Shown here in pieces: positions 1 through 64,000 of a DNA stretch of 64,000 bases (its first letter is position 1; every line of letters starts with the position of its first letter). The notes below the pieces were generated by a model, which ran no database searches, was not told where the DNA came from, and was given only the letters and a program-made list of their open reading frames with translations. Location: positions 1-64,000 of the forward strand of contig NZ_JABFHG010000019.1 in NCBI RefSeq assembly GCF_013112485.1. The letters are read 5' to 3'. This DNA comes from Roseicella sp. DB1501. GTDB taxonomy: Bacteria > Pseudomonadota > Alphaproteobacteria > Acetobacterales > Acetobacteraceae. The position numbers and the translations under genes were made by a program.

Positions 1-156
1 ACAGAGAACAAGTCACAGAATACACAGCAGAACCATACCACCCAGACAGCCCAAACTAGGACCACCAAGCAGCAATACACATCTCTCAACGCGTACTTCC
101 AAAACCAGATGCAAATGTCAAAGAACATAGCCCGGCAGGCTTCCTGCCGTTGCTGA
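1..156 (+). CDS. C-terminal fragment of a Q/N/T-rich protein
   Basis: An open frame enters from the left edge and ends at TGA 154-156, giving 51 residues. They are rich in Gln, Asn and Thr, with no domain I can name, and end in ARQASCRC. The base composition is unlike the rest of the window: A-rich, G-poor and far below 70% GC. About two thirds of the codons still end in G or C, which is mild support for real coding. It may be the tail of a transferred or phage-like gene, or a chance open frame. The function is unknown. Confidence 0.33.
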   Translation, partial: TENKSQNTQQNHTTQTAQTRTTKQQYTSLNAYFQNQMQMSKNIARQASCRC

Positions 157-232
157 AAGCCGGCCTCGTCACCGAGGATCGACCTTCCGTCCCGTCGTCC
201 GGCCAACCGGCCCCGCGTCGGGAGGCCGGCTT
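157..232 (+). terminator. Long inverted repeat after the left-edge fragment
   Basis: A perfect 11-bp inverted repeat, AAGCCGGCCTC (157-167) and GAGGCCGGCTT (222-232), encloses smaller hairpins such as CCTCG/CGAGG and GGCC/GGCC. It begins one base after the stop of the fragment at 1-156 and ends in TTCT, so it may be a transcription terminator. No long T-tract is present. The rest of 233-394 shows only a possible -35 (TTGACT at 331) without a convincing -10. Confidence 0.3.
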
Positions 233-394
233 CTATGGCCCTTCCCGCGGCCTGTCAAACCCCTTTCTCGCCGTCACGCCACATTCGCCTTAATGGCTCA
301 TCTCATACTGCAACCGCACCGTTCAAGCTGTTGACTTGGCGTGATTCTCATTGGAAGGGTTACGGCAGATTTCAGCCCTGGGAGGGGGTCTTCC

Positions 395-1654
395 ATGCTG
401 CATCGCATCCGGCGCCGTCGGCGCTGGCTGTCCTATCTGTGCCTGGCTTTCGGCGCCGCCGCCTGCCCTGCCTTCGCCGAACCGGCCTCGTCCGGGCTGC
501 GGACCGTGCTTGCGACCAATGCCGCCCCGGCCGCCGGCGGCGGCGCCACCATCCGCACCGTGGTCGCCCGCCGCGGCCAGACCGTCGCACAGGTCCTGGC
601 CGCGGCCGGCGTCGAACGGCGCGAGGTGGAACCGGCCGTATCCGCCCTCGCCCCCCTGCTGCCACCCAAGGCGGCGCTGCCGGCCGGCCATGCGCTGACG
701 CTGCGTCAGGCGCCGGGGGATGATGCGCTGATTGCCGTCTCGCTGCAGGCGCAGCCGGGCCGCACCGTGACCGTCACCCGCACGCCGACCGGCTGGATCG
801 CGCATGAGGCCATGGAGGGCCAGCGGCGGCATCTGGTGCTGGCCCGCGGCGGCATCCATGAGAACCTGCTGGACGACCTGCGGGCCGCCGGCCTGCCGGA
901 CGGCCTCGGCCGCGAGTTGGTGCAGGGCCTCGCGCATGAGGTCGATTTCCAGCGCGACATCCGTCCCGGCGACCAGTTCGAGATCCTGTTCGAGCGCTAC
1001 CGCGATCCCGCCGGCGACCTGCTGCATGAGGGCCGCATGCTGCACGCCGCCTTCGCCATCGGCGGCCGCCATCTTTCGCTCTGGCGCTACGACACGGCGG
1101 CCGGGCCCGATTGGTTCGACGACGAGGGCCGCAGCCTGCGCCGCGCCTTCCTGCGCACGCCGCTCGACGGCGCGCGGGTGACCTCCGGCTTCGGCATGCG
1201 CTCGCATCCGGTGCTGGGCTACACGCGCAAGCACCAGGGCATCGACTTCGCCGCGCCGCGCGGCACGCCGGTGCTGGCCGCCGCCGATGGCGAGGTCATC
1301 CAGATCGGCTGGATGCGCGGCTATGGGCGCGTCATCACGCTGCAGCATGCCGAAGACCGAACGACGCGCTACGCGCATCTCTCCGCCTTCGCGCCGGGCC
1401 TGAAGGTGGGCGACCGCCTGCGGCAGGGCGAGCTCGTCGGCCGGGTCGGCCGCACCGGCGTCGCCACCGGCAACCACCTGCATTTCGAGCTCGCCGAGGC
1501 CGGCATGCAGATCGATCCCGCCAAGGCCCGGACGCATCCGGCCGAGGTGCTGGAGGGCGCCGAGCTGGCGGCCTTCCAGGCCAGCCGGCAGGCGCTGGTC
1601 ACGCAGCTCGCGCGTCTGCAGCCGATGCAGGAAGTCGCCGCGGCCGAGGACTGA
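395..1654 (+). CDS. Secreted M23 family metallopeptidase
   Basis: This is a peptidoglycan hydrolase of the lysostaphin/NlpD type (M23), predicted to cut or regulate cleavage of cell-wall cross-links in the periplasm. The N-terminus has an Arg-rich segment, a hydrophobic stretch and PAFAEP, typical of a signal peptide. The zinc site is visible as HQGIDF near residue 280 and HLHFEL near 361-366, in a C-terminal domain from about 260 to 370. The preceding 200 residues are a probable LysM/OapA-like linker region. ATG 395 is chosen because GGGAGGGGG lies just upstream; a GTG at 341 would extend the frame by 18 residues without an RBS. It is monocistronic, with a terminator downstream. The zinc ligands look intact. 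Confidence 0.9.
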   Translation: MLHRIRRRRRWLSYLCLAFGAAACPAFAEPASSGLRTVLATNAAPAAGGGATIRTVVARRGQTVAQVLAAAGVERREVEPAVSALAPLLPPKAALPAGHALTLRQAPGDDALIAVSLQAQPGRTVTVTRTPTGWIAHEAMEGQRRHLVLARGGIHENLLDDLRAAGLPDGLGRELVQGLAHEVDFQRDIRPGDQFEILFERYRDPAGDLLHEGRMLHAAFAIGGRHLSLWRYDTAAGPDWFDDEGRSLRRAFLRTPLDGARVTSGFGMRSHPVLGYTRKHQGIDFAAPRGTPVLAAADGEVIQIGWMRGYGRVITLQHAEDRTTRYAHLSAFAPGLKVGDRLRQGELVGRVGRTGVATGNHLHFELAEAGMQIDPAKARTHPAEVLEGAELAAFQASRQALVTQLARLQPMQEVAAAED

Positions 1655-1690
1655 CGCGCCGCCACCCTCCCCCTTCCCCCCCAAGACGCG

Positions 1691-1725
1691 AACGGCGCGC
1701 CTCGAAGCCGGGACGCGCCGTTTTT
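1691..1725 (+). terminator. Rho-independent terminator of the M23 gene
   Basis: AACGGCGCG (1691-1699) pairs with CGCGCCGTT (1714-1722) and is followed by five Ts at 1721-1725. It lies between the M23 gene and the convergent clpB and best serves the plus strand. Confidence 0.75.
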
Positions 1726-1738
1726 CCTGGCTGCGGCG

Positions 1739-4327
<2,589 letters not shown>

Positions 4328-4461
4328 TCTCTGCGTCCCTCATCTGCGGACCGCGGACCGGCAGCGCTCGCGCGCCCGGGGTTCCGCTCGGCCCGCCGAG
4401 TCTCCGGCGACCGGCCCCGCCACCCCTCAAGAGGCAGTGGCGGGCGCCAAGTTCACCGGGG

Positions 4462-4490
4462 ATGTGGTATTTCGCCTTGGCTTGGGTCAA
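4462..4490 (-). promoter_or_regulatory. Candidate clpB promoter
   Basis: On the minus strand CTTGACC (TTGACC = 4485-4490) is followed after 17 bp by CCACAT (4462-4467). The -35 fits both sigma70 and the CTTGA of alphaproteobacterial sigma32; the -10 CCACAT is an imperfect sigma32-like box. The distance to the clpB ATG is about 135 bp. A regulated start is plausible, not proved. Confidence 0.35.
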
Positions 4491-4515
4491 GGTCCGCGGG
4501 AGGGAAAATGGTCCG

Positions 4516-5286
4516 ATGCGCATCGAGCAGATCTACCGCTACCCGGTGAAGGGCCTGACCGCCGAGGCGCTGGAGGAGGTGCTGCTCACGCCCGGCCAGT
4601 GCCTGCCGCATGACCGCCGCTTCGCCCTCGCCCAGGGCGATGCGCCCTTCGATCCGGCCGCGCCGGCCTGGCTGTCAAAGCGGCATTTCGGCTGCCTGAT
4701 GGCCAATGCCCGGCTCGCCCTGCTGCACACCGCCTTCGATCCGAAGACCGGCTTGCTGGCGATCCGGGCGCCCGAGGCGCCGCCGCTGCTCGCCAGCACC
4801 CGGACGGAGGCGGGGCGCGCCGAGATCGCCGCCTTCCTCGCCGGCATCCTCGGCGAAGAGGCGCGCGGCACGCCGCGCTTCCTGGAGGCGCCGGGGCACA
4901 ACTTCACCGATGTGGCGGCGAAATGCGTCTCCATCATCGGTCTCTCCAGCCTGCACGCGCTGGAGGAGAAGGCGGGAATGCCTCTCGATCCGCTGCGCTT
5001 CCGGGCCAATATCTACGTCTCGGGGGCGCGGCCCTGGGCGGAGTTCGACCTGCTCGGCCAGGAGATCCAGCTTGGCGCCGCCCGGCTCCGGGTCTTCAAG
5101 CGCATTGTCCGCTGCCCGGCGACCGAGGTGAACCCGGAGACCGCCGAACGGGACGCGCAGCCGCCGAAATGGCTGCGGCAGCATTTCGGCCATGCCGATC
5201 TCGGCGTCTATGCCGAGGTCATCGAGGGCGGCCGGATCGCGGTCGGCGACGCGCTGGAGCCGCTGGAGGGCGATCTGCTGCATTGA
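4516..5286 (+). CDS. MOSC domain-containing protein
   Basis: It belongs to the MOSC (molybdenum cofactor sulfurase C-terminal) family with an N-terminal beta-barrel (YcbX/mARC-like, COG3217). Such proteins bind molybdenum cofactor through a conserved Cys and reduce N-hydroxylated compounds or transfer sulfur. The N-terminus IEQIYRYPVKGLTAE is characteristic, and the conserved Cys is seen in FKRIVRCPATEVNP near residue 200. Length is 256 residues. ATG 4516 is used because GGGAGGGAAAA lies just upstream. It is divergent from clpB and convergent with thiC. No ferredoxin domain is fused. The substrate is unknown. Confidence 0.85.
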   Translation: MRIEQIYRYPVKGLTAEALEEVLLTPGQCLPHDRRFALAQGDAPFDPAAPAWLSKRHFGCLMANARLALLHTAFDPKTGLLAIRAPEAPPLLASTRTEAGRAEIAAFLAGILGEEARGTPRFLEAPGHNFTDVAAKCVSIIGLSSLHALEEKAGMPLDPLRFRANIYVSGARPWAEFDLLGQEIQLGAARLRVFKRIVRCPATEVNPETAERDAQPPKWLRQHFGHADLGVYAEVIEGGRIAVGDALEPLEGDLLH

Positions 5287-5350
5287 TGCCGCCCGGCCTC
5301 GCGCGCGCCGGGGCACCTGGTGCCTGTCGAGCCTGGTCGCTGCCCGTTGC

Positions 5351-5441
5351 CCTGCCGCGGCTTGGCCGCGGCAGGCTGTGACGCGCTCAGGGCATGAGGT
5401 GCATCACGGGGCCCCCACGACGCCGCTGCGCGGCGTCGTGG
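5351..5441. terminator. Two hairpins between convergent MOSC gene and thiC
   Basis: Two perfect hairpins lie in the 162-bp gap: CCTGCCGCGGC/GCCGCGGCAGG (5351-5375) and CCACGACGCCGC/GCGGCGTCGTGG (5415-5441). Neither has a clear T-tract. They probably act as bidirectional transcription barriers for the two convergent genes. Confidence 0.45.
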
Positions 5442-5448
5442 AGAAGAA

Positions 5449-7432
<1,984 letters not shown>

Positions 7433-7444
7433 TGGAACAGCCTG

Positions 7445-7474
7445 ACCCTGCGACCGGCACAGGCCGCCTGTCAA
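7445..7474 (-). promoter_or_regulatory. Probable thiC promoter
   Basis: A perfect -35 TTGACA (7469-7474, minus strand) is followed after 17-18 bp by a poor -10 (CAGGGT). The spacing would start transcription a few bases before the riboswitch, which supports it despite the weak -10. A tandem CGACGTGCCG repeat lies just upstream. The rest of 7475-7613 shows nothing else I recognise. Confidence 0.45.
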
Positions 7475-7613
7475 TGCGACGTGCCGGGCGACGTGCCGAG
7501 CCTGTTCATACCGGGTCGCATGAATCCCGACTCGCAGCCGGCTGAACGCCCGAACGGACGCCGCGGCTCATGCCGCGAAGCCAAACCACCGGAGGTGACG
7601 CCGGCAATCGACG

Positions 7614-7637
7614 GCATTGATGCGGCAACATCAATGC
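7614..7637 (-). terminator. Hairpin after the ispG-DUF4167 gene block
   Basis: GCATTGATG (7614-7622) and CATCAATGC (7629-7637) form a perfect 9-bp hairpin with a 6-nt loop, ten bases after the DUF4167 stop codon. No U-tract follows. It is the likely 3' end of the long minus-strand block. Confidence 0.4.
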
Positions 7638-7646
7638 ACGCCGATA

Positions 7647-8111
7647 TCATACCGGCTCGCGCGTCTCCGGCTGCGGCCCGTCATATTCGGGCTCGCCCTC
7701 GAGGGCATGGCCGTTGACCTGACCGTTCATCTCGCCCGGCGCCTCCTGCCCCTCGCCCGCCTCGCCGGACTCGGCATTCGACTGGAAGCGGCGCGGCTGG
7801 TGCTGGCCCTCGCGCTGCTGCTGCGCCTGGCTCATGGCGTTGAGGATGCGGAAATAGTGCTCGGCGTGCTGGAAATAGCCCTCGGCCATCACCCGGTCGC
7901 CGGAACTGGTCGCGTCGCGCCCAAGCTGCAGGTACTTCTCGAAGAGCTGCTGGGCCGTGCCGCGGAGCCGCATGTCCGGCCCGTTCGAGTCGAAGACATG
8001 GTTGCGATTCATAGGCTGGTGGCCGGACTGGCGAAACTGCCCGCCGCCACCGCCACCCCCTCCGCCACCACCATGCCGGTGGTTGCGGCCGCGCATACGT
8101 TTCATGTTCAT
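7647..8111 (-). CDS. DUF4167 domain-containing protein
   Basis: An alphaproteobacterial family of unknown function, usually encoded at the end of the prfA-prmC cluster as here. The 154-residue protein opens with a basic KRMRGRNHRHG segment, then a run of about eleven glycines, then the conserved core (FDSNGPDMRLRGTAQQLFEK, DRVMAEGYFQHAEHYFRI). The C-terminus is Gln/Glu-rich and disordered. The basic N-terminus suggests nucleic-acid binding, which is inference only. The start is placed at the Met before NMKRMRGR because homologues begin near this motif; a second in-frame ATG lies 6 bases later. Confidence 0.85.
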   Translation of the reverse strand: MNMKRMRGRNHRHGGGGGGGGGGGQFRQSGHQPMNRNHVFDSNGPDMRLRGTAQQLFEKYLQLGRDATSSGDRVMAEGYFQHAEHYFRILNAMSQAQQQREGQHQPRRFQSNAESGEAGEGQEAPGEMNGQVNGHALEGEPEYDGPQPETREPV

Positions 8112-8368
8112 CGGTATTGCGTCTGCCGTCTCGCAGCTGGGCCGCTCCGCCTGCCCCGGGGCAAGCCCCGGCACCTGCGGCACAAGCGGTCGATGTCTCC
8201 AAAAGGCGTTGCGGCCGGCGTGAATGCCCACAGCCCGTCCGCTGCTCGGCCCCAAACGCCAGGGCGGTGGGCTTGCCCATCCGCCCGCGAGGGCCTGCCG
8301 CAAGCTAGCCGCAGCGCGGCGGCCCGCCAATCGGTTTTTTTTCGCGGCGCCTGACGCGACGCCCCCGA

Positions 8369-9250
8369 TCAGCGGTGTCCGAGCACCAAGGCCCGCGACA
8401 CGCCCCCCAGATCGGGTCGGCAGGCCAGCGGATCAAGCCCATGCGCGACGGCGATCGCCTCGACCGCCGGCCGCTGCCCCTGGCCGAGCTCCAGCACAGC
8501 GCGGCCACCCGGCGCCAGCAGCCCCGGCAGGGCAGCGCAGAGGGCGCGGTAGGCCACTAGCCCGTCCGACCCGCCATCCAGCGCCGTCGCCGGCTCGTGC
8601 CGCGCCACCTCGGGCATCAGGCCGGGAAGCGCGCCCGATTCAATATAGGGCGGGTTGCTCAGCACCAGGTCGAAGCGCCCGGCGAGCGGCGCCGCCCAAT
8701 CGGCGACGAGGAAGCGGGCCCGCCCGCCGAGACCGAGCCGCCCGGCATTGGCCCGCGCCAGCGCCGCCGCCGCCGGCACCCGGTCGAGCCCAACTCCGGT
8801 CGCCGCCGGAAACTCGGTCAGCGCCGCCAGCAGCAGGCAGCCGGTGCCGGTGCCGAGATCGAGGATGCGACGGACCCGCTCGCGCGCCGGGAAGGCGGCG
8901 ATCGCCGCCTCGACCAGCGTCTCCGAATCGGCCCGCGGCACCAATGTCGCAGCCGAGACGGCGAAGGGCAGCGACCAGAATTCCTGCTCGCCCAGCAGAT
9001 GCGCGACCGGCGCGTGCTGCAGGCGGCGCTGCAGCAACCCGGCGAAGGCGACGGCGGCGGCGGGCGGCACCGGGGCGCGCGGCTCGCGCAGCAGGTCCTC
9101 CTGCCGGCAGCCCATGGCATGGGCCAGCAGCAGCCGCGCCTCCAGCCGCGGCGCCTCGATCGCCGCCGCCCGCAGATGCTGCCCGGCCCGGCAGAGGAAG
9201 GCGCCGACGGTCCCCGTCATGGCGCTGGCCGGGTCGGCGCAGCCGCTCAT
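8369..9250 (-). CDS. prmC: Peptide chain release factor N5-glutamine methyltransferase PrmC
   Basis: PrmC (HemK) methylates the Gln of the GGQ motif in RF1/RF2 with SAM, raising termination efficiency. The SAM-binding motif [13 protein letters not shown] and the catalytic NPPYIESG are both visible, with an N-terminal helical domain of about 90 residues. Length is 293. The ATG overlaps the prfA stop (ATGA), so enzyme and substrate are translationally coupled. A start 10 codons later (MTGTVGAF) is possible. The 257 bp between its stop and DUF4167 hold an eight-T run at about 8335 but no gene I can support. Confidence 0.95.
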
Positions 9251-10302
9251 GCGCCCTCGGCCGCCAGGCGCGCCGCCTCGTCCTCGGCGGTCAGCGCATC
9301 GACGATCTCGTCGAACTCGCCGAGCATGACGCGCTCGATCTTGTGCAGGGTGAGGCCGATGCGATGGTCGGTGACGCGGCCCTGCGGGAAATTGTAGGTG
9401 CGGATGCGCTCGCTGCGGTCGCCGGTGCCCACCTGGCCCCTGCGGTCGGCGGCGCGCGTCGCGGCGAGGCGGGAGCGCTCGGCCTCGTACAGCCGGGCGC
9501 GTAGCACCTTCATCGCCTTGGCGCGGTTCTTGTGCTGCGACTTCTCCTCCTGCATCGCCACCACGATGCCGGAGGGCAGATGGGTGATGCGGACGGCGCT
9601 GTCGGTCTTGTTCACGTGCTGGCCGCCGGCGCCGCTGGCGCGATAGGTGTCGATGCGGAGATCGCCCTCATTGACCTGCACATCGACCTCCTCCGCCTCC
9701 GGCAGCACGGCGACGGTGACGGTCGAGGTGTGGATGCGGCCCTGCGTCTCGGTCGCCGGCACCCGCTGCACGCGGTGCACGCCGCTCTCGTATTTCAGCC
9801 GGGCGAAGACGCCGCGGCCGGCGATCTCGGCCACCGCGCCCTTGACGCCGCCGAGGTCGCTCTCGTCGTATTCCATCACCTCGAAGCGCCAGCGGCGGGC
9901 CTCGGCATAGCGCTGATAGGCGCGGAACAGCTCGGCGGCGAAGAGGGCGGCCTCGTCGCCGCCGGCGGCAGGGCGGATCTCGAGGATGGCGCTGCGCTCA
10001 TCCGCCGCATCCTTCGGCAGCAGCATGAGCTGCAGCTCGCGCTCGAGCCGCGGCACCGCCTCCTTCTGGGCCAGGTACTCGTCCTCGGCGAGCTCGCGCA
10101 GCTCGGGATCGGCCAGCATCGCCTCGGCCTCGTCGCGCGCCCGCTCGGCGGCGCGCAGCGCCTCGACCTTCTCGACCACCGGCTCGATCTCGGCGAGCTC
10201 CTTGGAAAGGACGCCGAACTGGCTGCCCTCGGCGCTGGAGAGGAGGTGCTTCAGCTCCTCCGCCCGCGTCAGGACCCGGCCGAGCTTCTCCGCGATGCTC
10301 AC
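9247..10302 (-). CDS. prfA: Peptide chain release factor 1
   Basis: RF1 recognises UAA and UAG and triggers peptidyl-tRNA hydrolysis. The 351-residue protein has the catalytic loop [15 protein letters not shown] with an intact GGQ. The start is a GTG at 10300-10302 that overlaps the hisS stop by four bases (GTGA); an open frame continues upstream inside hisS but only as an out-of-frame shadow. It also overlaps prmC at its 3' end. The N-terminus is [16 protein letters not shown], as expected for the family. Confidence 0.96.
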
Positions 10303-11675
10303 GCCCGGCCCTCGTCTCCGTCCTCGTCCGTGTCCGCGTCCGTGTCCTCCGGGTCGTCGCCGAGCTCCTCCTCGAGGATGCTGTTCAGCATGGCCTGGGC
10401 GGCGCTCTCGACCACGCCGGTCTCGGCCAGAGCGCGCAGCAGGTCGGGCAGCGCCACCCGCTCCTGCGAACCGGCATCGAGGTTGCGCACCACCGCCATG
10501 CCGGCGGCCAGCTCCTCCTCGCCGAGGATGACCGCGGCGCCGGCGCCGATGCGGTTGGCCCGCTCCAGCCGGCGTTTCATATTGCCGCGATAGGCGATCT
10601 CGGCCACCACGCCGTAGTCGCGGAGCGATTGCAGCACGTCGATCGCCGCCGGCTCCGCCGCCTCGCCGATCGGGATGATCGCAACCGGGCGCGGCGCCGC
10701 GGGGGTCAGCCCGGCCGCCTCGAGCAGCAGCGAGAGCCGCTCCACCCCGGCGGCCCAGCCGACGGAGGGGGTTGGCGGGCCGCCCATCTCCTCGACCAAC
10801 CCGTTGTAGCGGCCGCCACCCATCACCGTGCCCTGGGCGCCGAGCCGGTCGGTGACGAATTCGAAGGCGGTATGGCTGTAATAGTCGAGCCCGCGGACGA
10901 TCCGCGGATTCTCCCGGAAGGGCACCTCGAAGGCGTCCAAGTGGCGCTTGACCGCGGCGTAGAAGCCGGCGGCCTCCGCGGTCAGGTGGTCGTGGATGGT
11001 GGGCGCGCCGGCGACCAGCGCCTTGTCCTTCGGGTCCTTGCTGTCGAGGATGCGAAGCGGGTTCTTCTCCAGCCGCGTCCGGCTGTCCTCGGAGAGGGCG
11101 TCCCGGTGCGCCGCGAAATAGGCGATCAGCGCCGCCCGGTAGGCCTCGCGGCTCGCCGCATCGCCGAGCGTGTTGATCTCCAGCACCGTGCCCTCGTCGA
11201 TGCCGAGCTCCTGCTGGATGTGCCAGCCGCAGGCGATCACCTCGGCATCGGCCAGCGGCTCGGCGGCGCCGAGCACCTCGATGCCGATCTGGTGGAACTG
11301 CCGGTAGCGCCCCTTCTGCGGCCGCTCGTAGCGGAACATCGGCCCGGCATAGAAGACCTTGCGCGGCAGGTTCGACTGCGTCAGGCCGTTCGAGACCAGC
11401 GCCCGGCACACCCCGGCCGTGTTCTCCGGCCGCAGGGTGATGCTCTCGCCGCCGCGGTCGGCGAAGGAATACATCTCCTTCGAGACGACGTCCGAGGTGT
11501 CGCCGAGGCCGCGGGCGAAGACCCTGGTATCCTCGAAGATCGGCGTGGCCCATTCCTCGAAGCCGTAGAGGGCGGCGATGCGCCGCGCCACCTCGATGAC
11601 ATGGTGATGCCGGCGGAACTCGGCGCCGATCAGGTCATGCGTGCCGCGGGCGGGCTGGAGCGGGGCTTGGGCCAT
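10299..11675 (-). CDS. hisS: Histidine--tRNA ligase
   Basis: A class II aminoacyl-tRNA synthetase charging tRNA-His. Motif 2 ([16 protein letters not shown]) and the HisA signature ([12 protein letters not shown]) are intact, and the anticodon-binding domain follows. At 458 residues it is longer than the usual ~420 because of a C-terminal extension ending in a strongly acidic tail ([18 protein letters not shown]). It is upstream of and overlapping prfA. The acidic tail is likely disordered and its role is unknown. Confidence 0.97.
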
Positions 11676-11714
11676 GGCCGCGGTTTGCCGCGCGGCGGGG
11701 CAACGGGCAAGGGT

Positions 11715-11789
11715 TCAGGGGCAGATCAGGCGCAGGCCGGGGACATAGCTGCGGTAGCGACGGGGGTCGCGGGTGATGAGGGGCTGTCC
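11715..11789 (-). pseudogene. Remnant of a VapC-like PIN toxin C-terminus
   Basis: Reading minus strand, 24 codons plus TGA give PLITRDPRRYRSYVPGLRLICP at the end, which matches the typical last residues of VapC PIN-domain toxins (LLTRDxxRYRxYFPxLxLIxP). No PIN domain, start codon or antitoxin precedes it. The 75 bp sit between a 55-aa ORF and hisS, where no gene belongs. It is best explained as the tail of a deleted toxin-antitoxin locus. Confidence 0.5.
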
Positions 11790-11833
11790 AGGAGTATCCC
11801 GGGACCCGCCCCCGGCCCCGGGCGCCAGCGGGC

Positions 11834-12001
11834 TCAGCGCGCCATCAGGGTCAGCGCCAGCAGCAGCGCCAGGTGCAGGCTCGCCAGCAGCCCGAGCCGC
11901 CGCAGCGCCGCGTCCCGGCGCGCCAGGTCCTCGTCGAGCCCCGGGATGGGATGCCGCCGGAGCATTCCGACCAGCAGCGCCGAGAAGCCGAAGCCGTTCA
12001 T
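11834..12001 (-). CDS. 55-aa single-pass membrane protein between ispG and hisS
   Basis: This small ORF starts at ATG 11999-12001, only nine bases after the ispG stop. It has a basic amphipathic first half (LRRHPIPGLDEDLARRDAALRRL) and a hydrophobic C-terminus (LLASLHLALLLALTLMAR) able to span the membrane. Codon use is like that of neighbours. No function is recognised. Its position suggests co-transcription with ispG. Confidence 0.5.
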   Translation of the reverse strand: MNGFGFSALLVGMLRRHPIPGLDEDLARRDAALRRLGLLASLHLALLLALTLMAR

Positions 12002-12010
12002 CCGGCCGCC

Positions 12011-13180
12011 CTACTCGGCCGCCTGGGCCGCCGCCACTGGGGCCGCCAGCTGGGCCGCGGCCTCGGCGGCCTTCCGCGCCGCCTCCTCCGCCTTGATGGC
12101 GGCGGCCTTCGTCTCCACCAGCCCGACCAGGTGGTCGATCATCGCCGCCTCGTCCACCGTGTGGTCGGTCTTGCCGGCGGCATAGACCATGTGCCGGCCG
12201 GCGCCGCCGCCGGTGAGGCCGATATCGGTCATCAGCGCCTCGCCCGGCCCGTTCACCACGCAGCCGATGATGGAGAGGGTGATCGGCACCTCGATATGCG
12301 CCAGCCGCTCCTCCAGCGTCTCCACCGTCCGGATGACGTTGAAGCCCTGCCGGGCGCAGGAGGGGCAGGAGATGATCTTCACCCCGCGATGCCGCAGGCC
12401 GAGCGACTTCAGCATCTCCCAGCCGACATGCACCTCCTCCTCCGGCTCGGCGGAGAGGGAGACGCGCAGGGTGTCGCCGATGCCGGACCAGAGCAGGTTG
12501 CCGAGCCCGATGGCGCTCTTCACCGTGCCGGTACGGCGCCCGCCCGCCTCGGTGATGCCGATATGCAGCGGGTGGTCGCAGACCTCGGCGAGCTGGCTGT
12601 AGGCGGCGACGGCCAGGAAGACGTCGCTCGCCTTCACGCTGATCTTGAATTCGTGGAAGTCGTTGTCCTGCAGGTGCGCGGCGTGCCAGAGCGCGCTCTC
12701 GACCAGCGCTTCCGGGTTCGGCTCGCCGTATTTCTCCAGCAGGTGCTTCTCCAGGCTGCCGCCATTGACGCCGATGCGGATGGAGCAGCCATGGTCGCGG
12801 GCGGCCTTCACCACCTCCTTCACCCGCTCGGCGCTGCCGATATTGCCCGGGTTGATGCGCAGGCAGGCGGCGCCGGCCTTCGCCGCCTCGATGGCGCGGC
12901 GGTAATGGAAGTGGATGTCGGCGACGATCGGGACGTTCACCTCGCGCACGATCTCGGCCAGCGCCGCCGTGCTCTCCGGCGTCGGGCAGGAGACGCGGAC
13001 GATGTCGACGCCCGCCACCTCGGCGCGGCGGATCTGGGCGATGGTCGCCGCCGCATCCTCGGTCGGCGTGTTGGTCATGGTCTGGACGGTGATCGGCGCA
13101 TCGCCCCCGACCGGCACCTTGCCCACCATGATCTGGCGGGACTTGCGGCGGGTGATCTGCTGATAGGGGCGGTAGCTCAT
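12011..13180 (-). CDS. ispG: 4-hydroxy-3-methylbut-2-en-1-yl diphosphate synthase IspG
   Basis: IspG reduces MEcPP to HMBPP in the MEP isoprenoid pathway, using a [4Fe-4S] cluster. Cluster ligands are visible in [11 protein letters not shown] and [10 protein letters not shown]. Length is 389 residues. The start [17 protein letters not shown] is where family members begin; the open frame extends further upstream without coding character. The C-terminus carries an Ala/Glu-rich tail beyond the family core. The gene lies downstream of a RodZ-like gene and upstream of hisS, a conserved order in related alphaproteobacteria. Confidence 0.96.
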
Positions 13181-13343
13181 GCGAAATCCCGGATCTTCCG
13201 AAACAGGCCGGCGGCAGGGGCTGTGGGCGGGGCGGCGCTGGCATACCCCTCGGCACGCCACACTGCCGATACCCAGTCCGGCGCAATATGGCAGCGCCGA
13301 GCCCAATCCCATAGGCCCGATCGCCGCGGGACGACAGCGGATT

Positions 13344-13361
13344 GCGTTCAAGATTGAACGC
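13344..13361. promoter_or_regulatory. 18-bp near-perfect palindrome upstream of ispG
   Basis: GCGTTCAA-GA-TTGAACGC lies within the 311-bp gap 13181-13491, about 165 bp upstream of ispG. It is a plausible operator for a dimeric repressor. The rest of the gap shows no gene and no convincing sigma70 promoter, although ispG needs either a promoter here or read-through from the upstream gene. Confidence 0.35.
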
Positions 13362-13491
13362 TGCTCCGATGTAGCCTGTTGTTTTCAGGGCAGAGTCTCG
13401 CCTCCGGGCGGTCTCCCCCTCCCGCGATCTGCTCTGCATCGCCGCCGCGCCGCGGCAGGAATGTCATCAAACGGTTACGCTGCTGCGGCGG

Positions 13492-14397
13492 TCACGGCGG
13501 CGCGGCGCGGCCCGCGGCGGCGAGGGGCGGCAGGCCGGCTTTCAGCCGCTCGGGGTCGAGCAGCAGGTCGCGGCGGACCGTCCGGCCCGGTCCGAGGCCG
13601 GCGACGGCCTCGCCATCCACCAGCACCTCCAGCCCGTCGGCATTGCCGGTGGTGAGCAGCAGCCCCTCCTTCGGCGCCTGCCAGCTCTCGCCCGGGCGCA
13701 GCAGCCGGTTGACCAGCACCGGGCCGCCCTGCCGGTCCCGCACCTGGATCCAGGCCTCGCTGCGGGCCCGCAGCACGATCCGACCGGCATCCGGCGGTGC
13801 CGGGGAGTCGGGCGCGGCGATGGCGGGCGGCGCCGGCTGCGCCGCGGGCATGGCGTCCGGCCCTGGCGCCTGCGGGAGCGCCGGGGCGGGCGCCGGAGAC
13901 GCCTGCGCGTTGGCCGGATTGGGCGGCGCGAGCGCGGCCGCCTCGCCGATCGCGGGCGGTGGCGGCACGGCATCCACCAGCCGCTCGCCCGTCCCGGACC
14001 AGGCATACCAGCCGATATAGGCGCCGAGCGCGAGCAGCGCGCCAAGCAGGATCGTCGCCCCCGTCGGCGCGCCGCGATCCGGCACCGGCTCGGGGAAGAC
14101 CAGGTCGCCCGGGCGCGCCGCCTGCGGGCCGACCGCCGCGCGGAAGCGGCGCACCGTCTCCGCCTCGTCGAGGCCGAGGGCGCGGGCATAGGCGCGCACG
14201 AAGCCAGTGGCGTAGGCAGGGACCGGCAGCCCGGCCAGCCGCCCCTCCTCCAACGCTTCCAGATAGGCCCGACGGATGCGGAGCGAACGGGCCAGATCCT
14301 CGACCGACAGGCCGAGGGCGAGGCGCGCATCGCGCAGCTCGGCTCCCAGCCGGGCCGGCTCGGGGGCGGATGCGGCAGCGGGGGCGTGGCGCTTCAT
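13492..14397 (-). CDS. RodZ-like helix-turn-helix protein with DUF4115 domain
   Basis: The 301-residue protein has an N-terminal HTH of the Xre/HTH_25 type (AELRDARLALGLSVEDLARSL, ending YLEALEEGRLAGLP), one transmembrane segment near residue 130 (TILLGALLALGAYIGWYAW), a Pro/Ala-rich periplasmic linker and a C-terminal DUF4115 domain (IVLRARSEAWIQVRDRQG). This layout is that of RodZ, the cell-shape protein linking MreB to the membrane. The start at MKRHAPAA is preferred over an upstream in-frame codon. It is upstream of ispG, a common neighbour. Confidence 0.85.
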   Translation of the reverse strand: MKRHAPAAASAPEPARLGAELRDARLALGLSVEDLARSLRIRRAYLEALEEGRLAGLPVPAYATGFVRAYARALGLDEAETVRRFRAAVGPQAARPGDLVFPEPVPDRGAPTGATILLGALLALGAYIGWYAWSGTGERLVDAVPPPPAIGEAAALAPPNPANAQASPAPAPALPQAPGPDAMPAAQPAPPAIAAPDSPAPPDAGRIVLRARSEAWIQVRDRQGGPVLVNRLLRPGESWQAPKEGLLLTTGNADGLEVLVDGEAVAGLGPGRTVRRDLLLDPERLKAGLPPLAAAGRAAPP

Positions 14398-14547
14398 GGC
14401 GTCCGGCACGCCTTGCGCTGTAGCCCAGAGGTGGCATGAGGGCAAACTGATTTCGCGTTTGCATCATGCAATGTCATGCCAAGGACATGCGTGTCCCCCT
14501 GGCTTCTCCCCCTCCCCGGCCTCCCTACGGCGGCCGGGCCGCCCGGG

Positions 14548-15621
14548 TCAGCCAGCGGCGCCGGCCCCCTGCCGCCGGGCGAGCGCCGCCTCGGCCTGGG
14601 CGAGCAGCTCGGCGATGATCTCCGCCGCGGGCTGGATCGCGGTCACCATGCCGATGCTCTGGCCAGCCATCAGGCTGCCCTGCTCGACATCGCCCTCGAT
14701 CACCGCGCGCCGCAGGGCGCCGGCCCAGAAATGCTCGATCTCGAGCTGCGCCTCCTCCTTGCCCAGGGCGCCCGACTGGAAGCGCGCCAGCACCGTCGCC
14801 TGGTGCTCCATGAAGCGCTTGGTGCCCTCGTTCTGCAGCGCCCGCACCGGGATCACCGGGAAGCGCGCATCGAGTTGCACCGTCGGCACCGCGTCGCGCG
14901 CCGCGCCGCGGAGGAAGGCCTGCTTGAAGCGGGGATGCGCGATGCTCTCGGCGGCGCAGACGAAGCGGGTGCCGAGCTGGGCGCCGGCCGCACCCATCTC
15001 GAGATAGGAGAGGATCGCCTCGCCGCGGCCGATGCCGCCGGCGACGAAGATCGGCACCTCCTCCGCCAGCGCCGGCAGGATCTCCTGCGCCAGGACGTTG
15101 AGCGAGACCGGGCCGATATGCCCGCCCGCCTCGGAGCCCTCGATCACCAGCGCATCGGCGCCGGAGCGGACCAGCTTCTTCGCCAGCGCCAGCGCCGGGG
15201 CGAAGCAGACCACCTTGGCGCCCCCCTCCTTCGCCGCGCGGATGGCGGCGCCGGGCGGGATGCCGCCGGCGAAGACAATGTGGCTCACCTTCGCGGCGAG
15301 GCAGGTCTCGACCAGCGGCTGCAGCCGCGGATGCATGGTGATGAGGTTGACGCCGAAGGGCCGGTCGGTCAGCGCCTGGGTGCCGGCGATCTCCTCGGCC
15401 AGCCGGTCCGGCTCCATCGCGCCGCAGGCGATGGTGCCGAAGGCGCCGGCATTGGAGAGGGCGGCGACCAGGTGCCGCTCGCTCACCCAGCTCATCGCCC
15501 CGCCCATCAGGGCGACGCGGCTGCCGAGGAAGGCGGCGCCGCGCGCCATCAGCCGCTGCAGGGCGGGGCCGGGCGTTGGCTGGGGCGTCGGTGTGGCGGG
15601 GGCGAGGCTGTCCATCGGCAT
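14548..15621 (-). CDS. Nitronate monooxygenase family flavoprotein
   Basis: A FMN-dependent TIM-barrel enzyme of the nitronate monooxygenase / 2-nitropropane dioxygenase family, predicted to oxidise alkyl nitronates such as propionate 3-nitronate. The conserved His motif is seen in EGSEAGGHIGP near residue 170, and the phosphate-binding region in FVAGGIGRGEAI. Length is 357. The family includes FabK-type enoyl-ACP reductases, so exact activity is uncertain. Its ATG overlaps the lysC stop (TGATG), so it is translationally coupled to aspartate kinase, for which no metabolic reason is obvious. Confidence 0.85.
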   Translation of the reverse strand: MPMDSLAPATPTPQPTPGPALQRLMARGAAFLGSRVALMGGAMSWVSERHLVAALSNAGAFGTIACGAMEPDRLAEEIAGTQALTDRPFGVNLITMHPRLQPLVETCLAAKVSHIVFAGGIPPGAAIRAAKEGGAKVVCFAPALALAKKLVRSGADALVIEGSEAGGHIGPVSLNVLAQEILPALAEEVPIFVAGGIGRGEAILSYLEMGAAGAQLGTRFVCAAESIAHPRFKQAFLRGAARDAVPTVQLDARFPVIPVRALQNEGTKRFMEHQATVLARFQSGALGKEEAQLEIEHFWAGALRRAVIEGDVEQGSLMAGQSIGMVTAIQPAAEIIAELLAQAEAALARRQGAGAAG

Positions 15622-16847
15622 CAGCCGGCCGGGCCGTCGAGGCCATAGGCGGTGTGCAGGGCGCGCACCGCGAGCTCGGTGTATTCGGCGCCGACCAGCA
15701 CGCTCACCTTGATCTCGCTGGTCGAGATGACCTGGATGTTGATGCCCTTCTCGGCCAGGGCGCTAAACATGGTGTTGGCGACGCCGGCATGGCTGCGCAT
15801 GCCGACGCCGACGACGCTGATCTTCGCCACCTCGGGATCGGCGAGGACGCTCTCGAAGCCAAGCTCGCCGCGCGCCTTCTCGAGCGCGTCCTGGGCGCGG
15901 GCGAGATCGGCCTTGCCGACGGTGAAGGTCATGTCGGTGGTGCCGTCGGCGCCGAGATTCTGCACGATCATGTCGACATTGACGTTCGCGGCGGCCATGG
16001 CGCCGAAGACGCCGGCGGCGACGCCCGGCCGGTCCGGCACCCGCCGCAGGGTGAGCTTGGCGTCGTCCCGCGAATAGGCGATGCCGGTGACGATCGGCTG
16101 TTCCACGATCTCTTCCTCATCCACGACCAGGGAGCCTGGCTTGTCCTCGAAGCTGGAGAGCACCTGCACCCGCACCCGCTGCTTCATGGCGAGCTCGACC
16201 GAGCGGGTCTGCAGCACCTTGGCGCCGACCGAGGCGAGTTCCAGCATCTCCTCGTAGGAAATGCGCTCGAGCTTGCGGGCGCGCGGCACGATGCGCGGGT
16301 CGGTGGTGTAGATGCCGTCGACATCGGTGTAGATGTCGCAACGATCCGCCCTGACCGCGGCGGCGAGCGCGACCGCCGAGAGGTCGGAGCCGCCGCGGCC
16401 GAGCGTCGTCACCCGGTTGCGCACCGGCTCGACGCCCTGGAAGCCGGCCACCACCGGCACCTGCCCGGCCCGCATCCGCTCGATCAGCGTCGCGCCCTCG
16501 ATCCGCTCGACCCGCGCCTTGCCATGCGCGCCATCGGTCAGGATCGGGACCTGCCAGCCCTGCCAGGAGCGGGCATCGACGCCGAGGCTCTGCAGCGCGA
16601 TCGCCAGCAGGCCGATCGTCACCTGCTCGCCGGTCGCCACCACCGTGTCGTACTCGCGCGCATCGTGCAGCGGCGAGAGCTCCTGGCACCACTTCACCAG
16701 CTGGTTGGTCACGCCCGACATGGCGGAGACGACGACGGCGACCTCGCTCCCCGCCTGCACCTCCCGCTGCACGCGGCCGGCGACGTTGCGGATACGGTCG
16801 AGATCGGCGACGGAGGTACCGCCGAACTTCATCACGATGCGGGCCAT
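15621..16847 (-). CDS. lysC: Aspartate kinase
   Basis: This enzyme catalyses the first step of the aspartate family (Lys, Met, Thr) by phosphorylating L-aspartate. The N-terminal KFGGTSVAD motif and GRGGSDLSAVALAAA identify the kinase domain, and two C-terminal ACT domains (from about 270) provide feedback inhibition. Length is 408, the standard monofunctional size. The start MARIVMKFGG is where the family begins; the open frame upstream is non-coding. A good promoter lies about 80 bp upstream. Confidence 0.97.
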   Translation of the reverse strand: MARIVMKFGGTSVADLDRIRNVAGRVQREVQAGSEVAVVVSAMSGVTNQLVKWCQELSPLHDAREYDTVVATGEQVTIGLLAIALQSLGVDARSWQGWQVPILTDGAHGKARVERIEGATLIERMRAGQVPVVAGFQGVEPVRNRVTTLGRGGSDLSAVALAAAVRADRCDIYTDVDGIYTTDPRIVPRARKLERISYEEMLELASVGAKVLQTRSVELAMKQRVRVQVLSSFEDKPGSLVVDEEEIVEQPIVTGIAYSRDDAKLTLRRVPDRPGVAAGVFGAMAAANVNVDMIVQNLGADGTTDMTFTVGKADLARAQDALEKARGELGFESVLADPEVAKISVVGVGMRSHAGVANTMFSALAEKGINIQVISTSEIKVSVLVGAEYTELAVRALHTAYGLDGPAG

Positions 16848-16923
16848 CAGAAGGCGCTTCCCGGGCGTATTGCGGTCGGTGAGGGCAGCTCTCCGCGCGG
16901 TTGCGCGCGCGGGAAGGCCGGCA

Positions 16924-16952
16924 CAGATACAGAGCCGGCCCACGCGCTGCAA
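16924..16952 (-). promoter_or_regulatory. Probable lysC promoter
   Basis: Minus strand TTGCAG (16947-16952), 17-bp spacer and TATCTG (16924-16929), in the 144-bp divergent gap with ubiG. The boxes match sigma70 at most positions and the spacing is ideal. Confidence 0.6.
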
Positions 16953-16991
16953 CATTGCCGCGCCCGGCGGCGAGGAGAGGGAGGCGGCGGG

Positions 16992-17732
16992 ATGGCGCGC
17001 GAGGGCACGGCGATCGGGGCGGAGATCGCCAAATTCGACCGGCTGGCGGCGGATTGGTGGAACCCCGAGGGGCCGATGCGGCCGCTGCACGCCATGAACC
17101 CGGCGCGGATGGGCTGGATCATCGCCCGGATTGCCCGCCGCCACGGCCGCGACCCGGCGGCGCCACGGCCGCTGGAGGGGCTCGCCATCCTCGATGCCGG
17201 CTGCGGCGCCGGCCTCGCCGCGGAGGCGCTCGCCCGGGCCGGGGCGCGGGTGACCGGGCTCGACGCCGCCGCCGCGGCCCTCGCCGCGGCGCGGACGCAT
17301 GCGGCGGCCGGCGGCCTCGCCATCGACTACCGCGAGGGCCTGCCGGAGGATTTGGCCGCGACGCATCGGGGGCGCTTCGATGCCGTGCTGTCGCTCGAAG
17401 TGGTCGAGCATGTCGCCGACCGCGAGGCCTTCTGCCGGCACCTCGCGGCGCTGCTGCGGCCCGGCGGCGCGCTGTTCCTCTCGACGCTGAACCGCACGCC
17501 GCGCTCCTGGCTCTTCGCCAAGCTCGGCGCCGAATACCTGCTGCGGCTGCTGCCGGTCGGCACGCATGACTGGCGCCTCTTCGTCCGCCCGTCCGAACTC
17601 GGCGCGGCGCTGCGCCAGGCGGGGCTGCGCGTCGCCGACATCGCCGGGTTGAGCATGGACCCGCTGACCGGGCGCTGGCGGGTCAGCCGCGATGTCGGGG
17701 TGAACTACCTGATGATGGCGGTCGCCGGCTGA
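16992..17732 (+). CDS. ubiG: Ubiquinone biosynthesis O-methyltransferase UbiG
   Basis: UbiG performs both O-methylations of the ubiquinone ring using SAM. The 246-residue protein shows the family N-terminus (FDRLAADWWNPEGPMRPLHAMNP), the SAM motif I (LDAGCGAGLAAEALA) and the conserved VEHVADREAF and STLNRTPRSWLFAK motifs. ATG 16992 has GGAGAGGGAGG upstream. It is divergent from lysC, an arrangement seen in other Rhodospirillales. Confidence 0.96.
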   Translation: MAREGTAIGAEIAKFDRLAADWWNPEGPMRPLHAMNPARMGWIIARIARRHGRDPAAPRPLEGLAILDAGCGAGLAAEALARAGARVTGLDAAAAALAAARTHAAAGGLAIDYREGLPEDLAATHRGRFDAVLSLEVVEHVADREAFCRHLAALLRPGGALFLSTLNRTPRSWLFAKLGAEYLLRLLPVGTHDWRLFVRPSELGAALRQAGLRVADIAGLSMDPLTGRWRVSRDVGVNYLMMAVAG

Positions 17733-17741
17733 GACCGGCCC

Positions 17742-18083
17742 CTATCGCCGCGTCTCGGCCCGGCCCGTCAGCCGGCCGGCGCCGTCCGTGTAGCGGGCCA
17801 CGTCGCCGCGGGTCTCCGCGCGGCCCGTCACCCGGCCGGCGGCGTCGGTGAACCGGGTCACCCCATCCCGCGTCTCGGCCCGGCCCGTCAAGCGGCCGGC
17901 GCCGTCGGTGTAACGGGTCACGCCGCCGCGGCTCTCGGCCTGGCCGGTCAGGCGGCCGGCGGCGTCATGGTAGCGGCGCGTCTCGCGGCCCGGCTCCTCG
18001 GCCAGGGCCGCCGGGCCGGACAGAAGGGCCAGGCCCGGCGGGCCCAGCAGCAAGGCCAGGGCGAGGCGGGCGCCGCGCCTCAT
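17742..18083 (-). CDS. Secreted protein made of 20-residue YD-like tandem repeats
   Basis: The 113-residue product has a signal peptide (LALALLLGPPGLALLSGPAALAE) and then almost only four tandem 20-residue units of the form R-Y/F-T-D-G/A-A-G-R-L/V-T-G-R-A-E-T-R. The DNA repeats with a period of exactly 60 bp. The unit resembles the YD/RHS repeat (YDxxGRLT) but there is no toxin or RHS core. The start overlaps the DUF1178 stop (ATGA), so the two are co-translated. It is short and the copy number may vary between strains. The function is unknown. Confidence 0.7.
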   Translation of the reverse strand: MRRGARLALALLLGPPGLALLSGPAALAEEPGRETRRYHDAAGRLTGQAESRGGVTRYTDGAGRLTGRAETRDGVTRFTDAAGRVTGRAETRGDVARYTDGAGRLTGRAETRR

Positions 18084-18568
18084 CCGTCGGCGCGCGGCAC
18101 CCAGGGCAGGCGCGCCACCTCGATGCCCTCGTCCCGCAGCGCCTCGGTATCGGCATCCGAGGCCTCGCCGTAGATGCCGCGATGGTCGCTCTCGCCGCGG
18201 TGCATCCGCCGCGCCTCCTCGGCGAAATCCTTGCCGACATAGTCGCAGTTCTTCTCGACCTCGGCCCGCATGCGCTGCAGCAGCGCCAGGACCTGGGCGG
18301 GCACCGGCCCGGCGGCCGCCGGGCCTGCCTCGGCGGCTGCGGCGGGCGGTGCCGGCGGCACGACCGGCGGGGCCGGCACCGCTTCCTTGGCTCGGCTGCG
18401 GCCCTTCTTCGGGATCGCCGGCGCCATCAGGCGCTTCGACACCGCATGGCTGCCGCAGACCGGGCATTCCACGAAGCCCGCGCTCGCCTGAGCCTCATAG
18501 GCGCTGCTGTCCTTGAACCAGCCGTCGAATTCGTGGCCGGCGCCGCATTGCAGATCGTAGTGGATCAT
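18080..18568 (-). CDS. DUF1178 family protein
   Basis: A 162-residue protein of a family widespread in proteobacteria and often near grxC/comF, as here. The N-terminus MIHYDLQCGAGHEFDGWF and the CPVCGS knuckle suggest a zinc ribbon built from C8 and the CX2C near residue 36. A Pro/Ala-rich linker (about 58-88) separates it from the conserved C-terminal half (NCDYVGKDFAEEARRMHRGE). Function is unknown. It overlaps the repeat gene downstream. Confidence 0.88.
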   Translation of the reverse strand: MIHYDLQCGAGHEFDGWFKDSSAYEAQASAGFVECPVCGSHAVSKRLMAPAIPKKGRSRAKEAVPAPPVVPPAPPAAAAEAGPAAAGPVPAQVLALLQRMRAEVEKNCDYVGKDFAEEARRMHRGESDHRGIYGEASDADTEALRDEGIEVARLPWVPRADG

Positions 18569-18679
18569 CCCGTCGCTTTCCCCGGCCCGCGGCGATGCCG
18601 GGGCGCGTCACCCATCAATATAGGATGGCACTCCCGAAGCGCGACTGCCAACTCCTTGCCAGGCCGAATGGAAACTGCG

Positions 18680-18937
18680 TCAGGTTCCGAGCAGCGCGTC
18701 GAGCTTGCCGGCGCGCTCGAGGGCCAGGAGATCGTCGGAGCCGCCGATCGCCTCGCCATCGATGAATATCTGCGGCACCGTGGTGCGGCCGCCGGAGCGC
18801 GCGATGGCGTCCTTGCGGGCCTGGGAGCCGTTCGGGGCGTCCACTTCCTCGAAAGCGACGCCCTTGCGGCCGAGCAGCGCCTTGGCGCGCTCGCAATAGG
18901 GGCAGAAGACGGTGGTGTAGATCTCGACCTTGGCCAT
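18680..18937 (-). CDS. grxC: Glutaredoxin 3
   Basis: A dithiol glutaredoxin of 85 residues that reduces protein disulfides and glutathione mixed disulfides. The active site is CPYC at residues 11-14, the cis-Pro loop is TVPQIFIDG and the glutathione-binding GGSDDLLALE is intact. The start MAKVEIYTT fits the family; the open frame extends 15 codons further upstream. It lies between comF and DUF1178. Confidence 0.95.
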   Translation of the reverse strand: MAKVEIYTTVFCPYCERAKALLGRKGVAFEEVDAPNGSQARKDAIARSGGRTTVPQIFIDGEAIGGSDDLLALERAGKLDALLGT

Positions 18938-18978
18938 GCCTGACAGTTTGGCGGCCGGCATGGCCGGTTCAAGCGCCG

Positions 18979-19161
18979 TCAAGGGACCACGAGCAACACC
19001 GTGATCACGGGGCTGGCGAGGAGGAAGGCCACGGCCAGCATGGTAAGCAGGCGGGCCGGCGGCTCCTCCGGCCTGGCGATGATGCGCCGGCGCGTGGCCG
19101 GCAGGGCAAACGCGGACCTGTCGCGCGGCAGCGGGGGGGTGCCGTGCACGATCTCGGACAT
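18979..19161 (-). CDS. 60-aa single-pass membrane protein
   Basis: MSEIVHGTPPLPRDRSAF begins a short protein with a polar, Arg-rich first half and one hydrophobic C-terminal segment (LLTMLAVAFLLASPVITVLLVV). It sits upstream of grxC with a 41-bp gap. A longer in-frame start 84 bp upstream is unlikely. No family is recognised. Confidence 0.45.
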   Translation of the reverse strand: MSEIVHGTPPLPRDRSAFALPATRRRIIARPEEPPARLLTMLAVAFLLASPVITVLLVVP

Positions 19162-19313
19162 GCGGCCTCCAGCGGCGTATCTGATGCCTTCAAGGGGAGA
19201 TGGCGCCGGGGTGACATAGCGTTCACCGGGCCATGCTGCGATCATGTGCGCAACGATGGATCTCTGGCAAGTGATATCGCGTTACTGGCGATTTCGCTGA
19301 CCAATGGGCAAGG

Positions 19314-20123
19314 CTATGCCCGCTCCAGCCGCGGGTCCGGAACCCGCGCCGCCGCCAGCACCTCCACCGCCGCCGCTCCGGCCGCCAGCAGCACCCGGGC
19401 GCAGCCCTCGGCCGTCGCGCCCGAGGTCATGACATCGTCGATCAGCAGCACCCGCCGCCCGGCGATGCGCGCCGCGCCGCCCCGGGAGACGGCGAAGGCA
19501 TCCTCGAGCGCCGCCGCCCGCTCCGCCGCGCCCAGCGCCCCGAGGGGCGGCGTCCGCCGCCGGCGCCGCAGCAGGTCCGGGGCGTGCGGCAGCCCCGCCT
19601 GCCGGGCCAGCCTGGCGCCGAGCAGGGCGGATTGGTTGTAGCGACGCGCCAGCAGGCGCCGCCAGTGCAGCGGCACCGGGACCACCAGCTCGGCCCGCGC
19701 CAACAGCGCCGCCCCGGCCCGGGCCATGTGCCGGGCGAGCAGGCCGGCGAATTCGGTGCGGTCGCCATGCTTGAAGGGCAGGATCAGCCGCTGCGCCCCG
19801 GCATCGTAGCGCAGCGCCGCGCGGGCGGCCTCGAAGACCGGCGGGGCGGACGCGCAGCCCGGGCAGAGCGGGCCGGCGCCGGCATGCGGAAAGGGCACGC
19901 CGCAGCAGCGGCAGAGCGGCGCGGTGATGAAGGTGAGCCGGCCGAAGCAGCCGGCGCAGAGATGCCCCTGCGCGTCCACCGCGGCGTCGCAGGTGAGGCA
20001 ATGCGGCGGCAGCAGGGCATCGAGAGCCAGCTCGCCCCAGCGCCGCAGCGGCGGGCCGAGCCTGCGCGCCAGGGACGGGCCCAGGGAAGGGCGCGGGTCC
20101 GGGCCGGCCGCGGCCCGCTGCAT
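19314..20123 (-). CDS. comF: ComF family protein (phosphoribosyltransferase-like)
   Basis: ComF-family proteins have an N-terminal zinc ribbon and a type I PRTase fold, and in naturally competent bacteria they help internalise DNA. Here the ribbon Cys pairs are CLTC, CAGC, CRCC and CPGC within the first 90 residues, and the PRPP loop is VLLIDDVMTSGAT near residue 220. Length is 269. The ATG overlaps the rhodanese stop (TGATG). No other competence gene is present in the window, so a role in uptake is unproved. Confidence 0.92.
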   Translation of the reverse strand: MQRAAAGPDPRPSLGPSLARRLGPPLRRWGELALDALLPPHCLTCDAAVDAQGHLCAGCFGRLTFITAPLCRCCGVPFPHAGAGPLCPGCASAPPVFEAARAALRYDAGAQRLILPFKHGDRTEFAGLLARHMARAGAALLARAELVVPVPLHWRRLLARRYNQSALLGARLARQAGLPHAPDLLRRRRRTPPLGALGAAERAAALEDAFAVSRGGAARIAGRRVLLIDDVMTSGATAEGCARVLLAAGAAAVEVLAAARVPDPRLERA

Positions 20124-21715
20124 CAGGCCGCGGCCTCGCCGAAGCGGGCATCGCCGTCGCGGGCGACCTCATGCACCAGGTCGATCTCCCAGGAGAGGTA
20201 TTCCCGCATCGCCGCCTCGACCCCGTCATTGCGGTCATAGGGGCGGAGATAGACGTCGATGCAGTCGGCATCCTCGGGGTTGCGCCGGTCCGCCCGCAGC
20301 GGCAGGCCGGCGGCGCGCCAGGCGCCGAGACCACCCGCGAGCAGCGCGACCGGCCCGAGGCCGAGCGCCTCCAGCTCCGGCACCGCCAGCCGCCCCAAGG
20401 TCTCGTCATGCGCCACGACCGCGATGCGCCGGCCCGGTTGCAGGCGCGGCCGCAGCGCCGCCAGCCGCGTCCGCACGCCCCAGAGCGCGCCCGGCAGGTG
20501 CGCCTCGCGGAAATCGAGCGAGCGGGTGACCTGCACCACCTGCGCCGTGCCGGCCGCGAGCTCGGCGGCCAGCACCTCCGGCGCCACCAGGGCGGGCGCG
20601 AGCGCCGCCGCCTCGGGGCAGTCCGGCACCCAGGGCCCGATCTCAAGAGGGCCGGCCAGCCCGTCCTCCAGCACATGCACCTCCCAGCCGCCGAGCTGGC
20701 GCAGCCAGCCGCCGGTCATCAGCGCCCTCACCCCGGTATCGTCCACCAGCACGATCCGCGCGCCGCGCACCGCGACCCAGTTGTCGGTGCCCTGCACGAG
20801 CTGCCCGCCCGGCGCCATGCGGCTGCCCGGCAGGTGGCCGACCAGGTATTCCTCCGGGTCCCGCACGTCGAGCAGATAGGTCGTGCGGTCCGCCTCGGCC
20901 CGCAGCGCGGCGAGGCCGGCGCGGTCGAGCCGGCGCACGCCCCAGCGATCGGCGAAGGCCCGGGCGCGCGCGAGCGCGGTCGGCAGGCTCTCCGGCGTGC
21001 CGCGCGGGAAGCTCGCCGAGCGGCCGCGATCGCAGGCGAAGCCGGCCAGCTCCCAGCCCATGGTGCCGTTGCGCAGGGCGACCACCTTGTTCGGCACGCC
21101 GGCGCTGCGCAGGCTCTCGGCCCCCATGATGCTGCGGGTGCGGCCGGCGCAGTTCACCACGATGGTGGTCTCCGGCCGCGGCGCGATCTCGCCGATGCGG
21201 TAGACCAGCTCGCCGCCCGGCACGTCGATGGCGCCGGGGATGGACATGCGGCGGAACTCGTCCATCGGGCGGCTGTCGAGCACGACCATGTCCTGGCCGC
21301 CCTCCATCATCGCCTTGAGCTCGCCGGGATCGACCGAGGGCGTGTGGTAGCGGTGCTCCACCCATTCGCCGAAGGCCTTGGAGGGCACGTTGACGCCGGA
21401 GAACAGCACGTAGCCGGCCGCCGCCCAGGCTGGCGTGCCGCCCTCGAGCACCGCGACATCGGTGCAGCCGATCCCTTCCAGATAGGTGGCCAGCCGTTCC
21501 GCCAGCCCCCCGTCCCCGCCATCGACGCAGCAGATCCGCACGCCGAGGCGCGGCAGGATCGCCCGTGCCCGCAACTCGGCGCGGGAGAGCGGGCAGGGAT
21601 TGGCCCAGAAGAGGTGCGAGCGGCCGAACTCGCCATCCTCCCGCGCATCGAGGATGGCGAGCTCCCGCCCGTCCCCGATCCAGGCCTTCAGGCCCGGCGC
21701 GTCGATCCGGCGCAT
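20123..21715 (-). CDS. Four-domain rhodanese-related sulfurtransferase
   Basis: The 530-residue protein contains four rhodanese-like domains in tandem, about 1-110, 125-235, 265-370 and 390-490. Only domain 2 has a canonical active loop (C189 in CAGRTRS). Domain 1 has CVDGGDG, while domains 3 (DDTGVR) and 4 (HDETLG) lack Cys at the active position. It probably moves sulfane sulfur, with the other domains structural or docking. MRRIDAPGLKAW is chosen as the start. A possible 16-codon leader ORF ends five bases upstream. It overlaps comF downstream. Confidence 0.9.
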   Translation of the reverse strand: MRRIDAPGLKAWIGDGRELAILDAREDGEFGRSHLFWANPCPLSRAELRARAILPRLGVRICCVDGGDGGLAERLATYLEGIGCTDVAVLEGGTPAWAAAGYVLFSGVNVPSKAFGEWVEHRYHTPSVDPGELKAMMEGGQDMVVLDSRPMDEFRRMSIPGAIDVPGGELVYRIGEIAPRPETTIVVNCAGRTRSIMGAESLRSAGVPNKVVALRNGTMGWELAGFACDRGRSASFPRGTPESLPTALARARAFADRWGVRRLDRAGLAALRAEADRTTYLLDVRDPEEYLVGHLPGSRMAPGGQLVQGTDNWVAVRGARIVLVDDTGVRALMTGGWLRQLGGWEVHVLEDGLAGPLEIGPWVPDCPEAAALAPALVAPEVLAAELAAGTAQVVQVTRSLDFREAHLPGALWGVRTRLAALRPRLQPGRRIAVVAHDETLGRLAVPELEALGLGPVALLAGGLGAWRAAGLPLRADRRNPEDADCIDVYLRPYDRNDGVEAAMREYLSWEIDLVHEVARDGDARFGEAAA

Positions 21716-21720
21716 GGCGC

Positions 21721-21771
21721 TCAGCCCGCCGGGCGGGGATGCGAGGCGCGGCGGGATTGGTCTCGGCTCAT
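21721..21771 (-). CDS. Possible 16-aa leader peptide upstream of the rhodanese gene
   Basis: ATG 21769-21771 with a strong GGAGGAGA ribosome site 6-8 bases upstream opens a 16-codon frame (MSRDQSRRASHPRPAG) that ends in TGA at 21721-21723. The rhodanese ATG begins five bases later and has no good RBS of its own. This is a classic layout for translational coupling or leader-peptide control. It contains no Cys codons. It could also be that the peptide is only a coupling device. Confidence 0.4.
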   Translation of the reverse strand: MSRDQSRRASHPRPAG

Positions 21772-21881
21772 GGCGGGTCTCCTCCTGCGGCGCGGCCCGG
21801 TCCGGATGCCGGCGGCCCGCCCCTCGGAGGGTTGTCCCGCCGCCGGCGCCGCCTGAAAAGCCCCGCCCCCCTCCCCATGCC

Positions 21882-22805
21882 TCACAGCAGCCCCGCCTGG
21901 CGCAGCGAGACATGCCGGCCGTTGCCGATGATGACATGGTCGTGCAGCACCAGGCCGAGCAGCGCCGCCGCGGCCTTCACCTCGGCGGTCATCTCGATAT
22001 CCGCCCGCGAGGGGGTGGGATCGCCGCTCGGGTGGTTGTGGACCAGGATGAGGGCCGTCGCCTGCAATTCGAGCGCGCGCCGCACCAGCTCGCGCGGATA
22101 GACGGGGGTGTGGTTGACGGTGCCGCGGCCCGCAACCTCGTCGGCGATGAGGTGGTTGCGGGCGTCGAGGTAGAGGACATGCAGCTGCTCCACCCGCTCG
22201 CGCGCCAGTTGGATGGTCAGGTAGTCGATCAGCCGGTCCCAGCGATCGAGCAGGACGCCCTGGCGCAGCGCGCCGCGCGCGAGGCGGAGCGCCGCGGCCT
22301 GCACGGTCTTCAGCGCCGCCATGCCGGCCTCGCCGAGACCCTCGACGGCGCGCAGCTCGGCCGGCGGCGCCGCGACGGCATCGGCGAAGCTGCCGAAGCG
22401 CGCCAGCAGGGCGCGGGCGAGCGGCTTGGTGTCCCGCCGCGGCAGGGCGAGGAAGAGCACCATCTCCAGCAGCTCGTGGTCCAGCACCGCCTCGGGCCCG
22501 GCCTGCAGCAGACGCTGGCGCATGCGGGCGCGGTGGCCGAGATGGCCAGGCGGCGCGGCCTCCGCGGCCGGCGTCAGGCCGGGCAGCGACGGCCCGGCGC
22601 CGCGGCGCCGGAGGCCGTTGCCCCGCGGCCCCGAGGCCGCCGGGCCGGACGGCAATGGCAGGGGCAAGGATAAGGGCAGCGCCAGTCCGGCTTCGGCAAA
22701 GCCACCCTCGCCCGGCATGGCCTCGTCATGCCCGGCATGGGGCGGCGCGCCGGCCTCGGCCTGCGGCACGGCGTTGCCAGTGGGGCCGGGATCGGCTTTC
22801 GGCAT
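21882..22805 (-). CDS. radC: RadC family JAB/MPN-domain protein, copy 1
   Basis: RadC proteins have a helix-hairpin-helix region and a JAB1/MPN metallo-domain; despite the name their cellular role is unsettled. The zinc site is intact (HNHPSGDPTPSRAD), preceded by GTVNHTPVYPREL. The first 90 residues are a Pro/Ala/Gly-rich extension absent from short RadCs. Length is 307 from MPKADPGPT. A possible promoter (TGGACT-N16-TATCAT) lies upstream. It follows map, a frequent neighbour. A paralogue is at 25836-26741. Confidence 0.9.
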   Translation of the reverse strand: MPKADPGPTGNAVPQAEAGAPPHAGHDEAMPGEGGFAEAGLALPLSLPLPLPSGPAASGPRGNGLRRRGAGPSLPGLTPAAEAAPPGHLGHRARMRQRLLQAGPEAVLDHELLEMVLFLALPRRDTKPLARALLARFGSFADAVAAPPAELRAVEGLGEAGMAALKTVQAAALRLARGALRQGVLLDRWDRLIDYLTIQLARERVEQLHVLYLDARNHLIADEVAGRGTVNHTPVYPRELVRRALELQATALILVHNHPSGDPTPSRADIEMTAEVKAAAALLGLVLHDHVIIGNGRHVSLRQAGLL

Positions 22806-22839
22806 GCTGCGCCGCATCCTCCGGTCGGGGATGTGCGTT

Positions 22840-22867
22840 ATGATAGCGGAATGTCGGCGCCAGTCCA
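22840..22867 (-). promoter_or_regulatory. Candidate promoter of radC copy 1
   Basis: Minus strand TGGACT (22862-22867), 16-bp spacer, TATCAT (22840-22845), about 35 bp from the start codon. The remaining gap to map contains a GACCATG/CATGGTC inverted repeat at 22877-22914 and nothing else. Confidence 0.38.
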
Positions 22868-23024
22868 CCGCAACTAGACCATGCCCCGCTCACACAGGAT
22901 CGCGGATCATGGTCCAGGCCGTTGTTCGGTCGCGTGAGTCACGCTTTCCGATGTTTCCACCTCAAGCGATCACGCTCCAGCCCACCGCCAGACGCGGCGG
23001 CAGGCCCCCAGGCCCCTTCGGGCT

Positions 23025-23831
23025 TCAGCCCTCGTAAGGCGGGTGGTGCAGGCCGGCCGGCGAGTAGGTGAAGACCTCGCAGCCGGTCTCGGTGACGCCG
23101 ACCATGTGCTCGAACTGGGCGGAGAGGCTGCGGTCGCGCGTCACCGCGGTCCAGCCATCGTCGAGGATCTTCACGTCCGGCCGGCCGACATTCACCATCG
23201 GCTCGATGGTGAAGAACATGCCCGGCTTCAGCACCGGCCCCTCGCCGGGGCGGCCGAAATGCAGCACGTTCGGCGGCTCGTGGAAGCGGCGGCCGATGCC
23301 GTGGCCGCAGAAGTCGCGCACGACCGAGAAGCGGTGGCGCTCGACGACCGTCTGGATGGCATGCCCGATATCGCCGAGCGTCGCCCCGGGCCGGGTCGCC
23401 TCGATGCCCCGCATCAGCGACTCATAGGTCACGTCGAGCAGCAGCCGCGCCTTGGTCGAGGCTTGGCCGGCCACGTACATGCGGCTGGAATCGCCGTGCC
23501 AGCCATCCAGGATGACGGTGACGTCGATGTTCAGGATGTCGCCATCCGCCAGCACCCGCTCGCCGGGGATGCCGTGGCAGACCACGTGGTTGATCGAGGT
23601 GCAGATCGACTTCGGGTAGCCGCGATAGCCGAGCGGCGCCGGCGTCGCGCCATGCGCCAGGATGAAGTCGTGGCAGAGCCGGTCCAGCTCCTCGGTGGTG
23701 ACGCCCGGCCGCACATGCGGGGTGATCATGTCGAGCGCGGCCGCCGCCAGCTGGCCGGCCCGCCGCATGGGGGCGAAATCCTCGGGGGAATGGAGGGTGA
23801 TGCGGCGGGAATCGCCGCCCTGCTGGTCCAT
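23025..23831 (-). CDS. map: Type I methionine aminopeptidase
   Basis: The enzyme removes N-terminal Met from nascent proteins. The 268-residue protein has the metal ligands of the pita-bread fold visible in ILNIDVTVILDGWHGDSSR, the His region FCGHGIGRRFHEPPNV, FTIEPMV and the final Glu segment SAQFEHMVGVTETG. The start MDQQGGDSRR is a good fit; the longer open frame is not coding-like. It lies upstream of radC copy 1. Confidence 0.96.
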   Translation of the reverse strand: MDQQGGDSRRITLHSPEDFAPMRRAGQLAAAALDMITPHVRPGVTTEELDRLCHDFILAHGATPAPLGYRGYPKSICTSINHVVCHGIPGERVLADGDILNIDVTVILDGWHGDSSRMYVAGQASTKARLLLDVTYESLMRGIEATRPGATLGDIGHAIQTVVERHRFSVVRDFCGHGIGRRFHEPPNVLHFGRPGEGPVLKPGMFFTIEPMVNVGRPDVKILDDGWTAVTRDRSLSAQFEHMVGVTETGCEVFTYSPAGLHHPPYEG

Positions 23832-23946
23832 GGTGCGCGACTGTCTCTGGCGAGTGTGGTGGCCGAGAAGATGCGCGCGAGGGGCACGGGAAGCAAGCGC
23901 CGCTCCGTACCCAGGCCGCGCGGCGGGGCTGCGGGCCATGCAGGCC

Positions 23947-24852
23947 TCAATGCGGCCGGCCGGTCGCCTCCCCCGCGCCGCGCTCCTCGACCCCCAGCGC
24001 CTCGGCCAGCCGCACCGTGGCGCTGCCCGGCCGCGCCGGCCGGCTCTGGCTCTCATGCGGCGCCCAGCCGGTCATCACCAGCAGCCGGAGGCTCGCCCGG
24101 ATGCCCTCGGCATCCTCCGGCAGGCGGCTTGCGGCCAGCGGCAGCAGCGCCCGCGGCGGCACGCGCGGGTCGCGGGCCAGCACCGCGTTGGTCTCCCCGG
24201 CGGCGCGCAGGTCGTGGAAGAGCGCCATCGGGTTGCGGTAGCGCAGCGGCAGCGTCTCGGCATCGGCGACCGGGAGGGCGAAGCCTGCCCGCTGCAGCAG
24301 CCCGGCCAGGTCGCGCAGCTCGGGGAAGGGCGAGACGCGCGGCGAGAGGCCGTCGCGCAGCTCGCCCTCGGCCGAGGCCAGCGCCTCGCGCAGCTCCTGC
24401 AGCGTGCCGAGCCCGGGAAGCGAGGCGAGGAACAGCCCGTCCGGCCGCAGGGCACGGCGGATCTGCAGCAACGCGCCGGGCAGGTCGTTGACCCAGTGCA
24501 GCGACAGGCTGGCCACCACCAGGTCGAAGCTCCCGGCGGCGAAGGGCAGCCATTCCTCGTCGCCGGCGACCGCCCGGCCGCCGGCGAGCGCGGCCATGCG
24601 CGGCGAGAGGTCGAGGGAGACGACGAAGGGGATGCCGCGCGCCCGCAGCCGCGGCGCGATCACCCCGCGGCCGCCGATCTCGAGAGCGCGTGAGAAGCGG
24701 CGGGTGGTGTCGTCCAGCCGGTCCAGCAGGCCGTCGGCGGCCGCTTCCAGCACCGGCGCCACCTGCGCGACGGTGGCGGCGGCCCGGTCGCGGCGGCGCC
24801 GCACCAGCCGCCGGTCGAAGACCCGCATCGGGTCGCGTTCGGAGTGGGTCAT
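23947..24852 (-). CDS. SAM-dependent methyltransferase, BioC/NDUFAF5-like
   Basis: A class I methyltransferase of 301 residues. The N-terminus MRVFDRRLVRRRRDRAA and the region ALEIGGRGVIAPRL ... VSLDLSPRMAALAG ... ASLSLHWVNDLPGAL are characteristic of the alphaproteobacterial BioC-like family related to mitochondrial NDUFAF5. Motif I is EIGGRG rather than the usual GxGxG. A biotin-pathway role cannot be claimed as no bio genes are near. MTHSERDP is taken as the start. Confidence 0.85.
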   Translation of the reverse strand: MTHSERDPMRVFDRRLVRRRRDRAAATVAQVAPVLEAAADGLLDRLDDTTRRFSRALEIGGRGVIAPRLRARGIPFVVSLDLSPRMAALAGGRAVAGDEEWLPFAAGSFDLVVASLSLHWVNDLPGALLQIRRALRPDGLFLASLPGLGTLQELREALASAEGELRDGLSPRVSPFPELRDLAGLLQRAGFALPVADAETLPLRYRNPMALFHDLRAAGETNAVLARDPRVPPRALLPLAASRLPEDAEGIRASLRLLVMTGWAPHESQSRPARPGSATVRLAEALGVEERGAGEATGRPH

Positions 24853-24931
24853 GCCGCCCTCCAGGTGGGGCGGCGCCAACCCGATGTCACGTCCGGGATG
24901 GCCATGCCCCGCCGCCCGGTGGCGACCAACC

Positions 24932-25618
24932 TCAGCCCGGCAAGCCTGGCGCGGCCGGCGGCGCCGCGACGAGGGCCGGGCGCTGCTGCAGGGCGGCATG
25001 CGCCGCGCCGCCGAGCAGGCCGAGCCGGTGCACGTCCTCCCAGATCATCTTCACGCCGATCCAGACGATCAGCGCCACGCCGAGATAGGCGATCCAGCGA
25101 TAGCGCTCGAGCAGCTTCGAGATCAGCGTCGCCGCGACGCCCATCAGCAGGATGGAGATGACGAGGCCGAGCACCAGCATCGGCATGTTGCCATGCGCCG
25201 CGCCGGCGACGGCGAGGACGTTGTCGAGGCTCATCGAGACGTCGGCGATGACGATCTGGCGGAGCGCCGTCGCCATGGTCTTGGTCTCGTGATGGCTGTG
25301 GTCGCCGCTCTCCTCCTCCTTGTCCTCGGCGCGCAGCTCCCGGAAGAAGGTGAAGGCGATCCAGAGCAGCAGCAGCCCGCCGACCAGCAGCAGGCCGGGG
25401 ACGGCGAGGAGCTGCACCGCGGCGACGCTCAGGACGATGCGCAGCACCACGGCCAGCACCATGCCGAACATGATGGCGCGCGGCCGTTGCTCGGCCGGCA
25501 GGCCGGCGGCGGCGAGGGCGATGAGGACCGCGTTGTCGCCCGACAGGATGATATTCACGCCGAGGATCTCGGTGAGCGTGAACCAGTTCCAGCTCGCCAT
25601 CAGCGAGGTCATGTCCAT
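24932..25618 (-). CDS. TerC/YjbE family integral membrane transporter
   Basis: The 228-residue protein has about seven hydrophobic segments and the two family signatures NIILSGDNAVLIALAAAGLP and VIADVSMSLDNVLAVAGAA, whose acidic residues lie within membranes. Members of this family export metal ions, notably manganese. The cytoplasmic loop (EDKEEESGDHSHHE) is acidic and His-rich, consistent with metal sensing. I searched the upstream leader for a yybP-ykoY riboswitch and did not see its core. The start MDMTSLMASWNW precedes the first membrane segment. Confidence 0.88.
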   Translation of the reverse strand: MDMTSLMASWNWFTLTEILGVNIILSGDNAVLIALAAAGLPAEQRPRAIMFGMVLAVVLRIVLSVAAVQLLAVPGLLLVGGLLLLWIAFTFFRELRAEDKEEESGDHSHHETKTMATALRQIVIADVSMSLDNVLAVAGAAHGNMPMLVLGLVISILLMGVAATLISKLLERYRWIAYLGVALIVWIGVKMIWEDVHRLGLLGGAAHAALQQRPALVAAPPAAPGLPG

Positions 25619-25835
25619 GCGGCGACGTCTCCGGCCAATCGAAAAATGTTGCGCGATTTGGCCGAAATCCGGACTGCGGGCAAGCCGGCGCGGCGCTGGT
25701 CGGCAGGAATGGAGGCGCGGCGTGGCCACCGGGCCAGTCGGCACCCCAGGGGGGAGATTAACTAATAGTGGATTTTCCCTTCGCAATTTTTCGCGTTATG
25801 GCAAAGTTTCGCCGGCGCAGGATGAGGGCCTGACG

Positions 25836-26741
25836 GTGTGGCTGCGGAAGCTGTTCGACGGGCGGGGCGGGACCGCCGAGGTCATGCGGCCGGGAGGCGG
25901 CGGGCGACGCTTCCCCGAGGCCGCATCGCCGCGGCCGGGGCAGGGCTTGGCCGAGACCAGCTGCCCGGCCGATTTCCGCCGGCCCGGCGCCTCGCCCGCC
26001 ACCGCCATGGCCGAGGGGACGGCCACGGCCGCGGCGGAGCCGCCCCTCTCGACCGCCCTGCCCTTCCCGAGCACCGGCCCGCACGGCCATCGCGCCCGCA
26101 TGCGCGACAAGCTGCTCGAGCGCGGCCCCGAGGCGCTGGCGGATTACGAGCTGCTGGAGATGCTGCTCTTCCTCGCCATGCCGAAGGGCGACACCAAGCC
26201 GCTGGCCAAGGCGCTGATCAACCGCTTCGGCAGCTTCGGCAACGTCCTCGCCACGCCGACCAGGACGCTGCTCGAGACCCGCGGCCTCGGGCCGCACAGC
26301 GTCGCCGCCCTCAAGCTCGTCCAGGCCTCGGCGCTGCGCATGATGCGGGCCGAGGTGCTGGAGCAGCCGGTGCTGAACAACTGGGACCGGCTGATGGACT
26401 ACCTGACGGCCGCGATCGCGCGGGAGAAGGTGGAGCAGTTCCGCGTCCTCTACCTCGACACCCGCAACCGGCTGATCGCCGACGAGGCGCAGGCCCGCGG
26501 GACGGTCAACCACACGCCGGTCTATCCGCGCGAGGTGGTCAAGCGGGCGCTCGAGCTGCACGCCACCGCGCTGATCATGGTGCACAACCACCCCTCGGGC
26601 GACACCAAGCCCTCCGGCCCCGACATTGCCATGACGCGCGAGGTCAAGCAGGCCGCCGCCATCTTCTCGATCGCCCTGCACGACCACATCATCATCGGCC
26701 ATGGCGGCTGGTTCAGCTTCCGCGACGCCGGATTATTGTGA
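25836..26741 (+). CDS. radC: RadC family JAB/MPN-domain protein, copy 2
   Basis: A second RadC (301 residues) closely related to the copy at 21882. The metal site is HNHPSGDTKPSGPD, preceded by GTVNHTPVYPREVV, and the HhH-type region (RGLGPHSVAALKLVQ) is present. The N-terminal 80 residues are low-complexity. The start is a GTG at 25836 with GGATGAGGG upstream; an ATG at residue 16 is an alternative. The 217-bp upstream gap is AT-rich around 25755-25800 and probably carries promoters for this gene and the divergent TerC gene. Confidence 0.88.
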   Translation: MWLRKLFDGRGGTAEVMRPGGGGRRFPEAASPRPGQGLAETSCPADFRRPGASPATAMAEGTATAAAEPPLSTALPFPSTGPHGHRARMRDKLLERGPEALADYELLEMLLFLAMPKGDTKPLAKALINRFGSFGNVLATPTRTLLETRGLGPHSVAALKLVQASALRMMRAEVLEQPVLNNWDRLMDYLTAAIAREKVEQFRVLYLDTRNRLIADEAQARGTVNHTPVYPREVVKRALELHATALIMVHNHPSGDTKPSGPDIAMTREVKQAAAIFSIALHDHIIIGHGGWFSFRDAGLL

Positions 26742-26751
26742 TGCGGCGCGC

Positions 26752-26888
26752 AGGGCGGTTTCACCGTCCTTCCCCTCAAACGCCGGGCGCTGCCTCCGGC
26801 AGCTTGGCTTCGCCGCGTCGCGCCGACAGGCGCGCCTGACGACGCGACCGGCGGCGTCCGTTCGGGCGCCCGGCCCTGCGGGCCGCGG
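26752..26888 (+). repeat. Intergenic multi-hairpin repeat, copy A
   Basis: It shares with copies at 45751-45862 and 54594-54691 the boxes CGCCGGGCGC and CTTGGCTTCGC and a distal GGGCGC..CGGCCCTGCGGGCC. Hairpins AGGGCGGT/ACCGTCCT (26752-26770), GCTGCC/GGCAGC and CGCGTCG/CGACGCG lie between the boxes. Arms differ from the other copies while pairing is kept. This copy has about 20 extra bases in the third hairpin. It fills the gap before purB; the remainder (26889-27032) is GC-rich with no recognised feature. Confidence 0.7.
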
Positions 26889-27032
26889 CCTGGAGCCGCG
26901 TGAGCCGGGTACGGGCGCCGCCGGACCCATCGCCGCCCGCGCCCTTGCCAAGCGGGCGCCGGGCGGTTCAAACCCGGCGGCATCGCATCGCCGCCGCGCC
27001 CCGGCGCGGCCGCCCGAACGCCGAGGCCCCGG

Positions 27033-28370
27033 ATGGTCCCCCGCTACACCCGCCCGCAGATGGCCGCGATCTGGTCCCCCGAGGAGCGCTTCCGGATCTG
27101 GTTCGAGATCGAGGCGCTCGCCGCCGAGGCGATGGCCATGCTCGGCACCATCCCGGCCGAGGCCGCCCGGGCGATCCGCGAGAAGGGCATGCCGCGCGCC
27201 GCCTCGATCGGCCCGGCCGAGGTGGAGGCGATCGACGCCATCGAGCGGGTCACGCGGCACGACGTCATCGCCTTCCTCACCTGGATGGGCGAGGGCATCG
27301 GGCCGGAAGCCCGCTTCATGCACCAGGGCATGACCAGCTCCGACGTGCTCGACACCTGCCTCTCGGTGCAGATGGTGCGCGCCGCCGACCTGCTGATCGC
27401 CGATGTCGATGCGCTCCTGGCCGCCCTGAAGGCGCGGGCCGAGGAGCACAAGTACACGCCCACCATCGGCCGCAGCCACGGCATCCATGCCGAGCCGACC
27501 ACCTTCGGGCTCAAGCTCGCCGGCTTCCATGCCGAGTTCGCCCGCAACCGGGCCCGGCTGGTGGCGGCGCGGGCGGAGATCGCCACCTGCGCCATCAGCG
27601 GCCCGGTCGGCACCTTCGCCAGCGTCGATCCCCGGGTGGAGGCCTTCGTCGCGGAGCGGCTCGGCCTCGCCGTGGAGCCGGTCTCCACCCAGGTCATCCC
27701 GCGCGACCGGCACGCCGCCTTCTTCGCGGCACTGGCGGTGACGGCGGCCTCGCTGGAGCGGCTGGCGACCGAGGTGCGGCACCTGCAGCGCAGCGAGGTG
27801 CGCGAGGCGGAGGAGTTCTTCCATGCCGGCCAGAAGGGCTCCTCGGCCATGCCGCACAAGCGCAACCCGGTGCTGAGCGAGAACCTCACCGGCCTCGCCC
27901 GGCTGGTGCGCAGCCATGTCGTCCCGGCGCTGGAGAATGTCGCGCTGTGGCATGAGCGGGACATCAGCCATTCCTCGGTCGAGCGGGTGATCGCGCCGGA
28001 CGCGACCATCGGCCTCGACTTCGCCCTCGCCCGCGCCACCGGCATGATGGAGAAGCTGACCGTCTATCCCGAGCGGATGCAGGAGAACCTGGAGGGGCTC
28101 GGCGGCGTCGTGCATTCGCAGAAGGTGCTGCTGGCGCTGACCCAGGCCGGGCTGAGCCGCGAGGCGGCCTATGCCGCCGTGCAGCAGGCGGCGATGGCGA
28201 CCTGGACCCGCCTCGGCAAGGCGGATGCCCGCAGCTTCGCCGAGAACCTGCTGGCCAACCCGGATGTCGCCGGCCGGCTGGACGCCGCGGCGCTGGCGGC
28301 GGCGATGGACCCGCAGCGCGACTTCCGCCATGTCGACACGATCTTCGCCCGGGTCTTCGCGGCGGCGTGA
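27033..28370 (+). CDS. purB: Adenylosuccinate lyase
   Basis: PurB acts twice in purine synthesis, releasing fumarate from SAICAR and from adenylosuccinate. The 445-residue protein has the superfamily signature SSAMPHKRNP and the conserved TSSDVLDTCLS and IGRSHGIHAEPTTFG regions. The start MVPRYTRPQM is standard. It lies about 6.9 kb upstream of the purC-purL cluster, separated by other genes, so it is probably an independent unit. Confidence 0.97.
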   Translation: MVPRYTRPQMAAIWSPEERFRIWFEIEALAAEAMAMLGTIPAEAARAIREKGMPRAASIGPAEVEAIDAIERVTRHDVIAFLTWMGEGIGPEARFMHQGMTSSDVLDTCLSVQMVRAADLLIADVDALLAALKARAEEHKYTPTIGRSHGIHAEPTTFGLKLAGFHAEFARNRARLVAARAEIATCAISGPVGTFASVDPRVEAFVAERLGLAVEPVSTQVIPRDRHAAFFAALAVTAASLERLATEVRHLQRSEVREAEEFFHAGQKGSSAMPHKRNPVLSENLTGLARLVRSHVVPALENVALWHERDISHSSVERVIAPDATIGLDFALARATGMMEKLTVYPERMQENLEGLGGVVHSQKVLLALTQAGLSREAAYAAVQQAAMATWTRLGKADARSFAENLLANPDVAGRLDAAALAAAMDPQRDFRHVDTIFARVFAAA

Positions 28371-28457
28371 TGCCCCTGCCCTGGCCAAGCCGTCCCGCCG
28401 CCCCCTTTCCGCCCCATCGCCTGCCTATATCGGAGGGAGATGAGGAGCATTGGTGCG

Positions 28458-28748
28458 ATGCGCCGCCTGACACTGACCCTGCTGGCTGCCATGGCCGGGC
28501 TTGCCGGCATGGCCTTCACGCCCGCGGCCGAGGCCCAGGCCTATTGGTACGGGCCTGGCCCAGGGCCCGGCTACTACTACCGCCCGCCGCCGCGCTACTG
28601 GCGGCCGCCCCCGCCGCCGCCGGTCTATTACCGGCCGCCGCCGCCGCGGCCCTATTACGGCCCGCCGCCAGCCTATTTTCCGCCGCCGCCGCGCTACTAC
28701 GCGCCGCCGCCCCCGCCGCCGCCGGGCTTCGGACTCTACATCCGCTAA
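28458..28748 (+). CDS. Small secreted Pro/Tyr-rich protein
   Basis: The 96-residue product has a signal peptide (MRRLTLTLLAAMAGLAGMAF, cleavage near AEAQA) followed by a region consisting mainly of Tyr, Pro and Gly with repeated YRPPP/YYxPPP units. Such sequences are disordered and common in cell-envelope proteins of alphaproteobacteria. An upstream in-frame ATG at 28440 is possible but its GGAGG is only three bases away. No enzymatic domain is present. Confidence 0.7.
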   Translation: MRRLTLTLLAAMAGLAGMAFTPAAEAQAYWYGPGPGPGYYYRPPPRYWRPPPPPPVYYRPPPPRPYYGPPPAYFPPPPRYYAPPPPPPPGFGLYIR

Positions 28749-28785
28749 CTGCAGGGCGGCGTCCCGCGAACCGGGGGGCCGCCGC

Positions 28786-29532
28786 ATGTGCACCGTGATC
28801 CTGCTGCACCGGCCGGGCCATGCCTGGCCGGTGCTGATCGCCGCCAACCGCGACGAGATGCTGGGCCGGCCCTGGGACGCGCCCGGCCCCTGGTGGCCGG
28901 ACCGGCCGGGGGTGGTCGGCGGCCGGGACCGCGGCGGCGGCGGCACCTGGATGGCCGCGAACCGCGCCGGGGTGGTGGCGACGGTGCTGAACCGCCCAGG
29001 TAGCCTCGGCCCCGCCCCCGGCAAGCGAAGCCGCGGCGAGTTGCCGCTGCTGGCGCTTGCCGCCGACAGCGCCGCCGCGGCGGCAAGCGCCATCACCGCC
29101 CTGCCGGCCGCCGAGTGGCGCCCCTTCAACATGGTGCTCGCCGACCAGCGGGGCGGGATCTTCCTGCGCGGCGAGGGACACGGCCATCCGGTGGCCGAGT
29201 TGCTGCCCTCCGGCATCTCCATGGTCACGGCACACGACCCGAACGACCTGGACAGCCCGCGCACCGCCCGCCACCTGCCCCGCTTCCGCGCCGCCCCGCC
29301 GCCCATGCCGGAGCAGGGGGACTGGACGGGATGGGCGGCGCTGCTCGCCGATGACAGCCTCGCCGCCAGCCGGGCCGATGCGCTGCGGGTGCCGCCGGCG
29401 GACGGTTTCGGGACGGTCTGCGCCAGCCTGCTGGCGATCGATGCGAAGGGCGGGCTGCGCTGGGAATTCGCCGCTGGCCCGGCCGGCCTGGCGCCCTTCC
29501 GGCCGGTGGCGCTGCAGGCGGCGCCGGCATGA
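28786..29532 (+). CDS. NRDE family protein (TANGO2-like)
   Basis: The mature protein would begin with Cys2 (MCTVILLHRP), the putative N-terminal nucleophile of this family, and shows the namesake motif AANRDEMLGRP. TANGO2 relatives in eukaryotes are linked to haem and lipid handling, but the bacterial function is not established. Length is 248. The ATG at 28786 puts Cys at position 2; the frame is open upstream but non-coding. It overlaps the next gene by ATGA. Confidence 0.88.
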   Translation: MCTVILLHRPGHAWPVLIAANRDEMLGRPWDAPGPWWPDRPGVVGGRDRGGGGTWMAANRAGVVATVLNRPGSLGPAPGKRSRGELPLLALAADSAAAAASAITALPAAEWRPFNMVLADQRGGIFLRGEGHGHPVAELLPSGISMVTAHDPNDLDSPRTARHLPRFRAAPPPMPEQGDWTGWAALLADDSLAASRADALRVPPADGFGTVCASLLAIDAKGGLRWEFAAGPAGLAPFRPVALQAAPA

Positions 29533-29993
29533 GCGGCCGGCGCCGCGCCTTGCTGGCGCTCGCCCTGCTGCTGCCCGCCCTGGCGGGCGCGCCGGCGGGC
29601 GCCGAGCCGGCCCGGCCGGGCCGCCAGCCCGCGCGCGCGAAGGCCCCGACGCATGCGGCGACGCCCGCCGCACGGCGCCCGGCGAAGCCGGCGGCCCAGA
29701 CGGGCGGCGGGACGGCGGCGGGACCGGTGCTCAACCCGGTCGACCGGCAGGAGGTCCGCGCCTGGCTCGAGGCCAATCCGGACTGGACGCCGCCCGAACC
29801 GCCGTCCCGGCCGCTGGTGCGCGGCCGGGCCCTGCCGCAGGATGCGGGCGGCGCACCGCTGCCGCCGGAGCTGGCGATGCGCCTGCCCTATTTTCCCGGC
29901 TACCGGTATCGCGCGGTCGGGACGGACCTGGTGCTGCTCGCCGCCGGCAGCGAGGTCGTCGCGGGGGTGCTGCCGGGGGCGCTGGCGCGCTGA
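29529..29993 (+). CDS. Secreted RcnB/DUF1236-like protein
   Basis: This 154-residue protein has a signal peptide (LLALALLLPALAGAPAGAEP), an Ala/Pro/Lys-rich linker and a C-terminal module LPYFPGYRYRAVGTDLVLLAAGSEVVAGVL. The last part resembles the short module of periplasmic RcnB/DUF1236 proteins (GYxYxxVGxDxxLxx). Identification is by eye only. It is translationally coupled to the NRDE gene. Confidence 0.6.
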   Translation: MSGRRRALLALALLLPALAGAPAGAEPARPGRQPARAKAPTHAATPAARRPAKPAAQTGGGTAAGPVLNPVDRQEVRAWLEANPDWTPPEPPSRPLVRGRALPQDAGGAPLPPELAMRLPYFPGYRYRAVGTDLVLLAAGSEVVAGVLPGALAR

Positions 29994-30163
29994 GGCGGGC
30001 CGCCATTTCCTGCAACCGACAAACGCGCCACGCTCAACACACTGTCTGGCGCTCCGGCTGGGCCAGCATCACGATTGCGAAAACGCTTTGTCTCTAAACT
30101 TTGTTAGAATTGCGAATATAACATAACGCATGCGCTAATCCGTCCCACAAGGGGTGGAGAGAC

Positions 30164-31708
30164 ATGGGCGCACCGTCCGCATCGACCGGCCTCTCCCGCA
30201 AGCGCCGCTGGCTGTTCTATGCCGGCCTGTATCTGTGTTTCGCCCTCTTGGACCCCTTCGGCATCGACGGTGCGTTGCGCCTGCATGGCCGTGAATTCGT
30301 CAGCCGGACAATCGGGCATCTCTATGGGCTTTCGACCCGCCTGGGCATCACAAGCGACAGGAACCCAGGGACGAATGTCGCGGTCCTGCTCATCGACGAG
30401 GCTTACGTCCAGGGCGGCGACCGCCAAGGGCTCTGGCCTATCGCTTGGCACATGCATGCACACCTCCTTCGGCAGGTGCTGGAGCATGGACCGCGCGCAG
30501 TGTTCCTTGATTTCGTTTTCGAGACGCCACGCAGCGATCAGGACTTCGACAGCCTCAAGACAACACTCGAGGAAGCGAAGGTTCCGATCTTGCTGGGTGA
30601 GATCCTGAGACCGCCGCTGCCGAGCGGCCTCACCCGACGTCCCTGCGCCGAACCAAGATCGAAGCAGCAACTTGCGGATGACCGGCCTGTTGGCCGGACG
30701 CATCCGGATATCGCCTGCGCAGCGCGCGATACGGCGTCGATCCGCTGGGACGCCGAGGAATATGCCTCGCACTATCCACTCGCAGTCCTCTCGCCCGCTG
30801 CGAACGGCGAGCAAGCGTCATCGCAGCACGGTGCCGATCCGCCGGCGGCGGTGCTTACACCGGCCCCGGCCCTCTACAGAGTCGTCTTCGGCCATGGAGC
30901 GTCGCGCGACCTCGCCGCGGCCGACGAAGACGACAAGATGCTCGTCGCTTGGCAGACCCGAGGGTCGCCGATGGAGCGAGCCCGCATCCAGGGCACGTGC
31001 GACCGAACCGATCCCCCCTTCCTGGCCATCCTCGGCGCCTTGATCCCACGGGCGGAGCAGCATTTCGCCAGCCCGTCCTCCAAGTGGATCGTGCCGTTCG
31101 AGCCCTGCCTGCCGGTCGACTCCATCACGGCATCTCAGCTTGAGGCGGATACGGCGGAGATGGGCGGGCCTGATTCCGAGCGCCCCAGCCCATTTGCCGG
31201 CCGCATCGTGCTGATCGGCTCGGGACGCGGCGAGGGCGATCCGGATGTGGTCCACATGCCGTCCGGCGCCGAGGTGCCGGGCGTGATGCTGCACGCCATG
31301 GCACTCGACAACTTGCTTCGCTTCGGCCCCGACAACTATTGGGGATTTAAGAGAACAAAAATTATTTCTGAGATAGATTGGTCCGATATTGTTTCCAGCG
31401 CCGCCATGGTAATAACAGCCCTTTTGAGTCATACTTGGCTTCGGCCTGTGCCGCCCTTGGCGATGGTCACCTTCATTCTTATTATTTTTATTGTTCTTCT
31501 TAGAATAAGTGCCGTTGATGTTATGATAACTTTATTTATTCTTTCCATCAGCGAGCAATTTTTGAAATTCATGAATTATCTTCACGGGAAGCTCGAGCAT
31601 TCTCCGGAGCGTCACGTCGTTGCACGGTCCGGCACCCCGCAGTCTCCCGCCATAGGCTTAAGGCCCGTCCCAGGAGGAAACACCGATGACGCCAAGCTCA
31701 GAAGGTGA
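30164..31708 (+). CDS. CHASE2-domain membrane protein without a cytoplasmic output domain
   Basis: CHASE2 is an extracytoplasmic sensory domain usually fused to kinases or nucleotide cyclases. Here (514 aa) an N-terminal membrane segment (about 14-32) precedes the CHASE2 domain, with hallmarks VAVLLIDEAYV, LWPIAWHMHAHLLRQVL, GPRAVFLDFVFE and FAGRIVLIGSG ... EVPGVMLHAMALDNLL. Three C-terminal membrane segments follow (about 405-470), then a short polar tail and no enzyme domain. The first part has ordinary composition but 31340-31610 is strikingly AT-rich. ATG has GGGGTGGAGAG upstream. It overlaps the next gene by 23 bp. Confidence 0.8.
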   Translation: MGAPSASTGLSRKRRWLFYAGLYLCFALLDPFGIDGALRLHGREFVSRTIGHLYGLSTRLGITSDRNPGTNVAVLLIDEAYVQGGDRQGLWPIAWHMHAHLLRQVLEHGPRAVFLDFVFETPRSDQDFDSLKTTLEEAKVPILLGEILRPPLPSGLTRRPCAEPRSKQQLADDRPVGRTHPDIACAARDTASIRWDAEEYASHYPLAVLSPAANGEQASSQHGADPPAAVLTPAPALYRVVFGHGASRDLAAADEDDKMLVAWQTRGSPMERARIQGTCDRTDPPFLAILGALIPRAEQHFASPSSKWIVPFEPCLPVDSITASQLEADTAEMGGPDSERPSPFAGRIVLIGSGRGEGDPDVVHMPSGAEVPGVMLHAMALDNLLRFGPDNYWGFKRTKIISEIDWSDIVSSAAMVITALLSHTWLRPVPPLAMVTFILIIFIVLLRISAVDVMITLFILSISEQFLKFMNYLHGKLEHSPERHVVARSGTPQSPAIGLRPVPGGNTDDAKLRR

Positions 31709-32117
31709 CGCCCATCGATCCTTGGCCCGATGGCTGACTTGCCTCGCGCTCACAGCGCTATGGCCCGGCTTGGCGGCGGCGCAGCAGCAGCCGCAGACGA
31801 TCCTGGAATGGCGCCGCGACCCGGTTCGCATCCGCCCTGCCCCGAACGCCGCTGGGGTGCAGACCGCTGCGCAGGACCTGCCGGTACGGCCAAAGGTGCA
31901 GGAGGTGACCCCGGACGGCGTGCTTGGCTTCGACGGCCGCGACGGCCGCAGGCGCTATGTCCTGCGCGACGATGTCATCACCGATACGGTCCCGGTCAAG
32001 GGGGTTTGCCCCGAGGCACCCAGTCGCCCCGGAACGACAGTCGGAACGCCGAGGGCCACGAACCAGCGCGACGCCGGCCGCAGCGAGCAGGGTATGGGGA
32101 CGGGACGGAAATGCTGA
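31686..32117 (+). CDS. Small secreted protein, possibly SH3-like, in the CHASE2 cassette
   Basis: The 143-residue protein starts with a signal peptide (WLTCLALTALWPGLAAAQQ) and then shows VRIRPAPNAAG ... GVLGFDGRDGRRRYVLRDDVI, which recalls a bacterial SH3 (SH3b) fold. The last 40 residues are low-complexity. The strong AGGAGG RBS lies inside the CHASE2 gene, and the stop overlaps the M48 gene. The SH3 assignment is inference from short motifs. It may bind cell wall or the two partner proteins. Confidence 0.6.
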   Translation: MTPSSEGDAHRSLARWLTCLALTALWPGLAAAQQQPQTILEWRRDPVRIRPAPNAAGVQTAAQDLPVRPKVQEVTPDGVLGFDGRDGRRRYVLRDDVITDTVPVKGVCPEAPSRPGTTVGTPRATNQRDAGRSEQGMGTGRKC

Positions 32118-33679
32118 GCCGCGTCCTCGCCACGCTGCCGGCCCTCCTCATCGGTTGCAGCACCGCCGACCCCAGCCGGGTCAGTGGCGATTTGAAGGGC
32201 CGCCTGATCGACCAACCATCGATCATGCAGCAGGTCGCCGTCCGCTTCGTCCCTCGCCGCACCGGCGAAGCCGTGGACTATGCCGGCAGCGGCATCCGCG
32301 GCAATGCGCGGGACGAGCGACGGCGCTACGGCGCGGAGCGGACGACCGTGCCGGACCGTGCCGCGGATGCCTATCTGGAGCGGCTGACGGCTCGGCTCGC
32401 CCGTGCCTGGCCGCATGGCCGCCCGCCCGTCGTGCCGCGCGTGCAACTCGTTGCCAACCGATCCTATGGCGCGGCGGCTCTCACCGACGGCAGCATCCGC
32501 CTCAATCTCGGCACGCTGGTGCAGGCCGGTACCGAGGACGAGTTGGCCTTCGTCATCGGCCATGAGATGGGGCACCTCTTCCTCCGCCACACCGGCTTGC
32601 GCGAGGATGAGCATGATGACCTCGAGAACCTGCGTGAGGTGACGACAGGGCTTGGCGCCCTCGGCGCCGCCCTATCCAGCGCGCGCATGGGCAGCGGCGG
32701 CCAGCTCAGCTTTGGTGCGGAGTCGCAGAACCGCGCCAGCTTGGCCGCCCTCGGCGGCACCGTCCTGAGCGAAGGGCTGGACACGCTGGTGGAGCCGGCC
32801 TGGGCGCGTCGGCAGGAGGCCGAGGCAGATGTCTTCGGCATGGACATCATGGCTGCCGCCGGCTTCGACCCACGCTATGCCATCGTCTCCCTGAACGCGC
32901 TGGAGAGCAGCCAGGGGGCGGCGCAGGCCAGGCTGAAGGCCGTCGCCGAGGCCGTCGAGGGCCAGCTGGGGACCCAGCTGGGCCGCGGCGACATCAATGG
33001 CGCCTGGCGGGCGGCAATGAAGGGCGCCTCCACCATGCTCAACTCCATGGGGCGCGAGCTGAAGGGATGGATGCGCGAGCGGCATCCGGACCCCGCCGAA
33101 CGCCGCCGCTGGCTTGACGACTACCGTGACCGCATCCACGGCGACGATCCGTTGCGCCCCGACTCCGCTGGGGAACTCACCCAGATCCGCGGCTCGGCCG
33201 TGATCCGCAATGCGCGGCAGGCCCTGGAAGAGGTTGAGGCCTCCCAAGACGCCTTGTCGCGCGGCGATCCACGCTCGGCCATGGAACGCGCCCGCTCGGC
33301 CATGGCGGCGGCGCCCTGGCTGCCGGCAGCGCGGTTGCAGCTCGCTCTCGCCCAGCTCGAGGCAGGCCAGATCCGCCAGGCACGGGACGAGTTGCGCCGC
33401 GTGACGGCCGATAACCGCGCGCCGCTGATCGCCTTCCTCCTCCTTGCGCATACCGAGGCCAAACTCGGCGATCCGCGAGCGGCGTTGGCGGTGCTGGATA
33501 CGGCAGGACGGCGCTTCGATGCCGTTGACGAGCTAGCCCCGGAACGGATCGCTCTCCACCGCGCGGCTGGGAACCAAGCCATGGCACAGCAGGAGGCGGA
33601 ACGGTGCAGCCGGTCTGCGAACCCACGGTTGCGAAGCGCCTGCCGGCAGGCGATCGACATCAGGCGGGCCTCCCGCTGA
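32111..33679 (+). CDS. M48 family lipoprotein metalloprotease with TPR-like C-terminus
   Basis: The protein (522 aa) begins with a lipobox (LPALLIGCS, Cys16), so it is likely anchored in the outer membrane and periplasmic. The M48 zinc motif is HEMGH at about 151-155 and the third ligand is Glu in EADVFGMDIM near 240. The C-terminal 150 residues are helical with TPR-like units (ALSRGDPRSAMERARSAMAAAPWLPAARLQLA). This is BepA/YfgC-like, a protease of envelope quality control. ATG 32111 overlaps the small secreted gene. It ends the cassette; a 262-bp gap follows. Confidence 0.88.
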   Translation: MLSRVLATLPALLIGCSTADPSRVSGDLKGRLIDQPSIMQQVAVRFVPRRTGEAVDYAGSGIRGNARDERRRYGAERTTVPDRAADAYLERLTARLARAWPHGRPPVVPRVQLVANRSYGAAALTDGSIRLNLGTLVQAGTEDELAFVIGHEMGHLFLRHTGLREDEHDDLENLREVTTGLGALGAALSSARMGSGGQLSFGAESQNRASLAALGGTVLSEGLDTLVEPAWARRQEAEADVFGMDIMAAAGFDPRYAIVSLNALESSQGAAQARLKAVAEAVEGQLGTQLGRGDINGAWRAAMKGASTMLNSMGRELKGWMRERHPDPAERRRWLDDYRDRIHGDDPLRPDSAGELTQIRGSAVIRNARQALEEVEASQDALSRGDPRSAMERARSAMAAAPWLPAARLQLALAQLEAGQIRQARDELRRVTADNRAPLIAFLLLAHTEAKLGDPRAALAVLDTAGRRFDAVDELAPERIALHRAAGNQAMAQQEAERCSRSANPRLRSACRQAIDIRRASR

Positions 33680-33733
33680 GCATTCCTTCCAGTGGTCGAC
33701 TCACCCCCGCCCGTGGCGGCCCGGCGCCCCCCT

Positions 33734-33742
33734 TGCTATAGG
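33734..33742 (+). promoter_or_regulatory. Candidate extended -10 promoter of the purC cluster
   Basis: TGCTATAGG matches an extended -10 (TGnTATAAT) about 200 bp upstream of purC. No good -35 is seen at the expected place, which extended -10 promoters tolerate. Confidence 0.4.
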
Positions 33743-33752
33743 GACGCCGCAA

Positions 33753-33848
33753 GAGCCGATCGCCGCGGGGCGGACCTGCCCGGAGGCGTGAATCGGCTCG
33801 CCTGATCAATGCCCCGGGGCATCCTCCCGCCGGTCGAGCGGCGGGAGG
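33753..33848 (+). promoter_or_regulatory. Structured 5' leader of purC
   Basis: Three successive inverted repeats lie between the candidate promoter and purC: GAGCCGAT/ATCGGCTC (33753-33799), the 14-bp palindrome ATGCCCCGGGGCAT (33809-33822) and CCTCCCGCCG/CGGCGGGAGG (33823-33848). They match no riboswitch class that I recognise. They may terminate transcription from the M48 gene or regulate purC. Confidence 0.35.
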
Positions 33849-33941
33849 CGGTGCCGGAGGACCGCCGCCGGGGTGCCCGGCCCGCCGGGGCGCCTCGCGC
33901 CGGGCGGGCTGCGCGCCGCTGTTGGAAGGATTACCGAGACC

Positions 33942-34706
33942 ATGGCGCGACGCCGTCAGCTCTACGAGGGCAAGGCCAAGATCCTCTTCGAGGGGCCGGA
34001 GCCGGGCACCCTCGTGCAGTATTTCAAGGACGACGCCTCGGCCTTCAACGCCCAGAAGAAGGGCACCATCACCGGCAAGGGCGTGCTGAACAACCGCATC
34101 AGCGAGTACCTGATGATGCGACTGATGGATATCGGCGTGCCGACGCATTTCATCCGCCGGCTCAACATGCGCGAGCAGCTCATCCGCGAGGTGGAGATCA
34201 TCCCGCTCGAGGTGGTGGTGCGCAACGTCGCCGCCGGCAGCCTCTCGACCCGGCTCGGCATCCAGGAAGGCACCCGCCTGCCGCGCTCGATCATCGAATA
34301 TTACTACAAGAACGCGGCGCTCAACCATCCGCTGGTCTGCGAGGAGCACATCACCGCCTTCGGCTGGGCCAGCACGCAGGATCTCGACGACATCGTCGCG
34401 CTGACGCTGCGGATCAACGACTTCCTGAGCGGGCTGCTGCTCGGCGTCGGCATCACGCTGGTCGACTTCAAGGTGGAGTTCGGCCGGCTCTACGACAATG
34501 ACGAGATGCGCATCGTCCTCGCCGACGAGATCAGCCCCGACAATTGCCGGCTCTGGGATTCCAAGACCGGCGAGAAGATGGACAAGGACCGCTTTCGCCG
34601 CGACCTCGGCAAGGTCGAGGAAGGCTACCAGGAAGTGGCGCGCCGCCTCGGCATCCTGCCGGAGGCGGGGGTCCGGGACCTCAAGGGCCCGGAGATGATG
34701 CAATAG
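33942..34706 (+). CDS. purC: Phosphoribosylaminoimidazole-succinocarboxamide synthase
   Basis: PurC joins aspartate to CAIR in purine synthesis. The 254-residue protein has the family N-terminus ([15 protein letters not shown]), the conserved [18 protein letters not shown] and [14 protein letters not shown] motifs. [11 protein letters not shown] is the start; GGAAGG lies about 12 bases upstream. It begins a compact cluster with purS, purQ and purL. Confidence 0.96.
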
Positions 34707-34721
34707 GGCGGAGGCGCGGCG

Positions 34722-34907
34722 ATGGTGGCGCGGATCGTCGAAGCAGTGGTGGTGCTCTGCGCCGTCATCGGCTTCTATGCCGTCTGCTCCGTGCTCGGCC
34801 TCTTCCCCGGCTCCACCTGGTCGCTGCTGCTGGCGGTGCTGGCCAGCTATGGCTGCTACCTCTATGGCCGCTACGGGCGGCGTCTGCTGGGCGGTGAGGT
34901 GACATGA
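34722..34907 (+). CDS. 61-aa membrane protein between purC and purS
   Basis: Two hydrophobic segments (IVEAVVVLCAVIGFYAVCSV and WSLLLAVLASYGCYLYG) with a short loop form a hairpin membrane protein. It begins 15 bases after purC and its stop overlaps the purS start (ATGA), which argues that it is translated. In many alphaproteobacteria this position holds the soluble DUF1476 gene instead. No family is recognised. Confidence 0.7.
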   Translation: MVARIVEAVVVLCAVIGFYAVCSVLGLFPGSTWSLLLAVLASYGCYLYGRYGRRLLGGEVT

Positions 34908-35143
34908 AGGTTCTGGTGACGGTGATGCCGAAGGCCGGCGTGCTCGACCCGCAGGGCAAGGCGATCGGGCACGCACTCGCCGGCCTCGGCTTCGAGGGCG
35001 TCGGCGAGGTGCGGGCGGGCAAGGTGATCGAGCTGGAGCTGGCGGAGAGCGATCCCGGCCGCGCGAAATCCGCCGCCGAGGCGATGGCCCGCAAGCTGCT
35101 GGCCAATACGGTGATCGAGAGCTTCCGGGTGGAGCTCGCCTGA
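34904..35143 (+). CDS. purS: Phosphoribosylformylglycinamidine synthase subunit PurS
   Basis: PurS is the small subunit that bridges PurQ and PurL in the multi-protein FGAM synthase. The 79-residue protein has the typical start MKVLVTVMPKAGVLDPQGKA and a single alpha/beta fold. It overlaps the upstream membrane ORF by four bases and is followed by another small membrane ORF after four bases. Confidence 0.95.
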   Translation: MKVLVTVMPKAGVLDPQGKAIGHALAGLGFEGVGEVRAGKVIELELAESDPGRAKSAAEAMARKLLANTVIESFRVELA

Positions 35144-35147
35144 TCGC

Positions 35148-35384
35148 ATGGTGAAGCTCTCGCTCGTCATCCTGGTGGTGCTGACCGTGCTGATCGGCAC
35201 GGGCCTGCGCTGGCGGGAGGAGCGGCGGGTGGCGATCCGCGCCGCCACGGTGCGGCGCGGCGGCTGGCTGGCGGCGCAGAAGCGGAGCCTGAATCGCTGG
35301 GTGACCGCCGCCTGCCTGGCGACGCTGACGACCATCCTGGTCCTCGGCGGGCTCCACTGGCTCCGGGTGTTGCAGCAGGGGTGA
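35148..35384 (+). CDS. 78-aa membrane protein between purS and purQ
   Basis: Hydrophobic segments at about 3-18 ([16 protein letters not shown]) and 53-70 ([18 protein letters not shown]) flank a basic segment ([18 protein letters not shown]). The gap to purS is four bases and to purQ seven, so it is probably co-translated. No known family is recognised. It is the second unknown membrane ORF in this purine cluster. Confidence 0.65.
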
Positions 35385-35391
35385 TGGCGTG

Positions 35392-36090
35392 ATGCAGGCA
35401 GGGATCGTCCTCTTTCCCGGCACCAACCGCGAGCGCGACATGGCGCTCGCCCTGCAGCGGGCGACCGGCCGCCGGCCCGCCATGCTCTGGCACCGCGACA
35501 CGGCGTTGCCGCCGGGCACCGACCTCGTTGTGCTGCCGGGCGGCTTCTCCTATGGCGACTATCTCCGCTGCGGCGCCATGGCGGCGCAGAGCCCGATCAT
35601 GCGGGCGGTCGCCGACTTCGCCGGCCGCGGCGGGCATGTGCTCGGCGTCTGCAACGGCTTCCAGATGCTGACCGAGGCGGGGCTGCTGCCCGGCGCCCTG
35701 CTGCGCAACGCCACGCTGCGCTTCCTCTCCATGGATTGCCACATGCGGGTGGAGCGGGCCGACACGCCCTATACCGGGCGCTTCCAGCGCGGCGCGGTCT
35801 TCCGCGCCACCATGGCGCATGGCGACGGCAACTACTTCGCCGACGAGGCGACGCTCGACCGGCTGGAGGGCGAGGGGCTGGTGGCGCTGCGCTACGCGAC
35901 GCCGGCGGGCGAGGTCACGGCGGCGGCCAACCGCAACGGCAGCGCCCGGAACATCGCCGGCATCCTCTCGCCCAATCTCCGGGTGCTCGGGCTGATGCCG
36001 CATCCGGAGAACCAGGTGGACCCGCAGATCGACGGCACGGACGGGCTGCCGCTCTTCGAGAGTCTGGCCGAGGCGCTCGCCGCCGCCTGA
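35392..36090 (+). CDS. purQ: Phosphoribosylformylglycinamidine synthase subunit PurQ
   Basis: PurQ is the glutaminase subunit that supplies ammonia to PurL. The 232-residue protein has the nucleophile Cys in GVCNGFQML near residue 86 and His/Glu in [10 protein letters not shown] near the C-terminus. ATG 35392 is chosen; a GTG three bases upstream is equivalent. It follows purS and precedes purL. Confidence 0.96.
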
Positions 36091-36154
36091 GGCGGCGCCG
36101 CCAGCGCCACAGATGCCATCCACGGGGCCTTGCCCCCAAGGGAATCCTGACCGC

Positions 36155-38449
36155 GTGAGCATCGATCCCCCTGCCCCCACCTCCGCTGGCCCCTCCACTG
36201 GACCCTCCACTGGCGCTGGCCGCCCGACCCCGACCCTCCTCGCCCCGGACCGCGCCCGCCAACTCGCCGGGGAATACGGCCTGAAGCCGGATGAGTATGA
36301 CCGCGTCCTCGCCATCCTCGGCCGCGAGCCCTCGCTGACCGAGCTCGGCATCTTCTCGGTCATGTGGTCCGAGCACTGCTCCTACAAGTCGAGCCGGGTC
36401 TGGCTGCGCGAGCTGCCGACCAGGGCGCCCTGGGTGATCCAGGGGCCGGGGGAGAATGCCGGGGTGATCGATATCGGGGACGGGCTCGCCGCCGTCTTCA
36501 AGATGGAGAGCCACAACCACCCGAGCTTCATCGAGCCCTATCAGGGCGCGGCGACCGGGGTCGGCGGCATCCTGCGCGACGTCTTCACCATGGGGGCGCG
36601 GCCCATCGCCAACCTCAATGCCCTCCGCTTCGGCATGCCGGACGCGCCGCGGATGAAGCAGGTGATCGACGGCGTGGTGCGCGGCATCGGCGGCTACGGC
36701 AATTGCGTCGGCGTGCCGACCGTGGGCGGCGAGGTGAATTTCCACCCCCGCTACAACGGCAACCCGCTGGTCAATGCCATGACCGTCGGCATCGCCCGCG
36801 CCGACCGGATCTTCACCGCCGCCGCCACCGGCATCGGCAATCCGGTGGTCTATGTCGGCTCCAAGACCGGCCGCGACGGCATCCACGGCGCCACCATGGC
36901 CAGCACCGAGTTCAGTGCCGACAGCGAGGAGAAGCGCCCGACCGTGCAGATCGGCGACCCCTTCGCCGAGAAGCTGCTGATCGAGGCCTGCCTGGAGCTG
37001 ATGGCGACCGATGCGATCGTCGCCATCCAGGACATGGGCGCGGCGGGGCTCACCTCCTCCTCGGTCGAGATGGCCGGCAAGGGCGGCATGGGCATCGAGC
37101 TGGTGCTGGACCACGTCCCGCAGCGCGAGGCCGGGATGACCGCCTACGAGATGATGCTCTCCGAGAGCCAGGAGCGCATGCTGATGATCCTGAAGCCGGG
37201 CCGCGAGGCCGTGGCCAAGGCGATCTTCACCAAGTGGGAGCTGGATTTCGCGGTCATCGGCCATCTCACCGATACCGGCCGCATCGTGCTGCGGCACCAG
37301 GGGCGGCTCGAGGCCGACATCCCCCTCGCCCCGCTGGAATCCGAGGCGCCGCTCTATCGCCGCCCGACCGCCGAAACGCCGCGGCAGCCGGTGATCGAGG
37401 CCGGCGCGGTCGCCGATCCGGTCGGGATCGGGCCGGCCCTGGCGAGGCTGGTCGGCAGCCTCGACCTCTGCTCCCGCCGCTGGATCTGGGACCAGTATGA
37501 CAGCATGGTCGGCGGCCAGACCGCGAAGCGCCCCGGCGCGGCCGATGCCGCCATCGTCCGAGTGGAGGAGAGCCTGGAGCAGGGCGGCGCCCGGGCCCTC
37601 GCCATGACCACCGACTGCACCCCGCGCTACTGCCTCGCCGATCCGGAGGAGGGCGGCAAGCAGGCGGTGGCCGAGGCCTGGCGCAACATCACCGCGACCG
37701 GCGGCCTGCCGCTCGCCATCACCGACAACATGAATTTCGGCAATCCCGAGAAGCCGGAGATCATGGGGCAATTCGCCGCCGCGGTGCGGGGCATGGCGGC
37801 CGCCTGCACCGCGCTCGACTTCCCCGTCGTCTCCGGCAATGTCTCGCTCTACAACGAGACCGAGGGGCGCGGCATCCTGCCGACCCCGGCGATCGGCGGC
37901 GTCGGCGTGCTCGACGACGTGGCGCAGGCGGTGGGGCTCGCCCTGCCGCCGGGGCTTGACCTGGTCCTGATCGGCGAGACGCGGGGCTGGCTCGGCCAGA
38001 GCCTCTGGCTGCGCGAGATCGCCGGCCGCGAGGAGGGCGCGCCGCCGCCGGTCGATCTCGCGGCGGAGCGGCGCAACGGCGACTTCGTGCGGTCGCAGAT
38101 CCGGCAGGGCCGCGTCGCCGCCTGCCACGACGCCGCCGATGGCGGGCTGCTGGTCGCGGTCGCGGAGATGGCCATGGCCTCGGGCACCGGCGCGACCCTG
38201 GCCACGCCGCCCCCCGGCCTGCCGGCGCACGCCTTCTGGTTCGGCGAGGACCAGGCCCGCTACGTGCTGGCCGTGGCGGATGCCGCGCCGCTCCTCGCCG
38301 ATGCGGCCGCGGCGGGGGTGCCGGCGATGCGCCTCGGCCGCTCGGGCGGGCGCGACCTCGTCCTGCCCGGCGGGGAGACCCTGCCGGTCGCCGCCCTCGC
38401 CGCCGCGCATGAGGCGACGCTGCCCGCGCTGATGCGCGACCAGGGCTGA
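36155..38449 (+). CDS. purL: Phosphoribosylformylglycinamidine synthase subunit PurL
   Basis: PurL is the ATP-dependent synthetase subunit, forming FGAM from FGAR and ammonia delivered by PurQ. It is of the small PurL type, 764 residues from GTG 36155. Conserved motifs are [38 protein letters not shown] and [19 protein letters not shown] 36155 has AAGGGAA upstream; an ATG at 36113 would add 14 residues. The N-terminus before APDRARQLA contains a short Gly/Pro/Thr-rich tandem ([11 protein letters not shown]). Confidence 0.95.
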
Positions 38450-38566
38450 TCGCCGGCCCGCCGGCCCCATCAGGGGGCTTGGTTCCATCGGCGCGACGCG
38501 CCATATCGGGGGTGTGCCCAGCCGCCATTCCTGGCGCCGGGCGGCGTGCGAAGGGGATGGTGGCGG

Positions 38567-38800
38567 ATGGCGATGCAGCCGGCGGAGATCGAGGCGCTGA
38601 TCAAGGCGGCCCTGCCCGATGCCCAGGTCACCATCGAGGACCTCGCGGGCGATGGCGACCACTACGCCGCCACCGTCGTCTCCGAGGCCTTCCGCGGCAA
38701 GAGCCGCGTGCAGCAGCACCAGATCGTCTATGCCGCGCTGCGCGGCCGGATGGGCGGCGAGCTGCACGCCCTGGCGCTGCAGACCACCGCCCCGGCCTGA
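38567..38800 (+). CDS. BolA family protein
   Basis: A 77-residue BolA/IbaG-type protein. Such proteins partner monothiol glutaredoxins in sharing [2Fe-2S] clusters, and the CGFS glutaredoxin gene follows 42 bp downstream. The core VSEAFRGKSRVQQHQIVYAAL with its conserved His is intact. MAMQPAEIEALI is taken as the start, with an upstream AAGGGGATGG. Confidence 0.92.
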   Translation: MAMQPAEIEALIKAALPDAQVTIEDLAGDGDHYAATVVSEAFRGKSRVQQHQIVYAALRGRMGGELHALALQTTAPA

Positions 38801-38842
38801 GCAACCCTACCCCGGACCGAACCAGCAGGGACGACGAGCCAG

Positions 38843-39181
38843 ATGACCAACCCCGCCTTCGAGCGCATCGAGGCCGATATCAAGGCCAACCCCGTGGTGC
38901 TTTTCATGAAGGGCACCCCGGTCTTCCCGCAATGCGGCTTCTCGGCCCGCGTGGTGCAGATCCTTTCGCATCTCGGCGTGCCCTTCAAGGGCGTGAATGT
39001 CCTCGACGACATGGAGATCCGCGACGGCATCAAGGCCTACACCAACTGGCCGACCATCCCGCAGCTCTACGTCAACGGCGAGTTCGTCGGCGGCTGCGAC
39101 ATCGTCATGGAGATGTTCCAGGCGGGCGAGCTGCAGAGCCTGCTGAAGGAGAAGGGCGTACCGGTCTCGGCCGAGGGCTGA
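38843..39181 (+). CDS. grxD: Monothiol glutaredoxin, Grx4 family
   Basis: A 112-residue CGFS glutaredoxin that carries [2Fe-2S] clusters with BolA. The active site is CGFS near residue 32, preceded by [13 protein letters not shown], and the glutathione-binding [18 protein letters not shown] is intact. The purL-bolA-grxD order is conserved in related alphaproteobacteria. Confidence 0.96.
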
Positions 39182-39256
39182 GCCCTCGCGCCACCCTGGC
39201 GCGGGTCCGCGGTCCTGCTAGGCTTCCCCGACCGGGCGAGGACGGGGGATCCGCAG

Positions 39257-40243
<987 letters not shown>

Positions 40244-40299
40244 TCCCGGCTTGGCTGCGGGCATGCGGGTCTGATCAGCTTTTTCGTTCTTTTGAAGTC

Positions 40300-41337
40300 A
40301 TGTCTCGCCTGTTTGACCCCGGAAAGCCGGCGTTCGTGGCAGGCAGGGTCATGCTGCGCGAGTTCGCCACCCCGGCCCCGGCCATCTCCATCCTCGCCCT
40401 GGTCCGCGATGCCGCCCATCCGGTGGATGCGGCGCTGGACAGCGTGCTGGCCCAGGACATGCGGGACTGGGAGCTGATCCTGATCGATATTGGCGAGGCC
40501 GCGGCGGCGAGCGCGGCCTTCGCCGCCGCCCTCGCCCGGCGCCGCGATCCGCGCCTCCGCCTGCTGCGGCTGGAGGGGGCCGGCGCCGCCGTCGCCCGAA
40601 GCCGGGCCATGGCCGAGTCCCGCGGCGAGGGCATGCTCCTCCTCGACACCCGCGACTGGCTGGCGCCCGGCGCCCTTGCCCGCCTCGCCGAGGCCCTCGC
40701 CGCGGCGCCCGAGGCGGTCGGTGCGCATGGCGGCTGCGCGGTGATGGCCGAGACGGCGCGGCCCGGCGACCGGCCGCTGCGAGGAAGGCAGCCCGCCCTG
40801 CCCCATGGCGACCTGCTGGAGCAGCTATTGGTCGGCAATCCCTTCGCCGATGGCGGCCAGCTCCTGCTGCGGCGGGAGGCGGTGCGGCAGGCCGGGCCCT
40901 TCCTGCCGCATCTGCGGCTCGGCGAGGATTGGGAATACTGGATCCGGCTCTCCCTGCTCGGCCCCTGGGCGGCGGTGCCCGGCGGGGGTCCGGTGCTGCA
41001 TCTGCGCCGGCGCGCCGGCCGGGCGGGGCACCGCATGCCGCGCGACCCCGCCTCCATCGCGCCCGCCATGCTGGCGATCTGGGGCAATCCGGCGCTCGAG
41101 GCGCGGCTCGGCCGGGCGCGCTTCCTCACCCTGCAGCGGCGGGCGGAGGCAGAGGCCGCCTGGACCATCGGCCAGGAGTTGATCCGCGACGGCCAGCGGG
41201 CCGCCGGGCTGGAGCGGCTGCGGGCCTCGGTGGCGCAGGCGCCAACCCCGCGGCGGGCGCTGCTGCTGGCGGCGGCGCATGCCCTGCCGATGCTGCCGCG
41301 GGCGCTGCACGGACCCTTCGTGGCCTATCCGGGATAG
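40300..41337 (+). CDS. Glycosyltransferase family 2 protein
   Basis: A 345-residue GT-A fold enzyme. Seen are the N-terminal nucleotide-sugar-binding strand (AISILALVRDAAHPVDAALDSVL), a DTRDW segment near 116 where a DxD-like site is expected, and GEDWEYWIRLSLLG near 207, typical of GT2 enzymes. Donor and acceptor are unknown. The upstream 56 bp are AT-rich. The C-terminal 90 residues are Ala/Arg-rich helix. It could act in exopolysaccharide or lipopolysaccharide synthesis, but no neighbouring gene supports this. Confidence 0.8.
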   Translation: MSRLFDPGKPAFVAGRVMLREFATPAPAISILALVRDAAHPVDAALDSVLAQDMRDWELILIDIGEAAAASAAFAAALARRRDPRLRLLRLEGAGAAVARSRAMAESRGEGMLLLDTRDWLAPGALARLAEALAAAPEAVGAHGGCAVMAETARPGDRPLRGRQPALPHGDLLEQLLVGNPFADGGQLLLRREAVRQAGPFLPHLRLGEDWEYWIRLSLLGPWAAVPGGGPVLHLRRRAGRAGHRMPRDPASIAPAMLAIWGNPALEARLGRARFLTLQRRAEAEAAWTIGQELIRDGQRAAGLERLRASVAQAPTPRRALLLAAAHALPMLPRALHGPFVAYPG

Positions 41338-41353
41338 GCGATCGCCCAGGCAT

Positions 41354-41384
41354 GAAAAAAGGCCGGACCCTCGCGGGCCCGGCC
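41354..41384 (-). terminator. rpsD terminator
   Basis: On the minus strand GGCCGGGCCC-gcga-GGGTCCGGCC (41361-41384) is followed by six Us. It lies 30 bp after the rpsD stop codon and between convergent genes. Confidence 0.88.
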
Positions 41385-41413
41385 TCCTTGCCATCCCGTC
41401 CGGGATCGGCCGA

Positions 41414-42031
41414 TCAGCGCGAGTAGAACTCGACGACCAGGTTCGGCTCCATCTGCACCGGATAGGGCACGTCGGAGAGCTTCGGCGCACGAACGAAGCG
41501 GCCGCGCATGGCGCGGTGGTCGATCTCGATATATTCCGGCACGTCGCGCTCGCCATTCTGCGCCGCGTCGAGCACGGAGGTGAGCTGCTTCGAGCGCTCC
41601 TTCACCTCGATCAGGTCGTTGTCGCGCACCTGGTAGGAGGGGATGTTGAGCCGCTTGCCGTTCACCAGCACATGGCCGTGGTTGACGAACTGCCGCGCCG
41701 CGAAGGGCGTCAGCGCCAGCTTCATGCGGTAGATAACGGCGTCCAGCCGGCGCTCCAGCAGCTCGATCAGGTTCTCGGAGGTGTCGCCCTTGCGGCGCAC
41801 GGCCTCCTCGTAATACTTGCGGAACTGCTTCTCGCCGATGTTGCCGTAGTAGCCTTTCAGCTTCTGCTTCGCCATCAGCTGCACGCCGAAGTCGGTCGGC
41901 TTCTGCTTGCGGCGGGCGCCGTGCTGGCCCGGGATCGTCTCGCGCTTGTTGATCGGAGACTTGGCGCGGCCCCAGAGGTTGACGCCGAGGCGGCGGTTGA
42001 TCTTGTACTTGGCTTCGACGCGCTTGGTCAT
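41414..42031 (-). CDS. rpsD: 30S ribosomal protein S4
   Basis: S4 is a primary assembly protein of the small subunit. The 205-residue protein has the conserved zinc-free N-terminus ([19 protein letters not shown]) and the S4 RNA-binding domain ([36 protein letters not shown]). It is monocistronic, with a strong promoter and a canonical terminator. The start MTKRVEAK is preferred; the open frame upstream is untranslated leader. S4 often autoregulates translation, and the 125-nt leader could serve this. Confidence 0.97.
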
Positions 42032-42162
42032 GCGGCGTGCTTCGCCACCCCGTTGCGGGCGGCCCTTCTTCGCTGTGTTGTCCCGGTAGGCCCCGGCCCG
42101 GCATGGGTCAGGGCGGGCGCGCACCCCGAAGGTACGTCCACGTTCCCAGGAAGAGGTGCGGC

Positions 42163-42191
42163 CTATAGGCGGCGGCGGCCCCGCTTGTCAA
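42163..42191 (-). promoter_or_regulatory. rpsD promoter
   Basis: Perfect -35 TTGACA (42186-42191) and -10 CTATAG (42163-42168) with a 17-bp spacer on the minus strand. Transcription would start near 42156, leaving a leader of about 125 nt before the rpsD ATG. Confidence 0.82.
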
Positions 42192-42219
42192 ACCCGGGCG
42201 GCACCGCTTAATCGCCCGC

Positions 42220-42438
42220 ATGGGCGTGACACGCGAAGAGATCCTGGTGCTCGGCCTGACGGCCGGCGTGATGGGCGCCCTGGTGGGCGGGCTGATGCTC
42301 GGGGTCGGGCTCGGCCTCGCCGTGAACGGGGCGCATATCGGCTGGCTGCTGGCGCTGCCGGCGGCGCCGGTGGCGGGCATCCTCGGCTACCTGCTGGCGC
42401 GGCGGCTGGCGAAGCGGCTGCCGGCGACGCGGCTCTGA
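42220..42438 (+). CDS. 72-aa two-pass membrane protein
   Basis: Two Gly-rich hydrophobic segments (LGLTAGVMGALVGGLMLGVG and IGWLLALPAAPVAGILGYLL) separated by AVNGAH, with a basic C-terminus (ARRLAKRLP). It is divergent from rpsD and has no recognised family. The upstream ATTAATCG-like region offers no clear RBS. Confidence 0.5.
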   Translation: MGVTREEILVLGLTAGVMGALVGGLMLGVGLGLAVNGAHIGWLLALPAAPVAGILGYLLARRLAKRLPATRL

Positions 42439-42452
42439 GGGCGGCACCCAGA

Positions 42453-42595
42453 CTGGTCTAGTGTCCTGCCCGCGAAGTTCGTGGGTTCACCCACGGACCT
42501 CGCGGACCAGCAGGCCACTGAAAACAAAGGCTAGTGTCCTGATCTCGAAGTCTGCAGGATTTCGAGATCAGGACACTAGCCCCTCCCTGGTCTAG
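42453..42595. mobile_element. MITE-like palindromic element pair with CTAG ends
   Basis: Two palindromes begin with the same CTAGTGTCCTG. The first (about 42458-42519) is imperfect, with an internal stem CGCGAAGTTCGTGGG/CCCACGGACCTCGCG. The second (42531-42579) has perfect 19-bp arms starting and ending in CTAG, with an 11-nt loop. Direct repeats CTGGTCTAG (42453-42461 and 42587-42595) flank the whole. CTAG/TA targeting is typical of IS630-type elements. No transposase is present. The right flank contains the stop codon of the trmJ-like gene. Confidence 0.6.
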
Positions 42596-43716
42596 CCCCC
42601 TTCCGCATCCTCCGGATCGGGCCGCCCGCGCCGCATCCGGCCGCGCGAGAGCTCCGTCACCACCCCATGCAGGGTGCGCAGCTCCTGCTCCGTCACCTCG
42701 CCCCGCTCGAACCAGTGGCGGAGGTTGCGCACCATGCCGGGACGCTTCGGCTGGTTGTCGAGGAAGCCGCTGGCATCCAGCTCCGCCACCAGCCGGCCGA
42801 GGAAGCCCTCGAGCTGGCCCTTGGTCGCCACCTGCGTCTCATGCGTCTGGAGCTGGCGCGGCGGCGTTGGCTCGGCCGCCGTCCACCATTCATAGGCGAG
42901 GATCATCACCGCCTGCCCCAGGTTCAGCGACATATGCGCCGGGTTCAGCGGGTAGCGCACCAGCGTGTCGGCGCAGGCGACGTCGTCATTCTCGAGCCCC
43001 GCCCGCTCCGGGCCGAACAGCACGGCGGCGCGCAGCCCGCGCGCGTTGATCTCCCACAGGTCCTCGGCGGCGGCGCGGGCGGTGCGCAGCGGCACGACGA
43101 TGTGGCGCGGCCGCGGGCAGGTGGCGAAGACCCGCTGGCAATCGGCGACGGCGCTGGCCGTGTCGGGGAAGAGCTGCGCTGCCTCCAGGATCGGGTCGGC
43201 GCCCGAGGCCGTGCGCCAGGCGCGGTCCTGCGGCCAGCCGTCGCGCGGCGCCACCAGCCGCAGGTGGAACAGCCCGCCATTGGCCATGGCGCGGGCCACG
43301 GCGCCGATATTCTCGGCGAGCTGCGGCCGCACCAGGACAACGATGGGGCTCTCGCCCGGGGGCGGGTGCAGATCGGCGGCGGGCTTGCCGCCGCGCGTCC
43401 AGGCCTCCGGCATCAGCCGGTGGGCGCCGAGGGCGAAGGCCAGCGCCGGGCGTAGCCGCCACGCCCCCTGCCCGTCCGGCTCGGCCAGCAGGGCCAGCGG
43501 ATCGGAGGGCGGATCGGCCTCCAGCGCCGCCGCCAGCTCGCCGGCCAGCGCCCGATAGGCGCCGATCTCCTGGCCGGCACCGGCGGCGAGCGCGGCCTCC
43601 GTCGCGGTGCAGTCCGGCGCCTCCAGATGCGCCCGCAGCCAGGCGCGCTTCGCATCCGTCAGCGCGATGCGCTTGATGGCGTCGAGCCAGTCCTCCGGCG
43701 AGGGTGCGCCGCTCAC
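42592..43716 (-). CDS. TrmJ-like tRNA/rRNA methyltransferase with extra N-terminal domain
   Basis: The C-terminal part (from about residue 122 of 374) is a SPOUT methyltransferase of the TrmJ type: [34 protein letters not shown] and the knot motif [15 protein letters not shown]. TrmJ 2'-O-methylates position 32 of tRNAs. The first 120 residues ([20 protein letters not shown] ...) are not part of usual TrmJ and are unidentified. A GTG at 43716 overlaps the cysS stop (GTGA); an ATG 12 bases upstream is possible. The TAG stop lies in the flanking repeat of a mobile-element-like palindrome. Confidence 0.85.
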
Positions 43717-45230
43717 GCCCGTCGCCAACTGGTGCCTTGCGGCCCGTCCTCGAGGACGATGCCTTTCGCCTTCAACTCGTCGCGGATGCGGTCGGCCTCG
43801 GCGAAATTGCGTGCCTTGCGGGCCGCCAAACGCTGGTCAACTGCGCGATCAATTTCTGCGTCCTCGCTTGCGAAAGCTGCTGGAGACGCTGTGTCGAGGT
43901 GCCATGTGGTCGTTAAGGTTTGGCCGTCTACCGTAGCAGAGCCCGCAGATGGACGCCCCCTAAGCCACTCTCGCGGTTCCGATCTGCACAGCCCCAGCAC
44001 CCCGGCCGCCTCCCGGAAGGCGGCGGCGGCGAGGCCGGCCACCACCGGCCAGGACTTGCCGATCCGGTGCAGCACCGCGGTCGCGCTGCCGCCGACCGAG
44101 GCGACGTTCTCGATCGTCCGCAGGTCGCGCAGCCGGGCCAGCGCCAGCGGCGTGTTGAGGTCGTCCAGCAGCGGCGCCAGCGCCCAGTCCGCCATCTCGG
44201 CCAGCACCGTCTCATGCCCGTCGGCCGGCTCCACGGCGCGCGCCAGCATGGCGTAGTGGTCGTCGAGCTCCGCCTTCGCCTCCTCCAGCCCGGCGAAGGT
44301 GAAGTCGAGATCGGCGCGGTAATGCGTGCGCAGCAGCAGCAGCCGGAAGGCCTCGCCGGCCCAGGCGCCGCGCGCCAGGATGTCGCGCACGGTGAGGAAA
44401 TTGCCGAGCGACTTCGACATCTTTTCGCCATCGACACGCAGCATGCCGTTGTGCAGCCAGATATTGGCCATGCGCGGCGTGCCGAAGGCGCAGCGGCTCT
44501 GCGCCAGCTCGTTCTCGTGGTGCGGGAAGATCAGGTCGTGCCCGCCTCCATGGATGTCGAAGACCTCGCCCAGCGCCCGCCAGGACATGGCCGAGCACTC
44601 GATGTGCCAGCCCGGCCGGCCGCGGCCCCAGGGGCTGTCCCAGCCCGGCTGCTCCGGCGTGCTCGGCTTCCACAGCACGAAATCGCCCGGGTCGCGCTTG
44701 TAGGGCGCCACCTCGATCCGCGCCCCAGCCAGCATCTCCTCCGTGCTGCGGCCCGAGAGCTGGCCGTAATCGGGGAAGGAGGGGACGCTGAACAGCACAT
44801 GCCCCTCGGCGGCATAGGCATGGCCGTTGGCGATCAGCCGCTCGATGAGCTGGATCATCGGCGCGATGGAGTCGGTCGCCCGCGGCTCCTCATCCGGCGG
44901 CAGGGCGCCGAGGGCCGCCATGTCGCGGTGGAAATCCGCCGTGGTGCGGGCGGTGATGGCGGCGATGGGCTCGCCCGTCTCCAGGCTGCGGGCGGTGATC
45001 TTGTCCTCGACATCGGTGATGTTGCGGACATAGGTCACGCGCGGAAAGAGCCGCCGCAGCAGCCGCGCCAGCAGGTCGAAGACCACGACGGGGCGGGCAT
45101 TGCCGAGATGCGCCAGGTCGTAGACCGTCGGCCCGCAGACATAGAGCCGGACATGACCGGGGTCGATCGGCGCGAAGCGGTCCTTCGCGCGGGTCAGGCT
45201 GTTGTGCAGCAGGAGGTCGGTGGTCATCAC
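43713..45230 (-). CDS. cysS: Cysteine--tRNA ligase
   Basis: A class I synthetase charging tRNA-Cys. The zinc/HIGH region is [18 protein letters not shown] and the KMSKS loop is [13 protein letters not shown]. At 505 residues it is about 40 longer than the usual ~460; the extra sequence lies near 420-460 ([19 protein letters not shown]), just before the conserved [17 protein letters not shown], and is encoded by a less GC-rich DNA stretch (about 43850-43965). MMTT begins the protein. It overlaps the trmJ-like gene. Confidence 0.95.
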
Positions 45231-45415
45231 GGCGCATCCATAATGCGGTCGCGGCCAGAACGCACCACCCGGCGGGCAGCGATTCGCCGGGATGCGCGAT
45301 GGGACGCGCGATGAGATGCGTCATGCCGGGCGCCTCACCCAGCCGCGATGGGCCGAGCGGGGAACCGGGCGACGGGGGGACGTTAGGGGCTGCTCACGGT
45401 AGGAGAGAACACGCC

Positions 45416-45742
45416 ATGCTCCGCAGCCTTGCCATCGGCCTCGCCGCCACCCTCGCCATCGCCCCGGCCCTCGCCCAGCGCGACGGCACCCCCGGCAATC
45501 CGCCGAGCACCGCCGTCCAGCGCGGGCTTGACCGCGCCACCGGCGCCGCGCCGACGCCGGCCGACGGCACCCCCGGCAACCCGCCCGGCACCGCCGCGGG
45601 CCGCGCCGTGGACAGGGCGACCGGCTCCAACATCAGCGGCGCCAATCCGAGCCGCAGCACCCCGGCCAGCCGCGAGCGGGCGCGCGAGGGCAAGCATACC
45701 GGCCAGCACAAGGATATGAACGGATCGACGACCACCCGCTGA
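45416..45742 (+). CDS. Secreted protein with an internal 33-residue duplication
   Basis: The 108-residue product has a signal peptide (MLRSLAIGLAATLAIAPALA) and two similar blocks: DGTPGNPPSTAVQRGLDRATG and DGTPGNPPGTAAGRAVDRATG. The C-terminus is basic and His-containing. AGGAGAG lies upstream of ATG 45416. No family is recognised. Gap 45231-45415 holds no other feature that I see. Confidence 0.65.
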   Translation: MLRSLAIGLAATLAIAPALAQRDGTPGNPPSTAVQRGLDRATGAAPTPADGTPGNPPGTAAGRAVDRATGSNISGANPSRSTPASRERAREGKHTGQHKDMNGSTTTR

Positions 45743-45750
45743 TACTACGT

Positions 45751-45862
45751 GCGCGAAGGTGAAACCTTCGCGCCCCTCAAACGCCGGGCGCAAACCTCCG
45801 GTTTGCTTGGCTTCGCTGCATAAGCAGCGGCGCTCCTTCGGGCGCTCGGCCCTGCGGGCCGT
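45751..45862 (+). repeat. Intergenic multi-hairpin repeat, copy B
   Basis: Structure in order: hairpin GCGCGAAGGT/ACCTTCGCGC (45751-45773), CCCCTCAAACGCCGGGCGC box, hairpin CAAACC-tcc-GGTTTG, CTTGGCTTCG box, hairpin CGCTGC-ataa-GCAGCG, then GGCGCTCCTTCGGGCGC and GGCCCTGCGGGCC. It is the cleanest copy. It lies between convergent genes, so a terminator role is possible. Confidence 0.75.
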
Positions 45863-45943
45863 AGTCGTTACTGCGCGCGCCAGGTATGACCGAGCGGCGG
45901 GGAGGTCCAGGCGGACGCGCCCGGCCGCCTCCCCGCCTGCCGC

Positions 45944-46765
45944 TCAGTACCGGATGCGCGAGGTCAGCACGCCGGTCGGCGCATCCCGGGTGACCAGCCC
46001 GCCGCCATCGAAGGCGCGCCGGGACGGGTCGTCCGCCACCGGCTGGTAATAGTCGCTGCCGCGCATCCCGCCCCCGGCATAAGCCAGATCGGCGGTCTCG
46101 ACCGCGCGGCCGGCCGGGGCGGCAGCATAGGTGGCGAAGGGCCCGGTCAGGGCCACGGCGCCGCCGAGCCGGGGCGCCACGCTGGCCAGGTAGTTCAGCG
46201 TCTCGTCCGGCAGGACGGTGGCGCCGTCCAACACCGCCTCCACCCGCTCCGGCCCGGCATTATAGGCGGCGAGGAAGCCTGGCGCGCCGAAACGGTCGTA
46301 CATCGCCCGGATATAGGCGGCCCCGGCCAGGATGTTGTCGCGCGGCTCATAGGGGTCGGGCCCGAGTCCGTGGCGCGCCGCCAGCGCGTCGTAGGTGCGC
46401 GGCATCACCTGCATCAGCCCCATGGCGCCGACCGGCGAGGTGATCGGCCGGCCGCTGCCGTCATAGAGCCGCCCGCCGCTCTCCTGCCGCATCACCGCGC
46501 GGATCCAGCCTTCCGGCACGCCGAAGCGGTTCGCCGCCTCGCGGATATGCGGCCCCCAGGGATCGCCCGGCGGGCCGGGCACCGCATAGGCCGTAGCGCT
46601 GCGGGCGCGGTAGACGCGCGCCTCGGCGCGGGAGACGTCGAGGTCGTAGCCGTAATCGCCGTTGCCGTCATAGCCGCGGCGGCCGTCCCAGACGAAGGCC
46701 GGGCGCGGCGCGCAGGCGGCGAGGGCGCCGGCGAGCAGCAGGGCGGACAGGCAGGGCCAGGACAT
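45944..46765 (-). CDS. Lipoprotein lytic transglycosylase (SLT family)
   Basis: A 273-residue murein lytic enzyme. The N-terminus has a lipobox (LAGALAACA). The SLT core shows the catalytic Glu in AVMRQESGG near residue 95, GAMGLMQVMPRTYDALA and the later YNAGPERVEAVL. The Gly/Tyr-rich N-terminal linker (GYDGNGDYGYD) is unusual. A hairpin lies four bases before its ATG. It follows gltX on the same strand. Confidence 0.9.
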   Translation of the reverse strand: MSWPCLSALLLAGALAACAPRPAFVWDGRRGYDGNGDYGYDLDVSRAEARVYRARSATAYAVPGPPGDPWGPHIREAANRFGVPEGWIRAVMRQESGGRLYDGSGRPITSPVGAMGLMQVMPRTYDALAARHGLGPDPYEPRDNILAGAAYIRAMYDRFGAPGFLAAYNAGPERVEAVLDGATVLPDETLNYLASVAPRLGGAVALTGPFATYAAAPAGRAVETADLAYAGGGMRGSDYYQPVADDPSRRAFDGGGLVTRDAPTGVLTSRIRY

Positions 46766-46769
46766 GCGG

Positions 46770-46792
46770 TGGCACCAGGACAGCGTGCCACA
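46770..46792 (-). promoter_or_regulatory. Hairpin directly before the lytic transglycosylase start codon
   Basis: GTGGCAC (46770-46776) and GTGCCAC (46786-46792) with a 9-nt loop, four bases upstream of the ATG. It would occupy the ribosome-binding region and could regulate translation, or be the end of the gltX message. Confidence 0.3.
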
Positions 46793-46819
46793 GCATAGCC
46801 GGGATCGCCGGTACCGAGT

Positions 46820-48154
46820 TTAATTTCCAGCAGCGATCCGCAGCCGCTGCGCCGCGCGCTCCGGCCCGATCAGCGGCAGCAGCGCCTGCATCTCCGGCCC
46901 GTGCTCCTCGCCGGTGAGGGCGAGGCGGAGCGGCAGGAAGAGCGCCCTGCCCTTGCGGCCGGTCGAGGCCTTGAGCGCGCCGGTCCAGGCGCCCCAGCTC
47001 GTCGCGTCCCAGGGGGCGGGCGGCAGGGCGGCGAGGGCGTCGCGGAGATACCCCTCCTCCCCCGGCTGCGGCGGCGGCACGACGGTGCCGCGCACCACCT
47101 CGAACCAGCCCCGCGCCTCGGAGAGCAGGTCGAGATTGCCGCGGATGGCGTGCCAGAAGGCCTCGTCCGCGCCCTCCGGAAGCTGCGCCCGCACGCTCTC
47201 GAAGGAGGCGCCGTGCAGGTGCCGCCGGTTGAGCGCCAGGAGCTGGCCGATATCGAAGCGCGCCGGGGATTTCGAGATCGCCTCCAGCCGGAAGCCGGCG
47301 ACCAGGTCGCGCGGCAGGCCAGGCACCGGGTCCTGCGCCGTCCCGAGCGCCGCGAGATAGCCCGCGAGCGCCGCCGGCTCGATCCCGTCGCGGCGGAGCT
47401 GGCGCAGCGAGAGCGAGCCGAGGCGCTTCGAGAGCGGCCCGCCATCCGCATCGGTCAACAGCGGCAGATGCGCGAAGGCGAGCCGCGCCGGATCGCCGCC
47501 GAGCGCCTGCCAGAGATCGATCTGCACGCCGGTATTCGTCACATGGTCCTCGCCGCGGACGATATGCGTGATGCCGCTCTCGAGGTCGTCCACCACGCTG
47601 GTGAAGGTGTAGAGCGGCGTGCCGTCGGCGCGGATCAGCACCGGGTCGGAGAGGCTCGGCAGCTTCACCCGGCGCGGGCCGAGCACGCCGTCCTGCCAGG
47701 TGACCTCGCGGGTCTCGAGCAGGAAGCGCCAATAGGGCACCTTGCCGTTGGCCAGCGCCCGCTCGTACTGCTCGGGCGTCATGCGCAGCGCGCCGCGGTC
47801 GTAGATGGGCGGCCGCTTCTGGCGGAGCTGCTGCTCGCGCTTGTAGCGCAGCTCCTCCTCGGATTCGAAGCAGGGATAGAGCCGGCCGGCCCCCTTCAGC
47901 CGCTCCGCCGCCGCCTGGTAGAGCGGCAGCCGGTCGGACTGGCGGAACTGCTCGTCCCAGTCGAGGCCGAGCCAGCGGAGGTCCTCCTCCAGCGCCTCGG
48001 CATAATCGGCGCGGCTGCGCTCGGTATCGGTGTCGTCGAGGCGCAGCAGCACGCTGCCGCCGCGCTGGCGGGCGAGCAGCCAGTTGACCAGGGCGGCGCG
48101 GGCATTGCCGACATGCAGGTAGCCGGTCGGCGAGGGGGCGAAGCGGAGTTTCAC
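46820..48154 (-). CDS. gltX: Glutamate--tRNA ligase
   Basis: A class I synthetase of 444 residues. The HIGH-like motif is TGYLHVGNAR near residue 12 and the KMSKS-like motif is PLSKRLGSLS near 240. Many alphaproteobacteria carry two gltX copies; this shorter type may be the non-discriminating or tRNA-Gln specific one, which cannot be decided from this window. It is preceded by an acidic unknown protein and followed by the transglycosylase. Confidence 0.93.
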   Translation of the reverse strand: MKLRFAPSPTGYLHVGNARAALVNWLLARQRGGSVLLRLDDTDTERSRADYAEALEEDLRWLGLDWDEQFRQSDRLPLYQAAAERLKGAGRLYPCFESEEELRYKREQQLRQKRPPIYDRGALRMTPEQYERALANGKVPYWRFLLETREVTWQDGVLGPRRVKLPSLSDPVLIRADGTPLYTFTSVVDDLESGITHIVRGEDHVTNTGVQIDLWQALGGDPARLAFAHLPLLTDADGGPLSKRLGSLSLRQLRRDGIEPAALAGYLAALGTAQDPVPGLPRDLVAGFRLEAISKSPARFDIGQLLALNRRHLHGASFESVRAQLPEGADEAFWHAIRGNLDLLSEARGWFEVVRGTVVPPPQPGEEGYLRDALAALPPAPWDATSWGAWTGALKASTGRKGRALFLPLRLALTGEEHGPEMQALLPLIGPERAAQRLRIAAGN

Positions 48155-48236
48155 GAACCGGGCTCCGGCGCGGCGTCATCGGCGGCTGGCCGGCGCGTCG
48201 CGGGACTGGCGATGGGGGGGATGATAGCGGCCCGGC

Positions 48237-48620
48237 TCATTCCTCCTCCTCCGCCTCGTCCTCGTCGCGCCGGGGGTCGAGGGCGCGCCAGTTGCGCTCC
48301 TCGGCATCGCCGGGCGGGCGGGCGGCGAAATCCTTCAGCTCGGCGGCGCTGCGCCAGGCCTGCTCGGCACCGCCGACCACCTCGGCATCCTCGCCGAAGG
48401 CGAACCAGGCGGTCACCACATCGGCGGGCGCCATGCCACGGCTGCGGCAGCGCTCGAGGCTGTCGCGGACGTAGCGACGGGCGAAGGCGTTGGCATGCTC
48501 CAGGGTCTGGAAGCCGCGGATCGTCTCGACCGGATCGGCGCCGTTGCCGCCGGAGAGGTCGAGGATGCGGACGGCATAGCCGCCCTTCTGGCCGAACAGG
48601 CCGGTATCGAATGCATTCAT
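48237..48620 (-). CDS. Unknown 127-aa protein with acidic C-terminal tail
   Basis: MNAFDTGLFGQKGGYAVRIL begins a compact alpha/beta-looking protein (FQTLEHANAFARRYVRDSLE ... VVTAWFAFGEDAEVVGG) with a highly acidic tail (DEDEAEEEE). It is upstream of gltX with an 82-bp gap. No family is recognised. Codon use is like that of neighbours, so it is likely a real gene. Confidence 0.65.
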   Translation of the reverse strand: MNAFDTGLFGQKGGYAVRILDLSGGNGADPVETIRGFQTLEHANAFARRYVRDSLERCRSRGMAPADVVTAWFAFGEDAEVVGGAEQAWRSAAELKDFAARPPGDAEERNWRALDPRRDEDEAEEEE

Positions 48621-48821
48621 GCTGCCTGACCCCTTGGCTGCTTCCCTGGTTGGTCCCTGGCCGATCCGCGGTGGCGATCTGCCTGGACCAACGCCGGCCG
48701 GGCCGGAAGGGCACGCCGATCGAGGACGGGCTTCTACAGCGGATCGCCCGCCGGCGCGACGGCCCGGCCGGGAGGCAGGGCCAGGGAAAGGCCGGGGTGG
48801 CAAGGCCGGGGTGACAAGCTC

Positions 48822-48843
48822 GGGGCGGCAAGGCCGCCGCCCC
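48822..48843 (-). terminator. Hairpin downstream of nicotinate phosphoribosyltransferase
   Basis: GGGGCGGC (48822-48829) pairs with GCCGCCCC (48836-48843), 14 bases after the stop codon, with no U-tract. Two copies of AAGGCCGGGGTG lie in the same 236-bp gap (48621-48856), which otherwise shows nothing recognised. Confidence 0.35.
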
Positions 48844-48856
48844 GGGCGCCGCGGCA

Positions 48857-50023
48857 TCAGGCGCCGGGGCCGCCCCGCTTGCGGCCGCCATTCCGCTGCA
48901 GCAGGAATTCGCGCCCGATCTTCACCCGCGGCACGCCGTCATAGGCGATGATGTCGGCGGTCGCGTAGGTCTCCGACCAGAGGTCGGGGATGAAGCTGCC
49001 GGTGCCGACCACGTCGATCGGCGCCTTGGCATCGGCCATGACGCGGCACTTGCCGACATTGAAGCCGGAGGAGGCGACGATGCGCACCTTCGGGAAGCCG
49101 GCCTCGTCCAGCGCCTCGCGCATGCGCCAGATGGCGGCGGCGGAGACGCCGGTGCCGACGAGGTGGCGCAGCTCGGTCTCCGAGCGGTAGCGGCGGATCG
49201 CGCCCGGCGCGTGCCGCTCCAGCACGGCGTAGCTCTCGGCCGGGTCGAGGCCTTCGAGGAAGCGGCCGCCATGGGTGTCGAGCCGCACCGCCATCTTGCC
49301 GGCCGCGGCGAGCTCGGGATAGCGGCGGCACACCGCCAGCCCGTCCGTCACCTCGCGGCCGAAGTAATCGGTCAGGACGGTGAGGTTCTCCTCCGGGAAG
49401 GCCTCCTGGAACATCTCGGCGGCGCGCAGCGTGCTGCCGGCATAGCCGATCAGCGCATGCGGCATGGTGCCGAAGCCGCGCGCCGCGCCGAACCAGTGGG
49501 CGGTCGCGTCGGTGGCGTTGCCGATGAAGCCCTTCGCCCCCTCCTTGCGCGCGGCGGCGCTGCCGACGCTGGCGGCATAGGCCATCATGTCCTGCATCTC
49601 GAAGCCGGCGCAGTGCCGCGCATCCATCGCCAGGAAGGCGACCTCCGGCAGTTCGAGGCACATTTGGTAGGCATTGTGCGCGGCGACGCAGGGCGGGCCG
49701 AGCTTCTGCAGGTAGAGCGTCTCGAGATCGGCCAGCTCGGCGAAGGAGCCGGTGATGGTCAGCAGCGGGTCGCCCGCGCCGACCCAGGTGCCCTCGGCAT
49801 GCAGCAGGTCGATGTCGAAGCGGGTGCCGCGCTCCTGCGCCACCCGTTCCAGCCACGCCACCGCCAGCCGCGGCGCGCTCACCACCGGGCGGCGCAGGAA
49901 GACGGCATAGGTGACCTGGCAGTCGCCGAAGCGCTGCACGATGGCTCGCGTGCGGTTGAAATAGGCGTCGGTGCGGGCGGAGATCGCCGCGTCCTCCGGC
50001 TCGATCGGCGGCGATCCGTCCAT
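48857..50023 (-). CDS. Nicotinate phosphoribosyltransferase
   Basis: The enzyme makes nicotinate mononucleotide in the Preiss-Handler NAD salvage route. It is of the shorter, alphaproteobacterial type (388 aa): YFNRTRAIVQRFGDCQVTYAVF, the conserved RHCAGFEMQDMMAYAASVG, GFIGNATDAT and the phosphate-binding ASSGFNVGKCR. The start MDGSPPIEPE has GGAGGAAA upstream. It is 36 bases downstream of the DAHP synthase gene, so co-transcription is likely. Confidence 0.9.
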   Translation of the reverse strand: MDGSPPIEPEDAAISARTDAYFNRTRAIVQRFGDCQVTYAVFLRRPVVSAPRLAVAWLERVAQERGTRFDIDLLHAEGTWVGAGDPLLTITGSFAELADLETLYLQKLGPPCVAAHNAYQMCLELPEVAFLAMDARHCAGFEMQDMMAYAASVGSAAARKEGAKGFIGNATDATAHWFGAARGFGTMPHALIGYAGSTLRAAEMFQEAFPEENLTVLTDYFGREVTDGLAVCRRYPELAAAGKMAVRLDTHGGRFLEGLDPAESYAVLERHAPGAIRRYRSETELRHLVGTGVSAAAIWRMREALDEAGFPKVRIVASSGFNVGKCRVMADAKAPIDVVGTGSFIPDLWSETYATADIIAYDGVPRVKIGREFLLQRNGGRKRGGPGA

Positions 50024-50058
50024 GCGCTGTTTCCTCCTGTCGCGCCGTTTTTCTTATT

Positions 50059-51438
50059 CTATTCCGCGGCGCGCGCCGGCGATGCCGCGGCGCCGCCGCG
50101 GCGGGCCTTCAGCTCCTCCGCGATCAGGAAGGCCAGCTCCAGCGACTGCTCGGCATTCAGCCGCGGGTCGCAGAAGGTCTGGTAGCGCAGCCCGAGATCC
50201 GCCTCGCCCAGGCGATGCGCGCCGCCGAGGCATTCCGTCACCTCCTGGCCGGTCATCTCGACATGCACGCCGCCGGGCTGGGTGCCCTCCGCCGCGTGGC
50301 AGTCGAAGAAGCGCCGCACCTCGGTCAGCACCGCATCGAAGGGGCGGGTCTTGTAGCCGCCAGCGGTGGTGGTGTTGCCGTGCATCGGGTCGGACAGCCA
50401 GACCACCCGGCGGCCGGCGCGCTTCACCGCCCGCAGCAGCGGCGGCAGCTTCGCCTCGACCTTGTCCGCCCCCATGCGGGAGATCAGGGTCAGCCGCCCC
50501 ATCTCGTTGGCCGGGTTCAGGATCTCGGTCAGCCGGACCAGCTCGTCCGGGTCCATGGACGGGCCGACCTTCATGCCGATCGGGTTGCGGACGCCGCGCA
50601 TGAACTCGACATGCGCGCCCTCGGGCTGGCGCGTGCGGTCGCCGATCCAGAGGAAATGCGCCGAGCAGGCATAGTGGTCGCCGGTCGTGGAATCGACCCG
50701 GGTCAGCGCCTGCTCATAGGGCAGCAGCAGCGCCTCGTGGCTGGTGTAGAAATCCGTCTCCCGCACCTGCGGCAGGTCGGACATGCCGCAGGCCTGCATG
50801 AAGGAGAGGGTCTCGTCGATCCGGTGCGCCAGGTCCTGGTAGCGGTCGGCGAGCGGGCTGCGGGCGACGAAGCCAAGATTCCAGCGATGCACCTGGTGCA
50901 GGTCGGCATAACCGCCCGTTGCGAAGGCGCGCAGCAGGTTCAGCGTGCCAGCCGATTGCATATAGGCGAAATCCATCCGCGACGGATCGGGGATGCGCGC
51001 CTCGGGGGTGAATTCCGGCCCGTTGATGATGTCGCCGCGATAGGAGGGCAGGGTCACGCCGTCCTTCGTCTCGACATCGCTGCTGCGCGGCTTGGCGAAT
51101 TGCCCGGCCATGCGGCCGAGCTTCACCACCGGCGTGCCGCCGCCGAAGGTCAGCACCACTGCCATCTGCAGCAGCACGCGGAAGGTGTCGCGGATGATGT
51201 TGGCGGTGAAGTCGGAGAAGCTCTCGGCGCAGTCGCCGCCCTGCAGGATGAAGGCCTGTCCCTCCCCCGCCTTGGCCAGCGCCGCCTGCAGGCGCCGCGC
51301 CTCGCCGGCGAAGACCAGGGGCGGCCATTGGGCCAGGCGCGCCTCCGCCTCGGCCAGCTTGGCCTGGTCGGGATAGTCGGGCACCTGCCGGATCGGCATG
51401 TCCCGCCAGCTTCCGGGGTGCCACCCGCGCACGGACAT
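50059..51438 (-). CDS. Class II 3-deoxy-7-phosphoheptulonate synthase
   Basis: This is the plant-type (class II) DAHP synthase, catalysing the first step of the shikimate pathway. The 459-residue protein shows [16 protein letters not shown], the metal-binding [13 protein letters not shown] and [27 protein letters not shown] is the start with AAGGAG 11 bases upstream. The class II type is the only DAHP synthase seen here. It is followed by nicotinate phosphoribosyltransferase. Confidence 0.95.
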
Positions 51439-51578
51439 CACTGCATTCTCCTTGTACGCCCCGCTGGGCACACCCTGCCGACGAACCGGGCGGGACGTTC
51501 CTTCCTGTTCCGGGACGGTTGCCCGGATCGCGGACCATAGCCGAGGGCGCGGGGCGGGTGAACCCGCCAGGACGCACC

Positions 51579-52973
51579 CTATTCCGCGGCCGCCGCCTGC
51601 ACCCCCGCCTCCCGCGTCCGGGTCCGCAGCGTCACGAACTCCTCCGCCGCGGTCGGGTGGATGCCGATGGTGCGGTCGAAATCCTCCTTGGTCAGGCCGG
51701 CCGCGACCGCGATGCCGATGCCTTGCATGATCTCGCCGGCATCCTCGCCCAGCATATGGGCGCCGAGCACCTTGCGCGTCTCCTGGCAGACGATGAGCTT
51801 CATCAGCGTCTTGCGCCCCGGCCGGCCGCTGATCGTGTGGCGCATCGGGGTGAAGCGGGCGAGATAGACATCGACCGGCCCGAGCGCCGCCGCATCCGCC
51901 TCGGTCAGCCCGACCGTGCCGATCGGCGGCGAGGTGAAGACCGCGGTCGGGATGTTGCGGTAGCTGACGCGGCGCGGGTTGTTGCCGAACAGGGTATCGG
52001 CCAGGGCATGGCCGACCGCGGTCGCCACCGGCGTCAGGTTCATCCGGTCCAGCACGTCGCCGATGGCGTAGATGTTCGGCGCCGTGGTGCGGTGCTCCTC
52101 ATCCACCTCGATCGCGCCCTTGGCGGTGCAGGCGATGCCCGCGGCATCGAGATGCAGCCCGGCGGTGTTGGGCACCCGGCCGGTGGCGAAGAGCACGGCA
52201 TCCGTCTCGATCGCCTCGCCGCCGCGAAGGTTGAGGCAGAGATGGTCGCCCAGCCGGTCCAGCCGTCCCGGATGGTGGCCGCAATGCTGGCGGATGCCCT
52301 GCTGCTCCATCGCCTCCTTCACCGCGACGCGGATGTCCTGGTCGAAGCCGCGCAACGGCAGGTCGGCGCGGTAGACGAGATCCACCTCGGCGCCGAGGCC
52401 GCGCAGGATGCAGGCGAATTCCAGCCCGATATAGCCGCTGCCGACCACGGTGACGCGGCGCGGCAGCGCCTTCAGCCCGAAGACGTCGTCCGAGAGCATG
52501 CCGAGCTCGGCGCCCGGGATCTCCGGCCGCACCGGCCGGCCGCCGGTGGCGACGACGATCCGCTCGGCCGTCACCCGCCGGCCGCCGACATCGAGGGTGT
52601 GGGCGTCGATGAAGGTGGCGCGGGCCTCGAAGATGGTGCAGCCGGCGCCGCTCAGCAGCCGGCCGTAGATGCCGTTGAGGCGCGCCACCTCGGCATCCCG
52701 CGCCGCGGCCAGCGTGGCGAGGTCGAAGCCGCGGGTCTCGATGCTCCAGCCGAAGGCGGCCGCGTCCTCCGCCCATTGCCCGTATTCGGCGGCGTTCACC
52801 ATGATCTTCTTCGGCACGCAGCCGACATTGACGCAGGTGCCGCCCCAGAAGCGCTCCTCCGCGATGCCGACCCGGGCGCCATGCGTCGCGGCGATGCGGG
52901 CGCAGCGCACGCCGCCCGAGCCGCCGCCGATGACGAAGAGATCGAAGTCGTAGCGGCTCATGGAGGCGCTCAT
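51579..52973 (-). CDS. gor: Glutathione-disulfide reductase
   Basis: A FAD/NADPH flavoprotein reducing GSSG. The FAD motif [17 protein letters not shown], redox-active [18 protein letters not shown]-binding [14 protein letters not shown] and the C-terminal [10 protein letters not shown] (catalytic His) are all present. Length is 464 from [14 protein letters not shown] four codons later is an alternative. It is upstream of the DAHP synthase with a 140-bp gap; the two are probably separate units. Confidence 0.96.
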
Positions 52974-53170
52974 CGGCCGCGCGCCCCGGCGATCGGGGTG
53001 GCGAGGGCGCGGGGATGGAGGCTGCTGGCCATGCGGGGTGCCCCTTTCATCGGCCGGCCGGTGCCGGCCCGTTGCACCCTATATGCGACGCGGCCAGGCG
53101 GATGGGTACCCGTCCGGCGTCCCGGCAGCGATGCGGCCGGCGCTCGGCAGTCCTTCTCCGGCAGCCGGCC

Positions 53171-54415
53171 TCAGCACCCGGTCTGGCGCGGCGTCCGCTC
53201 GACCTCGAGGCCGAAGAGCGGCCGCAGCCGGGTGCCGATGACGCTGCCGGCGAAGGCCATGGCCATCCAGACCCAGCCATGCAGGCTGCCCGAGGCGATG
53301 CCGGAGAAATAGGCGCCGATGTTGCAGCCATAGGCCAGCCGGGCGCCGTAGCCGAGCATCAGACCGCCGATCACCGCCGCCAGCGCCGAGCGCAGCGGCA
53401 CCCGCAGGCCGGGGGAGAAGCGGCCGGCCAGGGCGGCGGCGAGCAGGGCGCCGAGGACGATGCCGACATCCATCACCGAGGTGACGTCGCGCAGCACGCT
53501 GCCCTCGAGCGCCGCCCGGGCCGCCGGGGCCTGCCAGTAGGGCCAGGCGGCGGCATCGATGCCGAGCGCCAGCGCCGCCTTGGAGCCCCAGAGGGCGAAG
53601 GCGGAGGTGATGCCCCAGGGCTTTCCCGCCAGCGCCAGGGTGGCGAAGTTCAGCAGCGCCAGCGCCACCGCCCCGGCGAGCACCGGCCAGGGGCCGCACA
53701 GCAGCCGCGCCAGGCCCTGCCGTGGCGCCAAGGGGGGCACCGGCCGGGCAGGAGCCGCTGCGCCATGCCGCCGCCGCTCCAGCCAGAGCGTGCCGCCGGC
53801 GATCAGGCCGAACAGGGCGAGATTGGCCGCGAGGGCCGGGCCGACGCCCCAGGCCTTCACCAAGGAAACCGGCGCCAGGTGCCACTGCGCCTGCCACCAG
53901 TGGAAATGCGCCGCGCCGATGGCCGAGCCGGCGATGAAGGCGGCCAGCGTCAGCAGCATCCGCACCGAGCCGCCGCCCACCGTGTAGAGCGTGCCGGAGG
54001 CGCAGCCGCCGCCGATCTGCATGCCGATGCCGAAGAGGAAGGCGCCGACCAGCAGCGAGACGCCGATGGGCGAGACATTGCCGGCGACCGGCTGGCCGAA
54101 GAACTGCCCGGCGGCGAGCGCCGGGAAGAAGAGCAGCACGGCGATGGCGAGCATCGCCATCTGGGCGCGCAGCCCCTCGCCGCGCCGGTCGGCGATGAAG
54201 ACCCGCCAGGCCGAGGTGAAGCCGAAGGCGGCATGGTAGAGGACAAGGCCGAGCGCCGCGCCGAGCAGGTAGAGCGCGGCCTGGCGCGACCCCACCGCCT
54301 GGCCGATGCCGAGGGCGCCGAGCGCGAGCAGGGCCGCGGCCCCGAGCGCGGCCGGACGCTGGATGCCGCCGGCCCGTGCGACGGCGGGCAAGGCGGTGAG
54401 GGTGGTGGCGGACAT
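53171..54415 (-). CDS. YeeE/YedE family thiosulfate transporter (TsuA-like)
   Basis: A polytopic membrane protein of 414 residues with pseudo-twofold signatures: GIGMQIGGGCASGTLYTVGGG near 155 and YGCNIGAYFSGIASGSLHGW near the C-terminus. The Cys residues in these motifs relay thiosulfate across the membrane in TsuA. The Cys at the extreme C-terminus (TGC) is notable. No TusA-type partner is adjacent. It is upstream of gor by 197 bp, a gap with a CTATA box but no convincing promoter. Confidence 0.88.
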   Translation of the reverse strand: MSATTLTALPAVARAGGIQRPAALGAAALLALGALGIGQAVGSRQAALYLLGAALGLVLYHAAFGFTSAWRVFIADRRGEGLRAQMAMLAIAVLLFFPALAAGQFFGQPVAGNVSPIGVSLLVGAFLFGIGMQIGGGCASGTLYTVGGGSVRMLLTLAAFIAGSAIGAAHFHWWQAQWHLAPVSLVKAWGVGPALAANLALFGLIAGGTLWLERRRHGAAAPARPVPPLAPRQGLARLLCGPWPVLAGAVALALLNFATLALAGKPWGITSAFALWGSKAALALGIDAAAWPYWQAPAARAALEGSVLRDVTSVMDVGIVLGALLAAALAGRFSPGLRVPLRSALAAVIGGLMLGYGARLAYGCNIGAYFSGIASGSLHGWVWMAMAFAGSVIGTRLRPLFGLEVERTPRQTGC

Positions 54416-54593
54416 GCCGGAGACGTCTCCCGATCCGAGGGGTGTGCCGGTGGGCCGGCAGTGCTGGATCGGTCATGTACGCCGCCGGACCGCGCGTTTC
54501 ACCGCAGAACCACGCGCGTCAGGCGTAACCCCGACATCGATTGGGAGCATGGCTGTGAACCACGCCCCCATATCGGATTATCGCTATGCCAGC

Positions 54594-54691
54594 GGACCGG
54601 TCTCCTGACCGGTCCGAGGCCCCGAGCGGGACCCGCGACTTACGTCGCGTAGCCAAGCGAACCGAAGGTTCGCGCCCGGCGCCTGGGGGCC
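54594..54691 (-). repeat. Intergenic multi-hairpin repeat, copy C
   Basis: On the minus strand: CGCCGGGCGC box, hairpin CGAACC-ttc-GGTTCG, CTTGGCTACG box, hairpin CGCGAC-gtaa-GTCGCG, GGTCCCGCTCGGGGCC and a last hairpin GGACCGGT/ACCGGTCC. Arms differ from copies A and B but pairing is kept. It lies between gabD and the thiosulfate transporter gene. A 19-codon ORF (54549-54608, plus strand) ends inside it. Confidence 0.7.
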
Positions 54692-54698
54692 ATGAACG

Positions 54699-56177
54699 TC
54701 AAGTGCCGATGCCGCCGAGGGCGAGGTACTTCACCTCGAGATACTCGTCGATGCCGTAATGGCTGCCCTCGCGGCCGAGGCCGCTCTCCTTCACGCCGCC
54801 GAAGGGCGCCACCTCGGTGCTGATCAGCCCCTCATTGATGCCGATGATGCCGCTCTCCAGCGCCTCGGCCACCCGGAAGATGCGGCCGACATCGCGGGCG
54901 TAGAAATAGGCGGCGAGGCCGAAGGGCGTGTCGTTGGCCAGCGCGATCGCCTCCTCCTCCGTCTTGAAGCGGAAGAGTGGCGCGACCGGGCCGAAGGTCT
55001 CCTCGCGGAACATCAGCGCGTTGTCCGGGACGTTGGCGAGCACCGTCGGCTCGTAGAAATTGCCGCCGCGCGGGTGCCGCTTGCCACCCGTGACGACGCT
55101 CGCCCCCTTGGCGAGGGCGTCGGAGACGTGCTCCTCCACCTTCTTCACCGCATCGGCGTTGATCAGCGGCCCCTGGGTCACGCCCGGCTCCATGCCGTCG
55201 CCGACCTTCAGCGCCTCGACCGCCGCCTTCAGCTTGGCGGCGAAGGCGTCGTAGACCCCGTCCTGGACCAGGATGCGGTTGGCGCAGACGCAGGTCTGGC
55301 CGGTGTTGCGGTACTTCGAGGCCATCGCCCCCTGCACCGCGGCGTCCAGATCGGCATCGTCGAAGACGATGAAGGGAGCGTTGCCGCCGAGCTCCATCGA
55401 GGTCTTCTTGATGGTGGGCGCGCATTGCGCCAGCAGCACGCGGCCGACATCCGTGCTGCCCGTGAAGGTCAGCTTGCGGACCAGCGGGTTGCCGGTCAGC
55501 TCCTTGCCGGTCTCGCCGCTGGGGCCGGTGATGACGTTGCAGACGCCGGGCGGCATGCCGGCCCGCTCGGCCAGCACGGCGATGGCGAGCGCCGAGAAGG
55601 GAGTCTGCGACGCCGGGCGGATGACGCCGGTGCAGCCCGCGGCCCAGCCCGGCCCGGTCTTCCGGGTAATCATCGCGGCCGGGAAGTTCCACGGCGTGAT
55701 CGCGGCGAAGACGCCGATCGGCTCCTTCTGGACGATGATGCGCCGGCCCTTGGCATTCTGCGGGATGGTGTCGCCATAGACCCGCTTCCCCTCCTCGGCG
55801 AACCACTCGATGAAGGAGGCGGCATAGGCGATCTCGCCCTTGCTCTCGGCCAGCGGCTTGCCCTGCTCGGCGGTCATGATCGCCGCCAGGTCGTCGGTAT
55901 TGGCGAGCATGAGGTCGAAGAGCTTGCGCAGGATCGCGGCGCGGTCCTTGGCCAGCATGGCCCGCCAGCCGCCCTGCGCCTTGTGCGCCGCCTCGATGGC
56001 GCGGCGGGTCTCGGCGGCGCCCATGGCGGGGACGCGGCCGATCAGCTCGCCGGTCGAGGGATTGCGGACCTCGAGGGTCTTGCCGCTATCGGCCTGAACC
56101 CATTCCCCGTTGATGCAATTGGCCTGACGGAAGAGCTCGGGGTCCTTCAGCGGCAGGCGTGCGACGGCGTCCAGCAT
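54699..56177 (-). CDS. gabD: NAD(P)-dependent succinate-semialdehyde dehydrogenase
   Basis: An aldehyde dehydrogenase of 492 residues oxidising succinate semialdehyde to succinate. Core motifs are NFPAAMITRKTGPGWAAG, catalytic Glu in SMELGGNAPF and catalytic Cys in NTGQTCVCANR. The usual Lys of the xKPA(S/E)QTP coenzyme site is Arg here (VIRPASQTP), and the preceding segment reads GPGWAAGCTG rather than GPALAAGCT. It is likely still active. The gene stands between repeat copy C and the secretion operon. Confidence 0.93.
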   Translation of the reverse strand: MLDAVARLPLKDPELFRQANCINGEWVQADSGKTLEVRNPSTGELIGRVPAMGAAETRRAIEAAHKAQGGWRAMLAKDRAAILRKLFDLMLANTDDLAAIMTAEQGKPLAESKGEIAYAASFIEWFAEEGKRVYGDTIPQNAKGRRIIVQKEPIGVFAAITPWNFPAAMITRKTGPGWAAGCTGVIRPASQTPFSALAIAVLAERAGMPPGVCNVITGPSGETGKELTGNPLVRKLTFTGSTDVGRVLLAQCAPTIKKTSMELGGNAPFIVFDDADLDAAVQGAMASKYRNTGQTCVCANRILVQDGVYDAFAAKLKAAVEALKVGDGMEPGVTQGPLINADAVKKVEEHVSDALAKGASVVTGGKRHPRGGNFYEPTVLANVPDNALMFREETFGPVAPLFRFKTEEEAIALANDTPFGLAAYFYARDVGRIFRVAEALESGIIGINEGLISTEVAPFGGVKESGLGREGSHYGIDEYLEVKYLALGGIGT

Positions 56178-56291
56178 GGGCCGGTCTCCTTCCCTTGGTG
56201 GGCGGCAGGATAGGCCGGCACAACGCCCCTGTCAGGGCGGCTCCGCGAGGAGGCCGCGCCAGGGCGTCCGGCGCGCCAGCCGCTGGCAGGG

Positions 56292-56320
56292 GGCAACGCC
56301 CCCGGTCGGGGGATGTTGCC
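56292..56320 (-). terminator. Hairpin after the type II secretion operon
   Basis: GGCAAC-g-CCCCCG-gt-CGGGGG-at-GTTGCC, about 60 bases after the gspC-like stop. There is no U-tract, so it may be Rho-assisted. Nothing else is seen in the 203-bp gap. Confidence 0.4.
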
Positions 56321-56380
56321 GGCCGCCCGCGCGGAAACACAGCATCCCGAAGGCCTCGGCCGGCCGTTGCGTCGGCGCGC

Positions 56381-56944
56381 TCACCGCGCGGGCGCCCCGG
56401 GCCGCTGGGCCGGCAACGGCAGCCGCGGCCCGCCGGCGGCGGGCGTCCCCGGTCGGGCCGGCGGGCTGGCATGCGCATCGAAGCTCGGCCGCAGGACCCG
56501 CTCGCCCTCCGCGCTGGCCAACGTGACCTCGCCGGTCAGGATCGCCCGCACCTCGAAGCCGCCCAGCCGGTCGCCGACCTGCAGGACCAGCGGCTTCCCG
56601 CCCTCGGCCCCGGCGAAGATCGCCACGCGCCCGGCGGGGGAGATCAGCACGCCGGACAGGCGCGGCAGCTCGGCCCCGGCAGCGGCCATCGCGGCCGGCG
56701 GCTCCGCCACCGGACGCCGGTCGGCGGCGAAGAGGGGCCGCGCCAGCGCCGTCGCCGCCCAGTCGGCGGAGCGGTCAGGCGGCGGCGGGGTCGGCACCGC
56801 GGGGGCGGGCCGCCAGAGCGCGACCGCCGCCGCCGAGGCCCCGCTCGTCACCGCATCGCCACCGGGATCGCCGAGCTGGACGGCGATGGCCGCCGCGCAG
56901 GCGGCGGCGCCGAGGCCGAGCAGCGCGAAGGCGGACCGGCTCAT
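56381..56944 (-). CDS. GspC-like type II secretion protein
   Basis: The 187-residue protein has an N-terminal membrane segment (FALLGLGAAACAAAIAVQLG) and a periplasmic homology region (RLSGVLISPAGRVAIFAGAE, VLQVGDRLGGFEVRAIL) as in GspC. It lacks the C-terminal PDZ or coiled-coil domain. In the T2SS GspC links inner-membrane platform and secretin. It overlaps gspM by four bases and is last in the operon. GspN is a less likely alternative. Confidence 0.75.
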   Translation of the reverse strand: MSRSAFALLGLGAAACAAAIAVQLGDPGGDAVTSGASAAAVALWRPAPAVPTPPPPDRSADWAATALARPLFAADRRPVAEPPAAMAAAGAELPRLSGVLISPAGRVAIFAGAEGGKPLVLQVGDRLGGFEVRAILTGEVTLASAEGERVLRPSFDAHASPPARPGTPAAGGPRLPLPAQRPGAPAR

Positions 56945-57516
56945 CGCGGCGCCTCGGCGCGGAAGGCGAAGACGGTGAAGGAGGCCTCCATCGGCCGCGG
57001 CCCGCTGCGCGACGGCGGCGCGGCGCGGAGCTGCAGGTCGTCGACCAGCATGCGCGGCGTGGCGCCGCCCACCGCCTGCAGCAGCCGGACGATGCCGGGC
57101 CAGGGGGCCTGCACCGATACGCGCAGGCCGATGCGGCGCCAGGCGCCGGCCGCCTGGCCGGGCAAGGCCTCGGCGCTGCGCAGCGGCGCGCCGGCGCGCA
57201 GCGCCATGTCCTGCAGCCGGCCCTGCAGGGTCGCGGCGGCGATCGCGTCGCTGGCGCCGCCCAGCGCCGGGATCGCCGCCGTGCGGTCCGGGGCGGCGAC
57301 CAGCCGCGCCTGGTCGCGCAGCGCGGGCAGGGTCTCGGCGATCTCCGCCATCCGCCGAGCCACCGACCGGCGCGCCTGCACCTGCTCCGCCCGCTCGGCA
57401 TGCCAGTCGAGCAGCGGCGCCACCAACCCGGCCCAGCCGGCGCCGAGCACCGCAACAGCGAGGCCGAGCGCGAGGAGCTGGCCGCGACGGCCGGTCGGGA
57501 GATCGAGCGGGCCCAT
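56941..57516 (-). CDS. gspM: Type II secretion system protein GspM
   Basis: The 191-residue protein has one membrane segment near residue 14-32 (LLALGLAVAVLGAGWAGLVA), a coiled-coil stretch (WHAERAEQVQARRSVARRMAE) and a ferredoxin-like domain, the GspM pattern. It interacts with GspL in the inner-membrane platform. It is directly between gspL (one-base gap) and the gspC-like gene. Confidence 0.82.
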   Translation of the reverse strand: MGPLDLPTGRRGQLLALGLAVAVLGAGWAGLVAPLLDWHAERAEQVQARRSVARRMAEIAETLPALRDQARLVAAPDRTAAIPALGGASDAIAAATLQGRLQDMALRAGAPLRSAEALPGQAAGAWRRIGLRVSVQAPWPGIVRLLQAVGGATPRMLVDDLQLRAAPPSRSGPRPMEASFTVFAFRAEAPR

Positions 57517-57517
57517 G

Positions 57518-58630
57518 CTACATCCCGATCTCCGCGCGGATCGAAAACAGGTCCGCCCCGCCGCCCTCCTGCCGGGTGACGGGCGCGACGAAGACGGTGT
57601 CGCGGATGGTGGGATCGGCCGAGAGCAGGCCGATCAGCCGCGCCGCCCCGGCGGAACGGCCCGCGATGGTGAGCTTGCGCTGCCGCAGGGTCAACTCGGT
57701 CAGCCAGGTGTCGTCGGGCAGGATCTCCGTCAGCGTGGCGAGCACGCGCAACGCATCCCCGACCCGCGCCCGCTCGGCCGCGACGGCGTCCTGGCCGCCC
57801 TTGGCCTCGGCGATCCGCCGGCGCAGCGCCTCGGCCTCCGTCACCTCAGGCTGCAGCGCGCGGATGTGCCGCTCCGCCGCGGAGAGGGCCAGCGATTGCA
57901 GCAGGAAGGGCAGCGCGATGGCGGCGACGGCGAGGCCGCCGCAGGCGATCCCGGAGGCCAGCAGCGCCCGGCGGCGCCAGGCCTCGCGGCGGTCGAAGCC
58001 AGCACCGCCCGCGGGGCCGCCCGTGGGGCTTGGCGCGGCACCGAGCGGCAGGGCGAGAACGGCGCCGCGGGAATCGCCGACCTCGATCCCGCCGGGCGGC
58101 AGCCCGGCCTGCCGCAGCCGCTCGATCGTGCCGAGCAGCGCCGCCTTCGGCAGCAGCGCGAGGCGCAGCCGCAGGCCCTGGGACAGGTCGCGCCCCTCCC
58201 GCCGCCAGTTCCAGAACACCTCCTCCGGGGCGAAGGGCGTGAGCCGGTCGAGCTCGTAGCGCAGCACGCCGGCGGGATCGCGCTGCGCCGCCGCCGGCAG
58301 GATCACCTCCCGCTCCAGCAGCATGCCCAGGGGCGGCCGCAGCAGGATGCGGCGCGCCCCGCGGCGCAGCGTCGCCATGCCGGCCGGCGATGCCGCCGCC
58401 AGGTCGAACCGGCCGAGGGGGGTCTCCCGGCCGCGACGGCGGCGGGCGATCTCGACCTCGGCCCCGTCGGGGGTGGATCCGGGGGTGGATCCGGGGGTGG
58501 ATCCGGGGGTGGGCAAGGTCACCAGCAGCGCATCCGGCGGCTGCCCGCCGGCGCGCAGCCGGGCCGGCAGCAGCGACCGCATCTGCGCGAGCCACCAGGA
58601 GAGCAGATCGCCGAGCATCAGGCCGGACAT
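57518..58630 (-). CDS. gspL: Type II secretion protein GspL / PilN-like
   Basis: A 370-residue bitopic protein: an actin-like cytoplasmic domain (ILLRPPLGMLLEREVILPAAA, YELDRLTPFAPEEVFWN), one membrane segment near 235 (GIACGGLAVAAIALPFLL) and a periplasmic PilN-like domain (DDTWLTELTLRQRKLTI). It recruits GspE to the membrane. MSGLMLGDLLSWW is chosen as the start because codon use before it is atypical. A 12-bp tandem DNA repeat encodes STPGSTPGSTP near residue 45. Confidence 0.83.
   Translation of the reverse strand: MSGLMLGDLLSWWLAQMRSLLPARLRAGGQPPDALLVTLPTPGSTPGSTPGSTPDGAEVEIARRRRGRETPLGRFDLAAASPAGMATLRRGARRILLRPPLGMLLEREVILPAAAQRDPAGVLRYELDRLTPFAPEEVFWNWRREGRDLSQGLRLRLALLPKAALLGTIERLRQAGLPPGGIEVGDSRGAVLALPLGAAPSPTGGPAGGAGFDRREAWRRRALLASGIACGGLAVAAIALPFLLQSLALSAAERHIRALQPEVTEAEALRRRIAEAKGGQDAVAAERARVGDALRVLATLTEILPDDTWLTELTLRQRKLTIAGRSAGAARLIGLLSADPTIRDTVFVAPVTRQEGGGADLFSIRAEIGM
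58469..58513 (-). repeat. 12-bp tandem repeat inside gspL
   Basis: GGGGGTGGATCC is repeated three times in tandem (58469-58504) plus a partial unit. In frame it encodes a Ser-Thr-Pro-Gly repeat, so copy-number change would not shift the frame. Confidence 0.85.
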
Positions 58631-58703
58631 CCCGCTACGCCTGCCGGCCGGCGCGACACGGAGCGCCGGACTTGCCATCGACCTCGCATCGGCGCCGCCT
58701 CCC

Positions 58704-58823
58704 TCACCGCTCCCGTGCCCAGACGGGTGCGCCCTGGGGCAGGAGGATAGGGTTCCTGGCGGCGCGGCGAAGCTCACCGATGCGTGCCAAAGGCCGGTCC
58801 GTGACCGGAGCCTGCCTAATCAT
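58704..58823 (-). CDS. Possible 39-aa ORF between gspJ and gspL
   Basis: The ATG overlaps the gspJ stop by eight bases and the frame gives MIRQAPVTDRPLARIGELRR ... LPQGAPVWARER. It fills most of an otherwise empty 185-bp gap in a compact operon. Codon use is mixed, no RBS is visible and no homology is recognised. It may equally be a decayed start region of gspL. Confidence 0.25.
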   Translation of the reverse strand: MIRQAPVTDRPLARIGELRRAARNPILLPQGAPVWARER

Positions 58824-59406
58824 CCGGCCTCTCGCGCTTCGGCGCGACGATGATGTCCGGCCAGCGCCGCCCGTCCTCGCGGCTGAAGAGGATGCGGATG
58901 CGCAGGAGCGCGGGCAGGTCCGGGCTCGCCCAGCTCGCGACCCAGCCGCCGCCGGGCGCGCCGGGCCAATAGGCGATGTCGAGCCCCTCGACGCCGCGCA
59001 GCAGCTCGCTCGCCTGCGGCGTCGGGGGCGGGCCGAGCCAGCGGGCATGCAGGTAGGGCGTCCAGCGCAGCATCAGGCGCCCCGCCTCGTCGAGGCCGAG
59101 CGTCACCACGGCCTGGCGTGTCGGCGCCGCCGCCATGGCCGGCAGCTCGGTCACCGCTTCGAGGCGATGCGCCGCGCCGCGCAGGCCGGGCCGGCGGTCG
59201 TCATCGAGCGGCACCAGCCGCGAGAGGATGCGGCGCAGGGTCCGGTCGGCCACCTGCAGGTCGCCGGTCCGGTCGAGCAGCCGGGCCTGGCTGTCCCAGG
59301 CGGCGAGGCCGAACCGCGCGCCCTGCGTCAGGCCGAGCAGGAGGAAGCCGAGCACCGCCAGCGCCACCAGGATCTCGAGCAGGGTGAAGCCCGCCGGCCG
59401 CCTCAT
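58816..59406 (-). CDS. gspJ: Type II secretion minor pseudopilin GspJ
   Basis: A 196-residue pseudopilin with the prepilin cleavage motif (G/FTLLEILVALAVLGFLLLG, Glu at +5). The rest matches GspJ (GLAAWDSQARLL ... RTLRRILSRLVPL). It caps the pseudopilus with GspI and GspK. It overlaps gspI by ATGA. Confidence 0.88.
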   Translation of the reverse strand: MRRPAGFTLLEILVALAVLGFLLLGLTQGARFGLAAWDSQARLLDRTGDLQVADRTLRRILSRLVPLDDDRRPGLRGAAHRLEAVTELPAMAAAPTRQAVVTLGLDEAGRLMLRWTPYLHARWLGPPPTPQASELLRGVEGLDIAYWPGAPGGGWVASWASPDLPALLRIRILFSREDGRRWPDIIVAPKRERPDD

Positions 59407-59786
59407 CGCCCCGCCCCGGCGGCGGGGCCGATCCGCCTGGTCTCGAGCCGAACCTCGCGCCGCACGCCGCCATCCATCCAGCCGACCGAGACCGTGACGG
59501 CATAGAGCGTGGCGCCCTCGGCGACCGCCGCCGGCACGACGCGCGTGTGCCAGGCGAAGCCGTTGCCATCCTCGCCGCCCTGGTCGCGGGCGGTGAGCGG
59601 CGCGCCGTCCAGGGCCGCGAGGCGCGACTGCGCATGCGCCAGCGCCGCCTCGCTGCGCGCCGCCGCCTGGGTCGTGCGCAGCCCGGTCAGCACCCCCTGC
59701 ACCAGCGCGGCGAGCGCCGCCGCCGCGATGGCGAAGGCGACCAGCGCCTCGATCAGGGTGAGGCCCGCCTCGCGGTCAGCGCGCAT
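59403..59786 (-). CDS. gspI: Type II secretion minor pseudopilin GspI
   Basis: The 127-residue protein has a prepilin motif (AG/LTLIEALVAFAIAAAAL) and the GspI-like start of the mature chain, LTLIEALVAFAI. It overlaps gspH by 11 bases and gspJ by four. Confidence 0.87.
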   Translation of the reverse strand: MRADREAGLTLIEALVAFAIAAAALAALVQGVLTGLRTTQAAARSEAALAHAQSRLAALDGAPLTARDQGGEDGNGFAWHTRVVPAAVAEGATLYAVTVSVGWMDGGVRREVRLETRRIGPAAGAGR

Positions 59787-60288
59787 CGGCCCCGCCCGGA
59801 TGCTCCAACCCCGGCGCTTCCGACAACGTCACCCGGCCGCTCCAGCCATCGACGCCGAGCTGCATGCGGCGCCGGCCGTCGCTGAGCTCCAGCCAGCCGC
59901 CCGTGGAGCTGCCATCGGGCGCGAAGCGGATCACGCCGCCGCGCCCGGCCGCGGCACCGGGGCCGGCGAGGCGGAGCGAGACGACGAGGTTCGCCGGCAG
60001 CGGGCGCTCCGGCCGCCCCTCGATCCACCAGCGCCGGCGCCCGACATCGAGGGCCAGCGCGACCGGCCGGTTGGAGGCGATGGCCCGGGCGCGCGCGAGG
60101 CGCAGGCCCTGCGCCAGCTCCCCCGCGGCGCTCCGCAGCTCGAGCGCCGCGACGCGCGACGGGCCGCGCAGCGCCAGGATTCCGAGGGCGAGGCCCAGCA
60201 CGGCGAGCACCACGAGGATCTCCAGCAGCGTGAAGCCGCCCGCGCGCGGCGCGGCGCCGAGCGGAGCCCCGGCCCGGTTGGCCCGCAT
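59776..60288 (-). CDS. gspH: Type II secretion minor pseudopilin GspH
   Basis: The 170-residue protein has an extended leader and a prepilin motif (GGFTLLEILVVLAVLGLALG), then a GspH-type fold (ELAQGLRLARARAIASNRPVAL, IRFAPDGSSTGG). The start MRANRAGAP lies five bases after gspF. It is one of four minor or major pseudopilins in the cluster. Confidence 0.87.
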   Translation of the reverse strand: MRANRAGAPLGAAPRAGGFTLLEILVVLAVLGLALGILALRGPSRVAALELRSAAGELAQGLRLARARAIASNRPVALALDVGRRRWWIEGRPERPLPANLVVSLRLAGPGAAAGRGGVIRFAPDGSSTGGWLELSDGRRRMQLGVDGWSGRVTLSEAPGLEHPGGADAR

Positions 60289-60293
60289 GGCGG

Positions 60294-61523
60294 CTATCCC
60301 GCCATGTCGTTCAGGCTGAGCATGGCCAGCAGCATGGCCGAGACGATGCCGGCGACCAGCGCGCCCATGATCACCGTGATGGCCGGCGTCAGCAGCGCCA
60401 CCAGGCGCTGCAGGCCGATCCGCGCGCGCTCCTCGTGGATCTCGGCGGCGTGCAGCCCCATGGGGCCGAGCTGCGCCGTCTCCTCGCCGAGGCGCAGCAG
60501 GTGCACGGTGCGGACCGGGAACACATCCGCCTTGCCCAGCGCCCCGGCGAGCCCGGCGCCGTCCTTGGCGCTCGCCGTCGCCGCCTGCACCGCGGCCATC
60601 GCGGCGCGGTTGCCGAGCGTGTCGCGGACCATGCCGAGCGCGGCGTCGAGCGGGACGCCGTTCAGCAGCAGCGTCCCGAGCGTCCGGGCGAAGCGCGCCG
60701 CCAGCGCCTCGCGCGCCAGGGCGCCGATGACCGGGAGGCGCAGCAGCAGCCGGTCCGCCGCGAGGCGCGGGCCCGGCAGGCGCAATAGCTGCCGCAGGCC
60801 GAGGAAGAGCAGGCCGCACAGCAGCAGCGCGACCGCGCCATAGGCCGAGACCGCCTCCCCAAGCGCCAGCAGCATCCGCGTCGGCGCCGGCAGGGCCGCC
60901 CCGCTCTGCTCGAAGAGCGGCACGAATTGCGGCAGCACCCGGGTGAGCAGGATGGCGACCGAGCCGATGGAGGCGGCCACCAGCAGGCCCGGATAGATCA
61001 GGGCCGAGCGGATCGCGGCCTCGAGCGAGCGCTGGCGCTCGAGATGCGTGGCGAGGCCGGCGAGGGTCGCCGGCAGCGTCCCGCCCGCCTCCCCGGCCCG
61101 CACCAGGCTCACATAGAGCGGCGGGAAGCTGTGCGGCTGCTGCGCCAGCGCGCCGGCGAGCGGGCTGCCGTCCCGCACCGCGTCGCGCACGCGCTGAACG
61201 ACGCGGCGCAGCCGGGCGCTGCCGGCGGTCTCCACCAGGAAGAGCAGCGCATGGTCGAGATCCTGCCCGGCGGCGAGCATCACCGCGAGCTCCCGCGTCA
61301 TCTCGGCCAGCGCCTGCCGGCCGAGCCCGGCGCGGCCGGGGCCGAGCTCCGCGCTCCGCAGCCAGTCGAGGACCGACCGCCCCCCGGCATCCGGCTCCGT
61401 CCGCATCGGCAGGCTGCCCTGGCGTCGCAGCTGCTCCACCACCGCCGCCTCGCTCGCTGCCTCCATGCGGCCGCGGATCAGGCTGCCGTCGGCGGCGATG
61501 GCGAGGTAGCGGAAGCCGGGCAT
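60294..61523 (-). CDS. gspF: Type II secretion inner-membrane protein GspF
   Basis: The 409-residue protein has two GspF domains and three membrane segments (LVAASIGSVAILLTRVL, AVALLLCGLLFLGL, IMGALVAGIVSAMLLAML). The conserved VRAGEAGGTLPATL in the first domain and RLGEETAQLGPMG in the second are present. It acts as platform for pseudopilus assembly. Its ATG overlaps the gspE stop (TGATG). Confidence 0.93.
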   Translation of the reverse strand: MPGFRYLAIAADGSLIRGRMEAASEAAVVEQLRRQGSLPMRTEPDAGGRSVLDWLRSAELGPGRAGLGRQALAEMTRELAVMLAAGQDLDHALLFLVETAGSARLRRVVQRVRDAVRDGSPLAGALAQQPHSFPPLYVSLVRAGEAGGTLPATLAGLATHLERQRSLEAAIRSALIYPGLLVAASIGSVAILLTRVLPQFVPLFEQSGAALPAPTRMLLALGEAVSAYGAVALLLCGLLFLGLRQLLRLPGPRLAADRLLLRLPVIGALAREALAARFARTLGTLLLNGVPLDAALGMVRDTLGNRAAMAAVQAATASAKDGAGLAGALGKADVFPVRTVHLLRLGEETAQLGPMGLHAAEIHEERARIGLQRLVALLTPAITVIMGALVAGIVSAMLLAMLSLNDMAG

Positions 61524-63307
61524 CAGGCCTCCGCGCGGACGCTCAGTAGCACTTCGTCGATCGTCGTGGTGCCGGCGAGCGCGGCGTCGAGCCCGTTCTG
61601 CAGCATCGTCACCATGCCGCCGGCGATGCCGGCGCGCTCGATCTCGCCATGATCGGCGCGCGAGAAGACCAGCCGTTCGAGATTGGCGTCCAGGGCCAGG
61701 AATTCGGCGATCGCCAGCCGGCCGCGGAAGCCGGTGTTGCGGCAGCGCGCGCAGCCGACCGGCTGCCAGAGCCGCGGCCCCTGCCAGCCCGGCCGGCGGT
61801 CGAGGCCGAACTCCGCGACCAGCGCCGCCGGCGCCTCCGCCGGCCGGCGGCAATGCGGGCAGAGCCGGCGCACCAGGCGCTGCGCCAGCACGCCGCGCAG
61901 GACCGAGGCGATCAGGTAGTCCTCCAGCCCCATGTCGCGCAGGCGCGGGATGCTGGCCGCCGCCGAGTTGGTGTGCAGCGTCGAGAGGACCAGCCGGCCC
62001 GCCAGCGCCGCGGTGACGGCGGTCTCGGCCGTCTCCAGGTCGCGGATCTCGCCGACCATCACGATGTTCGGGTCCTGCCGCACGATGTTGCGCAGCAGCG
62101 AGGCGAAGCTGAGCCCGATCTGCGGCTTCACCTGGATCTGGGTGATGCCGGGCAGGCGGTACTCGATCGGGTCCTCGATGGTGATGATCTTGCGGCTCTC
62201 GGCATTCAGGCCGAGCAGCGCCGTGTAGAGCGTCGTCGTCTTGCCACTGCCGACCGGCCCGGTCACCAGCACGATGCCGTTCGGCAGGGCGAGGGCGGCG
62301 CTCAGCCGCTCAACCACCCGCGCCGGCAGGCCGAGCTGGGCGTAGTCGAACTCGATCGCGCTCTGGTCCAGCACGCGCAGCACCACCGTCTCGGCATGCA
62401 GCGAGGGCACGGTGGAGAGACGGAAATCCACCTCCTGCCCGCGCACCGCGAGGCGGATGCGCCCGTCCTGCGGCAAGCGCCGCTCGGCGATGTCGAGCCG
62501 CGCCATGATCTTGAGGCGGGAGATGATGGCGGCCGCCAGATGCGCCGGCTGGGTGTCCACCACCTGCAGCACGCCGTCGTAGCGGCAGCGGATGCGCAGC
62601 CGGTCCTCGAAGGGCTCGACATGGATGTCGGAGGCGCCGCTCTCGACCGCGCGGGAGATCATCTGGTTGACCAGGCGGATGACAGGCGCTTCCGAGGCGA
62701 GGTCGCGCAGCCGCTCCGCATCCTCCTCCAGCGGCTCGGCCTGCGCCGGGGCCGCCGCCTCCCCCGTCTCGACGCTTGGATACAGGCGGTCGAGGGCGGC
62801 TTCGAGCTCGATCGGCAGGGCGATCTCGACCTGCACCGACAGGCCGGTCGCGGCGGCGATGGCGGCCGGCGTGAAGGCGTCCAGCGGATCGGCGAGGGCG
62901 ACCGTCAGCACCCCGCCCTCGCGGGCCACCGGCAGGGCGCGCGCCTGCCGCAGGAAGCGCGCCGCGAGCCGCTCGGGCAGGATCGGCTCCGCCGGGTAGC
63001 GGCCGGCCCCCGCGAGCGGGCGGCCGAGCAGGGCGGCATGGGCCTCGGCCAGCCCGCGCTCCGTGACCAGGCCGAGATGCATGAGCACGGCGTCGAGGCG
63101 CTGGCCGGATTCGGCCGAGATGCGCCGGGCGCGCTCGATGCTGCGGGGCTCGCAATGGCCGCGGGCGACCAGGAGGGTCGCCAGGGCGTCCAGCACCTCG
63201 GCCGATCCCGGCATCGGCCGGCCCGCCGCGGCGCCGGGCCCGGCTCCGGCCTCCCGAGGGCCCGCCTCCGGGGGTTCAGCCTCCTGGGGTTTCCGCCGGA
63301 TCAGCAT
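61523..63307 (-). CDS. gspE: Type II secretion ATPase GspE
   Basis: The motor ATPase of the T2SS. The 594-residue protein has the N1E/N2E domains, Walker A (GPVGSGKTTTLYT), Walker B (MVGEIRD), Asp/His boxes and a tetracysteine zinc site (CPHC ... CARC). MLIRRKPQEAEPPE is taken as the start. An AT-rich region with TATA-like sequences lies upstream (63308-63340) and probably holds the operon promoter. Confidence 0.95.
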   Translation of the reverse strand: MLIRRKPQEAEPPEAGPREAGAGPGAAAGRPMPGSAEVLDALATLLVARGHCEPRSIERARRISAESGQRLDAVLMHLGLVTERGLAEAHAALLGRPLAGAGRYPAEPILPERLAARFLRQARALPVAREGGVLTVALADPLDAFTPAAIAAATGLSVQVEIALPIELEAALDRLYPSVETGEAAAPAQAEPLEEDAERLRDLASEAPVIRLVNQMISRAVESGASDIHVEPFEDRLRIRCRYDGVLQVVDTQPAHLAAAIISRLKIMARLDIAERRLPQDGRIRLAVRGQEVDFRLSTVPSLHAETVVLRVLDQSAIEFDYAQLGLPARVVERLSAALALPNGIVLVTGPVGSGKTTTLYTALLGLNAESRKIITIEDPIEYRLPGITQIQVKPQIGLSFASLLRNIVRQDPNIVMVGEIRDLETAETAVTAALAGRLVLSTLHTNSAAASIPRLRDMGLEDYLIASVLRGVLAQRLVRRLCPHCRRPAEAPAALVAEFGLDRRPGWQGPRLWQPVGCARCRNTGFRGRLAIAEFLALDANLERLVFSRADHGEIERAGIAGGMVTMLQNGLDAALAGTTTIDEVLLSVRAEA

Positions 63308-63440
63308 CGGATTAGGATCGTATATGCAATACAAAGCGCGCAAGGGGGCAGCGGCGCCTGGGACGCGACGATGCGATGCCGGCTTGGCCATGGCGGGATC
63401 GGCGAGGCTGCACCGGCCGGCGGCCCTTCGGAGAGACAGC

Positions 63441-63887
63441 GTGCGGAACACGAGCCCGAGGATGCGGGGAGCGAGCGGCCAGGCCGGCTTCACCCTGCTC
63501 GAGATCCTGGTCGTCGTCGCCATCCTCGGCCTGCTGGTCGGGCTGGTGGCGCCGGCCGCGATGCGGCAGCTCGGCGGGGCGAAGACCTCGCTGGCGAAGC
63601 AGTCGATCCAGCGCCTCGGCGGGGTGCTCGACCTCTACCGGCTCGACATGGGCGATTACCCGACCACGGAGCAGGGATTGCAGGCGCTGGTCACCCGCCC
63701 CGCCGGCGCCACGGTCTGGAACGGGCCCTACCTGAAGGCGGACCAGGGACCGCTCGCCGATCCCTGGAACCACCCCTATCTCTACCGCTACCCGGCGAGC
63801 CGCCCCGGCCGCGACTACGATCTCTGCTCGCGCGGCCCAACGGCGCAGGTAGGCGATGCCGCCGGCGAGGGCATGATCTGCAACTGA
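63441..63887 (+). CDS. gspG: Type II secretion major pseudopilin GspG
   Basis: The 148-residue major pseudopilin has the prepilin motif (AGFTLLEILVVVAILGLLVG) and the GspG signature (GDYPTTEQGLQALVTRP, NGPYLKADQGPLADPW). The start is GTG 63441 with GGAGAG five bases upstream; an ATG at 63462 is possible. It is divergent from gspE, separating the major pseudopilin from the rest of the operon. Confidence 0.93.
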   Translation: MRNTSPRMRGASGQAGFTLLEILVVVAILGLLVGLVAPAAMRQLGGAKTSLAKQSIQRLGGVLDLYRLDMGDYPTTEQGLQALVTRPAGATVWNGPYLKADQGPLADPWNHPYLYRYPASRPGRDYDLCSRGPTAQVGDAAGEGMICN

Positions 63888-63922
63888 AGCCGCTTGCCGG
63901 ACGGCCGGGGGGCTGGCCACTC

Positions 63923-64000
63923 TCACTCCTCGGGCGTCTGCCAGGTCAAAATTCGCCAGGCGCGGCCCTGCGCGCCGGGGCCGAGCCGCACATGCGCCTG
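63923..64000 (-). CDS. C-terminus of a GspK-like minor pseudopilin (partial)
   Basis: The minus strand at the right edge reads QAHVRLGPGAQGRAWRILTW then QTPEE and stop TGA at 63923-63925. GspK proteins often end in a similar Tyr/Trp-Arg-Ile-Leu-x-Trp segment, and a gspK gene is missing from the cluster, so this is a reasonable guess. Only 25 residues are visible. Confidence 0.4.
   Translation of the reverse strand, partial: QAHVRLGPGAQGRAWRILTWQTPEE

Follow-up and report, generated by a model that had tools for sequence, protein, structure and literature searches.

The three hairpin repeats first noticed in this 64,000-nucleotide stretch of Roseicella sp. DB1501 DNA (hereafter the window) are the central part of a larger, dispersed element, and it is very probable that this element represents a MITE family, that is, non-autonomous transposons of 110-170 bp that insert at TNA, spare stop codons and have their hairpin arms kept as DNA palindromes. 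The assignment to MITE-type transposons is based on the TNA duplications found in G062, a genome of the same family in which the element was recently amplified, and on the ORF that is restored by removing the element and one copy of the duplication. The original prediction, which saw only boxes and hairpins, overlooked this transposon frame of inverted ends and TNA target duplications. We could not find such a MITE family of Alphaproteobacteria described earlier in the open-licence literature, since no description of the repeat was found in open-licence PubMed Central; subscription journals or ISfinder could hold one.

The repeats form a multi-copy intergenic family. The combined pattern GCCGGGCGC-N(6-20)-TTGGCTNCG has 35 occurrences in the Roseicella genome of 5.99 Mb and none when the same pattern is read backwards, and a covariance model built from 29 copies of this genome gave at least 135 matches at E <= 0.01 among the best 150 candidates scored, far beyond the three copies from which the original prediction proposed such a search. 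Within the window the model detected four copies, with cores at 26770-26873 and 45771-45849 on the plus strand and at 54614-54692 and 7542-7617 on the minus strand, and the next-best match had E = 0.4; the three predicted copies are thus all real, and the one at 7542-7617 had been missed. The two constant boxes (CGCCGGGCGC and CTTGGCTnCG) read as claimed at the three loci, and the same is true of the arms of hairpin 1 (GCTGCC/GGCAGC, CAAACC/GGTTTG and CGAACC/GGTTCG, around TCC or TTC) and of the second hairpin (CGCGTCG/CGACGCG, CGCTGC/GCAGCG and CGCGAC/GTCGCG). The conserved ATAA or GTAA loop of the second hairpin holds for copies B and C and not for copy A, because the second hairpin of copy A contains 33 nt in place of 6 model positions.

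Copy A (26742-26911, plus strand; 170 bp, TGCGG...GGGTA, ends set by eye; core E 6.7e-10) directly follows a TGA (26739-26741, plus strand) that is at once the stop codon of a RadC-like ORF (25320-26741, RadC by Pfam) and the 5' target trinucleotide, and with CGG as its 3' trinucleotide (26912-26914) it shows no intact duplication (TGA/CGG). Copy B (45743-45886, plus strand; 144 bp, TACTACG...CCAGGTA; core E 5.1e-19) is composed of a 5' hairpin, a three-hairpin core and a 3' hairpin, and lies between two TGA on the plus strand, one at 45740-45742, which is also the stop of a small ORF that fails the GC3 gene test, and its duplicate at 45887-45889. Copy C (54587-54698, minus strand; 112 bp, ends missed by the automatic end rule and set by eye; core E 6.9e-18) has no 5' hairpin and carries the 3' hairpin GGACCGGTC/GACCGGTCC; its 5' TNA is the TGA stop (54699-54701, minus strand) of an aldehyde dehydrogenase ORF (54699-56177, PF00171), and its 3' trinucleotide, at 54584-54586, reads TAG on the minus strand, giving an inexact duplication (TGA/TAG). 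Copy D, the additional copy (L241; 7509-7646, minus strand; 138 bp, TATCGGC...ACCCGGTA; core E 1.9e-10), is bordered on the minus strand by the TGA stop (7647-7649) of a DUF4167 ORF (7647-8330, PF13763) and by the duplicate TGA at 7506-7508. Exact TGA duplications are therefore present in the window for copies B and D and absent for copies A and C, and each of the four begins at the stop of the ORF upstream of it, the ends of copies A and C being those placed by eye. Copy D ends 66 bp upstream of a TPP riboswitch (RF00059, 75.1 bits; 7334-7442, minus strand) that is located ahead of thiC (5449-7266, minus strand).

The complete element is short (about 110-170 bp), non-coding and flanked by TNA on each side, and the hairpin boxes form its core. 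It consists, in this order, of TACCA, an optional 5' hairpin, CCCTCA, a box, hairpin 1, CTTGGCTTCGC, hairpins 2 and 3, CTCGG, hairpin 4 and TGGTA, with an interior of three to five GC-rich palindromes in a row linked by the constant boxes CCCTCA-n-n-CGCCGGGCG, CTTGGCTTCGC and CTCGG. Its imperfect inverted ends are TACCAAC...GTTGGTA in G062 and TACCA...TGGTA in other lineages, and are short and worn in the Roseicella genome. At three loci of this genome (L012, L014 and L235) a different repeat, of the GATCGCGTGA..TCACGC type, lies within or next to element copies, seemingly by nested insertion. Palindromes of about 37 bp that consist of TIRs only (TNATACCANCGG..CCGNTGGTATNA) were observed in Neoroseomonas eburnea (G176) at C3:164471-164507, C17:124393-124429 and C19:44842-44878; judged from the TIR positions only, these are possible minimal elements, and locus L163 of G062 resembles them.

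Identical TNA trinucleotides were found on both sides of 25 of the 27 G062 copies matched by a pattern that itself requires TNA at both ends. Three G062 copies outside this pattern, read by eye, have CGA/TGA (L128), TCA/TGA (L163, which is TIR-only) and TCA/TCA (L180, whose start is worn). Copies of the Roseicella genome are older than those of G062: among 87 copies (94 minus seven below 25 bits, copy A being one of those dropped; this set was used for end scoring, gene context and T-tract counts), 31 match the consensus in at least 5/7 at both ends and 56 are too worn, and the TNA is equal in 21 of these 31, a value as high being obtained in 103 of 20000 permutations. In two other alphaproteobacterial families (G194 and G045) all four copies whose two ends are visible (L299, L301, L303 and L304) are TNA-duplicated, and in a further family (G378) the single locus L315 has unequal trinucleotides, TTA and ATA. 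When the flanks of L114 of G062 were joined without the element and one TGA, an open ORF for a nucleotidyltransferase was obtained, with a PF06042 (NTP_transf_6) match spanning the junction (E 9.7e-20). This is a single such case, given that a spanning ORF was recovered at only two of the 27 G062 sites; the second join, at L153, also leaves an open frame, with trinucleotides that differ and no Pfam match.

The target trinucleotide coincides with the ends of genes. Among the TNA trinucleotides, TAA and TGA are stops as they stand, and TTA and TCA are stops on the opposite strand. With a simple open-frame and GC3 rule as gene test, a TNA falls exactly at the stop of a flanking gene in 24 of the 31 both-ended Roseicella copies, compared with 183 of 3626 TNA sites in a control of 94 loci, six of which duplicate another one; the TNA sites of the elements themselves are counted in this control. 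For G062 the corresponding figures are 11 of 27 copies and 26 of 457 TNA sites, the latter from loci L110-L129 and again including the elements' own sites. As to gene context, the neighbouring genes of the 87 Roseicella copies are convergent in 35 cases, co-directional in 22 and 17 and divergent in 4, with 9 unassigned. It is reasonable to suppose that a transposase supplied in trans, probably from an insertion sequence with the same ends, would insert the element at TNA and duplicate it; because these trinucleotides are stops on one strand or the other, an insertion at a gene stop would regenerate the stop and spare the gene. Purifying selection on insertion sites would thus leave copies where genes end, most of all between convergent genes. 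In five IMG/VR contigs (L317, L319, L324, L326 and L332) the core lies in a shared sequence context. An open frame runs into it there and terminates at the TAA within the loop of hairpin 2 (..VHFLSAPSNAGREPSGSLGFAA*), so that a protein may have gained its C-terminus from the element.

Like the bacterial MITEs ERIC, Correia/NEMIS, RUP and QMITE2, as presented in the available passages of PMC10969869, the element is short, non-coding, dispersed, mostly intergenic and bounded by inverted ends, and it shares with QMITE2, which the same passages place mainly in 3' untranslated regions, the location at 3' gene ends. Compared with the MITEs treated there, three features are its own: the TNA duplication that coincides with stop codons, the interior row of three to five palindromes with variable arms, and the occurrence in several alphaproteobacterial families with a core that is also found without the ends (PMC10969869). 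CIR is also named in those passages (PMC10969869). The IS1031 group of the IS5 family shares with the present element a TNA target and a 3-bp duplication, the latter given as exclusive in the excerpted text of PMC12016507, and the insertion reported in that text likewise went into TGA. No transposase was tied to the element, and as a candidate source of one the IS1031 group is only a lead, because the end quoted in PMC12016507 starts with GAACCTG and the present element with TACCA. The RIME repeats of rhizobia and the CIR repeats of Caulobacter are alphaproteobacterial intergenic mosaic or MITE-like repeats, and they resemble the element in type of repeat.

A longer relative of the MITE probably exists in G062. 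Seven contig ends of this genome carry TNA and the 37-bp end of the MITE and then continue into different sequence, the assembly breaking there, as expected of a longer multi-copy partner that we take to be the probable autonomous element; the sequence beyond the 37-bp end, read from the inside outwards, could code for the C-terminal residues of a protein. The body of this partner was not found in the G062 assembly, and its end had no match in G146, the only other genome of the G062 genus examined, which is 80% complete. TIR searches in G062, G115, G176 and G000 returned MITEs, short TIR-only palindromes and the seven contig ends, and no TIR pairs at IS distance; exact pairs of the 12-mer TNATACCANCGG at 0.4-5 kb were absent from G115, G176 and G000. 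Among 85 PF01609 matches of seven genomes, none of the 30 loci inspected has a transposase between TNATACC...GGTATNA. A pattern on contig C458 of G062 (L180) was ruled out as a second partner, being a slip duplication of the box and hairpin 1 within one copy.

The distribution of the element is not that of a genome-specific repeat, as had been suggested. Model matches at E <= 1e-4 were found in 25 of 150 genomes of the family and in 28 of 385 genomes of the class, the latter in many families; both counts include the Roseicella genome, and only a few candidates were scored per genome. In named genomes an exact 34-mer from the core was found in 34 stretches, foremost in Neoroseomonas eburnea and also in N. 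nitratireducens, Roseicella frigidaeris, Siccirubricoccus, Plastoroseomonas, Paracraurococcus and Roseomonas, which we take to be all Acetobacteraceae. The exact box pattern is present in 15 of 59 genomes, several of the single matches being chance occurrences without the rest of the core, and of five blastn searches against PLSDB four gave no match and the fifth a single, weak one, in Methylobacterium bullatum, covering 31% of the query. The core is found in other alphaproteobacterial families both with and without the TNA/TACCA frame, and in 16 IMG/VR contigs, two of which (L318 and L321) have the TNATACC form. Without inverted ends it occurs alone and in tandem arrays, the latter in G015, G099, G314 and G455; tandem-array loci in other genera are L134, with a 95-bp period, L131, L314 and L292. 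A MITE defined by its ends does not explain these cores without inverted ends.

The compensatory changes claimed for the hairpin arms are borne out by covariation well above that of shuffled and slid controls. In the alignment of 94 Roseicella copies, whose rows were fitted to the covariance model, 95.1% of the pair cells are paired and covariation is 0.333, compared with 0.108 after shuffling and at most 0.069 after sliding; in 29 gap-free copies, picked by box pattern and length from the 44 rows of a first alignment, the values are 95.5%, 0.229, 0.077 and at most 0.046. Conservation of the boxes among these 29 copies is given by construction, because the rows were picked by the box pattern. 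The two observations that would have spoken against the family, a repeat limited to three copies and a lack of covariation, were thus both contrary to what was found. Most of the variation falls in the middle of each stem, the outer and the closing pairs being nearly constant. Folding energies relative to shuffles (z -1.8 for copy A, -3.8 for copy B and -4.4 for copy C) are less telling than covariation.

A form of hairpin 1 in which the two arms have changed places around the same loop (GGTTTGC-TCC-GCAAACC instead of GCAAACC-TCC-GGTTTGC) is found at L088, L099, L106, L224 and L225, with small changes in some of them, including L088 and L099; a simple inversion would not produce an arm swap with a kept TCC loop. 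According to the available part of PMC8794818, a stem can be renewed in a single step when replication switches templates. The 1110 pair cells with letters in the G062 burst (10 more are gaps) contain no compensated double change, so that the arm diversity lies between lineages, and recent template switching as the mechanism of arm renewal is not demonstrable in this burst. Among 22 copies of N. eburnea, four share one A-T to G-C double change at the inverted end and two have three further double-change cells elsewhere in the element, the remaining doubles lying in the flank outside it. Divergence figures were set aside, because the unpaired class is inflated by bases of the TSD and by 3' parts that are misaligned. 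Tentatively, the hairpin string could be an ancient module of alphaproteobacterial mobile DNA, with palindromes selected or mutationally renewed at the DNA level and with several travelling forms, namely the TNA/TACCA transposons, the tandem arrays and the phage-like contigs. Under this possible history the arms would change, and even swap sides with the loop kept, yet remain complementary, and they could be renewed by template switching at replication or because the module needs folded single-stranded DNA for its own spread. For the MITE family itself, the differing arms that still pair would go back to different source lineages, their pairing being maintained as that of DNA palindromes and not through selection on one RNA strand.

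That the repeat is instead a structured RNA or a 3'-UTR element, such as a stability element, an RNase target or an sRNA, with selection for the fold of one strand, appears unlikely. This idea draws on the strong covariation, on hairpin loops that are kept in one orientation, and on the position of many copies just 3' of a gene, since the left-hand plus-strand gene ends at most 60 nt from the core in 53 of 62 cases and the 35 convergent sites stand against 4 divergent ones. Selection on an RNA strand should lead to more tolerance of G.T than of A.C in that strand. With the five box-fixed outer pairs left out, the inner 19 pairs contain 48 G.T and 55 A.C mismatches in the Roseicella copies (1731 cells), and 5 and 10, respectively, in other genomes (1057 cells; 58 distinct of 64 rows), even though the model by which copies were selected tolerates G.U. 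RNA selection is not supported, because G.T is not commoner than A.C in the inner stem pairs, where pairing looks to be kept as in a DNA palindrome; the proposal that the repeat could be an RNA finds no support in this test. Two outer pairs in the stem of hairpin 1 are constant G-T pairs (89 and 64 of 93 copies have G-T there); these could be counted in favor of an RNA and are equally compatible with a plus-strand RNA and with a constant box. In addition, the transposon ends and target duplications account for both spread and position, and Rfam has no match for the repeat, in agreement with the original prediction, which knew of no named family with this pattern: at gathering scores only the TPP riboswitch was found in the window, and at E <= 10 all hits on the three loci were far below the gathering scores.

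Intrinsic terminators repeated in the genome, another of the possibilities raised originally, would also give paired hairpins, often between convergent genes, and are very unlikely given that canonical terminators were not seen and T-tracts after the hairpins are rare: TTTT follows hairpin 3 within 78 nt on the plus strand in only 5 of the 87 copies and hairpin 1 within 74 nt on the minus strand in one of the 87, and the T-runs that are seen, in other genera, are located ahead of the core. A side effect on termination, either bidirectional or Rho-assisted, may nonetheless accompany the element.

Least probable of all are REP/BIME elements moved by a Y1 (RAYT) transposase, which are likewise extragenic, palindromic, high-copy, mosaic and near gene 3' ends, since no Y1_Tnp match (PF01797, E <= 0.001) was found in the Roseicella genome (98.4% complete, 47 contigs), in a search whose control was positive in 5 of 14 known genomes, and no GTAG tag was seen in the alignments. 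To our knowledge, TNA duplications and inverted ends are not features of REP elements. The CGTC-tagged palindromes, abundant in Alphaproteobacteria, are, like REP/BIME, palindromic and located downstream of genes according to the available text of PMC3733652, whereas the present element is larger, has inverted ends and a target duplication, and has neither the tag nor a Y1 transposase match. The description given there of the CGTC family (stems of 8-9 bp, loops of 4-5, A-T first pairs and a CCA tail) does not fit, as far as the text without the figure consensus goes, and the same text reports no CGTC repeats in Acetobacteraceae (PMC3733652).

A target duplication that is itself a stop codon neatly explains why copies of the MITE lie exactly at gene ends. 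The family also suggests that strand-specific RNA selection is not required for textbook covariation to arise in a bacterial repeat, and a count of G.U against A.C mismatches offers a simple check for other candidate RNAs. The element constitutes a mobile family of several alphaproteobacterial families, and its recent bursts provide the set in which to find the transposase.
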